Shown here: piece by piece, positions 1 through 64,000 of the stretch
Layout of the letters: the number at the start of each line of letters is the position of its first letter
Position numbering within the stretch: position 1 is the first letter of the stretch
Assembly: GCA_016844945.1 (NCBI GenBank)
Contig: JAERTJ010000063.1
Span: 1 to 64,000 of the forward strand
Direction of reading: 5' to 3'
DNA: 64,000 nucleotides
DNA from: Fidelibacterota bacterium
Lineage (GTDB): Bacteria > Fidelibacterota > UBA8477 > JABMPR01
Notes under the pieces: generated by a model
What the model was told of the DNA's origin: nothing
Databases searched by the model: none
The model's input: only the letters and a program-made list of their open reading frames with translations
Program-made: the position numbers and the translations under genes

Positions 1-116
1 CCCATCAGGTGAAAAGGTGTGAGGCAATTGCCAATGAACGCAACTGACTTTTCTTCCAGCAATCCTTCAATCTCATAATAGCAGGCTTCAAATGTTATAT
101 GTTCAATTATTTTCAT
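1..116 (-). CDS. Partial unknown protein, cut by the left window edge
   Basis: An open frame starts at ATG 116 and runs off the left edge without a stop, giving 38 codons that begin MKIIEHITFEACYYEI. An AGGA lies about 10 nt upstream of the ATG, a reasonable ribosome binding site. It follows the GH57-like gene after a gap of about 100 nt, so it probably continues the sugar-locus transcript. Too little is visible to name a family. That it is coding is an inference from the open frame, the ribosome site and the same-strand context. Confidence 0.5.
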   Translation of the reverse strand, partial: MKIIEHITFEACYYEIEGLLEEKSVAFIGNCLTPFHLM

Positions 117-213
117 ATGTTAAAATCCTAATTTTCAATCCATAATTGAGCAACTATTTCTCTCATATCCATCTGGTTTGATGCAATCATGTGAAAGATA
201 TTGTTACAGGAAT

Positions 214-2178
214 TCATTCTTCAACCTGTGAGGCCGTAACTTGCACTGATGCCCAAATTTCGTCCTCCTTCACATTACTATTTTCCATGAATGTTTCATC
301 AATTTCCCGGGCAGAATACATAAGCCTGATCAATGCTTTTCCATCTGGCATTGGTCTGTACACGATAAATGGAATAAGCGCAGCTTGTTGTGGATCGTGT
401 TGAAACCTTAAAATTTTGTCGGAATCTCCGATTTCAACAATTCCTCCTGTTGCCCCCAGGGCATTCTCTGCTGAGATAAGTAGGGAAAAAGATTGTGAAT
501 GATCTATCTGTCTGTTCTTGATCAGATGCCTTTCAAAACTTTCGTGCCCATTTTGTGTGGCATAAAATAGGGTGTTCTGATCCCAAACCTGTTCGTTAAG
601 CGTAAAGATCAATGGGTGGACTCTGGCAAGGCGTCGGCCATTGGATAAGCGTAAGTGTTTGTGAATGCTCAAAACATCACCTTCAAGCATGATCATTGAT
701 GATATACCTGCGCTACTGTTCTCAGCTTCTATCTGGATTCCTGACCCAACCTCATCAAGCAATACTCGCGGTGAGACTTTTGCTAAATCGGTAATTTTGT
801 GTTGGCCAGGGATTTCAATTATTGAATGTCCTGAAAAGAAATCAGCGCCCAATGATATGTCATCATAGTATCCATGGTCAAGCGTTCCAAATAACGGTTG
901 ATCTATAACTGCTTTGAAGGTACAGGCATTGATTGTCATCCCTTTGTGCATGTTGAACATCACCTTCAAGGACCTGGATTGGGCAGATAAATGGTTGCTA
1001 TCTTGATACACGTGCCAGGTTGGACCTTCATGGGGTAAATCAAGAGAATCCCAATTAGAAGGAGCCTTGAACATCTTGTGATGGTCTTTTTTACTAGTGA
1101 GACTGCTCTTGTACTCCCGCCACCGCTTCATGGTTATATGAGTTCTGAAATCGCTAGACCATTGATAACAGAGTTCGATCCATACGTCCTGTGATTGATT
1201 TCCAGAATTGACAAGGTCGCTATATTTTTGATAACAAGTTGTATTGATGTTTAGGTCGTCGCGCCCTGTCAGAGCCCAGCGATTGATATTGTACTTCACC
1301 TGCTTTTTTACCGGAATGGGCTGAGATGCAGATTCGAGTTTCAGTGAATTTCCACCAGGGTTGCATTCCATGCCACCCAATACTTGAGAAGGGTAAACAA
1401 GTTCACACCACTCCTGCTGATCTAAATATTTATAAAGCTCAATGATCCGTTTCCATTCATCATTCTCGCCAAAGTGAGCTTCAGTAGAATAACGACCGGG
1501 ACGATAATTAAAAATTTCCACATCATTTGAATAAAGCGGAAAATACCGATCAGAATCACTCGCCTGACCTTGCAGATAAGCGGTAAACTCAGTGAGGGTA
1601 AACTCACCGTGGACAAAACGCTGAAACTTTTGAAAGGCGATTGAATCAGCCCAGATCAGCGGGATAGTCTCCCCTCCCGTTCCAATCGCTTTCTGAGGGA
1701 AATACCGCCATTCATTCTCCCATTCAGGATGGGCAGATCTTGGGTTATTCCATTCCATGATAATCCCATCATATCCCACTTCATGATAATGTGAGGCCAT
1801 ACCTCCTGAATAGGCCATTTCATTTACCAATACCAGGCTGGGCTTTACACCCAGTAATTCTTCATAGACATCCAAACCCAATTTTTGATTCCAGCGATTG
1901 ACATCAGATGGTACCAAAGGTCCAATCAATTGTGCATACCCTGAACCAATGAATTCTGTCTGTTTATTTTGGATGTTCCTTTTTAAGGCGACAATCCACT
2001 CTGGATCGATTTGATCAATGATTTCAAGGGTTACAGCTGACGCCTCAATGCCAATCGGGATATTCTGTTCAGCCATGTGAATCAAGGGCCAGTAACAACT
2101 TTTTATCACCAATGCACGCTCCTCTACTTCAATGGAGGAGTACATTAAGTTTAAATGAAAGAAGGAGTATAGGTTCAA
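214..2178 (-). CDS. GH57-like glycoside hydrolase / glycan-processing protein
   Basis: A 654-residue protein whose N-terminal 270 residues resemble the seven-stranded barrel of glycoside hydrolase family 57: FHLN at residues 7-10, GSGYAQLIGP near 78-87, VNEMAYSG with Glu120 in the place of the family nucleophile, and YSNDVEIFNYRPGRY with Asp219 in the place of the acid/base. The C-terminal half looks like a beta-rich accessory domain. No signal peptide is visible, so it is probably cytoplasmic. Its start overlaps the ATP-grasp stop as ATGA, which implies translational coupling. In this context it may trim or transfer sugars, or act on a precursor; the substrate is unknown. The family call rests on motif resemblance only. 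Confidence 0.6.
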   Translation of the reverse strand: MNLYSFFHLNLMYSSIEVEERALVIKSCYWPLIHMAEQNIPIGIEASAVTLEIIDQIDPEWIVALKRNIQNKQTEFIGSGYAQLIGPLVPSDVNRWNQKLGLDVYEELLGVKPSLVLVNEMAYSGGMASHYHEVGYDGIIMEWNNPRSAHPEWENEWRYFPQKAIGTGGETIPLIWADSIAFQKFQRFVHGEFTLTEFTAYLQGQASDSDRYFPLYSNDVEIFNYRPGRYSTEAHFGENDEWKRIIELYKYLDQQEWCELVYPSQVLGGMECNPGGNSLKLESASQPIPVKKQVKYNINRWALTGRDDLNINTTCYQKYSDLVNSGNQSQDVWIELCYQWSSDFRTHITMKRWREYKSSLTSKKDHHKMFKAPSNWDSLDLPHEGPTWHVYQDSNHLSAQSRSLKVMFNMHKGMTINACTFKAVIDQPLFGTLDHGYYDDISLGADFFSGHSIIEIPGQHKITDLAKVSPRVLLDEVGSGIQIEAENSSAGISSMIMLEGDVLSIHKHLRLSNGRRLARVHPLIFTLNEQVWDQNTLFYATQNGHESFERHLIKNRQIDHSQSFSLLISAENALGATGGIVEIGDSDKILRFQHDPQQAALIPFIVYRPMPDGKALIRLMYSAREIDETFMENSNVKEDEIWASVQVTASQVEE

Positions 2179-3419
2179 GTTTGAGATGACCGCCCCCTTA
2201 TGGATTCGAAAGCATTATTTACATTTTTCTGCGCGTCTTCCCGGTTCTCTCCACAGGCGATTGCCATTGCTCGCCATCCACTTGAATTAACCTGGCTATT
2301 GGCTTCAGTGTGTACCCTGTCGTTCACAATGGCGAATTCAATCCCGGGTTGACTTTCAAGGGTAGCCAGTCCATCCACGTCATCAGCAAGATTTTCATTT
2401 GCACTCAAATAGCGCTGACAGACATTGCGGTTATAGCGAGGAAGAAGACTTTCTGAATCAATGGGTTCACCCAGCGCAATTTTTATGGCACTGCCTACAA
2501 AATCCACTCCTGTGTTAAGCGGAATTTCATGGGAACAGAAATGCCCCCCACTTAACCGGGTCGCTACCTCAATGACATATGGTGAGCCCTGGTGAATAAC
2601 AATATCTCCTTTAACAACCCCGTCTGTCACGCCGATTGACTTAGCCGTCTGATTGACAAGTTCTTTCACGCTGTTTTGAGTCTCCATGGGTAGGAAGCTG
2701 GGGAGATCCCCACCATTTTCAATAATGAACGGGGCATACTTTTCCAGGTACTCATAATTTCGATCTGAAAATCCTATGGTGTGGCATACTCCACCTGTTA
2801 CTATTGATTCCGTACTGACTTGGGGACCATCGAGGAATTTTTCGACCATAACCCGACCCGTGGGGCTATTCTCTAAGGAATGGGTCCAGGCCCAGGTCAG
2901 GTCTACATCTTCAGTTATTCGTATCACACCGCGTGAGCCACGGCTATCCACTGGTTTTAACACAACAGGATATTCCCACTGATCAATGAGGTGAGCTAAT
3001 TCTGAAACATCATTTACAGATGTGAAGCGTGGGATATTTATTCCATCAGATTCAAATTTTTCCTTCATCGCAAGCTTATCAATGGATAATTTTGCACTCG
3101 CCAGGGGAATCCCTGGGAGCCCAAGTGCTTCGGCCACAGAGGCTACCGTGTGAGGGACATCTGCGGCCATGCAAATCACCCCATCTAATTTTTTGATAGA
3201 ATTGTGAAACAAAGTTGCTTTTCTTACTGTTTCATCAACATCATAGGTACTGGCAATAATTTGATGATCTGCGAATTTAAATCCGGGGGCGTTGGAATAA
3301 CCATCACTAACCACAACAGTTAAGCCCATGCTTTTAGCAAGCTTTATCCCTGCAACAGCTTCAATTCCGCCAGATATGATCAGCAGCGTTTTTTTATCCA
3401 CGTTAGAAATACAGCCCAC
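2175..3419 (-). CDS. ATP-grasp ligase
   Basis: A 414-residue protein with an N-terminal Rossmann-like segment (LLIISGGIEAVAGIKLAK, near 12-29) and a central ATP-grasp fold: YPVVLKPVDSRGSRGV near 150-165 is the nucleotide-binding strand and glycine loop, and VIEVATRLSGGH near 279-290 is the metal-binding strand. Such enzymes join a carboxylate, through an acyl phosphate, to an amine or thiol. Its start overlaps the SDR gene by 17 nt and its stop overlaps the GH57-like gene. I infer a ligase acting on a sugar or sugar-acid intermediate, possibly amide-bonding an acyl group onto a nonulosonic acid precursor. Roles in amino-acid or purine metabolism are less likely given the neighbours. Confidence 0.75.
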   Translation of the reverse strand: MGCISNVDKKTLLIISGGIEAVAGIKLAKSMGLTVVVSDGYSNAPGFKFADHQIIASTYDVDETVRKATLFHNSIKKLDGVICMAADVPHTVASVAEALGLPGIPLASAKLSIDKLAMKEKFESDGINIPRFTSVNDVSELAHLIDQWEYPVVLKPVDSRGSRGVIRITEDVDLTWAWTHSLENSPTGRVMVEKFLDGPQVSTESIVTGGVCHTIGFSDRNYEYLEKYAPFIIENGGDLPSFLPMETQNSVKELVNQTAKSIGVTDGVVKGDIVIHQGSPYVIEVATRLSGGHFCSHEIPLNTGVDFVGSAIKIALGEPIDSESLLPRYNRNVCQRYLSANENLADDVDGLATLESQPGIEFAIVNDRVHTEANSQVNSSGWRAMAIACGENREDAQKNVNNAFESIRGRSSQT

Positions 3420-4146
3420 CGTTCACATTGATTGTTTGTGCTGTGATATAACTGCTCTCATCTGAAGCCAGAAATGCCACCACATCAGCCACTTCTTTTT
3501 GAGTTCCAAATCTTTTTAGCACAATATTTTCAGAAGCCTGTTGAACCGCAGCTGATTGCATACCTGCAGCTGCCATTTCTGATGCAATGAGACCTGCAGA
3601 AATTGTATTGCATCGAATGTTAAATTCAGCACCAAACCTGGCGACCACCTGACCTAAAGATATCAAACCGGCTTTACTTGCGGCATAGTGTACAGTTCTG
3701 GGACCACCATATTGACCGCTTACCGAGCCAATATTAATGATTGAACCGTGGTCAGATTTTTTTAACAGATCAAGCGCTTCCTGAATGACAATAAAGGGAC
3801 CTTTCAAGTTGACATCCAACACATCATCCCAATCAGCATCCGTGATCTTGTCAAAATCTTCAGGCTTATTTATCCCGGCATTGTTCACCAGTACATCAAT
3901 ACTTGAGTATTCCTTAGCTATAGTAGAAATTGCATCATTTACAGATTTCCGTTTAGAGACATCCATCTGCAAAGCTTTGATAGAAATTTCATCAGCGTGT
4001 TCTTTAACCAGTTTGTCGGCCGCTGCTTTGTTGTTTATATAGGTAAAAATCACCTGAGCACCCTGACTGGCAAGTTTAGCAACTATGGCGCTTCCTATTC
4101 CCCGGCTTCCACCGGTGACCAGACATATTTTATTTTGTAATTTCAT
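3403..4146 (-). CDS. SDR-family NAD(P)-dependent oxidoreductase
   Basis: A 247-residue classical short-chain dehydrogenase, the usual family length. The cofactor loop TGGSRGIG is at residues 11-18, NNAG near 87-90, the catalytic Ser in INIGSVSG and the Tyr-Lys pair in YAASK. It resembles FabG, but its place inside a sugar locus suggests it oxidises or reduces a sugar hydroxyl or keto group. The ATG overlaps the transketolase C-half stop (ATGA), so the two are probably translated together. PtmA-type dehydrogenases of flagellin glycan loci are of this family; the exact substrate is unknown. Confidence 0.85.
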   Translation of the reverse strand: MKLQNKICLVTGGSRGIGSAIVAKLASQGAQVIFTYINNKAAADKLVKEHADEISIKALQMDVSKRKSVNDAISTIAKEYSSIDVLVNNAGINKPEDFDKITDADWDDVLDVNLKGPFIVIQEALDLLKKSDHGSIINIGSVSGQYGGPRTVHYAASKAGLISLGQVVARFGAEFNIRCNTISAGLIASEMAAAGMQSAAVQQASENIVLKRFGTQKEVADVVAFLASDESSYITAQTINVNGGLYF

Positions 4147-5105
4147 ATCACCCTTTGTGCTAACCTTTTTGCAGCATTAACAATTGCTTTTGAGTCAATA
4201 CCATATTTTTCAGCTAACTCATCTGGCTCACCTGATTCTCCAAATGAATCATTCACACCGACAAATTCCATTGGTGCTGGTCTTGATTTAGCTAGCACTT
4301 CAGCAACGGCACTCCCAAGCCCGCCATAGATGTTGTGATCCTCTGCGGTGACTATTCCCTTCGTTTCCTCAGCACATTGTTTGATCAGCTCAGTATCAAT
4401 TGGTTTGATGGTAGACATATTAACAACACGTGTTGAGATTCCTTCCTGCTCAAGAAGCTTCGCAGCCTCCAATGAACGAGATGTAGTAACTCCACATCCT
4501 ATTAGCGTAATGTCTGTCCCTTCCCTGAGAATTCTGCCTTTGCCAATTTCAAATTGATAATCTTCATTTAAAATTCTTGGTGTATCACTTCTCCCAGTCC
4601 TCATATATACTGGACCCTGATATTCAATGATTGCTTTAGTGGCCTGTTCAATTTCAATGGCATCGCAGGGTGAAAGGACAACCATGTTCGGGATAGCGCG
4701 GTAGCAGGCAATATCTTCGAGACATTGTGCAGATGCACCATCAGGACCCACATCCAGACCTGGATGACTTGCTACTATTTTTACGTTCATATCAGGGTAA
4801 GCGATGGATAGTCTGGCCTGTTCAATAGATCTCAGCATGAAAACGGCAAAAGTAGTCACGACGGGAATCAATCCTGTTGCCGCCATGCCACCAGCCATGG
4901 CCATCATATTTTGTTCGGCGATACCGCATTGGACAAATCGGTCGGGATGAGCCTTTCTGAAATGATGAACACCCGTTCCACCGGCAACGTCTGCATCCAG
5001 TACAACTACATCTGGATGTTCATTGGCTAATTCTGTCAACGTTTTCCCAAAAACTTCCCTTAATGAATCACCGCTACTGCCTAATAACTCAGGTGCTTTA
5101 CTCAT
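4143..5105 (-). CDS. Transketolase C-terminal subunit (Pyr and C-terminal domains)
   Basis: A 320-residue protein matching the C-terminal half of transketolase. It holds the pyrimidine-binding domain with the catalytic Glu in GIAEQNM near residues 62-68, HPGLDVGPDGASAQ near 113-126, and a C-terminal domain with the VTAEDHNIYGGLGSAV segment. It needs the N-terminal TPP-diphosphate half, encoded separately at 7226-8053. Two-gene transketolases are common in archaea, anaerobes and glycan loci, where they transfer two-carbon units or build branched or chain-extended sugars. Here a DUF4910 gene and a methyltransferase gene separate the halves. Overlap with the upstream gene (8 nt) and downstream gene (4 nt) supports an operon. 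Confidence 0.85.
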   Translation of the reverse strand: MSKAPELLGSSGDSLREVFGKTLTELANEHPDVVVLDADVAGGTGVHHFRKAHPDRFVQCGIAEQNMMAMAGGMAATGLIPVVTTFAVFMLRSIEQARLSIAYPDMNVKIVASHPGLDVGPDGASAQCLEDIACYRAIPNMVVLSPCDAIEIEQATKAIIEYQGPVYMRTGRSDTPRILNEDYQFEIGKGRILREGTDITLIGCGVTTSRSLEAAKLLEQEGISTRVVNMSTIKPIDTELIKQCAEETKGIVTAEDHNIYGGLGSAVAEVLAKSRPAPMEFVGVNDSFGESGEPDELAEKYGIDSKAIVNAAKRLAQRVI

Positions 5106-6426
5106 GGTAAGATCCTTTAACTTCTTTGATTAGTCCTGCATCGTAGAGTCGTTCTGCGATCGGTACAATCTCCCAAACAGGCTTGTGGATGATTTCACTA
5201 ATGTCTAGCAAATCATTCGTTCCGTCTGCATAGGCAATGAAATCCATCATTGTTTCAACGGATCCACCCGATGTTTTGGTGCTGACATCTGGATAAAGTC
5301 CGCGTTTGCCAAGCTGAGGCTCCCCAATACATATTCCCTGGTAGGTTTTATTATGCTCAATAGCAAAAATGCAATTTCTGACCAGATTGTAGCCTCCGCT
5401 CAAGCCTTTTTCAGAAACGAAATCCAAATTATCCAGGGAGGTGTGATATTCAGGGTAGTGGCCATACTTGCTCCTACAAAGTGTCACTAATGGTAGATCC
5501 ACTCCTGGGCTGCAGTATTGGCGTTCATCACTACCGCCACCTAAAAATGGGTATTTTACATAATTAGGATCGACAAACGATAGGACGTTTCTGGCAATTT
5601 TATCTGCCATCGTGTTTCCATATCTAGATGTCTTGTAGGAGTAGGCTTTGTCGTCCCCTAAACACGATAGATTGAATCCCACAACAACTTGCTTTCTTAA
5701 GGTATCAAGATGCTTGCTTAAATAGGTTAAGGAGCCTATGGTTTCAGGTATAAACACCAATCTATAGGTATATTTTCTGGGGTTTGATTGTAACCACCTG
5801 GCAATAAAAGTAGCCACAACAGGGCCGGATAACTCATTATTTGCCATTGATGGATGGCAGATGTAGGTGGATAGGAAAACTTCTTCTTCAGTCTCGCCTG
5901 GAATGATGTATTCTCCATAGGTAAGACTGCCAGGTTCAAGGGTGCTATCGATAACGACTCGGTATTTCCCATCTTTCAGATTTAACCTGTCCTTATGTGC
6001 AATACAGAAGCCCCATCTTTTCTTATAGTAGGATGTCACATAGGGTATGGCATTGGGCTGGTCGGGTAAACTGTGAAGGTGTTCTTGAAGTTCTGCCAGG
6101 GTGACCCATTTGTCTACCGGGACTGAATATCCCACGACATGAAGATTTGATTTTTTAAAATCAATGACCCGATTTCCTTGTTCGTCTTCCACATATGCAT
6201 CTCGAATGTTCCACTCATCAGGTATTTCCCAATCAAACACTTTGGTTCCAGATTTCACCTCATGAATGGTTATTGGAATGTGTTGTTTAATAATCGAAAG
6301 CGTTTCTCTAACACCATCGCCAGTAATACTTCTGCAGATCGGAAACAATTCTTCAATTAAGGAGCCCATCTCTGTACCTAATTCAGACATCTCACTCGAT
6401 TCTTTTCCCTTATTCATCACAATCAT
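5098..6426 (-). CDS. DUF4910 aminopeptidase-like protein with C-terminal winged helix
   Basis: A 442-residue protein of the DUF4910/DUF2172 type: an M28-like zinc peptidase fold with an inserted domain and a C-terminal winged-helix segment (about residues 375-442). Visible motifs are TYICHPSMANNELSGP near 188-202 (His191 as a probable metal ligand), GGGSDERQYCSPG near 305-318, and EYHTSLDNLDF, whose His is the last expected metal ligand. Family members recur in surface-polysaccharide and flagellin-glycan loci, where they may cleave an amide on a sugar or peptide; the reaction is not established. It lies between the two transketolase halves. Family membership is fairly sure; function is not. 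Confidence 0.75.
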   Translation of the reverse strand: MIVMNKGKESSEMSELGTEMGSLIEELFPICRSITGDGVRETLSIIKQHIPITIHEVKSGTKVFDWEIPDEWNIRDAYVEDEQGNRVIDFKKSNLHVVGYSVPVDKWVTLAELQEHLHSLPDQPNAIPYVTSYYKKRWGFCIAHKDRLNLKDGKYRVVIDSTLEPGSLTYGEYIIPGETEEEVFLSTYICHPSMANNELSGPVVATFIARWLQSNPRKYTYRLVFIPETIGSLTYLSKHLDTLRKQVVVGFNLSCLGDDKAYSYKTSRYGNTMADKIARNVLSFVDPNYVKYPFLGGGSDERQYCSPGVDLPLVTLCRSKYGHYPEYHTSLDNLDFVSEKGLSGGYNLVRNCIFAIEHNKTYQGICIGEPQLGKRGLYPDVSTKTSGGSVETMMDFIAYADGTNDLLDISEIIHKPVWEIVPIAERLYDAGLIKEVKGSYHE

Positions 6427-6433
6427 ATCCTGC

Positions 6434-7144
6434 TCACTTCTCAGCGTAGCACTCCATGACTTTCCCGAAAAATGGAACCTCAGCTTTTCTCAGACCCACA
6501 AGTTTTAACCCAAACTGGAATAGGTTTTTTAGAGGCTTCGCATATGGCGTACCCAGATATGGATATTCAAATGCTCTAATCTTGAAGCCGAAATTAATCA
6601 ACACCTGTCGCAGCATGGCATCAGTCGGGACCAAAAAATTCACAGGCGTATATGGTCTGGGAAATACTCTATAATAGAAACTGTTAACATTAGGCGTAGC
6701 AAGAAAAACAATTTTTCCTCCTGCTTTCAACCAATAATAGCACTCTCCCACCTTCGTAATAGGATCGGGTAAATGTTGCCAGGTCCCTCGAAAAATGATT
6801 AGGTCAAAAAAGCTATCCTGTAGATCAAAATTAGTGGTTACACCCTTATCTTCAGCTTGCTTTCGTGCCCAGGGAGAAACCTCAATTCCATACTTTTCCC
6901 ATTGAGAGCCAAATTTCTCCAAAAACTTCCCAGGACCGCAACCCACATCTAATATTCGTCCGCCGGATTGCAGATCAACATGACCAGCCAACCGATCCAA
7001 CTCCTGGGCGTACATGACCTCCCGCTGTTGCTTGAGCTTCTCATCATCAAAATAGTTTGATTTATACATCTCACTCAATCGATCGATGGTTTCAAGTCTT
7101 GCCCCAAAGTATTTTATGGACGCATTGTCGGAATTCTCTAGCAT
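6434..7144 (-). CDS. Class I SAM-dependent methyltransferase
   Basis: A 236-residue protein with the SAM-binding motif ILDVGCGPGKFLEKFG near residues 63-78, an acidic residue ending strand 2 (YGIEVSP) and a DLIIFRGTWQHLPDP motif typical of Methyltransf_11/23 small-molecule methylases. The C-terminal third is basic and aromatic. It probably O-, N- or C-methylates a sugar made by this locus, or acts on a glycan chain. Seven nucleotides separate it from the DUF4910 gene. An 81-nt gap upstream shows no terminator or promoter that I can support. Confidence 0.8.
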   Translation of the reverse strand: MLENSDNASIKYFGARLETIDRLSEMYKSNYFDDEKLKQQREVMYAQELDRLAGHVDLQSGGRILDVGCGPGKFLEKFGSQWEKYGIEVSPWARKQAEDKGVTTNFDLQDSFFDLIIFRGTWQHLPDPITKVGECYYWLKAGGKIVFLATPNVNSFYYRVFPRPYTPVNFLVPTDAMLRQVLINFGFKIRAFEYPYLGTPYAKPLKNLFQFGLKLVGLRKAEVPFFGKVMECYAEK

Positions 7145-7225
7145 GGCAACAAAGTTCCTAAACTGTATATTTTCAATCCACTATATGTGGTTGTTTTAAG
7201 CAAGGCGTTTGTTTTGAAGAATGGA

Positions 7226-8053
7226 TTAACCATTGATGTACCCGGCTATCTCTTTTTCTGTTGCTCCCAGTTCTTCAAGTGCTTCAACCAGATCATCCTT
7301 GCTCAATTTCAGGCTGCCATGCCAGGCAGGTGAACCCTCCATGTATGAGACACCCTTTCCCTTGATGGTATGGGCAATGATGAGGGTGGGTTGATTTTTG
7401 TGAGATCTGGCAGCTTTAAAAGCCTGTTCGATTTCCCCAGAGTTATGCCCATTGATTTCCAGTACATTCCAGCCAAAGGATTTCCACTTTTCAGCCAGGG
7501 GTTCCAATCCGATAATGTTTTCGTTAAAGTCATCACTTTGCATCTTGTTATAATCTACAATTGCGCAAAGATTATCCAGATTATGGTGGGCTGCGAACAT
7601 CACACCTTCCCAGACCTCTCCTTCTTGTAATTCACCATCTCCCAGCATCACATATACTCGATTATCAACTCCCTGCATTTTCAAACCCCTGGCTTCCCCT
7701 ATGCCAAATGAGAATCCTTGTCCCAGGGAGCCCGTACTTGCTTCTATCCAGGGTGTGGATCCTCTTTGGGTGTGACCCTGCAATTCATGATTCAATTTTC
7801 TCAAGCCATTTAGCCTGGATTTATCCAATAATCCAACTTCTGCAGCTACGGCATAGAGTGTGGGTGCACAGTGACCTTTGGATAGGATAAATCGGTCTCT
7901 GGCATTTGTTGAAAAATCGTTTTTATTATATCTCATCTCATGCTCATATAAGTATGAAATAATTTCAACGGATGAAAGTACACCACCAGGATGCCCGGAT
8001 TCAGCATGGTAGATTGAAAGCAATGAATTAATTCGTATCTGATTGGTATTCAT
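7226..8053 (-). CDS. Transketolase N-terminal subunit (TPP-binding domain)
   Basis: A 275-residue protein matching the N-terminal half of transketolase: HAESGHPGG near residues 16-24 carries the conserved catalytic-site histidine, and GDGELQEGEVWE near 118-129 followed by VDYNKMQSD is the TPP diphosphate and metal motif. SKGHCAPTLYA and the C-terminal HTIKGKGVS are also typical. It is expected to form the active enzyme with the C-terminal subunit at 4143-5105. The 43-nt gap to the upstream cytidylyltransferase gene is short enough for one operon. Confidence 0.87.
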   Translation of the reverse strand: MNTNQIRINSLLSIYHAESGHPGGVLSSVEIISYLYEHEMRYNKNDFSTNARDRFILSKGHCAPTLYAVAAEVGLLDKSRLNGLRKLNHELQGHTQRGSTPWIEASTGSLGQGFSFGIGEARGLKMQGVDNRVYVMLGDGELQEGEVWEGVMFAAHHNLDNLCAIVDYNKMQSDDFNENIIGLEPLAEKWKSFGWNVLEINGHNSGEIEQAFKAARSHKNQPTLIIAHTIKGKGVSYMEGSPAWHGSLKLSKDDLVEALEELGATEKEIAGYING

Positions 8054-8095
8054 GTCGTTTGCCTTCCTGTATTAAAGTATTTCTCACTCGATATG

Positions 8096-8815
8096 TTATT
8101 CAAATGAGGGTTTCACTAACTGATGTTCCAATGCTAGTTTCTCAAGATAAATCTGATCCTCAGGAAACGTCAGTTTTGTATTCAAAATGGACGATTCAAC
8201 AGTTAATGGCTGGTACCCTAAAGCTAGCGCATATTCGACGAGCGAAGGGAATCCTTCTTTATGTTTCTTGATGGACTCATTCAGTGTTTCATAGCGGATA
8301 CATTCAGGAGTAACAAACTCAACAAAGTTCGACTTTTCAGGTACCTCTGTTATCCGTCCATCTTTAAACCTTGCCACACCATTAACAACTGGACGAACCG
8401 GACAGGAACATTCACCCTGCCTCGCGAGATCCATCATACGCTCCAATTGATTTATGGGAGTAAACGGCCGATTTGCATCCATAAGGCACACGATAGTATT
8501 GGGGTTCACACCACCTATGTTCTTCGCCTCCTTCAGACCACATAGAAAGGACTGAAATCGTTTATCAGCACCAACAGTGACATGAATAGGGACTCTGGAA
8601 TTAAAAAAATACTGGTTAGTCACATCCTGGGTTATGGGGATATCCTCATCTCTTGTGACCACCATTACGGAACCAAACAAGCCTGATTTGAGAGCAGTAT
8701 CGATTGTCCAGACCAATAAAGGAACCTCAAGGATCTCAGTTAAATGCTTTGGTAAAGACTTCGCACCAAAGCGTTCGCCAGACCCGGATGCTAATATGAC
8801 AGCAACGGCACTCAT
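8096..8815 (-). CDS. IspD/TarI-like sugar-phosphate cytidylyltransferase
   Basis: A 239-residue nucleotidyltransferase with the signature ILASGSGERFGAKSLPKHL at residues 7-25, followed by VCLMDANRPFTP near 108-119, the usual site of the metal-binding Asp. Family members (IspD, TarI and relatives) make CDP-alcohols or CDP-sugars. A housekeeping IspD role cannot be excluded, but the location next to a LicD-like gene, an SDR and a transketolase pair favours a CDP-activated polyol or sugar for a glycan. Its start overlaps the LicD-like stop by 4 nt. Confidence 0.75.
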   Translation of the reverse strand: MSAVAVILASGSGERFGAKSLPKHLTEILEVPLLVWTIDTALKSGLFGSVMVVTRDEDIPITQDVTNQYFFNSRVPIHVTVGADKRFQSFLCGLKEAKNIGGVNPNTIVCLMDANRPFTPINQLERMMDLARQGECSCPVRPVVNGVARFKDGRITEVPEKSNFVEFVTPECIRYETLNESIKKHKEGFPSLVEYALALGYQPLTVESSILNTKLTFPEDQIYLEKLALEHQLVKPSFE

Positions 8816-9666
8816 TTAGCCTCTACCTCACCTTCATAATCCTCATAGGAAAAGTCCTGATTAGGTTCAGCCCATGTTGCACCATACACCTTACTCAGAT
8901 ACTCAGCAGGCGGATTCGGGACATTTAACATGTTGCCATGAACCTCTACTTTTGCACATTGGGTAAACATGCTTGTAGGCCACTCCCAGGAGTAATCTTC
9001 AAACCGGTCAATAAATGTTTCAGACTCACCATCAAAAAAATCTATGGAAAATGATATATCAATACCATTCTCCAGATGGAGGGTTGAATCGATGGTATGC
9101 ATCACTGCACCTTCTTCTTCAACTGGCTCGCACCCCAGCTTTGATAATAGATCAATGAGTGCTGGTCTTGCCTGAATGGGAGCGAAGGAGTCGATGTCAG
9201 TGTCCCAATGAATAAAGTCTCCACCCCTGACAAAACCGAGTGCCACGCCACCCACGGTTACCACACTCCATTTGTCATCAAGATGTGACATGATTTCGAA
9301 TAATTTATTTGCAGCGAGTACTCGATTCTCCTCAATCTCAAATGGATGTAATCCAAACAATGATCGAGGAGGTATTTCAATCAAATCCTTTGCTACACCG
9401 AGATTCAGAATTTGTGGCAGAATATCCTTAATATACCCTGACGTAATGACGAGCCGCTCCAGATCTAGAGCAGTTAGGATTTCCGGTGACTCAACCTTGA
9501 CACCATTTATACTAGTTCCCCATTTGCTCTGATCATTATCGACGAATAAATCGGGTTGGGTATTGGTATGATGGCAGTATGCTAAGCCAGCACCAGCTGC
9601 ACCAAAATAGACAACCCTAGTTTTATTTCCCACTTTTGCTACTCCACATCTGGTTTTCATCATCAT
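8812..9666 (-). CDS. LicD-like nucleotidyltransferase-fold protein with N-terminal Rossmann segment
   Basis: From the ATG at 9666 this is 284 residues; a GTG 12 nt further upstream is also open, but three consecutive ATGs follow it. Residues about 17-95 (VVYFGAAGAGLAYC...LFVDND) look like the GAG-type nucleotide-binding tail seen at the end of sugar C-methyltransferases. Residues about 135-280 carry the LicD signature: GGVALGFVR, then FIHWDTDID with Asp155, Asp157 and Asp159 as probable metal ligands, and the late VPNPPAEYLSKVYGATW motif. LicD proteins transfer phosphocholine or other phospho-substituents from CDP donors, which fits the adjacent CDP-forming enzyme. The substrate is inferred. 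Confidence 0.65.
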   Translation of the reverse strand: MMMKTRCGVAKVGNKTRVVYFGAAGAGLAYCHHTNTQPDLFVDNDQSKWGTSINGVKVESPEILTALDLERLVITSGYIKDILPQILNLGVAKDLIEIPPRSLFGLHPFEIEENRVLAANKLFEIMSHLDDKWSVVTVGGVALGFVRGGDFIHWDTDIDSFAPIQARPALIDLLSKLGCEPVEEEGAVMHTIDSTLHLENGIDISFSIDFFDGESETFIDRFEDYSWEWPTSMFTQCAKVEVHGNMLNVPNPPAEYLSKVYGATWAEPNQDFSYEDYEGEVEAK

Positions 9667-9735
9667 CCACAACCACACCGATGATGATCCGATTGATTGA
9701 TTCTATCAATGCACAAGTAATTTGGTTAACCATTG

Positions 9736-10998
9736 CTAATACCTTATGATCGTCTCGTATAGTCGAACAATCTTATCCTCAGGGACTTTCATTTCTGTAG
9801 CAATATCATACATGGTATCCTGGCTTGCATAACTGGATATAATGAGCCTGGTTGATGTCCAATCCATCGTTTCTAATACAGATGAATCATAAATGGATAT
9901 CCCACGCCAGGTTTTGTCATGTTTTAGCGGATCAGAATCTACTATCACAAACTTTTTCTCGCGATTTGTGTTAAAAAAGCTGGTTACCTGATATAAATGC
10001 TCAGTGTGAGCGCCTGCTCCCCAAATCACAAAGCGCTCAGTATCCAGTATTTCTTGAATAATCCTCTCTACATCACCCACGGCATCATACCAGTTGGCCA
10101 TACTCATCAAAAGAGTGGACCAGTCTTTTGATGAGTAACTTATCGAGTCACCATCAAGTCTATCCTCTGAACGCTTTGCAAGCACCCGGTATCCATTATA
10201 GTCTGATACTTCAAATTGCTCCTCAATCTCCCACCCTGCTCGTTCAAGGCAATGATGTAAACTGTTCTGACTAAAATGAGTGGTATGCTGCTCAATGAAA
10301 AAACCGCATATATCATTTGTCGCTGATTTCTCAAGAATCGGAACCTCCACGACTAGTCGGGAGTCATCATCAGAAATTGTGTAGAGTCTTCGTAACACAT
10401 CTACAGGGTTTGGAAGATGTTCAAGCACGTGAAACATGGTTATGGTTTGAGGCGGTGGACCATCGTAAGAGAATGTTTCGAAGTCACCAGAATAGAATTT
10501 TATATCCTTATCACGGTGCTGCACACGGCCTCTCTCGATGGCAATCTCATCTATATCAACCCCCAATTTGTGTACACTTCCAGGGAGTTGAGAAAGAAAC
10601 TCTCCCTCATAACAGCCTACATCCAAGACATTGCTTCCGTCCTCGAGTAGTCCATGATCAGAGAGCCATTCAATTTGCGCTTGAACATGCTGAGACAGAG
10701 AGCCGTAGCTCTGGCCTGCCTCGGCGAATAATATTTTGAAGCCATCCTTTGAGTAACACGGGTTTAAATAGATTGCAGAGCAGGATCGACACATCACCTG
10801 ACGCAGATCGACACGTTTTGGCTCCACTGATGAATCAGAATAAAACTGAAAATCATTCAGTTCAAGGAGCGTTTTTGAATCAACCGAGGTACAGATTGGA
10901 CAAGGACGCTGGTCTTGCAATGATTTTGAGCTAGAGTTCGCCGTGAAGGAATTCACTTTTGCCCAGGTCAAACTGGTTTTAAGCAACCCCTTACTCAT
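9736..10998 (-). CDS. Zinc-binding sugar C-methyltransferase family protein
   Basis: A 420-residue three-domain protein of the length typical for NovU/TylC3-type sugar methylases. The N-terminus holds a zinc ribbon (Cys33, Cys36, Cys70, Cys73), the middle a SAM domain with VLDVGCYEGEFL near 124-135 and FHVLEHLPNP, and the C-terminus a GAGAHTEHLY nucleotide-binding-like domain (Methyltransf_14 type). Such enzymes methylate keto-deoxysugars, but relatives in surface-glycan loci act on other substrates. The ATG overlaps the stop of the SpsF-PseG fusion (ATGA). Confidence 0.8.
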   Translation of the reverse strand: MSKGLLKTSLTWAKVNSFTANSSSKSLQDQRPCPICTSVDSKTLLELNDFQFYSDSSVEPKRVDLRQVMCRSCSAIYLNPCYSKDGFKILFAEAGQSYGSLSQHVQAQIEWLSDHGLLEDGSNVLDVGCYEGEFLSQLPGSVHKLGVDIDEIAIERGRVQHRDKDIKFYSGDFETFSYDGPPPQTITMFHVLEHLPNPVDVLRRLYTISDDDSRLVVEVPILEKSATNDICGFFIEQHTTHFSQNSLHHCLERAGWEIEEQFEVSDYNGYRVLAKRSEDRLDGDSISYSSKDWSTLLMSMANWYDAVGDVERIIQEILDTERFVIWGAGAHTEHLYQVTSFFNTNREKKFVIVDSDPLKHDKTWRGISIYDSSVLETMDWTSTRLIISSYASQDTMYDIATEMKVPEDKIVRLYETIIRY

Positions 10999-12758
10999 TT
11001 GGATAACTCAACTTCAGCTTGGATTTGCTTATTTATAAGTTCCGCTACCCTTGCGCTACCCTTTCCATCGATAATTTGTCGCGCCTGATCACCCATCGCT
11101 TTAAGCTGAGTGGGTTTATCCAGAATTTCTTGTATGTTGTTTAAACTATTGCTCCCTGAACCTTTCATTGAATTCAGGCAAGCTTTTTGGGCTACCAGAT
11201 GATTTACTATGTCCATATCCGCTGGATTTACTATAGAATAAATAGCCTGGGGTACGCCAAGGGCCATAAGCTCATAACTGGTGATGCCGAATATAGAAAA
11301 TGCGAATACACTTGATGCTAGCAATTCGAGAATACTATTAGGGTTCTGGGTAATTTCATAATTGTTGAGACCGGATGCTTCGATGGAATTCTCCAGGGTA
11401 TGGGTATCTGCGTAAGGTCCAACAACAAAATGAATCGGCCAGGAGAGTTTTAGTTGAGATAGCAGATTTAACATGTGCTTCGGTACAGATCCACTTCCCC
11501 CTGCTGTAACAACAATTGTACTTTTTTCAAGAGGTCGATTATTCAGATTATTTATCTCACGATCCAACAGGATGTATTCTGGACCACAATATGTATTCTT
11601 ATACTCACCATTGCTCCGACATGACAGGGATGGAATGATATGAAGCTTCCTATCGGAGTAAGACTCTGGCCAGACATCAATAATCGTGACTGGTATTTCC
11701 AGTTGATTGATGAAGCTGAAAGAATGCTCAATATCATCTGCTTTCAGATCTACAACGAGCCCATCAAAGGATTTCTCCAAAAAGATTTGCCTCAATTCAG
11801 ATTCAGGGTTGTCCTTGGATTTCCATGTGATCACTTGAAAATCGGCACTCATTATTCTCGCAACATTTGATTCCTCATGATTTACAATGAAGTCAATTCT
11901 GGCAGAAGCAGCTTCTTTTAATTCGCGAGCCAGAGCCAGCATTCTGGATAGATGCCCCATACCCACACGAGTCGATGCATAAGTTAAAATGGCAATCTTC
12001 TTTGTTTTCTCTAACAGACCCTTCTGGTGAACATGCTGATTAATGGCCAGAATATCCGGGTTTTGGTCTACAATGCTTACTGCATCACCTAGACTCAGAC
12101 ATGTCCCCGTCGCACCACTTTTCTGATAAAGTCGATTCATAAAATCTAGATCGGCTTGCGTATCTACTGATATGCGAATATCCTGTCGCTGGAATTCAGC
12201 AGCCGGGACAATTTCTAAACCGTTGAATAAATGCCTGAATTCATGAATTGCTGAGCCTGCATGTTCTCGATAAGCCCAGGTATCAGACAATTGATCCAAT
12301 CGCCTCCAGGCATCCAGTGTGTGCCATCCCAGTCCCTCATGAATGCATTCATAGCGTTCCTTATCTGCATAAACATAGTCAGCTTGACTACCAGTGAGTG
12401 ATTTGATCCCCTCAGCAAGAAAGTCTGCATCGATTAATGGACAATCTCCTGAGATGGTAACTACAATATCAGCCTCAAATGCTTTAGCTGCCCTGTATAT
12501 CCGACCAGTAACGTCATCAACATCTGCATCAAAGTAGGTTTTGATTCCCTCGGTTTTGACATAATCGGCAAGATCCTTATTTTCGTCCTCGGGACCTGTT
12601 GCCAGAATGATTTGATCAATACCATTTACCTTTGCTAATCGTTGAATGATGTGTTTGATGAGCGGGATGTCATTTATGAGCCGCAATTGCTTCCGGGGAA
12701 GACGGCTGGATGTCAACCGTGCAATGATGATTGCTACTACTCTTGGTTTGCCTGGCAT
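10995..12758 (-). CDS. Fusion of SpsF-type cytidylyltransferase and PseG-type UDP-sugar hydrolase
   Basis: A 587-residue two-domain protein. Residues 1-240 match SpsF/PseF-like acylneuraminate cytidylyltransferases (IIARLTSSRLPRKQL near 10-24, then VVTISGDCPLID near 97-108). Residues about 255-587 match PseG, the enzyme that removes UDP from the 2,4-diamino-trideoxy-hexose (TRVGMGHLSRMLALA with the expected catalytic His, VTAGGSGSV, and LLDRE). In the pseudaminic pathway PseG precedes and PseF follows the PseI condensation, so one polypeptide would carry non-adjacent steps. Both domains look full length. It sits directly after the NeuB-type synthase. Confidence 0.82.
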   Translation of the reverse strand: MPGKPRVVAIIIARLTSSRLPRKQLRLINDIPLIKHIIQRLAKVNGIDQIILATGPEDENKDLADYVKTEGIKTYFDADVDDVTGRIYRAAKAFEADIVVTISGDCPLIDADFLAEGIKSLTGSQADYVYADKERYECIHEGLGWHTLDAWRRLDQLSDTWAYREHAGSAIHEFRHLFNGLEIVPAAEFQRQDIRISVDTQADLDFMNRLYQKSGATGTCLSLGDAVSIVDQNPDILAINQHVHQKGLLEKTKKIAILTYASTRVGMGHLSRMLALARELKEAASARIDFIVNHEESNVARIMSADFQVITWKSKDNPESELRQIFLEKSFDGLVVDLKADDIEHSFSFINQLEIPVTIIDVWPESYSDRKLHIIPSLSCRSNGEYKNTYCGPEYILLDREINNLNNRPLEKSTIVVTAGGSGSVPKHMLNLLSQLKLSWPIHFVVGPYADTHTLENSIEASGLNNYEITQNPNSILELLASSVFAFSIFGITSYELMALGVPQAIYSIVNPADMDIVNHLVAQKACLNSMKGSGSNSLNNIQEILDKPTQLKAMGDQARQIIDGKGSARVAELINKQIQAEVELSK

Positions 12759-12800
12759 TTGCTGGAGATTCGTTCATTCTGATAGCCTGAAGGCACCAGA

Positions 12801-13676
12801 TTAACGAAAACCCTTTCTCACATGATTGAGGGGTCGTAATCCATCACTGGGATCTGCTCGCCATTCTCTATCTGACTTTTCAGATTCTGAAACGATAACA
12901 TCGTATGTGCCACCAGCATCCATTCCTGTTCTCACAGTGTCAATGACTTGAGCCATCTCCTCAGGTAGCCAGCAGTGACCGGCTTGATACTCTGCGCCAG
13001 AGGTATCCAAATCCATATGGAATTCAATTTCTGTGGCTCGAAAATTGTGAACTGCCCTGTATATTACTGCAGGGTTCCGGCTATGATCCGAGTATCCAAT
13101 ACTCACTTGACCCGGGTCATACTTATCTTTATATCTATCCTCTAAGTAGCTCATACTCTGAAGGTTAACATCCTTCACCGGAGTAGGATAGGCTGAATTG
13201 CAATGGAGTAATGTTATGGGAATATTAGCATCCCCCGTAACCCAATCCAGGGCTTGATCTATCTCTTCGATCGTCGCCATACCTGTTGAGAATGAGAGAG
13301 GTTTGCCTGTGGCATAGCAGCTATCAAACAACGCTTTCCAGAGCAATTCGTATGAGCCAATTTTATAGTAATCTACATAGGGTTCAAGTTGACTAACTGC
13401 CTCCAGAGAAAATGGTGTGCATCCAAAAAGCATTTTATTTCTAGAGGTATGCGCTGCCAGCTCAGGTAAAAAGTCTGGTGGGAGTTCCCAGGCTTTTCTC
13501 TGCCGGTGGGCTTCACTGCGACTTAAGATTTCTTCAGAAAAAAGATCTTCAATCCTGAACAGTTGGAATTTAACAGCGTCACAGCCTATTTGTGCTGCAA
13601 CATCTATGAATTCCTTTGCCCGATTCATGTCCTGAGCATGATTGGAGGAAACCTCTGCAACAAATCTAACGCCCAT
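12801..13676 (-). CDS. pseI: NeuB/PseI-type nonulosonic acid synthase lacking SAF domain
   Basis: A TIM-barrel PEP-condensing synthase of 291 residues from ATG 13676. The frame is open to a TTG at 13700, but the ATG leaves only an 11-nt overlap with pseC. Family motifs are all present: AEVSSNHAQDMNRAK, GCDAVKFQLF, LFGCTPFSLEAV, YYKIGSYE, STGMATIEE, HCNSAYPTPVKDVNL and GYSDHSRNP. NeuB and PseI normally run to about 340-350 residues with a C-terminal antifreeze-like (SAF) domain that closes the partner active site; it is missing here. It should condense PEP with the diacetamido (or otherwise acylated) hexose released by PseG. Whether the product is pseudaminic or another nonulosonic acid cannot be told. 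Confidence 0.8.
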   Translation of the reverse strand: MGVRFVAEVSSNHAQDMNRAKEFIDVAAQIGCDAVKFQLFRIEDLFSEEILSRSEAHRQRKAWELPPDFLPELAAHTSRNKMLFGCTPFSLEAVSQLEPYVDYYKIGSYELLWKALFDSCYATGKPLSFSTGMATIEEIDQALDWVTGDANIPITLLHCNSAYPTPVKDVNLQSMSYLEDRYKDKYDPGQVSIGYSDHSRNPAVIYRAVHNFRATEIEFHMDLDTSGAEYQAGHCWLPEEMAQVIDTVRTGMDAGGTYDVIVSESEKSDREWRADPSDGLRPLNHVRKGFR

Positions 13677-14820
13677 GATAGAACTCTCTGATCTTTTCAA
13701 TCACAAAATCTTGCTGTTTATTTGTGAGTGTTGGGTAAAGTGGTAGTGAAAGGGCATGATCATAGTAGGTTTCACAATCAGGAAAATCACCCTGCTGGTA
13801 GCCTTTTCTCTGATAGTAGGGGTGAAAATGGACGGGTATATAATGCACCTGGACTTTGATGTTTAATCCATGTAAGTGGTGATAGAGTTCATCTCTTCCT
13901 TCTGCTTGAACAACATAGAGGTGGTAAGAGGGTGTGGCTGATTTTGGGCATATTTGAGAGTCAAGGTTATCCTCATCTCTAAAAGCTAAGTTATACCTTT
14001 CAACCAATTCAGATCGACGTTTCATCCAATTGTCAGCCTGTTTTAATTGGCTCAATCCTAAAGCGCATTGAATATCTGTGATCCTGTGGTTGGCACTAAG
14101 ATCATGCATCTCATATGTCCAGGGTTGTTCTTCCTTCTTCCTCTTGTCAATCGGCTGTGAGATGCCATGGGATCGAAAAGCCAGAAGCTTTGCATGGAGC
14201 TCTGGATCATTTGTTGTGATCATCCCGCCTTCACCTGTGGTGATCTGCTTCACTGGGTGAAAACTGAATATGGACATATCCGAATGTGAGCAATCCCCTA
14301 CGCGATGAAGACCCCCTTCAGAATCAGCCCAGGTCGATCCAAGGGCATGACAGGCATCCTCAATAACATAAAGCTTATGTTTGTCTGCCAGAGCGGCGAT
14401 CGCTTCCATATTCGCTGGAACACCAGCAAAATGCACAGGAGATATCCCCTTGATACGCTTAGGTGCCAGGAGTGCTTTTTCCAGCTCGGTGACAGAAATA
14501 TTATATGTTTTTGGATCTATATCCACAAGCTGAGCAATACCACCGGCTAATTCGATTGAATTCGCCGTGGCAACAAAAGTATTTGCTGTGGTAAGAACCC
14601 TGTCACCTGCTTGAATTCCAGCCGCTCGATGAGCAATAACCAATGCCGATGTTCCACTTGATACGGCAACTGCATATCTTGAACCTACATAGGCTGCAAA
14701 AGCTGACTCAAAATGTGTAATGGTTGGACCCTGTGTGATGAAATCCTGCTGGATGGCATCGGTAACAGCGTCTATATCCGTCGAATTGATGGACTGTTTA
14801 CTATAAGGTATCTTCTCCAA
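13666..14820 (-). CDS. pseC: PseC-type PLP-dependent UDP-4-keto-sugar aminotransferase
   Basis: A 384-residue DegT/DnrJ/EryC1 aminotransferase of normal length. SSGTSAL near residues 54-60 binds the cofactor phosphate, EDACHALGS near 154-162 has the Asp for the PLP pyridine, and FHPVKQITTGEGG near 187-199 places the Schiff-base Lys at 191. The opening PYSKQSINSTDIDAV is typical of PseC, which aminates C4 of the UDP-4-keto-sugar made by PseB. It follows pseB with a 6-nt gap. Other 4-aminotransferases of the family (for example perosamine synthases) are less likely because of the neighbours. Confidence 0.88.
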   Translation of the reverse strand: MEKIPYSKQSINSTDIDAVTDAIQQDFITQGPTITHFESAFAAYVGSRYAVAVSSGTSALVIAHRAAGIQAGDRVLTTANTFVATANSIELAGGIAQLVDIDPKTYNISVTELEKALLAPKRIKGISPVHFAGVPANMEAIAALADKHKLYVIEDACHALGSTWADSEGGLHRVGDCSHSDMSIFSFHPVKQITTGEGGMITTNDPELHAKLLAFRSHGISQPIDKRKKEEQPWTYEMHDLSANHRITDIQCALGLSQLKQADNWMKRRSELVERYNLAFRDEDNLDSQICPKSATPSYHLYVVQAEGRDELYHHLHGLNIKVQVHYIPVHFHPYYQRKGYQQGDFPDCETYYDHALSLPLYPTLTNKQQDFVIEKIREFYHGR

Positions 14821-14826
14821 AACAGA

Positions 14827-15834
14827 TCACAGTTCGATCTTTAAATGTTCTCTTATGAGATCTCTAATCCCCTGAATATCAAGGAAGTCCGGGTTATTCT
14901 TACTGTTATACTTAAATCCATCATCAAGGAGATGACAATCCAAACCTTCCTTACTATATCGCTCTAAAGCTACCTGGGCATTTACTCTAGAAGGATAGAG
15001 GACATAGTGGTCTTTGAACTCAACTGCACTCAGTGCATCTGTTTCAGTAATCAAGTCCTCATGAATCTTTTCCCCTGCCCGGATTCCCACTTCTTTAAGT
15101 TCAGCAGTGGGATCAATTGCTTTTGCAACATCAACAATTTTATACGAGGGAATCTTGGGGGTAAATATTTCACTTCCACGCATCCATTTCAGGCAATTCA
15201 ATGAGAACTGTACTCCCTCTTCCAGCGTAATATTGAAGCGAGTCATTCGTAGGTCTGTAATAGGTAGGGTACCTTCTCCCATTTTTGAAAGAAAGAAGGG
15301 TACAACGGATCCCCGGCTTCCCATTACATTGCCGTAGCGCACAACTGAGAATAGAGTGTCCTTGGACCCTCGATAGTTGTTTGCAGCCACAAATAGTTTA
15401 TCCGAGGCTAGTTTCGTAGCCCCATAGAGGTTGATGGGCGAAGCAGCTTTATCTGTACTAAGTGCCAGTACCTTTTTCACATTGGTTGCAATTGCAGCAT
15501 CTATAATATTTTGGGCGCCCATGATGTTGGTTTTGATTGCTTCGAAGGGATTTCTCTCACACGCTGGGATTTGCTTCATGGCTGCAGCATGCACCACAAC
15601 ATCTACCTTGGCTTGAAAAGCGAGGAGTACGCGTGCTTTATCCCGTACATCACCAATGAAAAAATGAACCCTTGGATCGGTGATTTCATTGCGCATTTCG
15701 AATTGCTTCAGCTCGTCGCGGCTAAAAACAATTACTCTCTTCACATCGTGATTTGAAAGTACTTCGCGGGTAAAATGTTTCCCGAATGATCCTGTACCGC
15801 CAGTGATTAAAACCGTTTTACCGTCTAGTTCCAC
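14827..15834 (-). CDS. pseB: PseB-type inverting UDP-GlcNAc 4,6-dehydratase
   Basis: A 335-residue short-form extended SDR dehydratase, the usual length for PseB. TGGTGSFG at residues 11-18 binds NADP; MKQIPACERNPFEAI near 87-101 and STDKAASPINLYGATK at 126-141 place Asp128, Lys129 and Tyr137 in the catalytic positions. PseB makes the 4-keto-6-deoxy-L-idose derivative that opens the pseudaminic pathway. It is the first gene of the glycan cluster after a 128-bp AT-rich gap. Retaining LegB-like relatives differ in the active-site context, so PseB is preferred. Confidence 0.88.
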   Translation of the reverse strand: MELDGKTVLITGGTGSFGKHFTREVLSNHDVKRVIVFSRDELKQFEMRNEITDPRVHFFIGDVRDKARVLLAFQAKVDVVVHAAAMKQIPACERNPFEAIKTNIMGAQNIIDAAIATNVKKVLALSTDKAASPINLYGATKLASDKLFVAANNYRGSKDTLFSVVRYGNVMGSRGSVVPFFLSKMGEGTLPITDLRMTRFNITLEEGVQFSLNCLKWMRGSEIFTPKIPSYKIVDVAKAIDPTAELKEVGIRAGEKIHEDLITETDALSAVEFKDHYVLYPSRVNAQVALERYSKEGLDCHLLDDGFKYNSKNNPDFLDIQGIRDLIREHLKIEL

Positions 15835-15962
15835 AATAATTTCCTGACTCTTCGTTAGTCGTCGTTAAAATCGCTATTCTATGGTATTAATAAATTCTCT
15901 TTAATTTTAATAAATATTATCATATTTCCAACAAATCGAACAAAACCAATGACATGTTCATC
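15835..15962 (-). other. AT-rich gap before the glycan genes; possible promoter
   Basis: This 128-bp gap separates the ParA-like gene from pseB. Its upstream two thirds are very AT-rich, as expected for a promoter. I see no hairpin with a T run and no GG-N10-GC box. A half-copy of the flagellar palindrome (TTGGAAATATGAT, about 15925-15937 read on the minus strand) is present but weak. Independent transcription of the glycan locus is possible but not shown. Confidence 0.35.
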
Positions 15963-17138
15963 TCAAAATTTTGACGTGATCCCCAACATACGAACAAAGC
16001 GCTTCAAGCCGCTCCCACGCTGGGGTTTCACATAATCCTCATCTAAACCGGAACCAATGTACTTGGAGGCCAGTTGCTGATAGTTCAAAGCCAATTCGGA
16101 TCCAGGATGTCTAAGTCCTATGATTTCCCGTTTGGCATAGGTGTCAACAAGTCTGTCACGGTCTGAGACCACGGAACCCAGATATTCAGGAGTAATTTTG
16201 AATACTGAGTTTTGATTAACATGCTGATCAATCGTCTGTTTCAGGGATTGATAAAGATTGTTACCGTGACGGATATTATGTACCTGGTTTAAAATAAACC
16301 AGGGTGAGTAGGTATATTCCCGTGATTCACCTTCACTCATGGTCTGCTTACTGTTGATTTCTACAAAGCGACCGAAGGCTGCCTTCGCCGCCGCATAGCC
16401 CGAAATGATATCATTTGGTGTGGTCACGATGCATGAGTCATCTGCCATAAGGGCGAAATCAATGACATGACGGGTAATGCCGGCACCCAGGTCGAAAAGA
16501 ATAAGGTCATACTTAAATGAGATGTTCTGAATATGACGGAAAAACCTCTGCTTTTGGGACCAGGTCATATTCGCCAGCTTAAATTCACCACACTCACCGG
16601 GGATAAAATGGAATCCATATTCTGTTTCCACTACCAGATCATCCAACTCCACCTGCTTGTTAAAGAAATTGTAAAGTGTGTTTTCCGGGAAAAGTTTCAG
16701 TTTGTTAGACACATCAGCATTGCCCAGATCTAGATCAAAAAGGAGTACTTTCAAGCCTAGCCGTGCAAATTGATGGGCTAACTCGATTGAAACCGTCGTC
16801 TTCCCCACTCCCCCTTTATTGGAAATGACGGAGAGGATGTTGCCTCTCGGTGCCACCACATTCTGTTTCTCTGAAACCAGCATGCGATGATAGATACCTT
16901 GTTTAATAAGTTTCAACTCATGCTTCAATAACTCAGACTGAATCGTGTAAAAAGAGGTGTCATACCCTGTGGTCAACTGTCCAACATTCCTGATAAACTC
17001 ATGATTGCTCACAGCACGAGGGCTTCGGGCGGTTATCAGACGACTGTTTTCCACAGCGATGGGAAGAAATTCATGGTGTTCAAGATGAACTGGATTGAAT
17101 TTTTTGACTAACTCTCCATCTATGATCAGCTCACGCAT
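15963..17138 (-). CDS. ParA/MinD-like ATPase with N-terminal extension, second copy beside FlhG
   Basis: A 391-residue protein with an N-terminal extension of about 97 residues, a deviant Walker A motif KGGVGKTT at 108-115, the A-prime motif LLFDLDLGNAD at 132-142 and the Walker B segment LILFDLGAG. This is the P-loop of the MinD/ParA/FlhG family. The C-terminus is basic (KPQRGSGLKRFVRMLG), which could be a membrane or partner-binding tail, unlike a classical MinD helix. It ends the flgF operon directly after csrA. It is distinct from the FlhG at 30009, so two such ATPases belong to this region. A role in flagellar placement, pilus or chemotaxis-array positioning is possible; none is shown. 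Confidence 0.8.
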   Translation of the reverse strand: MRELIIDGELVKKFNPVHLEHHEFLPIAVENSRLITARSPRAVSNHEFIRNVGQLTTGYDTSFYTIQSELLKHELKLIKQGIYHRMLVSEKQNVVAPRGNILSVISNKGGVGKTTVSIELAHQFARLGLKVLLFDLDLGNADVSNKLKLFPENTLYNFFNKQVELDDLVVETEYGFHFIPGECGEFKLANMTWSQKQRFFRHIQNISFKYDLILFDLGAGITRHVIDFALMADDSCIVTTPNDIISGYAAAKAAFGRFVEINSKQTMSEGESREYTYSPWFILNQVHNIRHGNNLYQSLKQTIDQHVNQNSVFKITPEYLGSVVSDRDRLVDTYAKREIIGLRHPGSELALNYQQLASKYIGSGLDEDYVKPQRGSGLKRFVRMLGITSKF

Positions 17139-17146
17139 AAAATAGC

Positions 17147-17398
17147 TTACGCTCCACTTTTCTCAGTTTTAACAGGTTTTTTTAATCCTGCCAACGCATT
17201 CCCCAATTGAGCCGTACTCACTGTCGCGGCACGATTTTGTTCCTGGATTTTCTCGTATATTTCGTTTCGATAGACTGCAACATCTTTTGGTGCATCTATT
17301 CCAATTTTTAAATATCTGGAGGAACTCTCCAAAATGGATATAACAATGTTATTCCCGATTCGAATGCTTTCTCCAGACTTCCTTGTCAATATGAGCAT
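17147..17398 (-). CDS. csrA: CsrA translational regulator
   Basis: An 83-residue protein beginning [15 protein letters not shown], the invariant opening of CsrA/RsmA, with the central [20 protein letters not shown] and [10 protein letters not shown] segments. It binds GGA-containing hairpins in mRNA leaders and in motile bacteria limits flagellin translation. About 25 residues extend past the core, longer than E. coli CsrA. It lies directly after fliW, its usual antagonist, which supports the FliW-CsrA-flagellin partner switch. Confidence 0.95.
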
Positions 17399-17422
17399 AC
17401 CGTCCCTGGTCCTTATTTCGAA

Positions 17423-17887
17423 CTATGAAAGTTCGTTTTGCATTGGATGTTCAACAGATAGATTCGCGTTGTCTAGAATTACCTGATTGGCAACCCCTGA
17501 TTTCGGATTGAAAACAATGGGTGCCTTTATATTGCCAGTAAACTCCTGCGTTCCGTGATTGACCCGAAGAATGATATACTGCTCTGAGTCATCTGTGCTA
17601 TCAATATTCAGAATCTGAAGTTCCCTGGGAGGAATTTCAATATTTTTCCAGATTGATAGAAGTTTAGCTTCAATAACCAGCATAGAGATGTCTGGTTCAT
17701 CCAGTGATTGGAATGCGCAAAATGGTGCATACCCCTCGAGTTCACCCAATACGAATGCGTGCAAATCCTCGAATCCTGGCAATCCATTGATCAAGTCAAT
17801 GTTTTTAGATGTAGTCATAGGTATCCCACCAAAAGAGTTACTTGTTTTTACCGAGTCGTTCGGTACCGTATGTGTTTCATTTTTCAT
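17423..17887 (-). CDS. fliW: FliW flagellar assembly factor (CsrA antagonist)
   Basis: A 154-residue protein with the FliW core: INGLPGFEDLHAFVLGEL near residues 33-50, FCAFQSLDEPDISMLVIEA, YIILRVNHGTQEFTGNIKAPIV broken over strands 4-6, and a C-terminal VANQVIL segment. FliW binds either flagellin or CsrA. The first 23 residues precede an internal Met24 and could be a variable extension. The start overlaps flgL by 4 nt (ATGA), and csrA follows 24 nt downstream, so hook-filament junction proteins and the flagellin homeostasis switch are co-transcribed. Confidence 0.92.
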   Translation of the reverse strand: MKNETHTVPNDSVKTSNSFGGIPMTTSKNIDLINGLPGFEDLHAFVLGELEGYAPFCAFQSLDEPDISMLVIEAKLLSIWKNIEIPPRELQILNIDSTDDSEQYIILRVNHGTQEFTGNIKAPIVFNPKSGVANQVILDNANLSVEHPMQNELS

Positions 17888-18765
17888 CGAACAAAATCCA
17901 TAATATTTAGCTTTAAGGCTTTCGTTGTTATCTGAAGTGCAGCTTCATATGCCATTTCTGCACCGTTGTACTGCATGATTGTTTCTGCTAGATCTGCATC
18001 TTCTGCTTCCGATAGAAATGACATGATATTTGTTTTAGCAGTTTCAAGACGTGTTTCAGTCATTTGCATGTGGTGACGTGATAATCCATTCTGTGCTTCC
18101 AATCCCATGACATTGTCCGCTGCATCTTCCAGCGTGTCCATGAGGGATGCAACCAGTGGTGGATCATTTGCTGCAAGTGCATCACGCAATTGGACCAATG
18201 CGTCGAATACTCCAGAACCAGCAATCTCACCACCAGTCACATTAATTTCAACTTCCATACCTTCAGAAATTTGACGGCGCATTTTGCCCTCATTACCACT
18301 GTAGGTCACAATACTGCCATCATAGTCAAAGGGGGTCAAGTTTTGTGTATCAGTTCCTGAGAATATTGATTTTCCGAGATAAGTACTGTTTAAAATAGCT
18401 ACGCTTTGTTCAATCATCCCATCCACCCTGTCTGAAAGTACCAGTCGAGTCTCTTCAGATTGCGAAGCATCTGTACCTTGAATAGCCACGGAGCGTGCAT
18501 CGACAACCAGGGAATGAAATTCATTAATAACAATGGCATTATTGTCTACCCAACCGAGGCCATTATTAATGTTTCTAAAATATTGATCATATTGAGAAAT
18601 GGTTTTCCGGTAACGTGAAGCCCGAGAAAATTTGACAGGGTCATCTGAGGAATGATTAATTTCCTTCCCAGTCGCGGATCTTTCCTGCAGCTCTGTCATC
18701 GTTTCCCGGTTCAGATTAAGATTCTGAATGAGATTTCTCGACATGATGGATTGTGTAATTCGCAT
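17884..18765 (-). CDS. flgL: Hook-filament junction protein FlgL
   Basis: A 293-residue member of the flagellin/FlgL family. The N-terminal MRITQSIMSRNLIQNLN with SSDDPVKFSRASRYRK and the C-terminal helix ENADLAETIMQ-like segment (EDADLAETIMQYNGAEMAYEA) form the D0/D1 coiled coil. It is exported without a signal peptide and joins the hook to the filament together with FlgK. It follows flgK by 12 nt. Confidence 0.92.
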   Translation of the reverse strand: MRITQSIMSRNLIQNLNLNRETMTELQERSATGKEINHSSDDPVKFSRASRYRKTISQYDQYFRNINNGLGWVDNNAIVINEFHSLVVDARSVAIQGTDASQSEETRLVLSDRVDGMIEQSVAILNSTYLGKSIFSGTDTQNLTPFDYDGSIVTYSGNEGKMRRQISEGMEVEINVTGGEIAGSGVFDALVQLRDALAANDPPLVASLMDTLEDAADNVMGLEAQNGLSRHHMQMTETRLETAKTNIMSFLSEAEDADLAETIMQYNGAEMAYEAALQITTKALKLNIMDFVR

Positions 18766-18777
18766 ATTATTCCTCTA

Positions 18778-20133
18778 TCAGATTAAATTTAGTACTGCCT
18801 GAATGAGTTCATCAGCTACAGAGATCATCCGGCTGGCAGCCTGATATGCTTGTTCGTATTTAATGAGATTACTCATCTCCTCATCCAATGAGACTCCAGA
18901 GATTGAATCACGATGGTTTTGAATGGATGTCACAACCATTTCCTGGCTAATTCTTAAGAAATTTGCTTCCTGAACTTTACTACCAACATCTGCAATCAGA
19001 GTATTGTAGTAGTCAGAAAATTTGACATTATCCAGGTGATAACCGTTTTGTAGCTCATTGATGGCATTCGCTATATTACCGTTTCCTGCTTCATCAATGT
19101 TTGAAGAGGTTGCAATCCGCGTAGGATCACTGAGTATTGCATCACTCACCTTCATTCCAGCTGCACCATCTGTAGCAGGGTCAAAGAAATTGAGCCCGGT
19201 CTCATTATCCAGGTTATATCCTGTTCGATGAATAAGATTTACTTCCTCTGCTATTGACATAGCAAGGTTATCAATTTCGGCGAGGTATCCGGGGATGCTA
19301 TCATTCTGAACTTCCAGGAGGCTACCAAGTGTACCACCTGAGATCGCAGCTAGCGATCCACCCTCAGAGAACGATACTTTAACGCCCTGATATTCACCGT
19401 ACTTTGGAACTGCAACTTCAAGATCATTTACAAAATCATTATTTACCAGAGGCACCAGAATATTTCCGCCTGTGGTTATACTTACCACATGATCCCTATT
19501 TTCTGTAACCTCGATATTCATGTGTTTTGATAGCTTTGTAATAGCCGCATCTCTTGAATCAGCCAGATCATATGAATAATTAGAGGACATGGTCTCGTTG
19601 ATTGTCTTGATCTCGTGAAGCAGTTTATTGACTTCTTCAATCGTGTCCTTGATGTCATCACCAATTTCACGGGACATAGTATTCAAATCTGAAGACAGTT
19701 GATTGAATGTATCTGTCATCAGAGTAGCTTTATCCTTAACAATGGCCTTGGCTGTTGCACTCTCAGGATCATTTCCAAGATCATTCCATGAATTCCAAAA
19801 CTCGGACATCATACTTGCCAGGCCTGAGTTACTGGGCTCATTGAACAGTGTTTCTACTTGTGCATATATGAGTTCATCAGTTTCATAACGACCGAGGAAT
19901 TGATTTTTATACCACAATTGGCGTTGAATAAATCCAGATTCGATGCGTTGAATACTATCTTCTTCTTTGAATCCAGCACCACTATTGGGGTTGATCAGCG
20001 ATCCAAGATCAGCTCTACGTCTTACATAGTCTGGGTTTCCCACATTGGAAATATTTTTCGACGTGGTTGCGATCGCACTTTGATAGGCTGAAAGGGCAAC
20101 TCGAGACGAACCCATTAAATTTGATATAGACAT
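18778..20133 (-). CDS. flgK: Hook-associated protein FlgK
   Basis: A 451-residue hook-filament junction protein. The N-terminus (ALSAYQSAIATTSKNISNVGNPDYVRR) and C-terminus (SGVSLDEEMSNLIKYEQAYQAASRMI) carry the paired rod-hook heptads, and the middle has the long helical domain with LASMMSEFWNSWNDL. It is shorter than enterobacterial FlgK (about 547 residues), so the exposed domain is reduced. It lies between flgN, encoding its export chaperone, and flgL. Confidence 0.94.
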   Translation of the reverse strand: MSISNLMGSSRVALSAYQSAIATTSKNISNVGNPDYVRRRADLGSLINPNSGAGFKEEDSIQRIESGFIQRQLWYKNQFLGRYETDELIYAQVETLFNEPSNSGLASMMSEFWNSWNDLGNDPESATAKAIVKDKATLMTDTFNQLSSDLNTMSREIGDDIKDTIEEVNKLLHEIKTINETMSSNYSYDLADSRDAAITKLSKHMNIEVTENRDHVVSITTGGNILVPLVNNDFVNDLEVAVPKYGEYQGVKVSFSEGGSLAAISGGTLGSLLEVQNDSIPGYLAEIDNLAMSIAEEVNLIHRTGYNLDNETGLNFFDPATDGAAGMKVSDAILSDPTRIATSSNIDEAGNGNIANAINELQNGYHLDNVKFSDYYNTLIADVGSKVQEANFLRISQEMVVTSIQNHRDSISGVSLDEEMSNLIKYEQAYQAASRMISVADELIQAVLNLI

Positions 20134-20141
20134 CTATTGCC

Positions 20142-20666
20142 TCACACCTGACAGTCGACGTGGGTTTTTGTACCCTGACTCTTTGCCAGTACACCTCGCC
20201 CACCATAGTGAACATTTTCATTTTCATCAGATCCTAACAAGACCTGTACAAGCCCTCTCACTAAATCAACAGAAGAGTTGAGGAGGAATTCGTTCTCGCG
20301 ATTAGCGTGAGCGATTCGATCGAGACTTTGGATGAGTTCTTCTCTGTGCCCGATCAATTTCTGTGAATGGTGAGAGGGTGACAGATCAATTAATTCCTTC
20401 AGTGAGGGTGATTTAACCCTCAGATTTGATTCTGCGCCAATCGTTGATGCGCAGATTTCCCTTGCCTGGGTTGCTTTCTGAATACGTGGAATTAATCGTT
20501 GTTCTTCATGAACAATATTCTGCAGGGTCTCAACGTCCCCGCTAATAATACTGGTTTGCTTCCCTTTCAGGAGCAAATCCAATTCTTTATACATTTGTAC
20601 TTCAATTGAAAGACTGCTTACTAGTTCCTGAAACAGTCCTTCCCTATCAGTCATCATTTCAGTCAT
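20142..20666 (-). CDS. flgN: FlgN-type export chaperone
   Basis: Helical, acidic-basic protein of 174 residues if started at ATG 20666 (MTEMMTDREG). A frame open to 20738 would overlap flgJ by 80 nt, while the ATG has a GGAG about 9 nt upstream and overlaps only 8 nt. The sequence LLLKGKQTSIISGDVETLQNIVHEEQ has the FlgN-type pattern of a coiled coil followed by a GDxExL segment. FlgN holds FlgK and FlgL for the export gate; flgK and flgL follow directly. Called partly on position. Confidence 0.75.
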   Translation of the reverse strand: MTEMMTDREGLFQELVSSLSIEVQMYKELDLLLKGKQTSIISGDVETLQNIVHEEQRLIPRIQKATQAREICASTIGAESNLRVKSPSLKELIDLSPSHHSQKLIGHREELIQSLDRIAHANRENEFLLNSSVDLVRGLVQVLLGSDENENVHYGGRGVLAKSQGTKTHVDCQV

Positions 20667-21060
20667 TTTCCAGCTCCGATGTACTAATATTTTGTAATAG
20701 CCCCATGGTCTGTAGATAATCGTTCCCACCAACGCCATCTAACTCAGGCGCTTCATCCATTTGCTTCAAAGACGCAAAGATGACTTTTGAGAGGCCAATA
20801 CCCCCGCCACTTGTCATGGCATCACCCATAACTGAGCCAAACATCATTGTGGACAGCGTATTGTTATTGCCACCACTCTTTGGAATGGTTTTTTCCATAG
20901 ACTGGATCAGCTGCGTGAGAAATACTGCCTCCAACTCATTACTCTTTTTCATGAGTTGTGCATCTCTCATGCTCTCATTCTCACCGAGCTCTTTGGATGA
21001 TTCTGCCTGCTTATTCAGCTTGGGCTGATGATCAATGCCTATGAAATCTGATATATTCAT
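20659..21060 (-). CDS. flgJ: Rod-binding protein FlgJ, N-terminal domain only
   Basis: A 133-residue protein covering only the rod-binding domain of FlgJ: NELEAVFLTQLIQSMEKTIP near residues 42-61, MMFGSVMGDAM and GGIGLSKVIFASL. The C-terminal peptidoglycan hydrolase domain found in Enterobacteria is absent, as in many deltaproteobacteria and spirochaetes, so a separate hydrolase must open the wall for the rod. It follows flgI by 8 nt and overlaps flgN. Confidence 0.88.
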   Translation of the reverse strand: MNISDFIGIDHQPKLNKQAESSKELGENESMRDAQLMKKSNELEAVFLTQLIQSMEKTIPKSGGNNNTLSTMMFGSVMGDAMTSGGGIGLSKVIFASLKQMDEAPELDGVGGNDYLQTMGLLQNISTSELEND

Positions 21061-21068
21061 ATGAACCT

Positions 21069-22211
21069 CTAGATGATGATGAGGCGTGCATTCAGTGCAC
21101 CAGCCTGCTTTAACGCTTGAAAGATTGAGATGACATCACGGGGACGCATGCCTAGCTCATTGAGAGCTGCAGCCAGGTCGCTAACTGAGGTAGTATCCTT
21201 GATCACGGCGTTCTTTACTTCACCTTCTGATGCACGAGTCTCAGTGACATATTCAACCACAGTCTGACCCACATTGCTAAATGAAGCCACGGGCTGAGAA
21301 ATGATCGGTGTGCGTTTTACATGAATGGTAAGTGATCCATGTGAAATCATGATTTCATTGATTCGTACATTACCACCCGCGACAACAGTACCAGTTCTTT
21401 CATTGATGACAACCCGTGCATCTACATCAGGTTGTACCATAAGGACTTCCATATCAGCAATAAAAAATACTGCTTCTTCCTGGTTGGTGATGCTACTTGG
21501 AAAGCTGACTTCCACCACTCCAGCATTTAATGGCTTTGCAACACTGGGTTGTGCACCACCACTGTTATCCACAAATTCTTCATTAATTTTTTCAGCAATG
21601 CGGCTGGCTGTACCAAAATCAGGTTCACTAAGTAGCAGACGGACCGGACGGTCAAGCTTAAATTCGATATTCGCTGCTGGGACATCAAGTACAGCCCCAT
21701 TGGGAACTCTTCCCACCAGAGCATGATTTTTCTTTAATTTTTCACCAGAATCAGTCTCGATATTAAAGCCACCAACTGATACGGAGCCCTGGGCCATTCC
21801 AAAGACTTTCCCATCCATGGATCTCAGAGGAGTCATCAAAAGCACCCCACCTTCAAGACTGGTTGCATCTCCCAACGAACTCACAGTTACATCAAACTGA
21901 GTACCTACACGGCCATAAGCTGGTGTGGCACTGGTTACCATAACTGCAGCGACGTTTCGGGTTCTCAAGTAATCCTTGGGAACTGTAATCCCAAAACGTT
22001 CCAGCATATTGCTAATCGTTTGAACAGTAAAGATTGCGCCACGATTCCCGGACGACCGATCTCCTGTTCCATCCAGACCGATGACGAGTCCATATCCAAT
22101 GAGGGCTTCCTGTTTTGCATTCTCTATAGCTACAATATCCTTGAGGCGGACCTCAGACATGGCGAGACTTACAAAAATGAGTAGCGTTGTTATGATCGAT
22201 GATAGTCGCAT
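21069..22211 (-). CDS. flgI: Flagellar P-ring protein FlgI
   Basis: A 380-residue periplasmic protein with a cleavable signal peptide (about residues 1-19, ending near SLAMS). VRLKDIVAIENAKQEALIGYGLVIGLDGTGD, cut here to its key runs GLVIGLDGTGD and TVQTISNMLERFG, is diagnostic, as is the C-terminal LGMRPRDVISIFQALKQAGA. It forms the rod bushing in the peptidoglycan and so indicates a Gram-negative wall. It follows flgH by 10 nt. Confidence 0.96.
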   Translation of the reverse strand: MRLSSIITTLLIFVSLAMSEVRLKDIVAIENAKQEALIGYGLVIGLDGTGDRSSGNRGAIFTVQTISNMLERFGITVPKDYLRTRNVAAVMVTSATPAYGRVGTQFDVTVSSLGDATSLEGGVLLMTPLRSMDGKVFGMAQGSVSVGGFNIETDSGEKLKKNHALVGRVPNGAVLDVPAANIEFKLDRPVRLLLSEPDFGTASRIAEKINEEFVDNSGGAQPSVAKPLNAGVVEVSFPSSITNQEEAVFFIADMEVLMVQPDVDARVVINERTGTVVAGGNVRINEIMISHGSLTIHVKRTPIISQPVASFSNVGQTVVEYVTETRASEGEVKNAVIKDTTSVSDLAAALNELGMRPRDVISIFQALKQAGALNARLIII

Positions 22212-22221
22212 AATTTACCTT

Positions 22222-22827
22222 TTATATTCCCACACCGGCGATAGACATAGCAATCAGTCCCAGGACCAATGAAACAGCTACCGTTTTGGATATGGTGGCA
22301 GGTGAAGCAACGGCATTGACCACTCCAGCCTGTCTGTAAATGATTTTTGCCTCGGCAACATTGTATGAGTAAACTGTGTTATCTGTGCGGATGTCTCGTG
22401 GACGAACCAGTCCCTTGAGCTTCATAATGTTTTCTTCACCATTGACCTCTACTGTGCGCTCACCTTCTATTCTCAATAGTCCAGCATCAGTTTCTTCAAC
22501 GATCATGGCTGTGATCTTGCCACTTAGACGGTCTTCCTGCTTGCTGCCATTTGAGTTGTCTATATCTGTAGATGTTACGGCGTTGGCTCCAAACACGGGT
22601 AAAAATTCAGCGAATGTTCCTGCTAAACTTGCATCAGCGTTTACTGAGGCATTGGATCGCTTATTGACATTTGATTCCTGTTTTGCACTGGCATTTTCAA
22701 CCACCAGAACAGTGATTACCTGACCAATCGAATGGGCTTTAATATCTGTATACAGTGACATACCGACTTGTGCGAATACGAGATTTGACATAATTGTCAG
22801 ACTCAAAATTATTTTGCTCATTTTCAT
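22222..22827 (-). CDS. flgH: Flagellar L-ring protein FlgH without lipobox
   Basis: A 201-residue protein from ATG 22827. A GTG at 22836 is also in frame, but GAGGTG sits 7 nt before the ATG as a strong ribosome site. It has a signal peptide (about 1-20) and the L-ring core: SIGQVITVLVVENASAKQ, GKITAMIVEE, LLRIEGERTVEVNGEE and LVRPRDI. No Cys follows the signal peptide, so the lipid anchor of enterobacterial FlgH is missing. A hydrophobic stretch of about 18 residues at the C-terminus may anchor it instead. It lies between flgA and flgI. Confidence 0.92.
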   Translation of the reverse strand: MKMSKIILSLTIMSNLVFAQVGMSLYTDIKAHSIGQVITVLVVENASAKQESNVNKRSNASVNADASLAGTFAEFLPVFGANAVTSTDIDNSNGSKQEDRLSGKITAMIVEETDAGLLRIEGERTVEVNGEENIMKLKGLVRPRDIRTDNTVYSYNVAEAKIIYRQAGVVNAVASPATISKTVAVSLVLGLIAMSIAGVGI

Positions 22828-22832
22828 CTCGA

Positions 22833-23531
22833 TCACCTCAGGCTAACCACTACTTCGTTAATGTTTTCCAAAATTCCGCGAAACTCCTTGCGAGTTGTTG
22901 GGCACTGAACCCTGATTTCCTCACCGATCTGCCCCTCTTCCTTGGCAACACCGGGCAATTCAAGGAGAAGTCCTTCATCCTGGAGGATAATCTGAAGATT
23001 GTCACCAAGAAGTACATCAGGTCGGGTCCGAACCATATTGCGTTCTATGCTTCGTCCCTCTCGAATGGTCTGTGCAGCCATTTTGCTGTGAATTTTTTCC
23101 ATATCGAAAAGGGTACGCTTGAATTCCCGGCCCATACGCTTTCTGGTCAGGATCACTACATTTTCATCTAGTGTTTCCTGTCTCGAGATGTTTCTCGCAG
23201 CTGTAGGCACCATCAGATTTGCATAAACATCTACAGTGGCTGGGTATCTACGCTTTACAACACCTTTGACCTTATGAACCAGCCAGAGTGTTTGATGACC
23301 TAGATTGAGCTTGCCTCTGTTAGACTGGACATGAATCTGATTACTTCTAAGGAGTGAAGGATCAATGTTGGATGCATGTACGAGTTCGACCTCAATATTC
23401 CTGATGGGTGTGTTCAGCTCTTTTGCAAAATGTTTTGCAATGAGATTGGCTTGAGCAACTTCAGCGTCAAATGCCAGAATAGCTAAAGGTATACTCAGGA
23501 TTAAAGTGAAATTTCGCAGGATTGAGGTCAT
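22833..23531 (-). CDS. flgA: P-ring assembly chaperone FlgA
   Basis: A 232-residue periplasmic protein with a signal peptide (about residues 1-26). The C-terminal SAF-like half contains VPTAARNISRQETLDENVVI, the RTRPDVLLGDNLQIILQ segment and the closing GQIGEEIRVQC and ILENINEVVVSL strands, as in FlgA. FlgA helps FlgI polymerise around the rod. Its stop overlaps the possible GTG start of flgH. Confidence 0.88.
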   Translation of the reverse strand: MTSILRNFTLILSIPLAILAFDAEVAQANLIAKHFAKELNTPIRNIEVELVHASNIDPSLLRSNQIHVQSNRGKLNLGHQTLWLVHKVKGVVKRRYPATVDVYANLMVPTAARNISRQETLDENVVILTRKRMGREFKRTLFDMEKIHSKMAAQTIREGRSIERNMVRTRPDVLLGDNLQIILQDEGLLLELPGVAKEEGQIGEEIRVQCPTTRKEFRGILENINEVVVSLR

Positions 23532-23548
23532 ATTGATATCCCTATTGC

Positions 23549-24337
23549 TTATCGTTTAAGCGCATTGGTCATTGCCAGCATCTCATCAGCTGTTTTGACT
23601 GCCTTTGAATTGATTTCGTATGAACGTTGAGCAACAATGAGGCTGACCATCTCTTTCACCACATCAACATTTGATTTTTCCAGATAACCCTGCATGACGG
23701 TTCCATACCCTTCATCACCGGCCATCCCAAAGGTGGGATCTCCGGAAGCCTCTGAAGCACCCAATAAGTTTCCGCCAAGGGGTGATAAACCTGCTGGATT
23801 CATAAAGGTAGCCAATTCAATCTGACCAACCTCGACTGGGGTAACTTGACCCTCATGTATGGCTGAGATAACACCATCCTGCGATACACTCACGCTCTGT
23901 ACACCATCAGGTAGTGTGATGCTGGGATACATTCTCAGACCTGAAGAGTTAACCAACTCTCCTGATGAATTAATCCTAAATGCACCATCACGGGTATAGC
24001 TGATGTCTCCATCAGGCATAAGCACCTGGAAAAAACCTTTTCCACTTACCGCCATATCCAGTGGGTTTCCTGTTTCTTCGATGGAACCCTGGGAATAGGA
24101 TCTGAAAGTTGAGATTGGCTTATTACCCAGACCGATATTTATTTCACTGGGTTTGTTTTTACCTTCGCCCCCCTCGGCACTTCCTGAGTTGATCCTCTCA
24201 TAGAGGAGATCTTGAAATTCCACTGCGGATTTTTTGTATCCAGTGGTGTTGACGTTGGCCAGGTTATTGGCAATGGTATCAACATTGAGCTGTTGGGCTG
24301 CCATTCCTAATGCTGCTGTTCTGAGTGATCTTAACAT
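23549..24337 (-). CDS. flgG: Distal rod protein FlgG
   Basis: A 262-residue protein of normal FlgG length. LRTAALGMAAQQLNVDTIANNLANVNTTGYKK is split here as its key run NNLANVNTTGYKK; GNPLDMAVSGKGFFQV, YTRDGAFRINSSGELV and the C-terminal YLEKSNVDVVKEMVSLIVAQR are diagnostic. It forms the distal rod. It follows flgF by 12 nt. Confidence 0.95.
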   Translation of the reverse strand: MLRSLRTAALGMAAQQLNVDTIANNLANVNTTGYKKSAVEFQDLLYERINSGSAEGGEGKNKPSEINIGLGNKPISTFRSYSQGSIEETGNPLDMAVSGKGFFQVLMPDGDISYTRDGAFRINSSGELVNSSGLRMYPSITLPDGVQSVSVSQDGVISAIHEGQVTPVEVGQIELATFMNPAGLSPLGGNLLGASEASGDPTFGMAGDEGYGTVMQGYLEKSNVDVVKEMVSLIVAQRSYEINSKAVKTADEMLAMTNALKR

Positions 24338-24349
24338 AATTCCTAGCCC

Positions 24350-25063
24350 TTATTTATAATTACCAAGACTGTTGGCTGCTTTTCCAAGTGCCGCATCCAG
24401 CGTCTTTAATACTTTTTGTGATGTCTCAAAACTGCGCTGAATTTCGATGAGTTTCACCATCTCGTGCACAGCTTCCACATTCGATCCTTCCAGTTTCCCC
24501 TGTAGAATCTTTGGTTCTTCAACCCGATTGTCGATTGCACCACTCTTGGCGCGATAAAGATTTCCGCCAACCTTCTCAAGTTCTGATTGACTGACAAAGG
24601 AGCTGATTTCCAGGGTATCGATGTATTCATTATCTACAAACACTTCGCCTTTCATGCTGATGCTGATTTCACCAATACTGGCATTACCCATTCCAAGATC
24701 AATCCAGCCGGTCTGACCCATGACTGGTAGTCCGGAGGAAGTACGCATGATACCATCAGCACCCCGGCTGAAGTGACCATCACGGGTATACATGGTTCTA
24801 TCTCCATCATCAATGGTGAAAAATCCTTCACCTGATATTGCAACATCTAAAGGATTGTTTGTTGGAGACAAGGCACCCTGGGAGAAATCTGTGGCAACAT
24901 GATTTTCAACTTCGGTGTTGTCCTGATTCTTCATCAATTCAGAAAACATCACATCCCGTTTGTAGCCATTGGAGTTCACATTCGCCAGGTTGTTGGCAAC
25001 GATACTATTCCTGTCTAGCTGTCCGACCATCTGTTGTGTTAATTCTGCAAATTTAATATTCAT
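24350..25063 (-). CDS. flgF: Proximal rod protein FlgF
   Basis: A 237-residue rod protein from ATG 25063 (MNIKFAELTQQMVGQ). The frame is open for 34 further codons, but those lack rod features and run across the predicted promoter, and AAGGA lies 7-8 nt before the ATG. NNLANVNSNGYKRD, NNPLDVAISGEGFFTI, YTRDGHFSRGADG and the C-terminal LEGSNVEAVHEMVKLIEIQR identify the FlgF/FlgG family; order before flgG favours FlgF. It is the first gene of the flgF-to-csrA/ParA operon, with a sigma-54 type promoter just upstream. Confidence 0.92.
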   Translation of the reverse strand: MNIKFAELTQQMVGQLDRNSIVANNLANVNSNGYKRDVMFSELMKNQDNTEVENHVATDFSQGALSPTNNPLDVAISGEGFFTIDDGDRTMYTRDGHFSRGADGIMRTSSGLPVMGQTGWIDLGMGNASIGEISISMKGEVFVDNEYIDTLEISSFVSQSELEKVGGNLYRAKSGAIDNRVEEPKILQGKLEGSNVEAVHEMVKLIEIQRSFETSQKVLKTLDAALGKAANSLGNYK

Positions 25064-25099
25064 CGTCCATTTCCTTGTTCTTCGACATGCCTCATTTAC

Positions 25100-25114
25100 G
25101 CAAGATGAATGCCA
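25100..25114 (-). promoter_or_regulatory. Sigma-54 promoter of the flgF operon
   Basis: Read on the minus strand the site is TGGCATTCATCTTGC, with GG and GC exactly 10 nt apart, matching the sigma-54 -24/-12 consensus TGGCAC-N5-TTGC at nearly every fixed base. The expected transcription start is about 25089, giving a leader of about 25 nt that still contains the flgF ribosome site. Confidence 0.7.
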
Positions 25115-25412
25115 TGGATATAGACAATGATTTGAAGGGGTATACCCAAACACCGCAGAGCACACAAGAAATGGTCTTTTGTGTTGTTTTTATTGATTAT
25201 ACAGCATGCCCTTTGTGGTCTTTTACAGATTACTGCACCTTTAGCGGAAAGGGTTGAAAAAGGAAAAGCTTGGCAAGCAGCGGAATATTTTTCCGCTACG
25301 CCAGGTATAATTTTCAGGGGATTTTTAGCTTCGGGGATGAATGGATGTATACCGGTAAGGTATTCACCATCGACTCAGATTATGGACCTATCGGTTTGGG
25401 AGTCTCTTCATG
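25115..25412 (-). other. Upstream control region of the flgF operon
   Basis: About 300 bp without a gene between the GAF/HisKA gene and the flgF promoter. It contains the palindrome at 25275-25297 with weaker neighbours. Short open frames on both strands look random. A small hairpin with loop GCC and a T-rich tail (minus strand, about 25264-25279) might terminate the upstream operon, but it is weak. Confidence 0.5.
25279..25297. promoter_or_regulatory. Palindromic operator, probable enhancer site for flgF
   Basis: AGCGGAATATTTTTCCGCT is a perfect 7+7 inverted repeat around a 5-nt centre. Its core 25282-25294 matches the GGAAATATTTTCC element upstream of fliL and flgB. Weaker copies matching 9 of 13 positions lie at 25262-25274 and 25304-25316, about one double-helical turn pair (20-22 bp) away. 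It is about 200 bp upstream of the predicted start, a normal distance for a sigma-54 enhancer. A hairpin role in termination is the alternative. Confidence 0.5.
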
Positions 25413-26225
25413 CTACTCTGGTAGCTTCGTCATACGTGTATCACCCACATAATCTTTGGCTTCAGAATTACTCAACTGTGAAAGTCTGCGTGTAATATCC
25501 TGAATTCTATTTGCTTCTTTTAAGATTGCCTTGAGAGCATCCTGTACTTTTTGGGGTGATAGGGTTGCGGCTGAGAGTTCAAGAATCTCAACTAGCCCAA
25601 TTATGGATGTAAGCGGATTATTTATCTCGTGATTCACAGTAACAACCAACTCCCCCATGGCGGCCAGTCTTTCTTTTTCAACCAGGAGTCCCTGAGTATC
25701 ATTCAACTCGTCAAGGGTTTTGGTCAGCATCGCATTCTTCTCTTCTAATTGAGCCCTTAGAATAAATGTTTCTACGATGATAGAGAGTTCTTCAGCCATG
25801 ACACTGAATGCGTCCATATCCGTTTTCAGATACATATTGGCTGTGGAGTGTCCCAGATTGAGAACGCCGATTAATTTGTCAGCGGCTCTCAACGGAAGAG
25901 AAACAAATGATGTAAACCGTCTTTCCTTGCCAGGTCTAGATTTTGAAAGTGATTCGAGGATAATTGGTTTTTCCTGCTGAGAGACCCAACTCGCCAGACC
26001 CATGCCTCTTGTAAAGGGGATTTCCCTGATCAGATCTACGACATCGTCACCTTCCTGGTGCATGATATCCAGACGATCCTCCTCATGGTTGTATAGGAAT
26101 AATGTGGCCGACTCGAATGGAACACTTTTCTCCACAAGATGGAAGACCGCTTCAAAGGTCTCCCCAGCTCCCAGGCCTTTTTGTAGAAGGGTGACTATCT
26201 CATGTAAAAAATCTGTTGCTACCAT
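25413..26225 (-). CDS. GAF-HisKA protein without a kinase catalytic domain
   Basis: A 270-residue protein. Residues about 5-155 form a GAF sensor domain, 155-190 a coiled coil, and 185-255 a histidine-kinase dimerisation domain with the H-box VNHEINNPLTSI (His199). It stops about 70 residues after the His, so the ATP-binding HATPase_c domain (N, G1, F and G2 boxes) is missing, and the downstream sequence does not restore it. It could be phosphorylated by another kinase, dimerise with the PAS kinase next to it, or be a truncated remnant. It is the last gene of the fliL operon. Confidence 0.8.
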   Translation of the reverse strand: MVATDFLHEIVTLLQKGLGAGETFEAVFHLVEKSVPFESATLFLYNHEEDRLDIMHQEGDDVVDLIREIPFTRGMGLASWVSQQEKPIILESLSKSRPGKERRFTSFVSLPLRAADKLIGVLNLGHSTANMYLKTDMDAFSVMAEELSIIVETFILRAQLEEKNAMLTKTLDELNDTQGLLVEKERLAAMGELVVTVNHEINNPLTSIIGLVEILELSAATLSPQKVQDALKAILKEANRIQDITRRLSQLSNSEAKDYVGDTRMTKLPE

Positions 26226-26277
26226 GTTTGCTCCTGTAAACTCTCATCGTGATCGTATCCAGTCGTCGTTTGAACAT

Positions 26278-27534
26278 TTAGCTGTTCAAAAGCTCGATCA
26301 AATTGAATAATTGTGCCCGCTCTTCAGTCTGGGCAATGGGTATCCTCATTTCAAAACTTGATCCACCCTCTATAGGCATGTAATTAATATCTCCTCCCAG
26401 GGATGTCAGGATACTCCTCGCAACTGACAAGCCTGTTCCGGCATGTCGTCCCTTATCCCAGGTGGAAAAGAATGGCTCAAATATTTCAGGTACAGTTTTT
26501 TCTGGAATACCACCAGCATTGTCCTGAATACTAACCTTAATCCATTTATTATCCACTGAATTTGTTGCGATCCTGACACTTCGATTTGTATCTATCCCAT
26601 TTACTTCGAAGGCTTGCTCAGCATTGGTTAACAAGTTAATGAACACCTGTTCCAGTTCTGGTGCGTTTGCCTCAATAGGCGGTAATTCATCAGCCATATC
26701 CAGGTCAATGACAATTTGGGCAGCCCGAATATCATATTCGAGTATTTGGAGAATCGATTGTAAAGTTTTATTAATGTTAATGGAAGTATTTTGCTTGTCT
26801 GCCATCACCTGGGCATAGGATCGGACTTTCTCGACAATACCAGAGAGTTTTCCGATGTCTTTACGCAACTCTGTGACCTGATTCTGAATTGTATCCAGGT
26901 CTTTGAGTTGACTGAGATAGTCCAGCCTGAGCTCAATAGAGGTTACGGGTTGTCCCAGTGTGTGCACCAGTCCTACTGACATCTCCCCCAGTGCCTTCAG
27001 CCTGTCAAATGAGACAGACAATGCCTGTCTGTTCTTAAGTTCCTTTTCAAGACTTTTACGATAGGCAATTTCCTTGGCGGTGACGATAATATAGTTGAGT
27101 TTTCCATTGGCATCAGGAATGATACTAAAATTGATCAGCACAGGTATAGTTTCCCGGGTTCCATGCAACTCTGCTTCCGAGTTACTAAAGACATCGTAGT
27201 CAATTTTTTTACTTGTTTTTGCTGAACGAAATCCATCATTCAGCAACTCGAGTGTTTCTTCATCATCGCTGGTAATAAACCCTCCAAGATCCAGCCCAAT
27301 GATTCCTTCAAGTGGGAGCTGGAGGTATTCTTGAGCCGTCCGGTTGGCATACTCAATTTTTCCAGATGCATTCAAAATGAAGATAGCATCCGTGATACTT
27401 TCCAGGATTGTGACTGTTGTTGTATAGTCTTGCATGGCATTTGCCTGACTGGTATCATTCGTAGAGTTTGTCACACTATCTTCTGCTAGTCCATCTTCAT
27501 TGGCGGTTTTAGATCTGTGGTTAGAATCAATCAT
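26278..27534 (-). CDS. PAS-domain histidine kinase, possible partner of the flagellar sigma-54 activator
   Basis: A 418-residue soluble kinase. Residues about 35-165 form a PAS domain (ILESITDAIFILNASGKIEY), 175-245 the dimerisation domain with H-box GEMSVGLVHTLGQPVTSI, and 275-400 the catalytic domain with N-box LEQVFINLLTNAEQAF, G1 DNAGGIPE, F-box IFEPFFSTW and G2 GTGLSVARSI. There is no membrane segment, as in FleS/FlrB kinases that phosphorylate FleR/FlrC. No response regulator is adjacent; the NtrC-type activator at 55027 is the best candidate partner by analogy. Confidence 0.85.
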   Translation of the reverse strand: MIDSNHRSKTANEDGLAEDSVTNSTNDTSQANAMQDYTTTVTILESITDAIFILNASGKIEYANRTAQEYLQLPLEGIIGLDLGGFITSDDEETLELLNDGFRSAKTSKKIDYDVFSNSEAELHGTRETIPVLINFSIIPDANGKLNYIIVTAKEIAYRKSLEKELKNRQALSVSFDRLKALGEMSVGLVHTLGQPVTSIELRLDYLSQLKDLDTIQNQVTELRKDIGKLSGIVEKVRSYAQVMADKQNTSININKTLQSILQILEYDIRAAQIVIDLDMADELPPIEANAPELEQVFINLLTNAEQAFEVNGIDTNRSVRIATNSVDNKWIKVSIQDNAGGIPEKTVPEIFEPFFSTWDKGRHAGTGLSVARSILTSLGGDINYMPIEGGSSFEMRIPIAQTEERAQLFNLIELLNS

Positions 27535-27552
27535 ATCCAGTATGGGGTCACC

Positions 27553-27846
27553 CTATGCGTAAAGTGCCTGACCTCTCGTGGAGTTATTTGGACGCAGACT
27601 GAATACCAGTTTTGGGTGGACTGAGCGAACATGTAAGATGACTTCACTGAATTTTTCAAATTTGTGATTTGATTCTGTGAGTATGTTGTGACCCCAGATT
27701 CTAAGAACAAAATAATTCCCACCCAGTGTATCAACGATTCGTCCATCTATCTCCATCCCAGGCTCAAGTCTATCAATCAGACTTTCAAGGCCAGGGACAC
27801 CAAAAATGTCCCTGGATGATGGGTTTTGTTCGGGTTTATTCATCAC
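27553..27846 (-). CDS. Small protein resembling the OB-like domain of hook-length control proteins
   Basis: A 97-residue protein. Residues about 27-83 (GLESLIDRLEPGMEIDGRIV, then VDTLGGNYFVLRIWGHNILTE and VILHVRSVHPKLVFSLR) follow the pattern of the small barrel found in FliK-like proteins, which reads V-x-G-x-V-x-x-x-x-G...V-x-L-x-V-x-S-x-x-P-x-L-x-L-x-L. No other domain is present. It lies between an unknown membrane protein and the PAS kinase in the fliL operon. A role in hook-length or export control is only an inference from this resemblance. Confidence 0.6.
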   Translation of the reverse strand: MMNKPEQNPSSRDIFGVPGLESLIDRLEPGMEIDGRIVDTLGGNYFVLRIWGHNILTESNHKFEKFSEVILHVRSVHPKLVFSLRPNNSTRGQALYA

Positions 27847-28758
27847 TTATTGCATAGAAGTATATTGAATCCGAAGGGCGGCTTCGTCGTAGCTAATACC
27901 TTCAGTTTCCATTAGCGTTCTAATCTTTTCTTCCTTCTGCTCTGGAGATAGAACTTCAGGTTCATCTGCTTTTTGTGTAGACTCAGCTAGACCCTCAGCA
28001 GTTTTCCCATCCAACATTTCAGCAAAGTTTCCAGTTTGGGATGGTTTTGTGACTCGGATTTTTTTCAGGAGGAAAACGATGACCAGAACCAAGAGGATTA
28101 GAACTAACACGGCTCCTGCTATCTTTATGGCATCGAACAATCGAGGCATCATTGCAGAAGAGCTCCAGTTCAGTTTTTTAAGTGGTTTTTTGATCTGAGG
28201 CTCCTGACTGGTCGCAGTTGTTTTTGCTGCTTTAGGTTGGCTCTCAGTATCCTTAATCAGCTCAGCGACAGGTACTTTTTCGGCAAAGATAAATTCAAGA
28301 TGATACACATCGCTGTCAAATGCATAGTAGGAGTTAATCTCATCATAAGGTAGTGTTCGCCCCGAAATGTATATGGATTGGGAGTCAACAAATTCCACCT
28401 GGTACTGGATTGGATACTGACCATGATCCCGCTGCATCTGACTACCCAGGTAGCTTGTTGTATCCACGCCATCTATCCTGAAAGTGAATGAACCAGCATT
28501 TCCATCAGCTTCAAGTATCGGTTTTGAAATCACCCCATTTGATTCTGAAGCCCCGCCTGAAACAATAAGCCAACGCATTGACTTGTCTTCATCGGTTTCA
28601 ATAACGAGAGGGGCCGTGATATTCAAATTTGATATGAGTCTGGGCGTATCGCTTGGAGTTTCCGTTGAATCATCGTCAAACTGTAATTCCTGGGAAAAGC
28701 TGGAAGTGAATGCTACACAAACCAATAGAGACAATATCTGGATTAATCGTCTGAGCAT
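27847..28758 (-). CDS. Unknown single-span membrane protein of the flagellar operon
   Basis: A 303-residue protein not assigned to a family. It has a signal peptide (about 1-22), a beta-rich extracytoplasmic region (about 40-165), a Lys/Pro-rich linker, one strong transmembrane helix (about 209-232) ending in LLKKIR, and a cytoplasmic tail ending EEKIRTLMETEGISYDEAAL, a helical segment resembling small ubiquitin-associated or degenerate helix-turn patterns. Topology suggests periplasmic sensing or binding linked to a cytoplasmic tail. It lies between an 87-residue charged protein and the OB-like protein, all just downstream of fliA. Confidence 0.65.
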   Translation of the reverse strand: MLRRLIQILSLLVCVAFTSSFSQELQFDDDSTETPSDTPRLISNLNITAPLVIETDEDKSMRWLIVSGGASESNGVISKPILEADGNAGSFTFRIDGVDTTSYLGSQMQRDHGQYPIQYQVEFVDSQSIYISGRTLPYDEINSYYAFDSDVYHLEFIFAEKVPVAELIKDTESQPKAAKTTATSQEPQIKKPLKKLNWSSSAMMPRLFDAIKIAGAVLVLILLVLVIVFLLKKIRVTKPSQTGNFAEMLDGKTAEGLAESTQKADEPEVLSPEQKEEKIRTLMETEGISYDEAALRIQYTSMQ

Positions 28759-28760
28759 AA

Positions 28761-29024
28761 TCAGCCTATGGTAACATCCAGATTTGCCCCGGGGCTGTGG
28801 TCGGTTTCTTCATGATGAGTGTCATGAACCTTAATTGGAGAAGTTAACTGTTGCTCTTCCTCCTGAGTATTAATCTCAACAGTATCATTCTCTCTCTCAG
28901 GGAGGTCAGATTCCTGTTGTTTTCTTTTTTCTTCCCTGTCGAGTTCTTTCCCGGCATGTTTGATAGATTGGGATATGCGAACAGGGTCCGAGGTCCAAAC
29001 ACCTCCAATATCATCTGCAGGCAT
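28761..29024 (-). CDS. Small charged protein of unknown function downstream of fliA
   Basis: An 87-residue protein very rich in Glu, Lys, Asp, Gln and His, predicted to be mostly disordered or coiled coil (about residues 15-60). It has no membrane segment and no motif that I recognise. It fits between fliA (16-nt gap) and the membrane protein gene (2-nt gap), so it is probably translated. Position and amphipathic charge would suit an anti-sigma factor or chaperone such as FlgM, but the FlgM C-terminal motif is not visible, so that is speculation. Confidence 0.5.
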   Translation of the reverse strand: MPADDIGGVWTSDPVRISQSIKHAGKELDREEKRKQQESDLPERENDTVEINTQEEEQQLTSPIKVHDTHHEETDHSPGANLDVTIG

Positions 29025-29039
29025 TTCATCTCTCCTTTC

Positions 29040-29816
29040 TCACGCTTCTAGCTGTCCCCTCATTTCACCCAGTGTCTGGCTCAATATCTGACTGATGCGG
29101 GATTCAGATAAGCCCAGAATCATACCGATATCTGCCAGAGTTAATTCTTCATAATAGTAAAGAGCCAGAATCAGTCGTTGACGCTCAGGAAGGTGCTTGA
29201 TAAGCTCTATCAATTCGGTCTTCATGGCATTTTTCTCAAATTGTTCATCTGGTGAGAATTGTTCCTCATCCTTGATGACATCGAGGCGCAACATTGAATC
29301 CCCACCTGTATCAGATCCTACTGTGTCGTTGAGAGATACATGCTCACTGGCATTTCCCTTGAACAACATTTTATTCAGCTCTTCCACCGTAACATTCATA
29401 TGTTCAGCAATTTCGGACAGGGCTGGGTCTCTTCCCAGCTGTTGTCTCAATTCGTCAGAAATACGAATTACCTTTTTGCGAATGCTATAGGCATCTTTGC
29501 TGACGGTTCCTTCACGCCTGATGGCATCTATGATTTCACCATGGATGCGGCGATAGGCAAATGTTTTAAAACTGGCTCCTTTGTCGGACTGAAATCGGTC
29601 AAGGGCAGTGAGCAGACCTACAATGCCATACTGGAAAAGGTCCTCCCTACCCAGGGATCCGAATTGATCAATATTAATACGACCAGCGATATACTTGACC
29701 AGCGGTAGAAACGCTTGAATGGCATTCTCGCGAGTGCTTTCATCACCAGTCAGGATATATTCGCGCACAAGATGTTCACCATCCTGGTGAACTAAGGATT
29801 GAGTTGTTTTCATCAT
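29040..29816 (-). CDS. fliA: Flagellar sigma factor FliA (sigma-28)
   Basis: A 258-residue sigma factor of normal FliA length. Region 2 holds LVKYIAGRI, LFQYGIVGLLTALDRF and FKTFAYRRIHGEIIDAIR; region 3 DELRQQLGRDPALSEIAEHM; region 4 LPERQRLILALYYYEELTLADIG and GLSESRISQILSQTL. It directs late flagellar genes such as flagellin, none of which are in this window. The start overlaps the small membrane protein gene by 4 nt. Confidence 0.95.
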   Translation of the reverse strand: MMKTTQSLVHQDGEHLVREYILTGDESTRENAIQAFLPLVKYIAGRINIDQFGSLGREDLFQYGIVGLLTALDRFQSDKGASFKTFAYRRIHGEIIDAIRREGTVSKDAYSIRKKVIRISDELRQQLGRDPALSEIAEHMNVTVEELNKMLFKGNASEHVSLNDTVGSDTGGDSMLRLDVIKDEEQFSPDEQFEKNAMKTELIELIKHLPERQRLILALYYYEELTLADIGMILGLSESRISQILSQTLGEMRGQLEA

Positions 29817-30016
29817 GAATCACTCTTGTTTTGCGGCGTCATTACGATGAAGCCTAGTTTTAGAACTTGTCCAGAAATGTAGAACGCGAATAATACACCT
29901 ACGAATACGATTCCTGTCCTGATTAAGCTGGTTGCAATCGATATGTTTCCAATCATACACATTACGAAAGTAATAGTGGATACCAGCACTGCAAATTTGT
30001 TAGCTAACTTAATCAT
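29813..30016 (-). CDS. Small two-span membrane protein between flhG and fliA
   Basis: A 67-residue protein with two hydrophobic helices (about residues 8-27 and 32-57) and short polar ends. I do not recognise a family. It overlaps flhG by 8 nt and fliA by 4 nt, strong evidence that it is translated as part of the operon. Small membrane proteins occur at this position in other flhF-flhG-fliA operons; their role is unknown to me. Confidence 0.65.
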   Translation of the reverse strand: MIKLANKFAVLVSTITFVMCMIGNISIATSLIRTGIVFVGVLFAFYISGQVLKLGFIVMTPQNKSDS

Positions 30017-30893
30017 TGTCCTTACCTACTGTTATGTGTCTATGCTCCCGGACACCTTGAAAAAGACCCGTCCGTTCTGTGGCATCTTTTGAGGGGAGCT
30101 TTAATAAATTTCGTGTCATCAGTTTTAATGCATTCGAGGGGCGTGAATTGGGATACTCTAATACAACAGGTGTCTGCCGACGAACAGCATCCTGGACATT
30201 CTCATCCCTCAGGATAGCCCCACCAAACAGGATTTTGCTTTGCAAAAATCTCTGCACCATCAAATCCATTTTTTTGAATAGATTTTCACCTTCATCTTCA
30301 CTATGAACCATATTGGTAACCAACATGATGGCAAGATCAGGTGCTTTCTGCAGCAAGATTTTTATCACACCATAGGCATCTGCAATTGATGCAGGATCCG
30401 GTGTTACCACCACCACAACTTTATCGGCACCCAGGGAGAATGAAGTCACATTACGACCAATACCTGCCCCTGTATCCACAACTACAATATCGTAATTGTG
30501 TTCAAACCCGAGAAAAGATTCTTCAAGTTTTTTCAAAACATCTTCTTCTGCATCTATCATATCAAGCACTGCAGAGGAAGCAGGGAGTACATCTATGCCT
30601 GTGGGTCCTTTTACAATGATATCTTCAAGGGTCTTCTCCCCTGAGATGACATCAGCAAGATTTCCAGAGGGTCGAAGTCCCAGCATCAGGTCCACATTAC
30701 CCAGATGGATATCTGCATCAACCAGTAGAACATTTTTCTTGAGCCGTCTCAACAACAGAGCAAGGTTGACACTGATGTTGGTCTTGCCTACTCCACCCTT
30801 ACCAGAGGTAATGGCAAAGATTTCTGGTCGATTGGTTTCTTTCCTCAGATTAGCGAGGGTGAAGAAACGTGAACTTGATCCTGTTTCGGACAT
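30009..30893 (-). CDS. flhG: Flagellar number regulator FlhG/FleN (MinD-like ATPase)
   Basis: A 294-residue MinD-family ATPase with GKGGVGKTNISVNLA at residues 31-45, LLVDADIHLGNVDLMLG and VVVDTGAGIGRNV. The N-terminal ANLRKE segment before the P-loop resembles the FlhG element that stimulates the FlhF GTPase. FlhG controls flagellar number and, in some species, restrains the master activator. Its start touches the flhF stop, typical of flhF-flhG pairs. Confidence 0.93.
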   Translation of the reverse strand: MSETGSSSRFFTLANLRKETNRPEIFAITSGKGGVGKTNISVNLALLLRRLKKNVLLVDADIHLGNVDLMLGLRPSGNLADVISGEKTLEDIIVKGPTGIDVLPASSAVLDMIDAEEDVLKKLEESFLGFEHNYDIVVVDTGAGIGRNVTSFSLGADKVVVVVTPDPASIADAYGVIKILLQKAPDLAIMLVTNMVHSEDEGENLFKKMDLMVQRFLQSKILFGGAILRDENVQDAVRRQTPVVLEYPNSRPSNALKLMTRNLLKLPSKDATERTGLFQGVREHRHITVGKDND

Positions 30894-32050
30894 TAGTTAT
30901 CCAGTGCGTTTATAAGTTGGTCCCAGACATAAATGCCATTAGGAATGTGAATCGTATCAGGAAGTTTTTGACCATCACAGACAAATGCGATGGGTAAGCC
31001 GATCTCTGCAGCCAGTGTAACCATTTTTCCCTGCTTACAAGTTTCATCCAGTTTTGAGAAAATCAAACCTGTAGGTTGCAGAGGCATGAACAATCCTGTT
31101 GACATGAAAAGATCATCCAGATCTGAAGCCATACTCAAAGTGAGTAGAATATCAGTTGGTTTTAAGATATCAAAATATTCCTGCATTTCCGGGATAAAAC
31201 CTTTAAAGGATGGGCTTCTGGCAGGGGTATCAACCAGGATTAGATCATAATCCTTTAATTCTGACATGACCTTATCCAGTTCCTGTATCCCCTTGGTTTG
31301 GTAAAAAGGAATCTTGGTAACCTCTGAGAATACTTCCAGCTCGCTGCTGGCAGCCATACGGTAACTATCGGTTGAGATGATAGCAATTTTTTCAGTACCG
31401 CTGAAAACAGGCTTTGAAGCCAGTTTCATGATGGTAGTGGTCTTGCCAACACCGGTTGAGCCCATAAGAACAGTCACACGGGGACCGTTTTTGGGACGCT
31501 GGACATAGCTCTGGTAATCCTGGAAAAGAGATGATATTTCACTCTGAATCAGATGAAATACATGTCTTTCACTGACAACTTCCTGATCTTTCAGGTGAGC
31601 CTGGGCTCTTCTTACCAACATGGCAGCGTGGCTTTTAGATAGACCAGAACTCACCAATTTTTGATGGACACCACCAAAGGGATACTGAAAATCATGAACA
31701 TCAGCGCGTTTTAACGCTCTCTGTGCACGATCCAGCTCACGACGTAGTGAACGAATCTCTTCCTCAAGTTCAGGATTGCTTCCTGGTACCTTTTGCTCCC
31801 CCTTATCGATGAGAGACGTAAGATAATTTCTGAACTGTTGGGCTTCAGGATCATCAGATTCAAGTGCATCTGCAGCTGTCATTTGCTCAAGTGGTTTTAA
31901 GTGTGGAGCGGATATTGTGCTGGGACCCTTGATCATCTTTTCATCATGGATTTTGGAAATGCGAGCCAGAATTTCAGCCTTTGCTGATTCACGGCGAGCA
32001 TTTCTAAGAAGTTCTTGTAAGTCTTTACCGTTAGCTGTTGTATTATCCAT
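30893..32050 (-). CDS. flhF: Flagellar SRP-family GTPase FlhF
   Basis: A 385-residue protein with a variable N-terminal B domain (1-110), a helical N domain, and a GTPase domain with G1 GSTGVGKTTT at 197-206, STDSYR, G3 at 273-279 and late SKLDE. FlhF marks the site of polar flagellum assembly. G3 reads DTPARS rather than the usual DTAGRS, a change at the glycine that contacts the gamma phosphate. The start overlaps flhA by 8 nt. Confidence 0.92.
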   Translation of the reverse strand: MDNTTANGKDLQELLRNARRESAKAEILARISKIHDEKMIKGPSTISAPHLKPLEQMTAADALESDDPEAQQFRNYLTSLIDKGEQKVPGSNPELEEEIRSLRRELDRAQRALKRADVHDFQYPFGGVHQKLVSSGLSKSHAAMLVRRAQAHLKDQEVVSERHVFHLIQSEISSLFQDYQSYVQRPKNGPRVTVLMGSTGVGKTTTIMKLASKPVFSGTEKIAIISTDSYRMAASSELEVFSEVTKIPFYQTKGIQELDKVMSELKDYDLILVDTPARSPSFKGFIPEMQEYFDILKPTDILLTLSMASDLDDLFMSTGLFMPLQPTGLIFSKLDETCKQGKMVTLAAEIGLPIAFVCDGQKLPDTIHIPNGIYVWDQLINALDN

Positions 32051-34091
32051 TTGGGTACCTCACTGCTCCTACTGATTTAAGATTTGTATCCGAAGTCAAC
32101 TCTGCATAGGAGAGGACTGACACATCGGGTAAAACCTGATCTATAAAACTTTTTACATATCGTCTGATTTGGGGACTCACGAGCAGGGCTGGTCTTGAGC
32201 CTTCTGCCAACATTGCCTGAACTTTTTCACCAATTGAATCAAAAATGAGATTCACTTCAGCCGGTGAAAATCCAAGATTAAAAGCCTGGCCAGTGCCACC
32301 CTTTACAAATCCTGCAATTTTATCCTCTAATTGAGGGTCAAAAGTTGCGATGGTTACTTGTCCAGTGTTTTGCTTATAATTCGCGGTAATGATATCTGAA
32401 AGACTGGCTCTAACATACTCAGTTAATACATCAGGGTCCTTAGTCATACCACCATAGTCAGCAACCGTTTCAAGAATGGTTACCAGGTTGCGAATCGGCA
32501 ATTTTTCTCTCAATAAATTCTTTAACACCTTGGTCACGACGCCCAGTGGAATAATATCAGGAACCAGTCCTTCAATAACTGCTGAATGACTTTCATTCAG
32601 GTGATCCAACATGCGCTGTGTTTCCTGACGATCCAGAAGTTTGTGGGCATTGGCTTTCAAGACTTCAATCAGATGGGTAGCGATGACTGCAGGGGCTTCC
32701 ACTACTGTATAGCCAGACATCTCTGCCTTATCACGTTCACGATCATTGATCCAGAGAGCAGGTAAACCAAAAGTGGGCTCAGTCGTCTTTACACCCTGGA
32801 GATCGATACGTTCATCTGGATTAAGAACCAGAAAATAATTCATCATGACAGTGCCTTCAGCCACTTCAATCCCATTGATCTTGAAGGAGTAGGCATTTGA
32901 TTTCAGCTGAATGTTATCGCGAATACGGATGGGAGGAACAATCAGTCCCAGTTCCAACGCAATTGTTTTACGGATAGTTGAGATTTTTCCGAGCAGATTA
33001 CCACCCTGCCCTGCATCTACCATTGGGATTAAGCTGTAGCCAATTTCTACTTCAAAGCGATCAGGGTGTAGGAACTCTTCAATTTTTTCTTCTACAACAG
33101 GTTCCGGCTCTTCTTCCAGTGCCGCCTGTTCTTCCTCAAACTGTTCCCGTTTTTGAGCTTCAGCAGAACCGTATGCTACTCCCCCAACCAGAATTGACAT
33201 GAGTGCAAATGGGATAAAGGGTAGTCCAGGTACAATACCCAGCATAAAGAGAACACCTGATGTGATGTAGGTGGCTTTAGGTTCTGCACCGAGTTGAGTG
33301 GCGATTTCAATACCAAATTGTGAGGAACCCGTAGCTCGAGTAATGATGATTGCTGATGCAGTTGAGATAACCAGAGCAGGAATCTGTGCAACAAGTCCAT
33401 CACCAATTGTCATGAGTGAATAAATGGATGCTGCTTCACCAACACCAAGACCACGCTGCAGCACACCAATGGCTAATCCACCAAGAATATTTACAACTGT
33501 AATCAACAGACCTGCAATGGCATCCCCTCGAACAAATTTTGCGGCACCATCCATAGCACCATAAAAGTCTGCTTCAGAAGCAATCTCTTCGCGACGGATT
33601 TTAGCTTCATGATCATCCATGAGACCAGCATTCAAATCAGCATCAATTGCCATTTGTTTACCGGGCATGGCATCAAGGGTAAATCGTGCTGAAACTTCAG
33701 CGATTCGAGTGGCACCTTTTGTAATAACGGTGAAGTTGATAATGACCAGGATCAGGAAGATAACTGCACCAACAACAAAGTTACCCTGAACCACAAAACT
33801 ACCGAATGATTCGATAATCTCTCCAGCATATCCTTCTCCAAGGATGAGTCGTGTGGTTGCCACATTGAGGGAGAGACGAAAGAGAGTAACAATGAGCAAT
33901 AGACCGGGGAAAACTGAGAATTCGAGAGGCTTTTTCGCATAAAGAGCGACAAAAAGTATAATCAACGCACCACTAATGTTCATGACCAGCATGACATCCA
34001 TCATGAATGTCGGCAGGGGTAGAATCATAATACCCAGAATGAGTATAATGGCTCCAGCGAGGACGAGATTACTTAAATTTGTTTTTCCCAT
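32043..34091 (-). CDS. flhA: Flagellar export gate protein FlhA
   Basis: A 682-residue protein from ATG 34091, preferred to the in-frame GTG at 34100 because AAGGTG lies 8 nt before the ATG. The N-terminal half carries about eight membrane helices and the FHIPEP signature region (GKQMAIDADLNAG, then DFYGAMDGAAKFVRGDAIAG in pieces). The cytoplasmic half (from about residue 360) is the ring-forming domain that docks chaperone complexes. It follows flhB by 12 nt. Confidence 0.95.
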   Translation of the reverse strand: MGKTNLSNLVLAGAIILILGIMILPLPTFMMDVMLVMNISGALIILFVALYAKKPLEFSVFPGLLLIVTLFRLSLNVATTRLILGEGYAGEIIESFGSFVVQGNFVVGAVIFLILVIINFTVITKGATRIAEVSARFTLDAMPGKQMAIDADLNAGLMDDHEAKIRREEIASEADFYGAMDGAAKFVRGDAIAGLLITVVNILGGLAIGVLQRGLGVGEAASIYSLMTIGDGLVAQIPALVISTASAIIITRATGSSQFGIEIATQLGAEPKATYITSGVLFMLGIVPGLPFIPFALMSILVGGVAYGSAEAQKREQFEEEQAALEEEPEPVVEEKIEEFLHPDRFEVEIGYSLIPMVDAGQGGNLLGKISTIRKTIALELGLIVPPIRIRDNIQLKSNAYSFKINGIEVAEGTVMMNYFLVLNPDERIDLQGVKTTEPTFGLPALWINDRERDKAEMSGYTVVEAPAVIATHLIEVLKANAHKLLDRQETQRMLDHLNESHSAVIEGLVPDIIPLGVVTKVLKNLLREKLPIRNLVTILETVADYGGMTKDPDVLTEYVRASLSDIITANYKQNTGQVTIATFDPQLEDKIAGFVKGGTGQAFNLGFSPAEVNLIFDSIGEKVQAMLAEGSRPALLVSPQIRRYVKSFIDQVLPDVSVLSYAELTSDTNLKSVGAVRYPNG

Positions 34092-34103
34092 TCTATTCAC
34101 ACC

Positions 34104-35192
34104 TTAGGCTACGGCTCTTGGCACTTTTAATTTGTTCATTTTATAGACTTCAGCCAGGATCTCAGCAATTGCCTCGTAAAAGAATACTGGAATTTCGCTA
34201 CCTGGCTGAGCATAGTCATAGAGACCTCTGGCGAGCGGCTTATTTTCAATAACTGGGACATTGTTGTTTCTGGCAATTTCCTTGATTTTTTGAGCGAGTT
34301 TACGTTTTCCCTTTGCCAGGACTTTGGGAGCATCAGTTTTATTGACAGGATCATATTTGATTGCAATGGCAATAAACGTTGGATTTGTAACCACAACAGT
34401 CGCATCTGGAACGACCTGTAACATACGAGATCGAGAAGCCTGGAGCTGAGCTTGTTTGATTTTGCCCTTCATCTGAGGATTTCCCTCGTACTGCTTGGAC
34501 TCTTCCTTGACTTCCTGTTTGGTCATTTTCAATTGTTTATTGTGATCATACTTCTGATAGGCAAAATCCGCGACGCCAATAACAATGAGCAACAGCCCGA
34601 TTTTAACGGACAGCTCAAAGAGCATCCCACCTAGATACTCAAGGGTTCCAGGTACAGTATCAAATGCCAACAGCCAGAATTCATCGATGTGTGATCGAAT
34701 GACATATAAGCTCACATAAGCGACCAGGATGATTTTTGCGATACCTTTGGCAAGTTCAACCAGCTTGGTTGTTGAAAACATGCGTTTCAAACCTTTGGCA
34801 GGACTGATTTTATCAAATTTTGGGGAGAGTGCTTTTTTGGCAAAAATAAATCCGACCTGAGCATAATTAATAACCAACGCACCCATGAGAAGCATAAACA
34901 GTATAGGAGCAACAATAAAAACAAATACTTTGAGAAATTCATTGGCATAGAAAGCTACTGTATCATTGGTCAGCGCCATTCCAGCTGAATTATTATAGAC
35001 ATTTATCGTGAATCCAGTGAAGGCACCCATCATTTCCTTGGAGGAATAGCTAATACCGAAGATTCCTGCGAAAAGCAGTGCAACTGAGTTGAGGTCCTGA
35101 CTTTTAGCGACATTTCCCTTATCCTTGGCATCTTCCTGCCGTTTCGGGGTCGCTTGCTCAGTTTTATCCTGGGCTGATTGTTGCTCGGCCAT
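34104..35192 (-). CDS. flhB: Flagellar export switch protein FlhB, with NPTF cleavage motif
   Basis: A 362-residue export protein with four membrane helices and the cytoplasmic domain (MTKQEVKEE, SRSRMLQVVPDATVVVTNPT). Autocleavage normally occurs between Asn and Pro of NPTH; here residues 270-273 are NPTF, and the DNA clearly reads TTT for Phe. Asn and Pro are kept. FlhB cleavage switches export from hook to filament substrates. The gene lies between fliR and flhA, the standard place. Confidence 0.95.
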   Translation of the reverse strand: MAEQQSAQDKTEQATPKRQEDAKDKGNVAKSQDLNSVALLFAGIFGISYSSKEMMGAFTGFTINVYNNSAGMALTNDTVAFYANEFLKVFVFIVAPILFMLLMGALVINYAQVGFIFAKKALSPKFDKISPAKGLKRMFSTTKLVELAKGIAKIILVAYVSLYVIRSHIDEFWLLAFDTVPGTLEYLGGMLFELSVKIGLLLIVIGVADFAYQKYDHNKQLKMTKQEVKEESKQYEGNPQMKGKIKQAQLQASRSRMLQVVPDATVVVTNPTFIAIAIKYDPVNKTDAPKVLAKGKRKLAQKIKEIARNNNVPVIENKPLARGLYDYAQPGSEIPVFFYEAIAEILAEVYKMNKLKVPRAVA

Positions 35193-35195
35193 GAG

Positions 35196-35981
35196 CTAAG
35201 CTCCCTTAAACGAGTGTAAAGTGTTAAAGATGTGTTCCTGGATTCCTTGATAAACGATATCAAACAACATGGCAAACATATCCAGGGAAATGATCAGCAC
35301 GATAAGACCCGTTGTAATTTTTAAGGGGAGTGTGACCATGAAAATATTCATTTGGGGCAGAATTCTAGCCGTAAAGGCAATTGCTGTATCCACCAGGAGC
35401 AGAAAAACAATAGCCGGTGCTGAAAACTGAAAGGCGTTCAGGAAAGCGATTGCACCCGTATTCAGTAAAAGTCTACCTGATGTATTACTTATGATTGCTG
35501 TTCCAACCGGTACGGTTTCGAAGTTACGGTATAAAGTTTCAAAGAGCATCTGATGGCCATTGACTGCAAAAAAATAGGTAACGACAATTAAGAGCCAGAA
35601 TTGACTTACAATCGGTATCTGGGTACCACTGGTAGGATCCATTACGTTCGCCATGGCAATACCCATCTGACGACCAATTACAGCACCTGCCCAGCTAAAA
35701 GATTCAAAGATGATCCTTGTACCCACTCCCAGCATGAGCCCAATAATCAACTCCTTAGCCACGGCAACAAACAAACCCAGGTTAGATGTAAAGACCACAG
35801 TAGATTGTTCCAGTGTTGGGAAAAGAATGAAACTCATCATCACTGCGAGTGCGATACGCAGACGGGTGGTTACCATAGGATAACTAAGGACTGGCAGAGC
35901 AATCATGAGCCCGGAAAGTCTCACAAACGTGAGAACAAATGCGGGTGCAACTAAGGCTACTCTGTCAATCAATTCAAACAT
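35196..35981 (-). CDS. fliR: Flagellar export protein FliR
   Basis: A 261-residue integral membrane protein with about six helices, of normal FliR length. LIIGLMLGVGTRIIFESFSWAGAVIGRQMGIAM (shown by its key run AGAVIGRQMG) and the DPTSGTQIPI loop are family marks. It forms the export gate core with FliP and FliQ. Its start codon shares one base with the fliQ stop region, and flhB follows after 3 nt. Confidence 0.94.
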   Translation of the reverse strand: MFELIDRVALVAPAFVLTFVRLSGLMIALPVLSYPMVTTRLRIALAVMMSFILFPTLEQSTVVFTSNLGLFVAVAKELIIGLMLGVGTRIIFESFSWAGAVIGRQMGIAMANVMDPTSGTQIPIVSQFWLLIVVTYFFAVNGHQMLFETLYRNFETVPVGTAIISNTSGRLLLNTGAIAFLNAFQFSAPAIVFLLLVDTAIAFTARILPQMNIFMVTLPLKITTGLIVLIISLDMFAMLFDIVYQGIQEHIFNTLHSFKGA

Positions 35982-36259
35982 TATTTGACCATCAATGGAA
36001 TTTGAGCGTATAGTTCACGTGTAAAGGTCAGGACGATATCCAGAAACCAGGGAATGAGCAACATGAGGATTAATCCAACTACGGCCATCTTGGGAATAAA
36101 CGTCAGGGTCATCTCATTAATCTGAGTAACAGCCTGGAAAATTCCCACACTGAGACCAACCAGCAGTCCAGCTCCAAGGAGGGGTGCCAGGATTAAAATG
36201 GCGGTACTTAAAGTCTCACGACTCAAGTAAAGTACATATTCGGCAGTCATTTTAGACAA
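35981..36259 (-). CDS. fliQ: Flagellar export protein FliQ
   Basis: A 92-residue protein with two membrane helices, close to the usual 89 residues. LLGAGLLVGLSVGIFQAVTQ and the MTLTFIPKMAVV segment are diagnostic. It overlaps fliP by 8 nt and fliR by 1 nt, as expected for subunits made in fixed ratios. Confidence 0.94.
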   Translation of the reverse strand: MSKMTAEYVLYLSRETLSTAILILAPLLGAGLLVGLSVGIFQAVTQINEMTLTFIPKMAVVGLILMLLIPWFLDIVLTFTRELYAQIPLMVK

Positions 36260-36998
36260 ATCCTTCCACGAGTGATTTCACAATCAGATTCCAACCATCA
36301 ACCAGAACAAAGAGTAATATTTTAAAGGGCATGGAGATCATAACGGGAGGCAACATCATCATTCCCATTGAGAGCAGAACACTGGCAACAACCATATCCA
36401 ACAATAACATGGGCAAATAAAGCAGGAAGCCTATTTGGAAGGCTGTCTTCAATTCACTGATGATGAAAGCTGGGATGATGGTTGAAAAGGTTAGATCCGC
36501 AGGTGTTGCAACATCCCCATCCCCTTTCAGGTCGATGAAAAGTTGCAAGTCTGCCTCACGCGTCTGATTAAGCATAAAAGCTCTAACAGGGATCCCAGCA
36601 TTGGTTATTGCTTCATCCTGGGTGATTGATTCACTCAGGTAAGGCTGTAGTGCTTCATTGTTAATTTCTGTGATTACAGGTTTCATGATGAAGAGCGTCA
36701 TAAACAATGCAAGACCAACTAAGATTTGATTGGATGGGACTGCTTGTGTGGCCAGGGCTGCTCTGAGAAAATGAAAAACAATGATAATTCTTGTAAAGGA
36801 TGTCATCATGATGAGAATCGATGGAGCCAGGGACAGAATTGTCATCAGCGCCAATATTTTTAACGTCAGTACAAAATCCGCTGGATTTTCAGATTCTTCA
36901 ACTCCGAGACTGATTTTAGGAAAAGGACTCTGAGCAGTCAGGAGGACGGGCATCAAGACAATAAGCAGGACCAAGACACACTTCATTTTTGGATTCAA
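36252..36998 (-). CDS. fliP: Flagellar export protein FliP
   Basis: A 248-residue protein with an N-terminal signal peptide (1-22) and four membrane helices. MMTSFTRIIIVFHFLRAALA, PSNQILVGLALFMTLF and the late FLLYLPMLLLDMVVASVLLS are FliP signatures, broken here at 20 residues. It is the first subunit of the export gate and overlaps fliO by 4 nt. Confidence 0.95.
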   Translation of the reverse strand: MNPKMKCVLVLLIVLMPVLLTAQSPFPKISLGVEESENPADFVLTLKILALMTILSLAPSILIMMTSFTRIIIVFHFLRAALATQAVPSNQILVGLALFMTLFIMKPVITEINNEALQPYLSESITQDEAITNAGIPVRAFMLNQTREADLQLFIDLKGDGDVATPADLTFSTIIPAFIISELKTAFQIGFLLYLPMLLLDMVVASVLLSMGMMMLPPVMISMPFKILLFVLVDGWNLIVKSLVEGFV

Positions 36999-37495
36999 AC
37001 CTTGGATTCCTTATTGGTTTCAAGATCCAGGATAGTTCCAAAGGATTGGTCTTTTTCTGCTTCTTCCTCTTCTTCGTCGCCAGGGGCTTCTAATTCTGTT
37101 AGGAAATTGATGTTTGCATCTGATACACTGAGTAGCAAATGGCGATCTTCAATAAAAACTTTAAGTAAATACTGTTTATCATTGATATAATGACGCCCTA
37201 GCATTGTAACACTTAGATTGTTCTTACCCTTGAGGCGCATCTGCTTGTTGTAAATCTTGAGACCTACAATGAGGATGATGACCATGGTTACAGTTACGAC
37301 CATGATGCGCAGGAGATATCCAGAGTAAGTGCTTCTGGTTTGAAGTGACTCTGTTGAACCTGGCTCCATATCTCCTTCAACTGTATCGGGGGACATGGTG
37401 GAGATCATTCCCAGAATAGCCATCAGAGCAAAGATGACAACAAAGATGTTGCTGGCTTTCTTGTTGTAGGTCTTTTTTGAGGTCTTAGGGATCAT
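36995..37495 (-). CDS. fliO: FliO-type export gate assembly protein
   Basis: A 166-residue protein with a basic N-terminus, a membrane segment near 15-33, a periplasmic loop, a second helix (about 62-83) and a cytoplasmic domain with LSVTMLGRHYINDKQYLLKV, ending in an acidic tail. FliO is poorly conserved and the call rests on the two-helix layout, the SVTMLG/YLLKV pattern and its place between fliN and fliP. FliO aids FliP ring assembly. Confidence 0.78.
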   Translation of the reverse strand: MIPKTSKKTYNKKASNIFVVIFALMAILGMISTMSPDTVEGDMEPGSTESLQTRSTYSGYLLRIMVVTVTMVIILIVGLKIYNKQMRLKGKNNLSVTMLGRHYINDKQYLLKVFIEDRHLLLSVSDANINFLTELEAPGDEEEEEAEKDQSFGTILDLETNKESKV

Positions 37496-38460
37496 CCGAG
37501 ACTCTTGATGCGTTCGGCCTGACCAGCGAGTTGAGTGATACGAATTCCAAAATGATCATCCACAACCACAACTTCACCTTCAGCTAGTTTGCGACCGTTA
37601 ACAAAAATCCCCAGAGGTTCTCCTGCTGCCTTATCAAGCTCAACAACTGAACCTTTACCTAGCTTGAGAACATCTTTGATCAGCATGGTCTTCCGGCCTA
37701 ACTCTACAAGGACTTCCAGATCTACATCAAGTAACATATCAATGTTACGGGGCTGGCCGTTGGCACTATTTCCGGCATTTTCGCCAAAAGCGCCAAATTC
37801 TACTTGCTGGACATCAACATCCTGACCAAGATCTTCATCAACATTTACGCGTGCGTCCACATCATCTCCATTTAACATTTTTTCAATTTCATCATCTGAT
37901 AGGCTTCCACCTTCAGCACTATCTGTCAAATTCGCTAAATCAGCGAAGAGATAATGATTGATGGAGAAGCTTTCACCGGCTGCTTGAACCGTATAGGTGG
38001 AGGCAGTCCCCTCATCTGGAGCATCAGCCAGATTGATTCCAGATGCATCTTCACTCACAATGAGCTGGATGTCATTCACTTGAAGTGATACACCCTCTCC
38101 ATCGAGTATGGCTCTTATTTGACCAATGATCTGGTCAACACCTTCTTTAAGACCTTCCAGATGATCGTCACTGACAGCTTCATCTGGATCCATATCGATC
38201 ATCCAGCCATATAGTTTGAGTACTAAATCAGATGGTAGTGTCCAGACATGGTGGATTGGAGCAGGTGTCTCTGTCTGAAAGCTGAGAACTACCTTGGGAA
38301 AGGTATCGTTCTGAATATCAGCCTTGGGACTTCCTGTGCCTACTATGGCTTGATCAATTGCGAACTCTTGCTTAAAGAGTTGTGATAGTACATCAAGAAC
38401 AACATCGCGTATTGACTCGAATCGACTATTTAACTTTGTGTTGAAGTCTTCGTTTGTCAT
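37492..38460 (-). CDS. fliN: FliN/FliY-type switch protein with long N-terminal domain
   Basis: A 322-residue protein, much longer than FliN (about 100-140). The C-terminal SpoA domain (239-315, with LDVDLEVLVELGRKTMLIKD near 244-263 and VNGRKLAEGEVVVVDDHFGI) is FliN. The N-terminal 170 residues form an extra alpha/beta domain in the place of the CheC-like part of FliY, though the CheC phosphatase motif is not obvious. Between them lies SLSDDEIEKML (186-196), like the FliM N-terminal CheY-binding helix. AAGG sits 5 nt before the ATG. It overlaps fliM by 35 nt. Confidence 0.88.
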   Translation of the reverse strand: MTNEDFNTKLNSRFESIRDVVLDVLSQLFKQEFAIDQAIVGTGSPKADIQNDTFPKVVLSFQTETPAPIHHVWTLPSDLVLKLYGWMIDMDPDEAVSDDHLEGLKEGVDQIIGQIRAILDGEGVSLQVNDIQLIVSEDASGINLADAPDEGTASTYTVQAAGESFSINHYLFADLANLTDSAEGGSLSDDEIEKMLNGDDVDARVNVDEDLGQDVDVQQVEFGAFGENAGNSANGQPRNIDMLLDVDLEVLVELGRKTMLIKDVLKLGKGSVVELDKAAGEPLGIFVNGRKLAEGEVVVVDDHFGIRITQLAGQAERIKSLG

Positions 38461-39439
38461 GACCTTCGTCTCCGTTTATTACATTGTGTATGCGGATTGC
38501 ATTATTTTGATTTGTCTGGCCAACAGAACCTGTGCAGATCAGACGGTTTTCAGCAAAGACCGAAATTTTATCTTTTGTTCTGCCGTCTAATAAAATGACA
38601 TCACCTGTGCTTAGATTCATGAAGTCATCAATTGAAATACTACCCTTACCCAGGACAGCCCTTACATCAACGGGTGTCACAGCTACGGAACGCATCAGTG
38701 TATGCTTTTCATGATCTGTTCCCTCACTGGCGCCGAAGAGGACTTTCTCCTGAATTTCGGGGCTTGAGAGAATGCTGCTGATCCAACGATACGGATAGCA
38801 AATATTCATCATTGAAGTATTGTTGTGAATTTTCGCTTCCATTGATACAACAATCACTGGTTCGGATGCAGAAACGATCTGGACAAATTCTGGATTGCTT
38901 TCAAATCGGTTCACCTCAGTGGTGAAACTCTTCAATGGTTCCCAGTTCTTGCTGATTTCAGAGGATATTCGTTCCACAACCCGATTCATAATACGCTGTT
39001 CTATAACTGAGATAGGACGAACCATTGGGATGAGATGTCCTTTGCCCCCAAAGAGTCTTTCAACGATGAATACAACGAGCTGGGGACTCACCTCAAGAAC
39101 AAACTTGCTCTGAGGTTGTGAAAAATCACCCACGTAAATGGCACCTGGGGATACAATTGACATTACAAATTCAGAATACATGATCTGATCGATGGCCAGA
39201 AGATTCATGTCCACGATCATACGTAATTGTGCAGAAAGATAGACGCCAAAATTTCTAGCAAGACCTTCATGGATATTCTCCAAAAGGCGCATCTGATCTT
39301 TTGAAATAAGATTTGGTCGTTTGAAATCATAGAGTGAAACTTTTTTACCCGCTTTGCGCGGTTGAGCTTCACTCTCTTCCCCACTGGATACACTGGTTAG
39401 TAGGGAATCGATCTCTTCTTGTGATAGGATTTTAGTCAT
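38426..39439 (-). CDS. fliM: Flagellar motor switch protein FliM
   Basis: A 337-residue protein. Residues 5-14 (LSQEEIDSLL) are the CheY-P binding helix, followed by YDFKRPNLISKDQMRLLENI, the middle domain with SQPQSKFVLEVSP and the C-terminal SpoA domain. It relays CheY-P binding to FliG. It follows fliL by 26 nt with GGAGA before the ATG. Confidence 0.95.
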   Translation of the reverse strand: MTKILSQEEIDSLLTSVSSGEESEAQPRKAGKKVSLYDFKRPNLISKDQMRLLENIHEGLARNFGVYLSAQLRMIVDMNLLAIDQIMYSEFVMSIVSPGAIYVGDFSQPQSKFVLEVSPQLVVFIVERLFGGKGHLIPMVRPISVIEQRIMNRVVERISSEISKNWEPLKSFTTEVNRFESNPEFVQIVSASEPVIVVSMEAKIHNNTSMMNICYPYRWISSILSSPEIQEKVLFGASEGTDHEKHTLMRSVAVTPVDVRAVLGKGSISIDDFMNLSTGDVILLDGRTKDKISVFAENRLICTGSVGQTNQNNAIRIHNVINGDEGHDKRRLQHKVK

Positions 39440-39465
39440 TTCTCATCTCCGAATCATATTCCAGA

Positions 39466-39990
39466 TTACTGGAGTAACAGCTTTATGTAATACAAGCTGT
39501 CAACTTTTCCGGCATTGAGGTGTTTGTTCAACATTTTGGTCAGATCACGTCGTGAACGTTCCTGAAATCCAAGATCAAGGACATGCTGCGCTGTTTGTCG
39601 ACGCAAATAGCGAATGAATTCATCTCTGATTTGTGGCTCACGGGAAATGATTTCATCAATGATGGTTTGGTCAGCTACTTCCAGGGCGACTTCAGCGATG
39701 ATATAGCGCCTTCCGCCAGACCCCAGTGTATTCACTGTAATATTATTGATGATATGAATCAGCCCCATACTGGGTACAATGTTTTTGGCTGTTTCAACTG
39801 CTTCAATTTCTTTAGCAGCTTTATAAGCCTGGTACCTGGGTAGTAAAAATATTTTTGAAACGAAGAATGCACCTACTGACAGGATAATGAGAACAATGAT
39901 GATTATCAAAATTTTGACAATAGGCGGCATTCCCGCTGTTTCATCTTCATACTCTTCCAGATCAAGGTCATTTAATTCTTCTTCAGCCAT
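39466..39990 (-). CDS. fliL: Flagellar basal body-associated protein FliL
   Basis: A 174-residue inner-membrane protein with an acidic N-terminus, one helix (about 25-49) and a periplasmic stomatin-like domain with INNITVNTLGSGGRRYIIAE and VALEVAD, ending in helix ISREPQIRDEFIRYLRRQ. FliL surrounds and stabilises stators. AGGAG lies 7 nt before the ATG. It is the first gene of the large fliL operon. Confidence 0.9.
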   Translation of the reverse strand: MAEEELNDLDLEEYEDETAGMPPIVKILIIIIVLIILSVGAFFVSKIFLLPRYQAYKAAKEIEAVETAKNIVPSMGLIHIINNITVNTLGSGGRRYIIAEVALEVADQTIIDEIISREPQIRDEFIRYLRRQTAQHVLDLGFQERSRRDLTKMLNKHLNAGKVDSLYYIKLLLQ

Positions 39991-40077
39991 GGGTACTCCT
40001 TAGTCAATCCTCGTGATATTTCGAGGGCACTCATTGTTTTTTTGTGTGTGTTTCTGCATAAACATGCCCTTCTTTTT

Positions 40078-40092
40078 CCAAATAATATGCCA
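40078..40092 (-). promoter_or_regulatory. Sigma-54 like promoter candidate upstream of fliL
   Basis: On the minus strand the site reads TGGCATATTATTTGG, sharing TGGCAT-N5-TTG with the flgF promoter and the flgB upstream region, but with G instead of C at -12. The expected start is about 40066, leaving a leader of about 76 nt. A second candidate with exact GG-N10-GC spacing lies at about 40051-40065 (GGGCATGTTTATGC). Either could be used. Confidence 0.4.
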
Positions 40093-40404
40093 TGAATTTT
40101 TTTCCGTTCTTTTGGATGTAGATATTTCCTTAATAGGGTTCCAAATCAGCTGAAAGTTTGTTTGTACATTTACTCCTCGAACCAGAACCGTAAGTAATAG
40201 ACCGACATTACAAGGTTGCATTAGATGCAATAGAATCCCTGTAAACAACTGACTATCAGCCCAGTATAGGGTATCAGTCCAGTGTTCCCTAATTGGTGGG
40301 TCGATTTGAATGTAAATAGAACTCCGTATTGACCTTAGGCTTGAGCAGGTAGAATAAATAGTGGAATTGGTGCAGGCTTCGTGGAGAGAGCGACATGAAA
40401 CATC

Positions 40405-40437
40405 GGAAATATTTTCCTCTATGAATGATTATTTTCC
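40405..40437. promoter_or_regulatory. Paired palindromic operator upstream of fliL
   Basis: GGAAATATTTTCC at 40405-40417 is identical, in inverted orientation, to the flgB upstream element at 54902-54914. A weaker copy (9 of 13 positions) is at 40425-40437, 20 bp away. The same paired layout upstream of two other flagellar operons suggests binding of a dimeric activator on one face of the helix. Confidence 0.5.
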
Positions 40438-40484
40438 CTGACCTACCCCATCGGAGGAGAGTGTGTAATTGCCTGTTTTTCGGT

Positions 40485-40511
40485 AAAAAAAAAGACTCCA
40501 AATGGAGCCTT
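40485..40511 (-). terminator. Rho-independent terminator after motB
   Basis: On the minus strand an 8-bp stem AAGGCTCC / GGAGTCTT (one G-T pair) with loop ATTT is followed by a run of nine T. It lies 20 nt past the motB stop and closes the flgB-to-motB operon. Confidence 0.85.
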
Positions 40512-40530
40512 CAATGAATTTTATTGTGGC

Positions 40531-41247
40531 TTAATAATCCAGATCTGTAAATGCCCAGGTGACAGCAAATTCAACCCTACGATTTATTTTTCGATCAGCT
40601 GGTGTATCATTGGGTACGATGGGACGGTATTCACCATAAGCAGTCGCAGCCAATATTTTTGGCGAAATCCCTGCATTGTTTGTGAGATAATTGACCACAC
40701 TGATTGCTCTTGCTCCTGAGAGTTCCCAGTTAGAGGGAAACCTGATTGAATTGATAGGGACATTATCGGTATGTCCGGAGACAACTATTTCAGCAGCGTC
40801 ATCTTTGGTTGTTTTAGCAATCATATCGAGGATGGGTAAAGACTCAGGTTTGAGATCTGCGTCACCGGAATTAAATAACAATTTATTCCCCATTTGAATC
40901 AGCAATCCATTCTTGATGGTTTCTACAGTGATGTCACCATCATTTATTTCATTTTCAATTTGCTTCTCAAATTCCTGAAGTCTTTCAAACACATCACTGC
41001 GGATGAGCATGTCATCTTCCCCACCCGGGGTTTCCTTCATCATCTGCATTTCAACTTTGTATTGCTCCATGACTCCCAGGGCTCCTTGAAGAGACTTGGC
41101 AACCATACTCCATTTTCTTTCATCCATGTTGGCGAAAGATATCATGAGTATAAAGAAGGTTAACAACAGGGTGACCATATCACCATAGGTTGTCATCCAA
41201 AACGGAGCGGTTGGCTCGTCACTGGCTTCTTCAATCTTCTTCTTCAT
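40531..41247 (-). CDS. motB: Flagellar stator protein MotB
   Basis: A 238-residue protein with one N-terminal helix (about 22-42; the plug and the PFWMTTYGDMVTLLLTFFIL segment with the proton-binding Asp in GDMVT) and a C-terminal OmpA-like peptidoglycan-binding domain (VVSGHTDNVPI, SNWELSGARAISVVNYL, NRRVEF). It anchors the stator to the wall. It follows motA by 5 nt. The Asp-type helix fits a proton-driven motor, although sodium use cannot be excluded. Confidence 0.93.
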   Translation of the reverse strand: MKKKIEEASDEPTAPFWMTTYGDMVTLLLTFFILMISFANMDERKWSMVAKSLQGALGVMEQYKVEMQMMKETPGGEDDMLIRSDVFERLQEFEKQIENEINDGDITVETIKNGLLIQMGNKLLFNSGDADLKPESLPILDMIAKTTKDDAAEIVVSGHTDNVPINSIRFPSNWELSGARAISVVNYLTNNAGISPKILAATAYGEYRPIVPNDTPADRKINRRVEFAVTWAFTDLDY

Positions 41248-41252
41248 ACGGT

Positions 41253-42026
41253 CTACTCTTCTTCTTCATCAAGAGGACGGCTTTTGGGTGCAATGAAATT
41301 TAACAATTTTCTATGTATGTTTTTTGGATGCTCACCATACTGGATAGCGAGAACCCCTTCAATGATCATTTCTTTACGGGTGATCTCCTCATCAGATCGA
41401 TTTTGAAGTTTTCCAGCCAGAGGTAGGAACATGAGGTTAGCCATGAGGGCACCATAGAAGGTCGTAATCAGTGCCACTGCCATTCCTCCACCAATATTTG
41501 AAGGGTCATCCAGGTTCTGCAACATTGCGATGAGACCAATAAGGGTTCCGATCATACCAAAGGCAGGAGCATACATACCCAGTGAGGAAAAGATTTGCTT
41601 CCCTCGTTTGTGGCGTTCGATGAGGTATTGAAGTTCAGTCTCAAGAACACTGCGTATGGTTTCTGGTTCGGAACCATCAACTGCCATTTCAAGACCGGAG
41701 CGCATAAAATCATCTTCGATGTTTCCCAACTCACGATCAATGGCTAAGATACCTTCGCGACGTGCTTTTTTCGCCAGGTCGACAAATTGGTCAATGATCT
41801 CAGGCTCTTTGGCGGGTTCTACTTTGAACGCATTACCAACCACTTTCATAGCGCTGATCACCTCTCCCAAAGGTGTATGAACGAGGGTTGCAGCAACCGC
41901 CCCCCCAAACACTACAGCAAGCGATGGTATATGAACAAAGATTGTGGCACTTCCACTTCCAGAAAGGATAGTGAAAACAACCAGTCCCAATCCTATGATA
42001 ATCCCGAGTATCGTTGCCAGATCCAT
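41253..42026 (-). CDS. motA: Flagellar stator protein MotA
   Basis: A 257-residue protein with four membrane helices, in the MotP/PomA length range. DLATILGIIIGLGLVVF opens it; the cytoplasmic loop carries LAKKARREGILAIDRELG and RSVLETELQYLIERHKRG, and GMYAPAFGMIGTLIGLIAML leads into helix 3. It forms the A5B2 stator with MotB. The C-terminus is acidic (LDEEEE). Confidence 0.93.
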   Translation of the reverse strand: MDLATILGIIIGLGLVVFTILSGSGSATIFVHIPSLAVVFGGAVAATLVHTPLGEVISAMKVVGNAFKVEPAKEPEIIDQFVDLAKKARREGILAIDRELGNIEDDFMRSGLEMAVDGSEPETIRSVLETELQYLIERHKRGKQIFSSLGMYAPAFGMIGTLIGLIAMLQNLDDPSNIGGGMAVALITTFYGALMANLMFLPLAGKLQNRSDEEITRKEMIIEGVLAIQYGEHPKNIHRKLLNFIAPKSRPLDEEEE

Positions 42027-42060
42027 CTAGCCTACACCTTTCATGTTTTCGTAACAGGTG

Positions 42061-42094
42061 GAGGGTGGTTCCGGTTTCTCACGAAACCACCCTC
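42061..42094. other. Strong hairpin between flgE and motA
   Basis: A perfect 10-bp inverted repeat (GAGGGTGGTT / AACCACCCTC) with a 14-nt loop sits in the 101-nt gap between flgE and motA. No T run follows on either strand, so it is not a standard terminator. It could be an RNA processing or stability element separating hook and stator expression. Confidence 0.6.
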
Positions 42095-42127
42095 ATTACC
42101 ATCAAAACGCTGTCAAATCAGTTAGTC

Positions 42128-43729
42128 TTAGAGACCTAACTTGGTTGATTCCTGGATCACCTGGTTCAGTGTTGAAAGCACACGGGCAGATGCCTGGAAT
42201 GCTCGCTGAGCCTCAATGATCTGGGAGAACTGTTCTGCAATGTCAACATTGGATAACTCTAAATACCCCTGTTCAATTGTTGAACCGAAGGTATCTGCTT
42301 TTCCAATATGAACGTCACCACTCTTAATGGTTTCGATAAAGTTACTACCACTCACTTTATTCAAAGCACTTGGATCAGTAAATTCACCTACAGCAATCTG
42401 AGCCAGCTTAAGACTGACACCATTACTGAAACTACCCATGATGGCTCCGTCTTCCTCAATCTCGTAACCGGTCAATTCTCCAGTTGCGCGACCATCATGT
42501 TTCCTGACTGCCAAAGACGAATTGGAATTGAACTGTGTGATACCTGTAAAATTCTCAGATCCACTAACATGAACCTGTAATAGCACATTTGCACCACCGT
42601 TAACCGGTTCCATTTCAATGCGACTATATCCATTGTCGTATACAAATGAAGTTACTTGACCCACATCATTAAAATAAATAGATCCAGTGGAGTTGTCTTC
42701 ATGGATGACTTCATCACCAGAAGGAGTCACACTCCATGTCCACTCGCCAGGTATTTCCGTCTTGGTGAACTCGAACACCAGGTTGTGACTCTCACCCAAT
42801 GTATCATAGATAACTGCTGACGTAGAAACGCGACCCGTAAATCCCTCTGATGTCTCTTCAAAATATGGGATTGAGATGGCACCAGCATTGCCTGGTTCTG
42901 CATACATGTTGATGGATGTTTCACTATCTCCAGGAACGTTATCATCTAATTGGATTTTTCCATTGACGATATCTGCTGTAGCGAAAGCACCCCAACCATC
43001 GGTGACGTCGTTAATAACTGCAACCAGGTCACCAAGTGTGGTTCCATCATTGGCTGCACCATAGGTAAAGGTTGTGCTCACTGGAGCACCATCCTTATCA
43101 GTACCATTCAGGACGATTTCGTCACCGTCTTGCAACGTATCGATATCACTGGTTTCGTCGAGGTCGTTCAATTCCGTAGCGACTGTCGCTGGCGTAACAC
43201 CACCTTCTTCAGTAAAAGGAAAGCCAGCTCTCCAAATCTGAGCAGTGGGTACGAGACCTGATGAAAGGTTTCCAGACAACCATAGGTTTTGTGAGGGCAG
43301 GGCCTCAGCCTTTAAATTACTGTCCAGGCTAATGTCTTCAAGATTAGCGAGGGTCTGTACTTCTTCATCGCCATTGATATTAGACATCCATCCCTGAACG
43401 GTGTAACCACTACTGTTCACGAGGGCACCTTCTTCATCAAAGAAAAAAGCTCCTGCACGTGTGTAATAGCGCTCGTCTTCCTGTGTATCCACAACAAAAA
43501 AGCTTTCGCCACGAATAGCCAGATCAGTCTGAAAACCAGTGGCTTCAAGATCACCCTGCTTAAAGGGTGTATATTCTACGTCAATAACCTGTCCAAGTGC
43601 TTCCAGGAAGGTCATACGACTACTCTTATATCCAACAGTATTGATATTCGCGATGTTACTTCCCAGAAGTTCCATCGTTCTCATTTGTCCCTGTAAACCG
43701 GCTAGTGCTGACGATAATGCTTGACTCAT
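42128..43729 (-). CDS. flgE: Flagellar hook protein FlgE
   Basis: A 533-residue hook protein. SALAGLQGQMRTMELLGSNI and NINTVGYKSSRMTF open it; GDLEATGFQTDLAIRGESFF and YTRAGAFFFDEEGALV follow; the C-terminal GYLELSNVDIAEQFSQIIEA and QRAFQASARVLSTLNQVIQE close the D0 coil. The variable middle (about 150-400) is longer than in E. coli FlgE (402 residues), giving a larger exposed domain. It follows the TIGR02530-type gene by 74 nt. Confidence 0.95.
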   Translation of the reverse strand: MSQALSSALAGLQGQMRTMELLGSNIANINTVGYKSSRMTFLEALGQVIDVEYTPFKQGDLEATGFQTDLAIRGESFFVVDTQEDERYYTRAGAFFFDEEGALVNSSGYTVQGWMSNINGDEEVQTLANLEDISLDSNLKAEALPSQNLWLSGNLSSGLVPTAQIWRAGFPFTEEGGVTPATVATELNDLDETSDIDTLQDGDEIVLNGTDKDGAPVSTTFTYGAANDGTTLGDLVAVINDVTDGWGAFATADIVNGKIQLDDNVPGDSETSINMYAEPGNAGAISIPYFEETSEGFTGRVSTSAVIYDTLGESHNLVFEFTKTEIPGEWTWSVTPSGDEVIHEDNSTGSIYFNDVGQVTSFVYDNGYSRIEMEPVNGGANVLLQVHVSGSENFTGITQFNSNSSLAVRKHDGRATGELTGYEIEEDGAIMGSFSNGVSLKLAQIAVGEFTDPSALNKVSGSNFIETIKSGDVHIGKADTFGSTIEQGYLELSNVDIAEQFSQIIEAQRAFQASARVLSTLNQVIQESTKLGL

Positions 43730-43803
43730 TTTATCTTCCTTTCCTGATCCACGTCCTTCATTCAGTGGATCGAGGGTTTCCCGTTAGGGTCCAACCCAAT
43801 TAG

Positions 43804-44220
43804 TTATACAATTGCCACACTATCTATATTGGAGAAAACGTTCCCCTGTGCAGCGTCTTTATCTAATGCAGTGATAACCGTCTGATTTTTGACGCTCACT
43901 ACATATGCCATCTCATCCACCAGGATTAAAGATGACTGTGCTCCTTTTTCGCGTGCTCTTTCAACGCCATTATTCAATCGCTCCATTTCCATGGGAGAAG
44001 GATTCATATTCCTCTCCGTCATCCGTCTGACGGCATGGGCACTGAATTTTAGCTTTGGTTGATCCGCGGCGACTTTCTGGTTCAGGATATCCTGAAATGT
44101 TTGTTGACCATCCTGAACCTTACCAGATTTAGGACCAGCGGGATGCCGTTTCGGTCCCTGAATCTGATCTGGTCTGAGTGGTAAACCACCCTGCTGAATT
44201 TGAAGTTCGGCAAGTTTCAT
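43804..44220 (-). CDS. TIGR02530-type flagellar operon protein
   Basis: A 138-residue protein whose C-terminal 85 residues (KFSAHAVRRMTERNM, LNNGVERAREKGAQSSLILV, DEMAYVVSVKNQTVITALD) match the conserved small protein found between flgD and flgE in many flagellar operons. The N-terminal 50 residues are low-complexity. Its role is not well defined; it may help hook assembly. It follows flgD by 3 nt. Confidence 0.85.
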   Translation of the reverse strand: MKLAELQIQQGGLPLRPDQIQGPKRHPAGPKSGKVQDGQQTFQDILNQKVAADQPKLKFSAHAVRRMTERNMNPSPMEMERLNNGVERAREKGAQSSLILVDEMAYVVSVKNQTVITALDKDAAQGNVFSNIDSVAIV

Positions 44221-44223
44221 GCT

Positions 44224-44940
44224 TTACCCCTGATCCTCTGAGTCGATTGGATTGATGATATCCGGTTCAAACTCTCCGAGTTCAATGACATTGGAGAACG
44301 GAATTTCATCCCCATGGACTATAAAAATAGCCCCATTGGGTCCATACCGGACTGCTTCGATAACACCCATCATAACGGTATCAGTAGCGATTTCTTCTCC
44401 AGCTGCATTGGATGCAGTGAGTGAAAAAGTGTACTCTCCGGGTGGGAGTGTTCCATTGTTACCAACACCATCCCAGGTGACGGTATGATCACCTCGCGAC
44501 ACGGATTGCATCCCGATAGTGTCCACGACAGTTCCAGCAGCATCTCTGATTGTGATATCCACATTGTCAGCAAAGGCTCCTGTCTGGAAACTGATCTGAG
44601 GTTCGATACCATGTTCAAGAACAACCTTGTTTCCAATTGCCTTGACTTCTTTACCAATCATGGTAGCTGCCATTGTGTTATTAATGGTCTGAGCAAGCAT
44701 CAAATTGGTTTCAACACCCTGAGTCGATGTACTATTCAATTTCTGTAGTTCTTCGAGTTGGGTGAACTGTGCCAATTGCGCTGCGAACTGTTGACTGTCC
44801 TGCGGCTCCATCGGATCTTGATGCTTCATCTGTGTAATCAACAGTTGTAAAAAATCTTGTTGAGAAACACTACCGATATCTGTATCGACGGCTTTAAACA
44901 TATCACTACCGCCTCTGGTGAGACCTGCAATCTCAGTCAT
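44224..44940 (-). CDS. flgD: Hook cap protein FlgD
   Basis: A 238-residue scaffold protein. The N-terminal export segment and QDFLQLLITQMKHQDPMEPQ and FAAQLAQFTQLEELQKLN are diagnostic; residues about 95-200 form the FlgD Ig-like/tudor domain (GDHTVTWDGVGNNGTLPPGE). It caps the growing hook during FlgE polymerisation. It follows fliK by 19 nt. Confidence 0.92.
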   Translation of the reverse strand: MTEIAGLTRGGSDMFKAVDTDIGSVSQQDFLQLLITQMKHQDPMEPQDSQQFAAQLAQFTQLEELQKLNSTSTQGVETNLMLAQTINNTMAATMIGKEVKAIGNKVVLEHGIEPQISFQTGAFADNVDITIRDAAGTVVDTIGMQSVSRGDHTVTWDGVGNNGTLPPGEYTFSLTASNAAGEEIATDTVMMGVIEAVRYGPNGAIFIVHGDEIPFSNVIELGEFEPDIINPIDSEDQG

Positions 44941-44959
44941 GACTACCTCCTTTCATTCA

Positions 44960-47398
44960 TCAGGCTAACACTTCCATAGTGTTGTAGCCGTAGTTACGTT
45001 TTGTATTTGCTTCATTTTCTTCAGCAGTAGCCTGATCGCGTTCTGCTGACTCGTCGTTTGAATTTGATGTGTGAGCATCCCCATCACCCATGGATCCACT
45101 ACTTCTCTGGTCGTCTTTGACTTCCACATTCACATTCGAAAAGCTGAATCCACGCTGGTTCATATTGTCCTCGATATGAGGCATTACTCTTTGCAATTCG
45201 TTTTTAGATAGATCGCTTTCCACAAATATCGTTATCTCTTCGCGGGTGGCTTCTGTGTGGAATTCAATATCCAATTCACCCAGGGGACCCCCATCAACTA
45301 TAAAGCTGGCTTTCTGAGCCTTACCATCATTGCTAGTCTCAAAGCTCATCTCCCGGATTTTATTTACCATTTCTGCTGTAAAGCTTCTGGCAAATAGAGG
45401 AGCATTTACGCGTGGATGCGGAACACTTGACATCTGGCTTTGAATGAGTCCTGCTTCAGGAGTATTCTTCATGGACATGCTGTTATGCATATTCTGATTA
45501 GGTAGATTCTCTTGACCAACCTGGATTGATTCCTGAGCCTTTTTAAGAATTTCTATTCTATCTCGTAGTTGTTGTTTGAGAATATCTGCTGGATTTTCTT
45601 CTAACTCTTGCAATCCTTTATCAGCAACTGGTTCTGGTCCATAAGCTTCTTTCATTTGGGCAGAACGTTTAGAGCGAAGGTGCTGGGTTGGAGATATAGT
45701 AGCAGAACCTTTGACTTTTCTGGAAACAGGTTTTGTTCTGGAATCAACCTTTTCGGCCTTAGCTGCTGTGACCTGTGCAGCAACAGCTTCACCAGCACCT
45801 TGAGCCGAACGAACTTCTGTTTCAACAGTCACTTCTTGACTTGCTACTGAATTTTGGACCGCCTGGGTAGCAGACTCTCTGCTGACCGATTCATTTTTGT
45901 CTAAACCGGGCAACTGCAGTTGGTCGGATTTTGCTGAATCAATACTCGTAGGTTTTGATGATAAGGCGACGTTCTCTTTCACTGGAGTTGTAGGCTGAGA
46001 TTGATCTATTCTGGTTTTTCGGGTATGTGCTACCTGGGACTGTTCAGCCCTGTTACTGTTACCCAACTCGAACTTCTCAGCGCGTAAATCTGCTTTCTGT
46101 GGTTCTACTTCTCGCTGTGCTTCAACTGCTTTCTGTGGTTCGACTGGTCGCTGTGCTTCCTCGTTTTTATTCTGCTTTGGATGGACTTGAGTTTCAACAC
46201 TACTCACTCGGGACCTGGGTGCCCTTACAGCTTCATTTGCGAGCTGGGGCTCTACCTTCCTAGTGCTCTGCTCTGGAGCAAGATTTTCACGCGTGATTGA
46301 TCTTTCTGTGTCAGTATTCCTTTCAGAAATTTCTGGAGCAGCCTTTATAGGGGTAGCATCTTTCAAAGATTCAGATTTACTGGCGTTGCGAGAAGGAATT
46401 GGGTTTACCAGAGGATTCTGTTTGCTCTGCTTAGTGGCTGTTGGTTGTCCACTTTCATCAACGATTGATTGTAGAGCCTGTTGAGGTTGCTGAGCCTGTT
46501 GATCTCTCCGAACGGCTTGCGAAAGGTTTGGTCGTTCATCAGCTTTTACTGCTCGTGCAGATTTTACAGCCGGGTTAGGCTCAGATTCCATAGGAGATTT
46601 GAAAATTCTCTCCTGTGTTTCTGGAGTTGCTTTAATATTCTTCTCTTGGACTACTTGGGATTGGTCACTGGATTGCACCTTTGATTTTGCTACGGGATTC
46701 TCTTTGGTCCTGTCAGATGCTTGATTGACATCCTCTCTCCCTACTCCCTGTGTAGGTGTGGTCAGAGTTTTAAATTGTTTCTTCGATAAGGTTTCTCTCT
46801 GGACAACTGGACGCTCACTAGTAGAAACCTGGGGGTGAATATGTTCAGTGTTTTTTTGAACTTCAGGAACCATTTCTACAGCTTTTTCAGCAGGTACTCC
46901 AACAGGGGCTTCACCTATTTCTTCCCTTTGAGGTTTTGAATGGGTGGCATCCTGTCCAGCAGGTTTGAGCTTTAACTCCCTACCATCAAGTTTTTTTACG
47001 GGCTTGTCAACTGAATCACCTTTCGCCTGATCAACAGCTTGAGGCGCATCTGCTTTTAGTGAATCTTGGGGTGCTTCAGGTTTTTTTACATCATCAGTCG
47101 ACTCGGTCTTTGGGGAGGCGTTTTGCTTGGCTTCCTCTGCATTTTTAATGAGCTCACTCCGATTAACAATCGGTTTTGCTTTTAGAGGTATCTTCTTTCC
47201 ATCAGTGTCTCTTTTGAAACTCTGCATCAAGTTTAAACGATTCACTTTGGCAGGGTTCTTTCCCATATCAACCGGTTCATCACCAGGTTTTAGCAGGTCA
47301 TCAAATGGAAGTTTGCTTCCGTCTTTTACCTTGCCAACCACTGCTGATTTATCAGTCTTTGTCCCAACAGGTTCTACTACAGGTATTTTGTGTGTCAT
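44960..47398 (-). CDS. fliK: Hook-length control protein FliK, unusually long and repetitive
   Basis: An 812-residue protein, about twice the length of E. coli FliK. Residues about 1-660 are disordered and rich in Lys, Gln, Glu, Pro and Ala. Residues about 665-755 form the C-terminal Flg_hook domain (PLGELDIEFHTEATREEITI, LSKNELQRVMPHIEDNMNQR). FliK measures the hook and switches FlhB specificity. The long linker includes a near-perfect 36-bp tandem repeat encoding VEPQKAVEAQRE-type units at 46091-46159. It follows the MotE-like gene by 3 nt. Confidence 0.88.
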   Translation of the reverse strand: MTHKIPVVEPVGTKTDKSAVVGKVKDGSKLPFDDLLKPGDEPVDMGKNPAKVNRLNLMQSFKRDTDGKKIPLKAKPIVNRSELIKNAEEAKQNASPKTESTDDVKKPEAPQDSLKADAPQAVDQAKGDSVDKPVKKLDGRELKLKPAGQDATHSKPQREEIGEAPVGVPAEKAVEMVPEVQKNTEHIHPQVSTSERPVVQRETLSKKQFKTLTTPTQGVGREDVNQASDRTKENPVAKSKVQSSDQSQVVQEKNIKATPETQERIFKSPMESEPNPAVKSARAVKADERPNLSQAVRRDQQAQQPQQALQSIVDESGQPTATKQSKQNPLVNPIPSRNASKSESLKDATPIKAAPEISERNTDTERSITRENLAPEQSTRKVEPQLANEAVRAPRSRVSSVETQVHPKQNKNEEAQRPVEPQKAVEAQREVEPQKADLRAEKFELGNSNRAEQSQVAHTRKTRIDQSQPTTPVKENVALSSKPTSIDSAKSDQLQLPGLDKNESVSRESATQAVQNSVASQEVTVETEVRSAQGAGEAVAAQVTAAKAEKVDSRTKPVSRKVKGSATISPTQHLRSKRSAQMKEAYGPEPVADKGLQELEENPADILKQQLRDRIEILKKAQESIQVGQENLPNQNMHNSMSMKNTPEAGLIQSQMSSVPHPRVNAPLFARSFTAEMVNKIREMSFETSNDGKAQKASFIVDGGPLGELDIEFHTEATREEITIFVESDLSKNELQRVMPHIEDNMNQRGFSFSNVNVEVKDDQRSSGSMGDGDAHTSNSNDESAERDQATAEENEANTKRNYGYNTMEVLA
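46091..46159. repeat. 36-bp tandem repeat inside fliK
   Basis: Two copies of a 33-nt block (46091-46123 and 46127-46159) differing at three positions, with a period of 36 bp or 12 codons, encode VEPQKA repeats in the disordered linker. In-frame periodicity would let the linker expand or contract without a frameshift. Confidence 0.7.
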
Positions 47399-47401
47399 TT
47401 T

Positions 47402-48019
47402 TTATGATCCTGCCAATTTTTTAGTTATCTGAGCAGCCCGTACATCACTGAGGGCCTGGATTAGATTCTTCTTTGTTCGCGTACCCATATTTTTGTAAAG
47501 GGCAATGATAGTTTTATCATCTACCCTCTCCAGAATGGGTCTTATATCAGCAACCTTCATGGTCTCGTATGTTTTAGCGAGGTCCTTGATTGAGACATTT
47601 TTTTCTTTCAACTTTTCAATCTGATCTTCAAGGGACTCGACTTGTGACGTATAGGTTGTCAACAGCTTTTCCTGTTTGCCTAGCTCTTCATTGAGACTAT
47701 CAACTGTCACTCTGCTAAAAAAGAGATCACCGGTCAACACCTCGATAACAGCTTGAAGGGAGTCAGACTTGGATATTTTTTTTGATTTGGCTGCTTGAGT
47801 TGAATCGGTTTGTCCTGGAGCATCCGCACTATCTTCATAGGCAGATTCATAATCTAAGTCAGGGTCTGCTTCTGCTTCCGTAGCCTCAGCCTGAGCTGCA
47901 ATGGTTTCTTCAAGAGCTTCAGGAGTTGGAGTTAAATAGGTCAGCCCAACAAAGGCCAATCCAATAAAAACGACGAATAGTACTAGAATGATCAGGGACC
48001 ACATGACGATTTGTCTCAT
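47402..48019 (-). CDS. MotE-like protein with MgtE N-terminal domain
   Basis: A 205-residue protein with an N-terminal membrane helix (about 5-28), an acidic linker, a coiled coil (about 105-145) and a C-terminal MgtE_N-like domain (YETMKVADIRPILERVDDKT and IIALYKNMGTRTKKNLIQAL). This layout is that of MotE, a chaperone for the stator protein MotC in alphaproteobacteria, and of unnamed proteins between fliJ and fliK in other phyla. It overlaps fliJ by 4 nt. The domain layout is clear; the role is inferred. Confidence 0.75.
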   Translation of the reverse strand: MRQIVMWSLIILVLFVVFIGLAFVGLTYLTPTPEALEETIAAQAEATEAEADPDLDYESAYEDSADAPGQTDSTQAAKSKKISKSDSLQAVIEVLTGDLFFSRVTVDSLNEELGKQEKLLTTYTSQVESLEDQIEKLKEKNVSIKDLAKTYETMKVADIRPILERVDDKTIIALYKNMGTRTKKNLIQALSDVRAAQITKKLAGS

Positions 48020-48465
48020 AATCCACCCTCATTCTGAGAAATTCGTGCTGCTACTTCACTCTCGTTTTTCACCTGATCCTGATTTGCCTTCTTTTTAAAG
48101 GCATCCTTATGGTTCTCTTTTAATTTTTCGATGACCATCTTGTCCTTTGATGCCTGAACAAATGCCTGTCTTTGCTCTTCAGTTTCCTGCTCGCTCTTTT
48201 CAATAATTTGATTCTGCTCTTCAATTTTGTCATCGAGTTGTTCTGAATAGGCAGTACGTTGATTGAGTGACATGAGAGAGACTGATTCCTGAGCATTGTC
48301 AGAAGTATTTATCAGAGCATCTTTCTCAGCCTTAATTTGATTTAAACTCTGTTTTTCGCGTTCGGTTTCTGCCTGGGCTTTTTGAAGCTCGATAGCCTTC
48401 GCATCTTCGATCATTGTGCGTACATCCAGGACCTTTTGCAGTGGGAAATTGAAGGCTTTTGTCAT
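48016..48465 (-). CDS. fliJ: Flagellar export chaperone escort FliJ
   Basis: A 149-residue, almost entirely coiled-coil protein opening FNFPLQKVLDVRTMIEDAKA, the FliJ pattern. FliJ sits in the FliI hexamer and contacts FlhA. It overlaps fliI by 4 nt, in the standard order fliH-fliI-fliJ. Confidence 0.88.
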   Translation of the reverse strand: MTKAFNFPLQKVLDVRTMIEDAKAIELQKAQAETEREKQSLNQIKAEKDALINTSDNAQESVSLMSLNQRTAYSEQLDDKIEEQNQIIEKSEQETEEQRQAFVQASKDKMVIEKLKENHKDAFKKKANQDQVKNESEVAARISQNEGGL

Positions 48466-49790
48466 ACCAGGCCTCCTTGTAAGACTTCAATCATTTTACT
48501 CCGCGTATCCTGAAATGGAGCGGAATCATGCATATCCTGTTTCAGAAATGCTTTGATTGAATCAATTTTCTCAATAGCACTATCAACGCGAGGGTTACTC
48601 CCACTAACATATGCGCCAATATTGATCATATCTTCAGATTCACGATAGTCGGCCAGCATCTCCAGGATGGCTTGAGATTGGTCTCTTTGATCATCATCCA
48701 CGACCTCAGTCCGTAAGCGACTGATACTCTCATTTACATCGATAGCGGGATATTGACCTCGAGCGGCAAGACGGCGGGACAATACGATATGACCATCAAG
48801 GATAGCTCGGGAAGCATCACTGATTGGCTCATCCATATCATCACCCTCGACGAGTACTGTATAAAGTCCGGTGATACTACCTACACTGGCGGTACCAGCC
48901 CTTTCAAGCAGCCGAGGAAGCAGTGCAAATACCGAAGGTGTATATCCTTTGGTAGTCGGGGGTTCACCTACAGCTAAACCTATTTCACGCTGGGCCATGG
49001 CGACACGGCTGAGGGAATCCATTAGCAACATGACATCACGACCTTCATCTCTGAAGTATTCCGCAATTGCTGTGGCTATCAAGGCACCCTTTACACGAAC
49101 CATTGCAGCCTGGTCGGAGGTTGCTACAATAACAACTGATCGTCTAAGACCTTCTGGTCCTAAATCTCTTTCAATAAATTCCCTGACTTCACGACCACGT
49201 TCACCGATGAGAGCAATTACATTCACTTCGGCTTCTGTGTAGCGGGAGATCATTCCCAAGAGCACACTCTTACCAACACCTGAACCAGCAAAGATACCAA
49301 CTCGTTGTCCACGACCAACTGTTACGAGACCATCAATACTTCTAATTCCTGTCGGGAGGATATCCTTGATGCGTTCCCTGGTGAGGGGATTTGGCGGGTC
49401 GTTATATACAGCCTGACGTTTGTCGGCGTAGATGGGACCTTTGCCATCTATGGGGTTACCCAGACCATCAATAACACGACCCAGAAGTTCGGGGCCAACA
49501 GATATGGATAATGGTACAGGGCTTCGTTCTACACGACTACCCGGTGCGATCCCAACTGTCTGATCAAGGGGCATGAGTAATACTTTTTCGCCCTTGAATC
49601 CTACAATTTCGGCTCTGATAACTTCATGTGTCTGAGTATGAATCTGGCACAATTCACCAAGTGTAGCACCGGGTAAAGATGCCTCGATGACCAATCCAAC
49701 CACATTGGATACTTTGCCATCCATTCGGATCATGGAGCTCATGGTCAAGAGCTCAGAGTAATCTTCAAATCTATTTAAGATTTGCTGCAT
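48462..49790 (-). CDS. fliI: Flagellar export ATPase FliI
   Basis: A 442-residue ATPase of normal length. GIFAGSGVGKSVLLGMISR has the Walker A loop, VIALIGERGREVREFIERDL and VMLLMDSLSRVAMAQREIGL (Walker B) follow, and GSITGLYTVLVEGDDMDEPI is family-specific. It energises substrate delivery to the export gate. It overlaps fliH by 20 nt. Confidence 0.96.
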   Translation of the reverse strand: MQQILNRFEDYSELLTMSSMIRMDGKVSNVVGLVIEASLPGATLGELCQIHTQTHEVIRAEIVGFKGEKVLLMPLDQTVGIAPGSRVERSPVPLSISVGPELLGRVIDGLGNPIDGKGPIYADKRQAVYNDPPNPLTRERIKDILPTGIRSIDGLVTVGRGQRVGIFAGSGVGKSVLLGMISRYTEAEVNVIALIGERGREVREFIERDLGPEGLRRSVVIVATSDQAAMVRVKGALIATAIAEYFRDEGRDVMLLMDSLSRVAMAQREIGLAVGEPPTTKGYTPSVFALLPRLLERAGTASVGSITGLYTVLVEGDDMDEPISDASRAILDGHIVLSRRLAARGQYPAIDVNESISRLRTEVVDDDQRDQSQAILEMLADYRESEDMINIGAYVSGSNPRVDSAIEKIDSIKAFLKQDMHDSAPFQDTRSKMIEVLQGGLV

Positions 49791-50484
49791 CAGACTCTCT
49801 TAATACTTTTTCTAAATTCTCTAGTTGAGCATGTATAGTGCTGTCCACCAGGTAGTCTTCAGTTTCAAGTTTACATTCACCTGGCTTGATAGTTGGATTG
49901 GGGACAAAACGTAAATTATCTTTTTGTGGAACACTCAATGTTTTAAGAACATCTTCCCCTGTGATAAAGTTCAACTGGGAGGCATTAACATGCACCATGG
50001 CTCGAGTCTGGGATACGGTTTCATTCAGAACACGTTGGACTTGTGTAATTAATATTTCATTTGCAGCGTCATCCAGTGAGAGTTCTCTTTCGATCAATTT
50101 CTCGGCTGCTCCCAGAGCAAGTTTCAGAAGGGGTGTCCCAAGCTTCTCCACCACTTCTGTAAACTCTGAATGCATGGAATGGATATTATTATTGAATTCA
50201 CTTGTCAATTGAGAGAATTGTTTCTGGGCTTCAGCTTTTGCTATATTTTGCCCTTCTGCATATCCTGCCTGATAGGCTTCCGCACGTGCTTTCTGGAGTT
50301 CAGCTTCAAGAATCTTAATACGATCGGCATAGGCTTTTAACTCTCTTCTACGACTCTCTTCGTTTTTATCTCCACCCAGAATCAACGCGAGTTCTTCCTC
50401 ACGCTGCTCATGAGTCATTTCCCCATCAGAGCTGTAGAGGGGCTGAAATCCTTTCACGGGGCGATTTAAGACCATAACAGCCAT
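49771..50484 (-). CDS. fliH: Flagellar assembly protein FliH
   Basis: A 237-residue protein with a long central coiled coil (about 45-115, with the EAYQAGYAEGQNIAKAEAQK GxxxG-like part) and a C-terminal V-ATPase E-like domain (LALGAAEKLIERELS, VHVNASQLNFI). FliH binds and restrains FliI. Its ATG overlaps the fliG stop as TAATG. Confidence 0.88.
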   Translation of the reverse strand: MAVMVLNRPVKGFQPLYSSDGEMTHEQREEELALILGGDKNEESRRRELKAYADRIKILEAELQKARAEAYQAGYAEGQNIAKAEAQKQFSQLTSEFNNNIHSMHSEFTEVVEKLGTPLLKLALGAAEKLIERELSLDDAANEILITQVQRVLNETVSQTRAMVHVNASQLNFITGEDVLKTLSVPQKDNLRFVPNPTIKPGECKLETEDYLVDSTIHAQLENLEKVLRESDAANLK

Positions 50485-51524
50485 TAGTCGATCACCTCTT
50501 CTTCTTCGCCGCGGCTTATGGTAATTTCACCATCAGCTTCAAGCTGTCTGACAACATCGAGGATTTCCTTCTGGGCATTCTCAACATCACGTACACGGAC
50601 AGGTCCGAGATACTGTAATTCGTCCTTGAGCATATCCGCAGCACGTTCAGACATATTTCTGAAAATTTTCTCTTTCAGATCTTCACTGGTTGCTTTCAGA
50701 GCCAGGGCCATGGTGTTAGAATCAATATTCTTGACGATATTCTGGACGGCTGAATCAGGTAGAGCATTGACGTCTTCAAAGAGGAACATTAGACTTGCGA
50801 TCTCATCGAAAAGATCTGCATCGCGTTCTTTAAAGGCATCCAGAATGTTTTTCTCAGCTGATCTAGAGGCAGAGTTCAGAATATCTGCGACTGCTTCAGC
50901 ACCGCCTGTGGTACTCAGATCTCCACCAAAGACCGTCCCAATTTGCTCTCTCAGGACATTTTCAATTTCTTCAATCAATTCTGGTGATGTTTTTTCCATG
51001 GTTGCCAGGCGATAGGCGATTTCACTCTGATTTTCCTGGGGAAGCTCAGACATGATGCTGGCAGCCTGGGCAGCTTTCAAGTTTGCCAGAATTAATGCAG
51101 CTGTCTGGGGATGTTCATTCTGCAGAAAGTTGAGTAATTGTTTGTCATCAACTGTCTGAAGTAGGTAAAAAGCACTCACTTCTGTGGTTGCTTCTACTCT
51201 TGCGAGAATCTCTTCTGCTTTTTTATGACCGTATGCAGATTCCAGAACATTTTTGGCATATCCCAACCCACCCTGGACGATGAATTGATTGGCTTGCATG
51301 AGTTGATAGAATTCTTCGATTACATCTGAAAGTATTTCTGCTGGTACATTTTGGAGGAGTGCGATTTCAATAGAAACTTTTTCAATTTCCTTGTCACTGA
51401 GATTCTTCATCACAGCAGCAGCGTTGGATACACCCATGGCGATGAGAACAAGAGCTGCTTTCTGCAGATTCTTCAGTTTCATCTGTTCTTTTTCTTCGGG
51501 TGCCGGGGCATCTTTTTTAAGCAT
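50484..51524 (-). CDS. fliG: Flagellar motor switch protein FliG
   Basis: A 346-residue rotor protein. The N domain (LKNLQKAALVLIAMGVSNAA), the middle EHPQTAALILANLK motif, and the C-terminal charged helix region (MFLFEDVNALPDSAVQNIVK and KEKIFRNMSERAADMLKDEL) that meets MotA are present. It ends in an acidic tail. It overlaps fliF by 8 nt. Confidence 0.96.
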   Translation of the reverse strand: MLKKDAPAPEEKEQMKLKNLQKAALVLIAMGVSNAAAVMKNLSDKEIEKVSIEIALLQNVPAEILSDVIEEFYQLMQANQFIVQGGLGYAKNVLESAYGHKKAEEILARVEATTEVSAFYLLQTVDDKQLLNFLQNEHPQTAALILANLKAAQAASIMSELPQENQSEIAYRLATMEKTSPELIEEIENVLREQIGTVFGGDLSTTGGAEAVADILNSASRSAEKNILDAFKERDADLFDEIASLMFLFEDVNALPDSAVQNIVKNIDSNTMALALKATSEDLKEKIFRNMSERAADMLKDELQYLGPVRVRDVENAQKEILDVVRQLEADGEITISRGEEEEVID

Positions 51525-53184
51525 TTTGACGCGCTCCCTGTTGTGGTGTCATCCAGGTACGAAGCAGTTTTGCAGTATCCTCTGGGTTATCTTTGGAATA
51601 TTCTACGACTTCAGAGGTCATTTTATCTTTGGCTTGTAGTTTTGCTCGGGCCTCGGGAGATAGTTTGGCGATAAAGGCATCAGAATCCATATCGGCTTCT
51701 GGTATATATGGAACATTTGGCAACATAGCTGCGGCTTCTGGACCTTGTGGGAGTGGTACTCCATCGGGTCCTATAGTTTGAGGTGTTCCACTTGGAAGCA
51801 CACCCATTTTACCACCCTCACCCACCAGGACAGGTAACTCAATATCTCCACCAAAGGATTTGAGTAATCCACGGACTACAAAAAAGGCAATCAAGATTCC
51901 TAGCCCCATCAAGCCTTTGTTTATAAGGCTCGCTTGCATTTCCTGAGCTGCAACTGCCTCAAAATATTCTTTATCATCCTCGACCATACTTTTGTCAAAT
52001 TTGATATTCTGGACTTCAACGACGTCTCCACGTTCTTCTGTGAATCCGACAGCGCTTTTAACCAGTGCCATTATTTGTCCCAGCTCCTTTTCGCTACGTG
52101 GGACATACTCTCTAACGATTTCACCTTCTGCATTTTCAACATCTTCGAAGCTGCCATTCACTAGCACCGCTACTGTTTGTTTGGTAACCACACCCGTATT
52201 GGCAACAAAATGTTCAACGGTGCGATTCAGTTCATAATTGGTGACAACATTTTCATTTTCATGGGAAGTATTAACATTGTTGAGTGTATCGAGGTTAGTT
52301 GAAGATTCAACATGACGCTCTTCGCTGACCACGACTACATTTTCGGGATCAAACAGTTCCTGGGTGCGATCCAGCTTTTCAAAGTTCATATCCACTGAAA
52401 TTTCGACCATGGAATTTTGGGGACCGACGATACCTTCGAGTAGGTGTTGTACTTTGGATTCAAGTTTACGCTCAATGGAGTGTCTCATATCCCACTGGCT
52501 ACTTGATGCTCCCATGACGACTTCTTCATTTTGACCGTCTGAGAGTAAATTGCCATCTGTATCGACAACAACCACTGCATCAGCATTTAAGCCTTCAACA
52601 CTGTTGGCTACCAGAGCGGCGATCCCCTTTATCTGGCTCTCTCCAATAAATCTTCCAGGTGTCAGACTGACAACGATGGATGCTGATGCCTGCTCACCTT
52701 TTTCAAATAATTTTCCTTCGGGCATGACGAGATGAACACGAGAGTTATCCACACCAGGAAACTGGTTAATGGTTTTTGTCAGTTCACCTTCCAACGCACG
52801 GCGCATATTCAACTGTTGCATAAAGCTGGTCATACCCAGTTTTTGATCATCAAATAATTCATACCCGGATACTGTCTGACCGACAAACCCGGATTCGATA
52901 AACTGCAATCTCAATTCAGAAGCATTTTCCTTGGGAACCAGTATTGTTGTACCACTATCTTCAATTTCGTATCGAACTTTTCCACCCTGTAGCGCAGCAA
53001 CAATTTTACTGGCATTTTTTGGATCGAGATCTGAATAGAGAATTACGAATTCTGGACGATTGGCCCAGAGTACCAGTGAAACTGTGATTGAAAGCAACAT
53101 CAGAAAAACAACTGTTAATACAGCTCTTTGAGCCGGACTATAGCGGCTAAAAATGTTTCCCAGTACGTTAAAGAATTGCGACAT
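51517..53184 (-). CDS. fliF: MS-ring protein FliF
   Basis: A 555-residue protein with an N-terminal helix (about 23-43), periplasmic ring domains (FVILYSDLDPKNASKIVAAL, GYELFDDQKLGMTSFMQQLN, ALEGELTKTINQFPGVDNSR) and a second helix near 435-452, then a cytoplasmic tail ending DTAKLLRTWM that binds FliG. It is the base on which the flagellum is built. It follows fliE by 20 nt. Confidence 0.95.
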   Translation of the reverse strand: MSQFFNVLGNIFSRYSPAQRAVLTVVFLMLLSITVSLVLWANRPEFVILYSDLDPKNASKIVAALQGGKVRYEIEDSGTTILVPKENASELRLQFIESGFVGQTVSGYELFDDQKLGMTSFMQQLNMRRALEGELTKTINQFPGVDNSRVHLVMPEGKLFEKGEQASASIVVSLTPGRFIGESQIKGIAALVANSVEGLNADAVVVVDTDGNLLSDGQNEEVVMGASSSQWDMRHSIERKLESKVQHLLEGIVGPQNSMVEISVDMNFEKLDRTQELFDPENVVVVSEERHVESSTNLDTLNNVNTSHENENVVTNYELNRTVEHFVANTGVVTKQTVAVLVNGSFEDVENAEGEIVREYVPRSEKELGQIMALVKSAVGFTEERGDVVEVQNIKFDKSMVEDDKEYFEAVAAQEMQASLINKGLMGLGILIAFFVVRGLLKSFGGDIELPVLVGEGGKMGVLPSGTPQTIGPDGVPLPQGPEAAAMLPNVPYIPEADMDSDAFIAKLSPEARAKLQAKDKMTSEVVEYSKDNPEDTAKLLRTWMTPQQGARQNA

Positions 53185-53204
53185 TTATACTTTCTCCCTA
53201 GGTC

Positions 53205-53522
53205 TTAGACCTGCATCCTTGAGATTTCCTGATATGATTCTAATAATTTTGTTCTGATTTCAAGCATGAGCTGGAAACTCATTTTCGATTCTTCCATGCT
53301 AATCATTGCCTGAGCCAGGTTGTCAGATTTACCCTGGACAACATCAGAAACCTGTTGACCTGCTTCTTTGCTGTTTGAATTCACAACATTGAGAAAATCA
53401 GACATGGTGTCACCAAATGATTTCTGGGTGGCTTCTGATTTGTTTTCTCCCTGTAAAGGATCACTCTTCTTACTTGTCTGTGGTCCCTGTATGGATTGAA
53501 TTAGATCATAAATTTGTGTCAT
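53205..53522 (-). CDS. fliE: Hook-basal body protein FliE
   Basis: A 105-residue protein of normal FliE length, with SFGDTMSDFLNVVNSNSKEA, LAQAMISMEESKMSFQLMLE and the closing RTKLLESYQEISRMQV. It links the MS ring to the rod. An 8-nt gap separates it from the unknown 99-residue gene. Confidence 0.92.
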   Translation of the reverse strand: MTQIYDLIQSIQGPQTSKKSDPLQGENKSEATQKSFGDTMSDFLNVVNSNSKEAGQQVSDVVQGKSDNLAQAMISMEESKMSFQLMLEIRTKLLESYQEISRMQV

Positions 53523-53530
53523 GACAGTCC

Positions 53531-53830
53531 CTAACCTGCGACATCCAGAAGATGTCCTTTATAAATTTGTGCTGCGTTATTTTTGCCATAAAAACTTGAA
53601 TCATCAGGACGTTCACTCCCAAACAAAGCATGTAACGTGGCTCTTTCAGGGAGTGACAGCAATGTCTCGCGTGATGGTTGCGGGGCTTGCAATTCAGCTT
53701 CTTTATCCATGAGAGCTTGTAGAAAGTTAGGTTCTTCAGTCGTGCTGGTCTGGGTAGTCTGGGTAGATTGCTGTTGATACATACGATCGGCATTGATCAA
53801 CCCTGGATTGGTTTGTAGTCTAATATCCAT
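53531..53830 (-). CDS. Small protein of unknown function between flgC and fliE
   Basis: A 99-residue protein that I do not recognise. A Gln/Thr-rich N-terminus (QQQSTQTTQTSTTEE) is followed by a helix (NFLQALMDKEAEL) and a C-terminal segment ending AAQIYKGHLLDVAG. It is tightly packed (1 nt after flgC, 8 nt before fliE), so it is probably translated. The disordered, Ser/Thr/Gln-rich start would suit an exported flagellar protein; that is inference. Confidence 0.6.
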   Translation of the reverse strand: MDIRLQTNPGLINADRMYQQQSTQTTQTSTTEEPNFLQALMDKEAELQAPQPSRETLLSLPERATLHALFGSERPDDSSFYGKNNAAQIYKGHLLDVAG

Positions 53831-53831
53831 A

Positions 53832-54329
53832 TTAGATCTCGAAGGTCCTTTTCGCCATTGTCTTAGTCGTGGTCATAACAGTGATATTCGCTTCATAGGC
53901 ACGGTTGGTAGCCATGAGATCTACCATTTCTTCAATCACATTCACATTGGGCATTTTTACATAACCATGTTCATCAGCCCTGGGGTGAGTTGGATCATGA
54001 ATGACTTTTTCTCCCTGAACTTCAACGACTTCATATTGATTCTCTGGAGTAGCGTCTGTATTGCCCATACCAGAGGATGGCGAGGCTGAACCCAGATGCT
54101 TTGTATTTGAACCCTGAAGCTTTAATGCCATCTTCGCACCGAAACCTTTGGAGTCATTGTTGGGACCATCTTTAAGGATGGCAACTTTCTTTTGATAGAG
54201 CTTACCGTTTTTATCGGGTAATGCTTCAGCATTGGCAATATTTTCAGAGATAGTCTCCAGTCGTTTCATCTGAGATGAAATCCCTGTGTAAGTCTGTCTT
54301 AATGCTGAAAAGATTCCTTGAGTATCCAT
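53832..54329 (-). CDS. flgC: Proximal rod protein FlgC
   Basis: A 165-residue rod protein. IFSALRQTYTGISSQMKRLE and TISENIANAEALPDKNGKLY open it, and VKMPNVNVIEEMVDLMATNR with AYEANITVMTTTKTMAKRTF closes it. NxANA is kept (NIANAEAL). It is longer than E. coli FlgC (134) by an insert near 60-95. It follows flgB by 10 nt. Confidence 0.94.
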   Translation of the reverse strand: MDTQGIFSALRQTYTGISSQMKRLETISENIANAEALPDKNGKLYQKKVAILKDGPNNDSKGFGAKMALKLQGSNTKHLGSASPSSGMGNTDATPENQYEVVEVQGEKVIHDPTHPRADEHGYVKMPNVNVIEEMVDLMATNRAYEANITVMTTTKTMAKRTFEI

Positions 54330-54339
54330 ATTCTACTTC

Positions 54340-54726
54340 CTATCTGACTCTTCCAGTAATTGCTGAAGTAAGACCTGAGTAGTACCGAGACAATGCCCGT
54401 GTGACCAGCTCATGACGTATTTGGTTCACGCTCAAATCAGTCATTTCACGTGCAACATCGACCTGACCTTCTGGATTTGATGGGTCTTTATCTAGCTGGT
54501 TTGAGCTCCAATTTGAGCGACTGATGTGTTTGTCATGACTTACCTTGACACCAGAATTATCAACAGCGTTCCGTAACTCAGCAGAAAAATCTGTATTGAT
54601 TCTTTTATAACCTGCTGTATTTGAGTTGGCGACATTCTGGGCGATAGCCTTGTGTTGCTTATCGTAAACTTTTGTAGCCTTCTTGAGAAGGTTTGCATAA
54701 TCTGTATTTAGTATCTTCGCGTCCAT
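54340..54726 (-). CDS. flgB: Proximal rod protein FlgB
   Basis: A 128-residue rod protein from ATG 54726 (MDAKILNTDYANLLKK). The frame extends to a TTG at 54744, but AAAAGG lies 6 nt before the ATG. AIAQNVANSNTAGYKRINTD and VDVAREMTDLSVNQIRHELV with the closing TRALSRYYSGLTSAITGR are FlgB marks. First gene of the flgB-to-motB operon. Confidence 0.93.
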   Translation of the reverse strand: MDAKILNTDYANLLKKATKVYDKQHKAIAQNVANSNTAGYKRINTDFSAELRNAVDNSGVKVSHDKHISRSNWSSNQLDKDPSNPEGQVDVAREMTDLSVNQIRHELVTRALSRYYSGLTSAITGRVR

Positions 54727-54740
54727 TGCGCCCTTTTTAT

Positions 54741-54755
54741 TCAATTGCTATGCCA
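54741..54755 (-). promoter_or_regulatory. Sigma-54 like box upstream of flgB, position conflicts with ribosome site
   Basis: On the minus strand TGGCATAGCAATTGA shares TGGCAT-N5-TTG with the boxes before flgF and fliL but has A at -12. The start expected from it, near 54729, would leave a leader of only about 3 nt and exclude the AAAAGG ribosome site, so either flgB is nearly leaderless or this box is not the active promoter. Confidence 0.3.
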
Positions 54756-54972
54756 TGACATTTTCAAAACTTCACCTCCACCGACCATGACTTCGGAACA
54801 GTTCCCTATCTATCTGTTTATTAGCTTTTTAGATAAGTTTTCCATGAAGAATGGCAGTGTGATTCACTGAAGAATCCAACCAGGAAATATTTGATCGGGG
54901 CGGAAAATATTTCCAAGGGGAGGTTAAATAGTTCATCGGTGGATAAATGGACAGACGCTTGTTATAAAAACA
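54756..54972 (-). other. Control region upstream of flgB
   Basis: About 217 bp without a gene between the regulator terminator and the flgB box. It contains the two palindromic elements at 54883-54914. No other open frame or hairpin with a T run is seen. It must hold the promoter of the flgB operon, because the upstream transcript is terminated at 54973-55000. Confidence 0.6.
54883..54914. promoter_or_regulatory. Paired palindromic operator upstream of flgB
   Basis: GGAAATATTT at 54883-54892 and GGAAAATATTTCC at 54902-54914 start 19 bp apart. The second is the exact reverse complement of the element upstream of fliL. They lie about 160-180 bp before the flgB start, a usual range for enhancers bound by NtrC-type activators. 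Confidence 0.5.
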
Positions 54973-55000
54973 AAAAGTCCCAGGTTTCACTGGGACTTTT
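54973..55000 (-). terminator. Rho-independent terminator after the sigma-54 activator gene
   Basis: An 11-bp perfect stem AAAAGTCCCAG / CTGGGACTTTT with a 6-nt loop. On the minus strand it is followed by TTTTTGTTTTTAT. It lies 26 nt past the activator stop and separates the regulatory block from the flgB operon. The stem is symmetric, but no gene on the plus strand needs it. Confidence 0.9.
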
Positions 55001-55026
55001 AATGAATAAAAACGCTGATAATTTAC

Positions 55027-56397
55027 TTAGTCAAGCTTGAGCATATCCTGACCCATTTCATCATATTGATGCAGTTTATTTCTCAGAGTGCGAACACTAA
55101 TACCCAGTAAATCTGCAGCCTGAGTCCGGTTATTTGCTGTTCGTTTCAGTGCGTTATGGATCATTTGTTTTTCCATATCTGCAATGGTAGTGACAGTTTT
55201 GATACTGGTCGTATCATCAGCTGAAAGAACTTCAGATTCCAGATTGAAATGCTCTTTTAGAATTTCTTCGCCATCAGCTGAATACAGAACTGCCCGCTCG
55301 ATAATATTTTCAAGTTGGCGAACATTTCCTGGCCAGTCTTCCATGGTAATAGACTTGAGGGTTTCTGCAGAAATCTCTTTGTGCTCGAAACGGTACTTTA
55401 CTTTAAACTTTGATAGAAAGTGATCCACCAGCAAAGGGATATCTATATTGCGTTGTCTCAGTGGAGGTACAACAATGGGAAAGACATTGAGCCGATAGTA
55501 TAGATCTGCTCTAAAGTGGCCTTCTTTTATGAGAACATCCAGATCCTGATTCGACGTAGCGATAACACGAACATCCACATCAAGCTCCTGGGTGTTTCCC
55601 ACTCGCGTGATGGTTCTATTCTGAAGAACCCGCAATAATTTTGCCTGCATGGAGACAGGAATTTCACTGATTTCATCGAGGAGCAATGTTCCCCCATCTG
55701 CTTCCTCAAAGAGTCCTTTGTGCATTTTTATAGCATTTGTAAAGGAGCCTTTTTCATGACCAAAGAGTGTACTTTCAAACAAAGTTTCTGGAATTGCCGA
55801 GCAATTTATTTTTAGAAAGGGTCTATCTGAACGATCACTACCATCATGGATGGACTGAGCGATAAGTTCTTTACCTGTGCCGCTTTCTCCTTGTATAAAA
55901 ACCGGGGCATCACTTCTGGCAACTGTACTTACCTGATTGAATACACGCAACATCTCAGGACTTTGTCCTATGAGACGTGTATGTTTCCTATCGTCTGATA
56001 ACTTACGTTTAAGTGCTTTATTTTCAGCTTTTAAATCCTGGTATTCAAAATAGCGATTTACTCGTGACTCAATTTGAGAAATGGAGAAAGGTTTCGTGAC
56101 GAAGTCAAAAGCCCCTTTGTGCAGGGCATCAACAGCGGTCTCTACCGTACCATAGGCAGTTATGATGAGAAAGCCAAGCGTTTCATGCATTTTCTTGGCT
56201 TCAATCATAAACTCAACCCCGGTCATACCCGGCATCATCAAATCTGAAATGACAAGATCAAATTGTTCTTCTGACAGAACATCGAGAGCGGATTTACCGT
56301 CTTTGGCTATTTTTACTTTAAAACCTGCGGTAGAAAGAGTTTCATTTAGAATCGTTCTAAGGCTGAGATCATCATCTACAACGAGAATTCTTTTCAT
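55027..56397 (-). CDS. NtrC-type sigma-54 activator (FlrC/FleR/FlgR-like)
   Basis: A 456-residue response regulator. The receiver domain (1-118) has the phosphoacceptor Asp52 in VISDLMMP; the AAA+ domain (140-375) has Walker A GESGTGKE (170-177) and Walker B GGTLLLDEI (235-243); the Fis-type helix-turn-helix is at 420-445 (NNRTQAADLLGISVRTLRNK). The sigma-54 contact loop, normally GAFTGA, reads GSFTNA at 217-222. In polar flagellates such proteins switch on rod, hook and basal-body genes. It closes the regulatory block just upstream of flgB. Confidence 0.9.
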   Translation of the reverse strand: MKRILVVDDDLSLRTILNETLSTAGFKVKIAKDGKSALDVLSEEQFDLVISDLMMPGMTGVEFMIEAKKMHETLGFLIITAYGTVETAVDALHKGAFDFVTKPFSISQIESRVNRYFEYQDLKAENKALKRKLSDDRKHTRLIGQSPEMLRVFNQVSTVARSDAPVFIQGESGTGKELIAQSIHDGSDRSDRPFLKINCSAIPETLFESTLFGHEKGSFTNAIKMHKGLFEEADGGTLLLDEISEIPVSMQAKLLRVLQNRTITRVGNTQELDVDVRVIATSNQDLDVLIKEGHFRADLYYRLNVFPIVVPPLRQRNIDIPLLVDHFLSKFKVKYRFEHKEISAETLKSITMEDWPGNVRQLENIIERAVLYSADGEEILKEHFNLESEVLSADDTTSIKTVTTIADMEKQMIHNALKRTANNRTQAADLLGISVRTLRNKLHQYDEMGQDMLKLD

Positions 56398-56414
56398 TCG
56401 ATACCCTTATAATA

Positions 56415-57002
56415 TCACTGTTTTAGTCGGCCCTGCTGCTCCAGGTATGATTTGTGTGCATGTGCTTGATCAACAGATTTATTTCTACGAATGGCAATCT
56501 CACCAGGTTCACTGGTAGTTTTGTTCTCAAGGCGTTTTCTCAGGTCAGCATTTTCGTCCTCAAGCTCGGAAATCCTGGCCAAGTGCTCTTGATTCTCTTT
56601 TTTCAATAGATTGTTATCGATTGCACGTTCAATAGAGGCAATTACCTGTTCTACCGAAAATGGTTTTATCAAATAATCGTGAATATTCTGGCGGAGTCCC
56701 TTAATGGCACTGCTTATTCCAGGATAGCCTGTCATTAAGATACTGATTACATCTGGATAGTTTTCTTTAATCAATGAGTTGAGTGTGATGCCATCCTGAT
56801 CAGGAAGCTGAATATCAGACAGCAGGATATCGACTTTAATCGTATGTGCAACCCGTAGAGCTTCTGCTACAGAGCCTGCAGTATGCACTTCATAACCCTC
56901 TGCTGTAAGTCCATAGTTAAATATTTCGACAATGGTTTTGTCATCATCGACGAGCAAAATGCAAAGTGGACCTTCTTCCGGATTTTTCATCGTGTCACTC
57001 AT
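56415..57002 (-). CDS. Single-receiver response regulator with C-terminal coiled coil
   Basis: A 195-residue protein. Residues 13-130 form a receiver with DDD at 19-21, the phosphoacceptor Asp63 (LLSDIQLP), MTGYPG and IKPFS. Residues about 135-170 form a coiled coil (LLKKENQEHLARISELEDEN), followed by a basic tail. No DNA-binding or enzymatic domain is visible, so output is probably by protein contact. It overlaps the 461-residue regulator by 4 nt. Confidence 0.82.
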   Translation of the reverse strand: MSDTMKNPEEGPLCILLVDDDKTIVEIFNYGLTAEGYEVHTAGSVAEALRVAHTIKVDILLSDIQLPDQDGITLNSLIKENYPDVISILMTGYPGISSAIKGLRQNIHDYLIKPFSVEQVIASIERAIDNNLLKKENQEHLARISELEDENADLRKRLENKTTSEPGEIAIRRNKSVDQAHAHKSYLEQQGRLKQ

Positions 57003-58384
57003 TGGTTGAACTTTATTTCACTGGCATCATAAAACAACTGAGAACTGAGTTTAATTAATATCTTTTTTGCTGAGTCGGCATCAAAAGGATAAGTCATTAT
57101 GGAATATGCCATACTCAACTTTACATCAGTCCCTGCATCCATTTTAGTATTTTCAACTTGATCACGCACATTTGCCAGATGATGATCAAGACCGACGGGA
57201 TTGCCACCGACTGCCAAAATAAGCAGAGTATCTATCCCTGCCCAATGTAATTTTTTATCTGGACCTAATTGTTCTGCAACCATGTTTCGCCATGATTCGC
57301 GGATGACGGTGAATCCTGATTGATTTTCTGATGATCCTGAGGCAACCAGTCGGGTTAGTGCAAAACTCACGGGAGTATTGGATGCTTTGCTCAATGATAA
57401 TTCGGCCTGTATCCACTTGTGCATGACTCTAGCGGGTTCATATCCCCTGTTGTCGAGCAAAGATTTAGGTTCGCTTTGTGTGGTTCCGATAATGGGGGCA
57501 ATCTGTGTTGCTAAAATTTTTAATAGTGTTAATTCATCCTCTATGGGGTAGACATGATCCTTATGCTCAATTATGATCAGAAACCCTTCTAATTCCCCCT
57601 GGTACTTAATTGGAGTAAACACAATCCGCACACACTCCTGGGGCAGTTTCACCTGTATACCATCCACATCCAATGCTGAGCCAACCTGATTAAGGATTGT
57701 CGGATCATCCTTTGACAATGACTTATCATTAAATTTCGTATTCACTGTAAATTGAAACAAATTCTTATAGTTTTCGGAGGTTTTACCCTCGTATTTGGAT
57801 TTGAACTCCTCATCATTCTGGCTACGCTCACAAAGCACGGCAGTATTAATATTCATACTTTCAGCCAGGGTGTCAAACAGCATTTCTACGGCATATTTTT
57901 TCTCTCGAACCTGGTATATTATGTTACTGATATCATACAGCATGGTGATTTGAGAGAGCATATTTTTAACTTTATTATGTAAAGCAAGATTCTCTCTCTG
58001 CAGCATCAACTGTTCGAGGGCATGCCCCAGAATACTGTCGATATCTTCAAGGCGGAAAGGCTTTTTGATATAGTCATAAACACCTTGTTGCACAGCATCT
58101 ATAGCTGAATCAACAGATGCATACCCTGTAAATATGATAATTTGTGTATCAACATCTTGCTGGCTGATTTCTTTAACAAGCTCCATCCCATTGATTACTG
58201 GCATCATGAGATCTGTAAAGACAACATCGAAGGTTTTATGTTTGACCAATTCTATTGCTTCAGCAGGATCATTTAGACCTGTAACGTTGTAACCTTTTTC
58301 ACCAAGGAAATTTAGAAGAATGGTGACAATCATCTCTTCATCATCGACGACCAGTATTGAGATATCTTTGTTTTTCACATTCAT
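56999..58384 (-). CDS. Response regulator with GAF-like and degenerate GGDEF-like domains
   Basis: A 461-residue protein. The receiver (8-125) has Asp58 in VFTDLMMP and IKKPF. A GAF-like region (about 145-300) follows. Residues about 320-455 follow the order of a GGDEF domain, with LHWAGIDTLLIL at the active loop and VKLSMAYSIMTYPFDADSAK with SSQLFYDA near the end, but the signature is AGIDT (382-386), so cyclic-di-GMP synthesis is not expected. It could bind c-di-GMP or GTP, or only proteins. It overlaps the next regulator gene and follows fapA by 1 nt. Confidence 0.75.
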   Translation of the reverse strand: MNVKNKDISILVVDDEEMIVTILLNFLGEKGYNVTGLNDPAEAIELVKHKTFDVVFTDLMMPVINGMELVKEISQQDVDTQIIIFTGYASVDSAIDAVQQGVYDYIKKPFRLEDIDSILGHALEQLMLQRENLALHNKVKNMLSQITMLYDISNIIYQVREKKYAVEMLFDTLAESMNINTAVLCERSQNDEEFKSKYEGKTSENYKNLFQFTVNTKFNDKSLSKDDPTILNQVGSALDVDGIQVKLPQECVRIVFTPIKYQGELEGFLIIIEHKDHVYPIEDELTLLKILATQIAPIIGTTQSEPKSLLDNRGYEPARVMHKWIQAELSLSKASNTPVSFALTRLVASGSSENQSGFTVIRESWRNMVAEQLGPDKKLHWAGIDTLLILAVGGNPVGLDHHLANVRDQVENTKMDAGTDVKLSMAYSIMTYPFDADSAKKILIKLSSQLFYDASEIKFNQ

Positions 58385-58385
58385 C

Positions 58386-59795
58386 CTACACCTCGGTTGA
58401 TTGGTTCACGAGCAACTCATCACCTTTCCTGTATATGGTGACCATGCCTTTCAGCGATGTACTGAAATACTTTTTGTGACCAATTGTGACTGTCACCTTT
58501 CGATGCAATCGATCTTTGATTTTAACAGCCTGTTCAGGAGATTGACCTGCGCTATCACGATCCAATTCTTCAACATGTTTTCTTGATTCATCAAGCTGTT
58601 TTTGGGCTTTTGCGATATCCCCGCGGAGTTTTGATAATTCCTTTTCCCGCTCCAAAGAGATTGAGCTGAGTCTTTCCCGGAGTAGCTCAAGAAACTCAAG
58701 ACGCTTTGACAGGGAGTCCAGGTTTTGATACTCTTCTGCCAATCGAATCTTGGCTTTCCATAGTTTATTTTGGTCGTCACCGACATCACTTCGACTTAGG
58801 ACCATTTCTGTGAGGATGTTTCTTTCTGAGCCAGCGACCAGTACTTCTATGCCCTTTTCAGCCACAGTTTTTCCACCGCGAATTAATCCCTCATTTTCAA
58901 GTAGCGATATTTTTCCACCAGAGGTAATGTTTGAATTTATGGCATAGTGTTTCAGGATAACATTATGTTTAACACTGGCAGTTGCATCTTGCATAAAACC
59001 ACAACTCAGGTCATCCCCAGCCAGGATCCTGGCTCTGCCACGTCCAAGGACTCCATTTCGTATGACCACACTTCCATTCTTCGAGTATATTTCTGCAGCT
59101 TCAACACTTCCATTGACATAGATGGTATCAGTCGCCTCCACACGGAATCCTGAGCGGACATCCCCATCAATCATGACTGTTCCCTGGTATTTTACATTTC
59201 CAGTACTGAAATCTACATCACCATGAATGTGGTAGACAGTGTCAATAACCACCTTACCAGATTTAATCATGGCGACACCATCGATATCGGCTAGGAGCGT
59301 AAATCCATCCTCTGAGACACGGGTATTTTTGCCAACTGGCAATGATAGCCTGGTGTTATCATCTTTACTTTCAACCTTGTTACCTGTTACAGTCACCTCA
59401 GGTTTTGTGGATGTACCAGGAATTAACGTCACAATTTCATCGCCAGCCGCCACCTCTTTCAAGTGGTGGAGCCGCTTGTAATCAGCCTTACCATCCATTG
59501 TGATTTTGGGATGATTTTTATCAGAGATATCGAGTATCCAATTCAGAGTATCTGCTTTACCGGGGAAACCCTCAAGTCCTTGTGCAATAAGCAACTCATG
59601 GACAGGTTCTGCCGTACCTGCAACGTCTCTCAACAAACGCGTGTCCACGCCTACGATGACACCTGCCTGCTGCAAGGCTCCCTCAATCTGCTCAAGGGAT
59701 GGAAATTCCGCTCCTCGGGTACTGATAGATAACTGAGCCTGCATCTCATCAGATGAGATGTGAACAGTAATACTATTTTCCCTAAAAATGGTCAT
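58386..59795 (-). CDS. fapA: FapA family protein (DUF342)
   Basis: A 469-residue protein. The N-terminal domain (1-150) is followed by a right-handed beta-helix with repeated short strands (GDVDFSTGNVKYQGTVMIDG, DVRSGFRVEATDTIYVNGSV, YSKNGSVVIRNGVLGRGRAR) at about 190-300, then a long coiled coil (about 340-420). This is the FapA/DUF342 layout. In Vibrio, FapA affects flagellation and links to glucose signalling; the role here is inferred from context. It is 15 nt from the CxCG gene. Confidence 0.85.
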   Translation of the reverse strand: MTIFRENSITVHISSDEMQAQLSISTRGAEFPSLEQIEGALQQAGVIVGVDTRLLRDVAGTAEPVHELLIAQGLEGFPGKADTLNWILDISDKNHPKITMDGKADYKRLHHLKEVAAGDEIVTLIPGTSTKPEVTVTGNKVESKDDNTRLSLPVGKNTRVSEDGFTLLADIDGVAMIKSGKVVIDTVYHIHGDVDFSTGNVKYQGTVMIDGDVRSGFRVEATDTIYVNGSVEAAEIYSKNGSVVIRNGVLGRGRARILAGDDLSCGFMQDATASVKHNVILKHYAINSNITSGGKISLLENEGLIRGGKTVAEKGIEVLVAGSERNILTEMVLSRSDVGDDQNKLWKAKIRLAEEYQNLDSLSKRLEFLELLRERLSSISLEREKELSKLRGDIAKAQKQLDESRKHVEELDRDSAGQSPEQAVKIKDRLHRKVTVTIGHKKYFSTSLKGMVTIYRKGDELLVNQSTEV

Positions 59796-59811
59796 TCCAG
59801 CGTGCCTTTAT

Positions 59812-60075
59812 TTAAGTATCCGAATAGGTGAAACGAAGTTCGGATGTTTTCCCACAGGAACATTTATGGATGACACCAACAATCTGATCACCCTCAGTAA
59901 TGGGTTGAAAGAATTCAATGCCATGATCCAAATCCTCTTCCTGGGGATCCAGGTGAAGTGTCCCTTTTACTTGATTTCGATTACTTTTGATGACACCCGC
60001 CTTCTGCCGATTCTTACGACTTTCAAAGGGGGTCTCATCTTCATTCATGCTCTTAAAATCATCATCAGTTGACAT
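59812..60075 (-). CDS. Small CxCG protein of unknown function
   Basis: An 87-residue protein from Met at 60075, preferred to the Met 15 nt earlier because AGGTGAT lies 5 nt upstream of it. The N-terminal half is charged; the C-terminal half (GIEFFQPITEGDQIVGVIHK and CSCGKTSELRFTY) has a CxCG motif that could bind a metal or be a short beta hairpin. I do not recognise the family. It sits between cheZ and fapA with short gaps, so it is probably expressed and linked to motility. Confidence 0.6.
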   Translation of the reverse strand: MSTDDDFKSMNEDETPFESRKNRQKAGVIKSNRNQVKGTLHLDPQEEDLDHGIEFFQPITEGDQIVGVIHKCSCGKTSELRFTYSDT

Positions 60076-60101
60076 ACTATCACCTAACATATCGTTCAGA
60101 A

Positions 60102-60728
60102 TTAACCAAAGAGTGAATCAATGTCATCCTGAGATATTTCCTCATGATGAATATCATCTTTGGTCTTTTCATCAAATTCTTCTTTTTCTCTTTGTCTGGC
60201 TACTTCATCGGATTGTTCTTCAATTGCTTCAAGAACCTTTTTTCCAATAGATGTTGAAATTTTCGCTTCTTCAAGAGAGGCAAACAGGTCAGTAAATTTC
60301 TCGTAAATTGCTACCAGAATTTTATTGGCATGATCAAGCTTTTGAGAGGTGATATCCTGGAATTGTAAGGCATTCACAATATTCTCAACCTCTTCATGCA
60401 TATTGCTAATACTGTCCGTTTGGGTTGGTTTATCCATTTCAGGTAGTTTTTCAAGTGAAGAGGAAATTCTATCAAGAGCATCTAGAATTTCTACAGTAGC
60501 ATATTCAGTAGCTTTATTGACGTCTTCTATTCTATCGGAGGCAGTTGGCAGCTTATGGGCACTATCCTGTAAGGAGTTATTCATTTCAGACATCAACGGC
60601 ATGATATTCTTTAGAAAGGAGAAAAGGTCACCCAGAAACGGGATTACTTCATCACCAAACTTAAAAAATCCACGCATATCATTTATTCGGACTAATACTT
60701 CATCGAGTTGGTTATTGGCGTTCATCAT
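60102..60728 (-). CDS. cheZ: CheZ-type CheY-P phosphatase
   Basis: A 208-residue helical protein close to E. coli CheZ (214). The active helix NALQFQDITSQKL has Asp125 and Gln129 in the spacing of the E. coli Asp143/Gln147 pair. The C-terminus ISQDDIDSLFG is the CheY-binding tail and resembles the FliM peptide. It removes phosphate from CheY. It follows cheY by 17 nt. CheZ narrows the lineage, since many phyla use CheC/CheX instead. Confidence 0.88.
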   Translation of the reverse strand: MMNANNQLDEVLVRINDMRGFFKFGDEVIPFLGDLFSFLKNIMPLMSEMNNSLQDSAHKLPTASDRIEDVNKATEYATVEILDALDRISSSLEKLPEMDKPTQTDSISNMHEEVENIVNALQFQDITSQKLDHANKILVAIYEKFTDLFASLEEAKISTSIGKKVLEAIEEQSDEVARQREKEEFDEKTKDDIHHEEISQDDIDSLFG

Positions 60729-60745
60729 CTAAACCCTTAATTCAT

Positions 60746-61117
60746 TTATTTTAAAATATCGTTGATCTTCTTCTTTAATACTTCAGGGGTAAATGGTTTT
60801 ACTACATATCCATTTACACCAATTTTGACCGCTGTGATCACGTCTTCCTTCATACCACGTGTTGTGACCATGAGAATTGGTTTATCCTTGTATGCAGGAT
60901 CTTCCCGCAACTTTACGACAAGTTGCTCACCATTCATCTCTGGCATGTTCCAATCTGTGATAATCATATCCACTTCAGTGGACTCCAGTTTTTCCAGAGC
61001 GTCTACGCCATTTTCAGCTGCAACTAGATCATCATAGCCGATTTTGTTTAAAGAGTTCTGGATGATTCGGCGCATTGTGGGCGAATCATCGACAAACAAT
61101 ACCTTCATGTCACTCAT
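60746..61117 (-). CDS. cheY: Chemotaxis response regulator CheY
   Basis: A 123-residue single receiver. Asp10 and Asp11 bind Mg, Asp55 (ITDWNMPEMNG) is phosphorylated, Thr85 in MVTTRG and Lys107 in VVKPFT complete the site, and Tyr104 is in the usual 106 position. It binds FliM to reverse the motor. A Gly-rich ribosome site AAAGGAA lies before the ATG. Confidence 0.95.
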   Translation of the reverse strand: MSDMKVLFVDDSPTMRRIIQNSLNKIGYDDLVAAENGVDALEKLESTEVDMIITDWNMPEMNGEQLVVKLREDPAYKDKPILMVTTRGMKEDVITAVKIGVNGYVVKPFTPEVLKKKINDILK

Positions 61118-61226
61118 TATCTGTTCCTTTCATTCTTCCGCTTAATTTATTGTCTTTATGGACTTTACCAAGCCTCATCAAGATTTGTTTGACTTCACTC
61201 CTCTGTGATATCGTTTTTTTGTCCAT
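61110..61226 (-). CDS. 38-residue small ORF between cheR and cheY
   Basis: ATG 61226 opens a 38-codon frame beginning MDKKTISQRSEVKQILMRLG, basic and helical, whose stop overlaps the cheY start by 8 nt. It starts 13 nt after the cheR stop, with AGGGTGG about 6-9 nt upstream. It fills the 121-nt gap exactly, which suggests a real small gene or a leader that couples cheY translation. No family is recognised. Confidence 0.4.
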   Translation of the reverse strand: MDKKTISQRSEVKQILMRLGKVHKDNKLSGRMKGTDNE

Positions 61227-61238
61227 GGGTTATCCACC

Positions 61239-62099
61239 CTATTCTTTCTTGTACACAAAAGCACTGGGGAAATGCTCTACTTTGAATGACGAACTCACTC
61301 CATGAAGCGATTCTGCTTCACCAAGAAAGAGGTAGCCGCCATGATTCAGGATTTCATAAAACGCATCTACGACACGTTTCTTCATTTCTCTGTCAAAATA
61401 GATCAAAACATTTCGACAGAATATAAAATCGAGACCTCGTTGCTTGCGGATTGAGTTAATGTCCCGCAGATTGAGATAATCGAAACTTGCCATATTCTTG
61501 ATGTTCTGGTTCACCTGGTAACGTTCACCATTCTGCTTAAAATATCTTGAGAGATATCTACCTTCCAGTTTGCCCCGGAAAGAATTATGCCCATATTCAG
61601 CCTGTCTGGCTAATTCCAGCATTCGCTCGCTTATATCAGTCCCCTTCAGGTCAATATCCCAATTCGAAACATCCTTGCCCAACAGCTCACGAATCATTAT
61701 TGCCAGGGTAAACAGCTCTTCTCCTGATGAGGAAGCCGTACTCCATATTTTTAACTTTTTATTCTTTTCGTCTGGATGGCGGCTGATGAATTCTGGTAGA
61801 AGTCTCTTATCGAAGATATCAAGTTGTTTGGGATAGCGGAAAAAATATGTCTCGTTGATGGTGATCAGACTATACAGCTTTATGAGTTCTTCTGCTTGTA
61901 CGGATACTCGTTTTATATATGTAAAATAATCTCTAAAATCAGATAAACCCAGGTCACGCAATCTGGTGGTCAATCTACCTTCAAGCAGGTACAACTTTGC
62001 TTCTGGAAAAAATATTCCGCTTTTATCATAGATCAAATCCCGCAGCCCCTTGAAAATTTCAGGGCTAAGTTTAGATCCGTTTTGAGATTTGACCATCAT
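61239..62099 (-). CDS. cheR: Chemoreceptor methyltransferase CheR
   Basis: A 286-residue protein of normal length. The N-terminal helical domain (LLEGRLTTRLRDLGLSDFRD) contacts receptors; ITINETYFFRYP, KIWSTASSSGEELFTLAIMI and FIFCRNVLIYFDREMKKRVV mark the SAM domain. It methylates receptor glutamates. No cheB or receptor gene is in view. It follows the HDOD gene by 3 nt. Confidence 0.94.
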   Translation of the reverse strand: MMVKSQNGSKLSPEIFKGLRDLIYDKSGIFFPEAKLYLLEGRLTTRLRDLGLSDFRDYFTYIKRVSVQAEELIKLYSLITINETYFFRYPKQLDIFDKRLLPEFISRHPDEKNKKLKIWSTASSSGEELFTLAIMIRELLGKDVSNWDIDLKGTDISERMLELARQAEYGHNSFRGKLEGRYLSRYFKQNGERYQVNQNIKNMASFDYLNLRDINSIRKQRGLDFIFCRNVLIYFDREMKKRVVDAFYEILNHGGYLFLGEAESLHGVSSSFKVEHFPSAFVYKKE

Positions 62100-62102
62100 T
62101 CG

Positions 62103-63002
62103 CTATTTCCCACCCATCAATCCCACAGTCTCAAGAATTGTGTCTACTTCATCCTGGATACTCATGACAAATCGTTCAAAGTCTAGATCTTCAAGGTTTT
62201 GCGATACATCTTTAAGAATTAACCAACCTGGTTCATCCCTGAGTATACTTCGTTGATAAGACTTCCCAAAGCTGAGTGATCGGAGGTTTGCCACAATGTT
62301 TGCCATTTGAACCAGAGCAGTGCTGACTCTCATCTCAGGTTCATCCACCAGATCAGGTGAATGATGGTGTTTAATGGCGTTATAAATGGAGGGTGGCAAT
62401 TGCCACTTTTCAGCAACCCATCCACCGACTGTCATATGATCAATACCCAGATGTTCAATTTCAACTGCTTGAGTACTTGTCTCATTTTTAAGGGCATCCT
62501 TGATGACTTCAACGTATTTGATTGGCTCTAAGCGAAAGAGAATAATTTTGCCAATATCGTGTAGAAGTCCTAAGGCATAGGGGCTACTTCCAGTCTGAAC
62601 TCCAAGTGAATTTTGAAGTAACTGAGCGATATGTCCAACGGCTGCGCTGTGCTCCCAGAGCTTGTCCCATTCAAGTTCTGAGCCATGATCATCATCAGTT
62701 AAAGTGGTCATCACTGAAAACCCCAGAGAAAGATCACTGAGCTGTTTCATTCCGATGATAACCAAGGCGTGTCGGAGCGATTCAACTTTTTGGCGTAATC
62801 CATAATATGCAGAATTCGCAACCTTTAGAACTTTCATCGCTAGAGGAGGATCTTTTTCGATCACAGGTAAAAGCTGCTGAACAGATAAATTATCTTCACG
62901 GGTCAACGCCATTAGTTCCGAGGCAATAAGCGGGAGCGATGGAATGGTTGTCAGGGAATTAACCTGGTTATAGTAATAGTCTTGAGAATGCTTTGATTGC
63001 AT
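62103..63002 (-). CDS. HDOD domain protein, copy 2
   Basis: A 299-residue protein with a single HDOD domain (about 20-220): LPLIASELMALTREDNLSVQ, VIEKDPPLAMKVLKVANSAY, LRHALVIIGMKQLSDLSLGF and the HD-like LWEHSAAVGHIAQLLQ and YALGLLHDIGKIILFRL. HDOD proteins are non-catalytic relatives of HD phosphohydrolases and act in signalling. It is a close tandem paralogue of the next gene and lies directly before cheR. Confidence 0.88.
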   Translation of the reverse strand: MQSKHSQDYYYNQVNSLTTIPSLPLIASELMALTREDNLSVQQLLPVIEKDPPLAMKVLKVANSAYYGLRQKVESLRHALVIIGMKQLSDLSLGFSVMTTLTDDDHGSELEWDKLWEHSAAVGHIAQLLQNSLGVQTGSSPYALGLLHDIGKIILFRLEPIKYVEVIKDALKNETSTQAVEIEHLGIDHMTVGGWVAEKWQLPPSIYNAIKHHHSPDLVDEPEMRVSTALVQMANIVANLRSLSFGKSYQRSILRDEPGWLILKDVSQNLEDLDFERFVMSIQDEVDTILETVGLMGGK

Positions 63003-63077
63003 CAGAATAAATCCTCAGGTTTAACTGGATTGATCAGGCAATGAGCGATCTGTTTGATATCTTTTTTCATCCTCAGC

Positions 63078-63968
63078 TCACATGTTTAGCAATTTTACCA
63101 TATCACGCACTGCTTGCCAGTGCTCCTCAAGATCCAACAGAAAATCATTGAATTCTATTTCCTGGGCTCGCATTGATCTTACCTGGATCATTTCCCAGGC
63201 TTCTGGGATATCATCTTCGGTCCGCAGCCGGCGATACCCAAAATTCATACGAATGCTATTAGCTATATAGTTTGCGAGTTGAACCAATGACCCTGCCAAA
63301 CGCAGTTCTCCATCAGTAATGGAGGACAGGTTGTGATGGTTGCCGTTTACCGTCTGAACATATTCACTCAATCCCCAGCGTTCAGAAATCCACTGACCTG
63401 CCTGCTGATGGGTAATCCCAAATGTCCTAGCCTCCGCCTGTATCATTGACATGCCTTCATTAAGACTCAGGCTATGGGCTTCTTCAAATTTGAGTGGATC
63501 AAGACGAAAAAGAACTAATTGACCAATATCATGAAGCAAACCAAGAGAATAGGTACTCTCTTTGAAATGGGTACCTAGCTCATCGTTTAGAAGTTCAGCA
63601 ATGTGACCGACAGCCACACTGTGCTCCCAGAATTTACCCCAATCGATGGATGACTTCTCACCTGGTCGACTCATCGATTTCAGAACAGAAAATCCGAGGA
63701 CGATTCCTGCCAGCTCTCGCATCCCTATGATGACAACAGCCTGTCTCAATGAGTTAACCTTACGTTTCATCCCGTAATAGGCTGAATTTGCGACCTTTAA
63801 TATTTTCATAGCCAGAGATGGATCCTGTTCAATGATAGGAACAGTCTGGACAACAGAAAGTTTATCCTCTCTCATGATATTTTGAATTTCAATCGCAATG
63901 GTGGGTAGTGTTGGCAAGCCAACCAGAGATTGTATTTGAGTTTTATAGAATTGTGCTTTGGATTCCAT
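63078..63968 (-). CDS. HDOD domain protein, copy 1
   Basis: A 296-residue protein from ATG 63968, chosen over an upstream TTG at 63986 because the ATG aligns with the start of copy 2. Same domain layout: LPTLPTIAIEIQNIMREDKL, IIEQDPSLAMKILKVANSAY, FWEHSVAVGHIAELLNDELG and YSLGLLHDIGQLVLFRLDPL. The HD pair of LLHDIG is kept in both copies. It is probably the first or an early gene of the regulatory block; the promoter would lie beyond the window edge, since only 32 nt remain. Confidence 0.88.
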   Translation of the reverse strand: MESKAQFYKTQIQSLVGLPTLPTIAIEIQNIMREDKLSVVQTVPIIEQDPSLAMKILKVANSAYYGMKRKVNSLRQAVVIIGMRELAGIVLGFSVLKSMSRPGEKSSIDWGKFWEHSVAVGHIAELLNDELGTHFKESTYSLGLLHDIGQLVLFRLDPLKFEEAHSLSLNEGMSMIQAEARTFGITHQQAGQWISERWGLSEYVQTVNGNHHNLSSITDGELRLAGSLVQLANYIANSIRMNFGYRRLRTEDDIPEAWEMIQVRSMRAQEIEFNDFLLDLEEHWQAVRDMVKLLNM

Positions 63969-64000
63969 CCTAATTAACCTGACCAATCGTTCTAGTAACT

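Follow-up and report, generated by a model that had tools for sequence, protein, structure and literature searches.

The place and number of flagella are usually explained by FlhF and FlhG. In the portion of PMC12826062 that was consulted, FlhG acts on FlhF through an N-terminal DQAxxLR helix, and both MinD and FlhG cycle on the membrane by means of ATP-driven dimers and a C-terminal helix; neither 'paralog' nor 'N-terminal extension' occurs in that portion. ParC has a basic DNA-binding C-terminal tail, as described in the consulted part of PMC10241942. MshEN, the N-terminal module of the PilB/GspE/MshE motors, binds c-di-GMP primarily in its N-terminal half (PMC5013675), and residues 65–145 of MshE correspond to the MshEN_C subdomain. 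According to the titles of three structure entries (2bh1, 4pht, and 7lkm), the N-domain of GspE/PilB contacts inner-membrane platform proteins or PilZ. The 2016 paper on MshEN names other fusion partners, with ParA/MinD absent from its main text (PMC5013675), and no earlier description of an MshEN–MinD fusion was found in our literature search, which lay mostly outside subscription journals and supplements.

The gene studied here lies in a stretch of 64,000 nucleotides that was analyzed as a whole (the window), and it belongs to a family of FlhG-related ATPases that spans several phyla and as yet has no name. The first-pass annotation had recognized an extra ATPase distinct from FlhG, which holds, and had missed the family. 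Like FlhG/FleN/YlxH, the window ATPase combines the ATPase core sequence and fold, the switch residues, a possible C-terminal membrane helix, and a flagellar setting; unlike them, its family lacks DQAxxLR, has an added domain of the MshEN type, groups in a clade of its own, and is present in addition to FlhG. Its gene is also not beside flhF; it is the other copy, at 30009, that neighbors the flhF-like frame. With MinD, the family shares a deviant Walker A ATPase and possible membrane cycling, but E. coli MinD falls outside the group of FlhG plus the family (on a long and so unsure branch), and neither minC nor minE is found beside the window gene. ParC, ParA, Soj, and CpaE belong to the same superfamily; the window gene differs from them in its neighbors (csrA and a PseB-like gene), in the presence of a Soj-like copy (by reading) elsewhere in the genome (L004), and in an extension that is not predicted as a receiver fold. 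In comparison with the MshEN of MshE/PilB/GspE, the predicted fold of the window N-domain is that of the C-terminal subdomain, and most of the other members tested give clear sequence matches, whereas the window copy lacks the c-di-GMP half, scores below the cut-off, and is fused to a MinD-type ATPase.

Gene position and ATPase core

The interval 15963–17138 is full of stops on the plus strand, while the minus frame is open from an ATG at 17138 to 15963 and encodes 391 aa. Two further genomes of the genus carry, at the corresponding position, orthologues that are 78–80% identical over their full length, and a different family of the phylum has one with 50% identity (G208, an assembly given as 8% contaminated). 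As synonymous change within the genus is saturated while dN is 0.15–0.16, and as the orthologues are conserved in place, the frame is not due to chance. Purifying selection within the genus was nearly as strong on the N-domain (pN of 0.12–0.16) as on the ATPase part (pN of 0.12–0.14).

The start codon lies 8 bp downstream of csrA (17147–17398, minus strand; Pfam CsrA PF02599, 3.4e-23), which is preceded by fliW (17423–17887, minus strand; FliW PF02623, 1.2e-25) and a flgL-like frame (17884–18765, minus strand), an order kept in G016, G018, and G208. The ATPase gene is the last of a one-direction run of flgF, G, A, H, I, J, N, K, L, fliW, and csrA, in which fliW and csrA were confirmed by Pfam and the flg names, like that of flhF elsewhere in the window, were given by reading of the sequences. 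It is followed by a PseB-like epimerase gene (Polysacc_synt_2, 7e-96) within a cluster of PseB-like and NeuB-like genes, which probably serves flagellin glycosylation. No ParB-like gene adjoins it, the immediate neighbors being csrA and fliW upstream and the PseB-like gene downstream. The first-pass annotation is thus borne out in placing the gene in one operon with fliW and csrA at the end of the flgF run, in finding no adjacent ParB partner, and in locating KGGVGKTT at residues 108–115.

Two further observations concern the same genome. The FlgJ-like frame of the window (20659–21060, 133 aa) comprises the rod-binding part only (a sub-threshold Rod-binding match) and lacks a muramidase part; the opening of the wall for the flagellum may therefore fall to another enzyme. 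The stated completeness of the assembly is 90.7% and its stated contamination 6%. Another of its contigs (L042 1–6049; G000:C210) opens with the C-terminal 94 residues of a further copy (75% identity) and continues with sugar genes clustered in the same order as in G002 (L036); in light of the contamination, this further copy probably represents a second strain that was binned together.

The ATPase domain spans about residues 99–362 (16053–16844, minus strand). Pfam assigned AAA_31 to residues 100–241 (6e-19), and the best matches among solved structures were FlhG/FleN proteins both by sequence (the first five) and by predicted fold (PDB ranks 1–10). The mean pLDDT was 90.0 for the whole protein and 89.3 for the N-domain alone. 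The switch residues are intact. The KGGVGKT of the deviant Walker A motif (KGGVGKTT, 16794–16817, minus strand), including the signature lysine, is present in 29 of 29 family rows, and D135 and D137 of the second switch motif LFDLDLGNAD (residues 133–142, 16713–16742, minus strand) are invariant in the same rows. The DQAxxLR helix was detected by pattern in none of the 29.

An amphipathic segment around GSGLKRFVRMLG at the C-terminal end (about residues 374–386, 15981–16019, minus strand) is a possible membrane anchor. Its hydrophobic moment of 0.80 was reached by 3.2% of shuffles, which is suggestive only, and the predicted structure has a helix at residues 377–384 with a pLDDT of about 63–67. 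The C-terminal end is similar in 27 of the 29 rows; in others of the nine members tested the amphipathicity was weaker (e.g., 32% of shuffles for L094). For the ATPase part, no NCBIfam model passed its cut-off among the best 25 of 35 matches of the window protein or in three other members, where the c-di-GMP motif model alone passed, in L113. PHROGs matches of the window protein were limited to two models, one without a name and one for ParA-like partition proteins.

The N-terminal extension

The extension of about 97 residues reported in the first-pass annotation is real, as the ATPase fold starts near residue 99; what had been missed is its probable identity. It is best read as a reduced MshEN, with residues 1–81 (16896–17138, minus strand) corresponding to the MshEN_C subdomain. 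This assignment of the window copy rests on its predicted fold and on its family, because profile tests with its own sequence failed. The N-domain fell below the Pfam MshEN cut-off (E of 0.049; 14.1 versus 23.1 bits), as did two close orthologues, one at 14.0 bits and the other without a match. A profile of four window-type N-domain rows retrieved no MshEN chain from the PDB (only an unrelated match at E of 0.63), and its hhalign alignment with eight Syntrophales-type N-domains failed (probability of 0.1%).

By predicted structure, the extension was recovered not as a receiver fold but as a PilB/GspE-N type. Via this predicted structure, the N-domain matched 5htl_A (MshE 65–145) with a Z of 9.9 over 76 residues and an rmsd of 2.4; the top 17 rows of the fold search were all of the PilB/GspE/MshE type, the next row having a Z of 4.5, and Foldseek gave an E of 7e-4. 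The predictions used alignments that included clear MshEN rows, which may favor this result.

Among the other members, Pfam MshEN (PF05157) scored above the cut-off in eight of ten tested, at 1e-18 to 7e-13 (L113 at 1.2e-18, L103 at 7e-13, L094, L096, L086, L104, L090, and L106, but not L081 and L107). A 20-row profile of the family N-domain matched PilF (3e-24), PilB (6e-16), and MshE (2e-7) chains in the PDB. The members grade from a whole MshEN through half of it to none (L082, L083, and L111), and in L105 and L107–L109 an unrelated stretch, disordered-looking by eye, stands in place of MshEN. The window protein begins after the c-di-GMP-binding half, and the tandem RLG...Q motif for c-di-GMP was not found in 28 of the 29 members, the window protein among them. 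The first motif is kept in one of the 29 and in a second member from the Poribacteria phylum. Of these two, L113 (Poribacteria) was scanned with the 53-residue c-di-GMP motif model NF053729, which it passed with 60.8 bits (cut-off of 38) over residues 20–72. The family is an FlhG/MinD switch in a new domain setting, namely an MshEN–MinD fusion whose ATPase was named by no curated model among the matches listed.

A family beside FlhG and its link to flagella

A tree of 85 rows was drawn by midpoint, with no ParC row and no named CpaE row among them. From loci L084–L113, fragments or near-copies (L092, L098, L104, and L112) were left out of the alignment and tree, and L084, L085, and L110 were counted once, under L006, L005, and L083. 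All 29 family rows fell in one clade with a support of 100/99, within a starred group of 59 that also held all 24 FlhG/FleN rows and six other rows; the Soj-like rows lay outside this group. Two Zixibacteria/GN15 FlhG rows were nearer to the family than other FlhGs (91/86). A topology that joins the four window-type rows to the FlhG rows of Neomarinimicrobiota/Calditrichota was rejected (p-AU of 1.5e-5), and FlhG as one exclusive clade without the family was not (p-AU of 0.161). The separate clade and the rejected topology rule out a recent FlhG duplicate; judged from the sequences, the family is either sister to FlhG or branched off from it early.

The genome's own FlhG (30009–30893, minus strand) was identified by its match to FleN (5j1j, 4.5e-56) and its place in the tree. 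It adjoins frames read as flhF and flhA, the latter confirmed as FlhA by PF00771, and is about 31% identical to the window ATPase over the core. The separateness of the two copies noted in the first-pass annotation is therefore upheld, and the phylogeny it had called for, against FlhG and MinD rows, gave the family its own clade, not grouped with the Soj-like L004 of the genome. This FlhG has no DQAxxLR helix. By pattern, the helix was present in 5 of 12 FlhGs from family-holding genomes and absent in seven (30009–30893 of the window, and others among L163–L175), including three Neomarinimicrobiota and two Zixibacteria/GN15 ones inspected; FlhF activation may differ in the genomes where it is absent.

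Other assignments were set aside. A partition ParA was rejected for want of an adjacent parB and for the distance of the window ATPase from L004 and the other Soj-like rows in the tree, and a pilus CpaE is considered improbable, as the N-domain is predicted to fold in the PilB/GspE-N manner and the neighbors were read as flagellar. ATPases of the f3 family of genomes (G034, G023, G029, and G038) were 36–41% identical over the core but did not fall in the clade, and their surroundings gave no match to the flagellar proteins of the window. L007, L008, L009, and L010, from Neomarinimicrobiota f3, form a separate tight MinD-like group near but outside the family clade, and the neighbors of L007's ATPase copy were read as non-flagellar.

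A scan of species genomes recovered at least 30 loci at an E of 2e-45 or better, followed by a gap to generic MinD/CpaE-like matches at 2e-14 and worse. By record names, the family occurs in at least six phylum-level groups (Deltaproteobacteria/Desulfobacterales/Syntrophaceae, Zixibacteria/GN15, Calditrichota, Planctomycetota, Poribacteria, and Neomarinimicrobiota). The 1e-40 profile cut-off was not clean in the Poribacteria phylum, where the family profile also matched an FlhG at 1e-43; in the contrasts for the Syntrophaceae class and Zixibacteria, all family matches were at 1e-130 or better.

Open-frame copies were found in 6 of 245 Neomarinimicrobiota genomes, four with the N-domain (G000, the window genome, and G016, G018, and G208) and two without it (G234 and G059). 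In the former four, which represent two families, the gene occupies the same place after csrA. The gene is dispensable: in G001, a flagellated close relative, csrA is directly followed by pseB; G002, which keeps FlhA, FlhF, and FlhG, has a decayed copy (L036 5781–6026; G002:C80) whose N-terminal part contains an internal stop and whose ATPase part is gone; and only 6 of the 42 FlhA-bearing genomes of the phylum hold the gene. G142, in which FlhA was not found, has a broken short-form piece (L117 173–487), which fits a loss together with flagella in this one incomplete assembly.

The family tends to follow flagella and to occur alongside FlhG, in agreement with the flagellar tie proposed at first pass from the position of the gene. 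In the FlhA search, for which a PF00771 control matched 4 of 14 well-known genomes, FlhA was present in all six open-frame holders of Neomarinimicrobiota versus 42 of 245 genomes overall (hypergeometric, 1.9e-5), and 36 FlhA-bearing genomes had no open-frame copy. The class of G253 (a Syntrophaceae record) comprised 42 genomes, with 20 family holders and 21 FlhA bearers: 19 had both, one the family only (G256), two FlhA only (G293 and G295), and 20 neither, i.e., FlhA in 19 of 20 holders versus 2 of 22 non-holders (Fisher, 8.6e-9). These p-values ignore shared descent, and presence and absence are visibly clumped in this class. Outside the window's phylum, FlhA was found in 24 of 27 holders; two of the three without it (G256, G257, and G262) may be incomplete, and G262 (a Planctomycetota record) is 9.0 Mb. 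The contrast was uninformative in Zixibacteria, with FlhA in 8/8 holders but also in 105/132 genomes. Of the 13 holder genomes inspected in this respect (10 of them outside the phylum), 12 have FlhG next to FlhA; in the thirteenth, the contig ends too soon.

Proposed function and rival explanations

We propose, with about an even chance of being right, that the window ATPase is a second membrane-cycling FlhG-like switch that docks on a flagellar or envelope partner. An MshEN domain was probably already joined to the ATPase in the family ancestor. ATP binding would dimerize the window ATPase and press its C-terminal amphipathic end onto the inner membrane, and hydrolysis would release it. Its MshEN_C-like N-domain would couple these steps to a partner located at the base of the flagellum or in the envelope close by; docking through the N-domain is proposed because most members have an MshEN-type domain in place of the DQAxxLR helix and because the N-domain of GspE/PilB is titled as making platform or PilZ contacts. 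The ATPase would work beside FlhG and not in its place, probably late, as its gene is the last after flgK-flgL-fliW-csrA, and may determine the sites or times at which flagella are completed or kept, or their number.

Neighbors were clustered for 34 loci on 32 distinct contigs, covering up to 7.5 kb and often less. In Calditrichota L111 the family gene lies inside a large flagellar cluster, and in G234 it is near frames read as flagellin and fliD; outside Neomarinimicrobiota and Calditrichota it is often away from flagellar genes. Loci of the Syntrophales type have a mutS-like gene before (eight loci) and a response-regulator-like gene after; where the contig extends far enough, matches to fliM to fliR lie upstream at a distance of about 4 kb or more.

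Placement of chemotaxis arrays, as by ParC, had been raised in the first-pass annotation. Extra ParA/MinD ATPases can each serve one cargo, according to the part of PMC10241942 consulted, but no family read as CheA or CheW recurred in at least 3 of the 34 clustered loci, the core is FlhG-like, and the C-terminal end looks like a membrane helix, unlike the tail of ParC; this role is now very improbable. The second role suggested at first pass, an adjustment of flagellar number jointly with FlhG, is possible. A plain spare FlhG that could replace FlhG in working with FlhF would account for the shared fold and the flagellar setting. We nevertheless consider it quite unlikely, since the family forms a separate clade, an FlhG near FlhA is kept in nearly all holders inspected, and DQAxxLR, used by FlhG on FlhF in the consulted text of PMC12826062, is absent from every family row, although several FlhGs of holder genomes also have none.

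The ATPase might instead be a c-di-GMP-linked anti-activator in the manner of FleN on FleQ, binding a sigma-54 activator, with the MshEN part as its c-di-GMP sensor. The closest folds include FleN, and the two Poribacteria-phylum members that keep the first motif, one of them passing the curated model, fit such a role; the window protein, in contrast, has lost the half in which c-di-GMP binding primarily sits (PMC5013675), the motif is missing from nearly the whole family, and this explanation is unlikely. A role in steering cell-wall opening or a bactofilin scaffold at the flagellar insertion site appears improbable to us as well. In the genomes of the extension-less members L082, L083 (=L110), and L111, the next gene encodes a protein of about 510–540 aa with a C-terminal M23 peptidase domain (L082 3092–4657, L083 2790–4415, and L111 8872–10410). 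Of 12 Neomarinimicrobiota searched for the specific N-terminal part of this protein, two had it, and these are precisely the two that carry extension-less members. A bactofilin-like frame is next to the family gene in four Desulfobacterales loci (L087, L088, L098, and L106; Pfam-checked in three), and PMC10945521, in the portion consulted, describes a bactofilin that acts together with an M23 peptidase. Neither gene is beside the window copy, however, and the specific part of the M23 protein was not found in the window genome. The joint occurrence of N-domain loss and the M23 partner in three genomes suggests that the partner may take over the docking role of the lost domain.

The docking FlhG-like switch remains our preferred reading. 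It can be extended, possibly but doubtfully, to a flagellar positioning factor of a third type that stands next to FlhF and FlhG: an old FlhG-related ATPase, at first a c-di-GMP receptor joined to a membrane switch, as in Poribacteria today, would have tied the sessile/motile signal directly to flagellar place or timing; the c-di-GMP half would have been lost in Desulfobacterota and Neomarinimicrobiota, leaving the rest as a docking site, which a separate M23 partner would have replaced in Calditrichota-type members.

The family offers concrete, testable proteins with simple predictions. With an apparently intact c-di-GMP motif in one lineage, c-di-GMP might act directly on where flagella are placed, and a second conserved FlhG-like clade found alongside FlhF and FlhG in several phyla, with a domain taken from pilus and secretion motors, would be a missing part of flagellar patterning.
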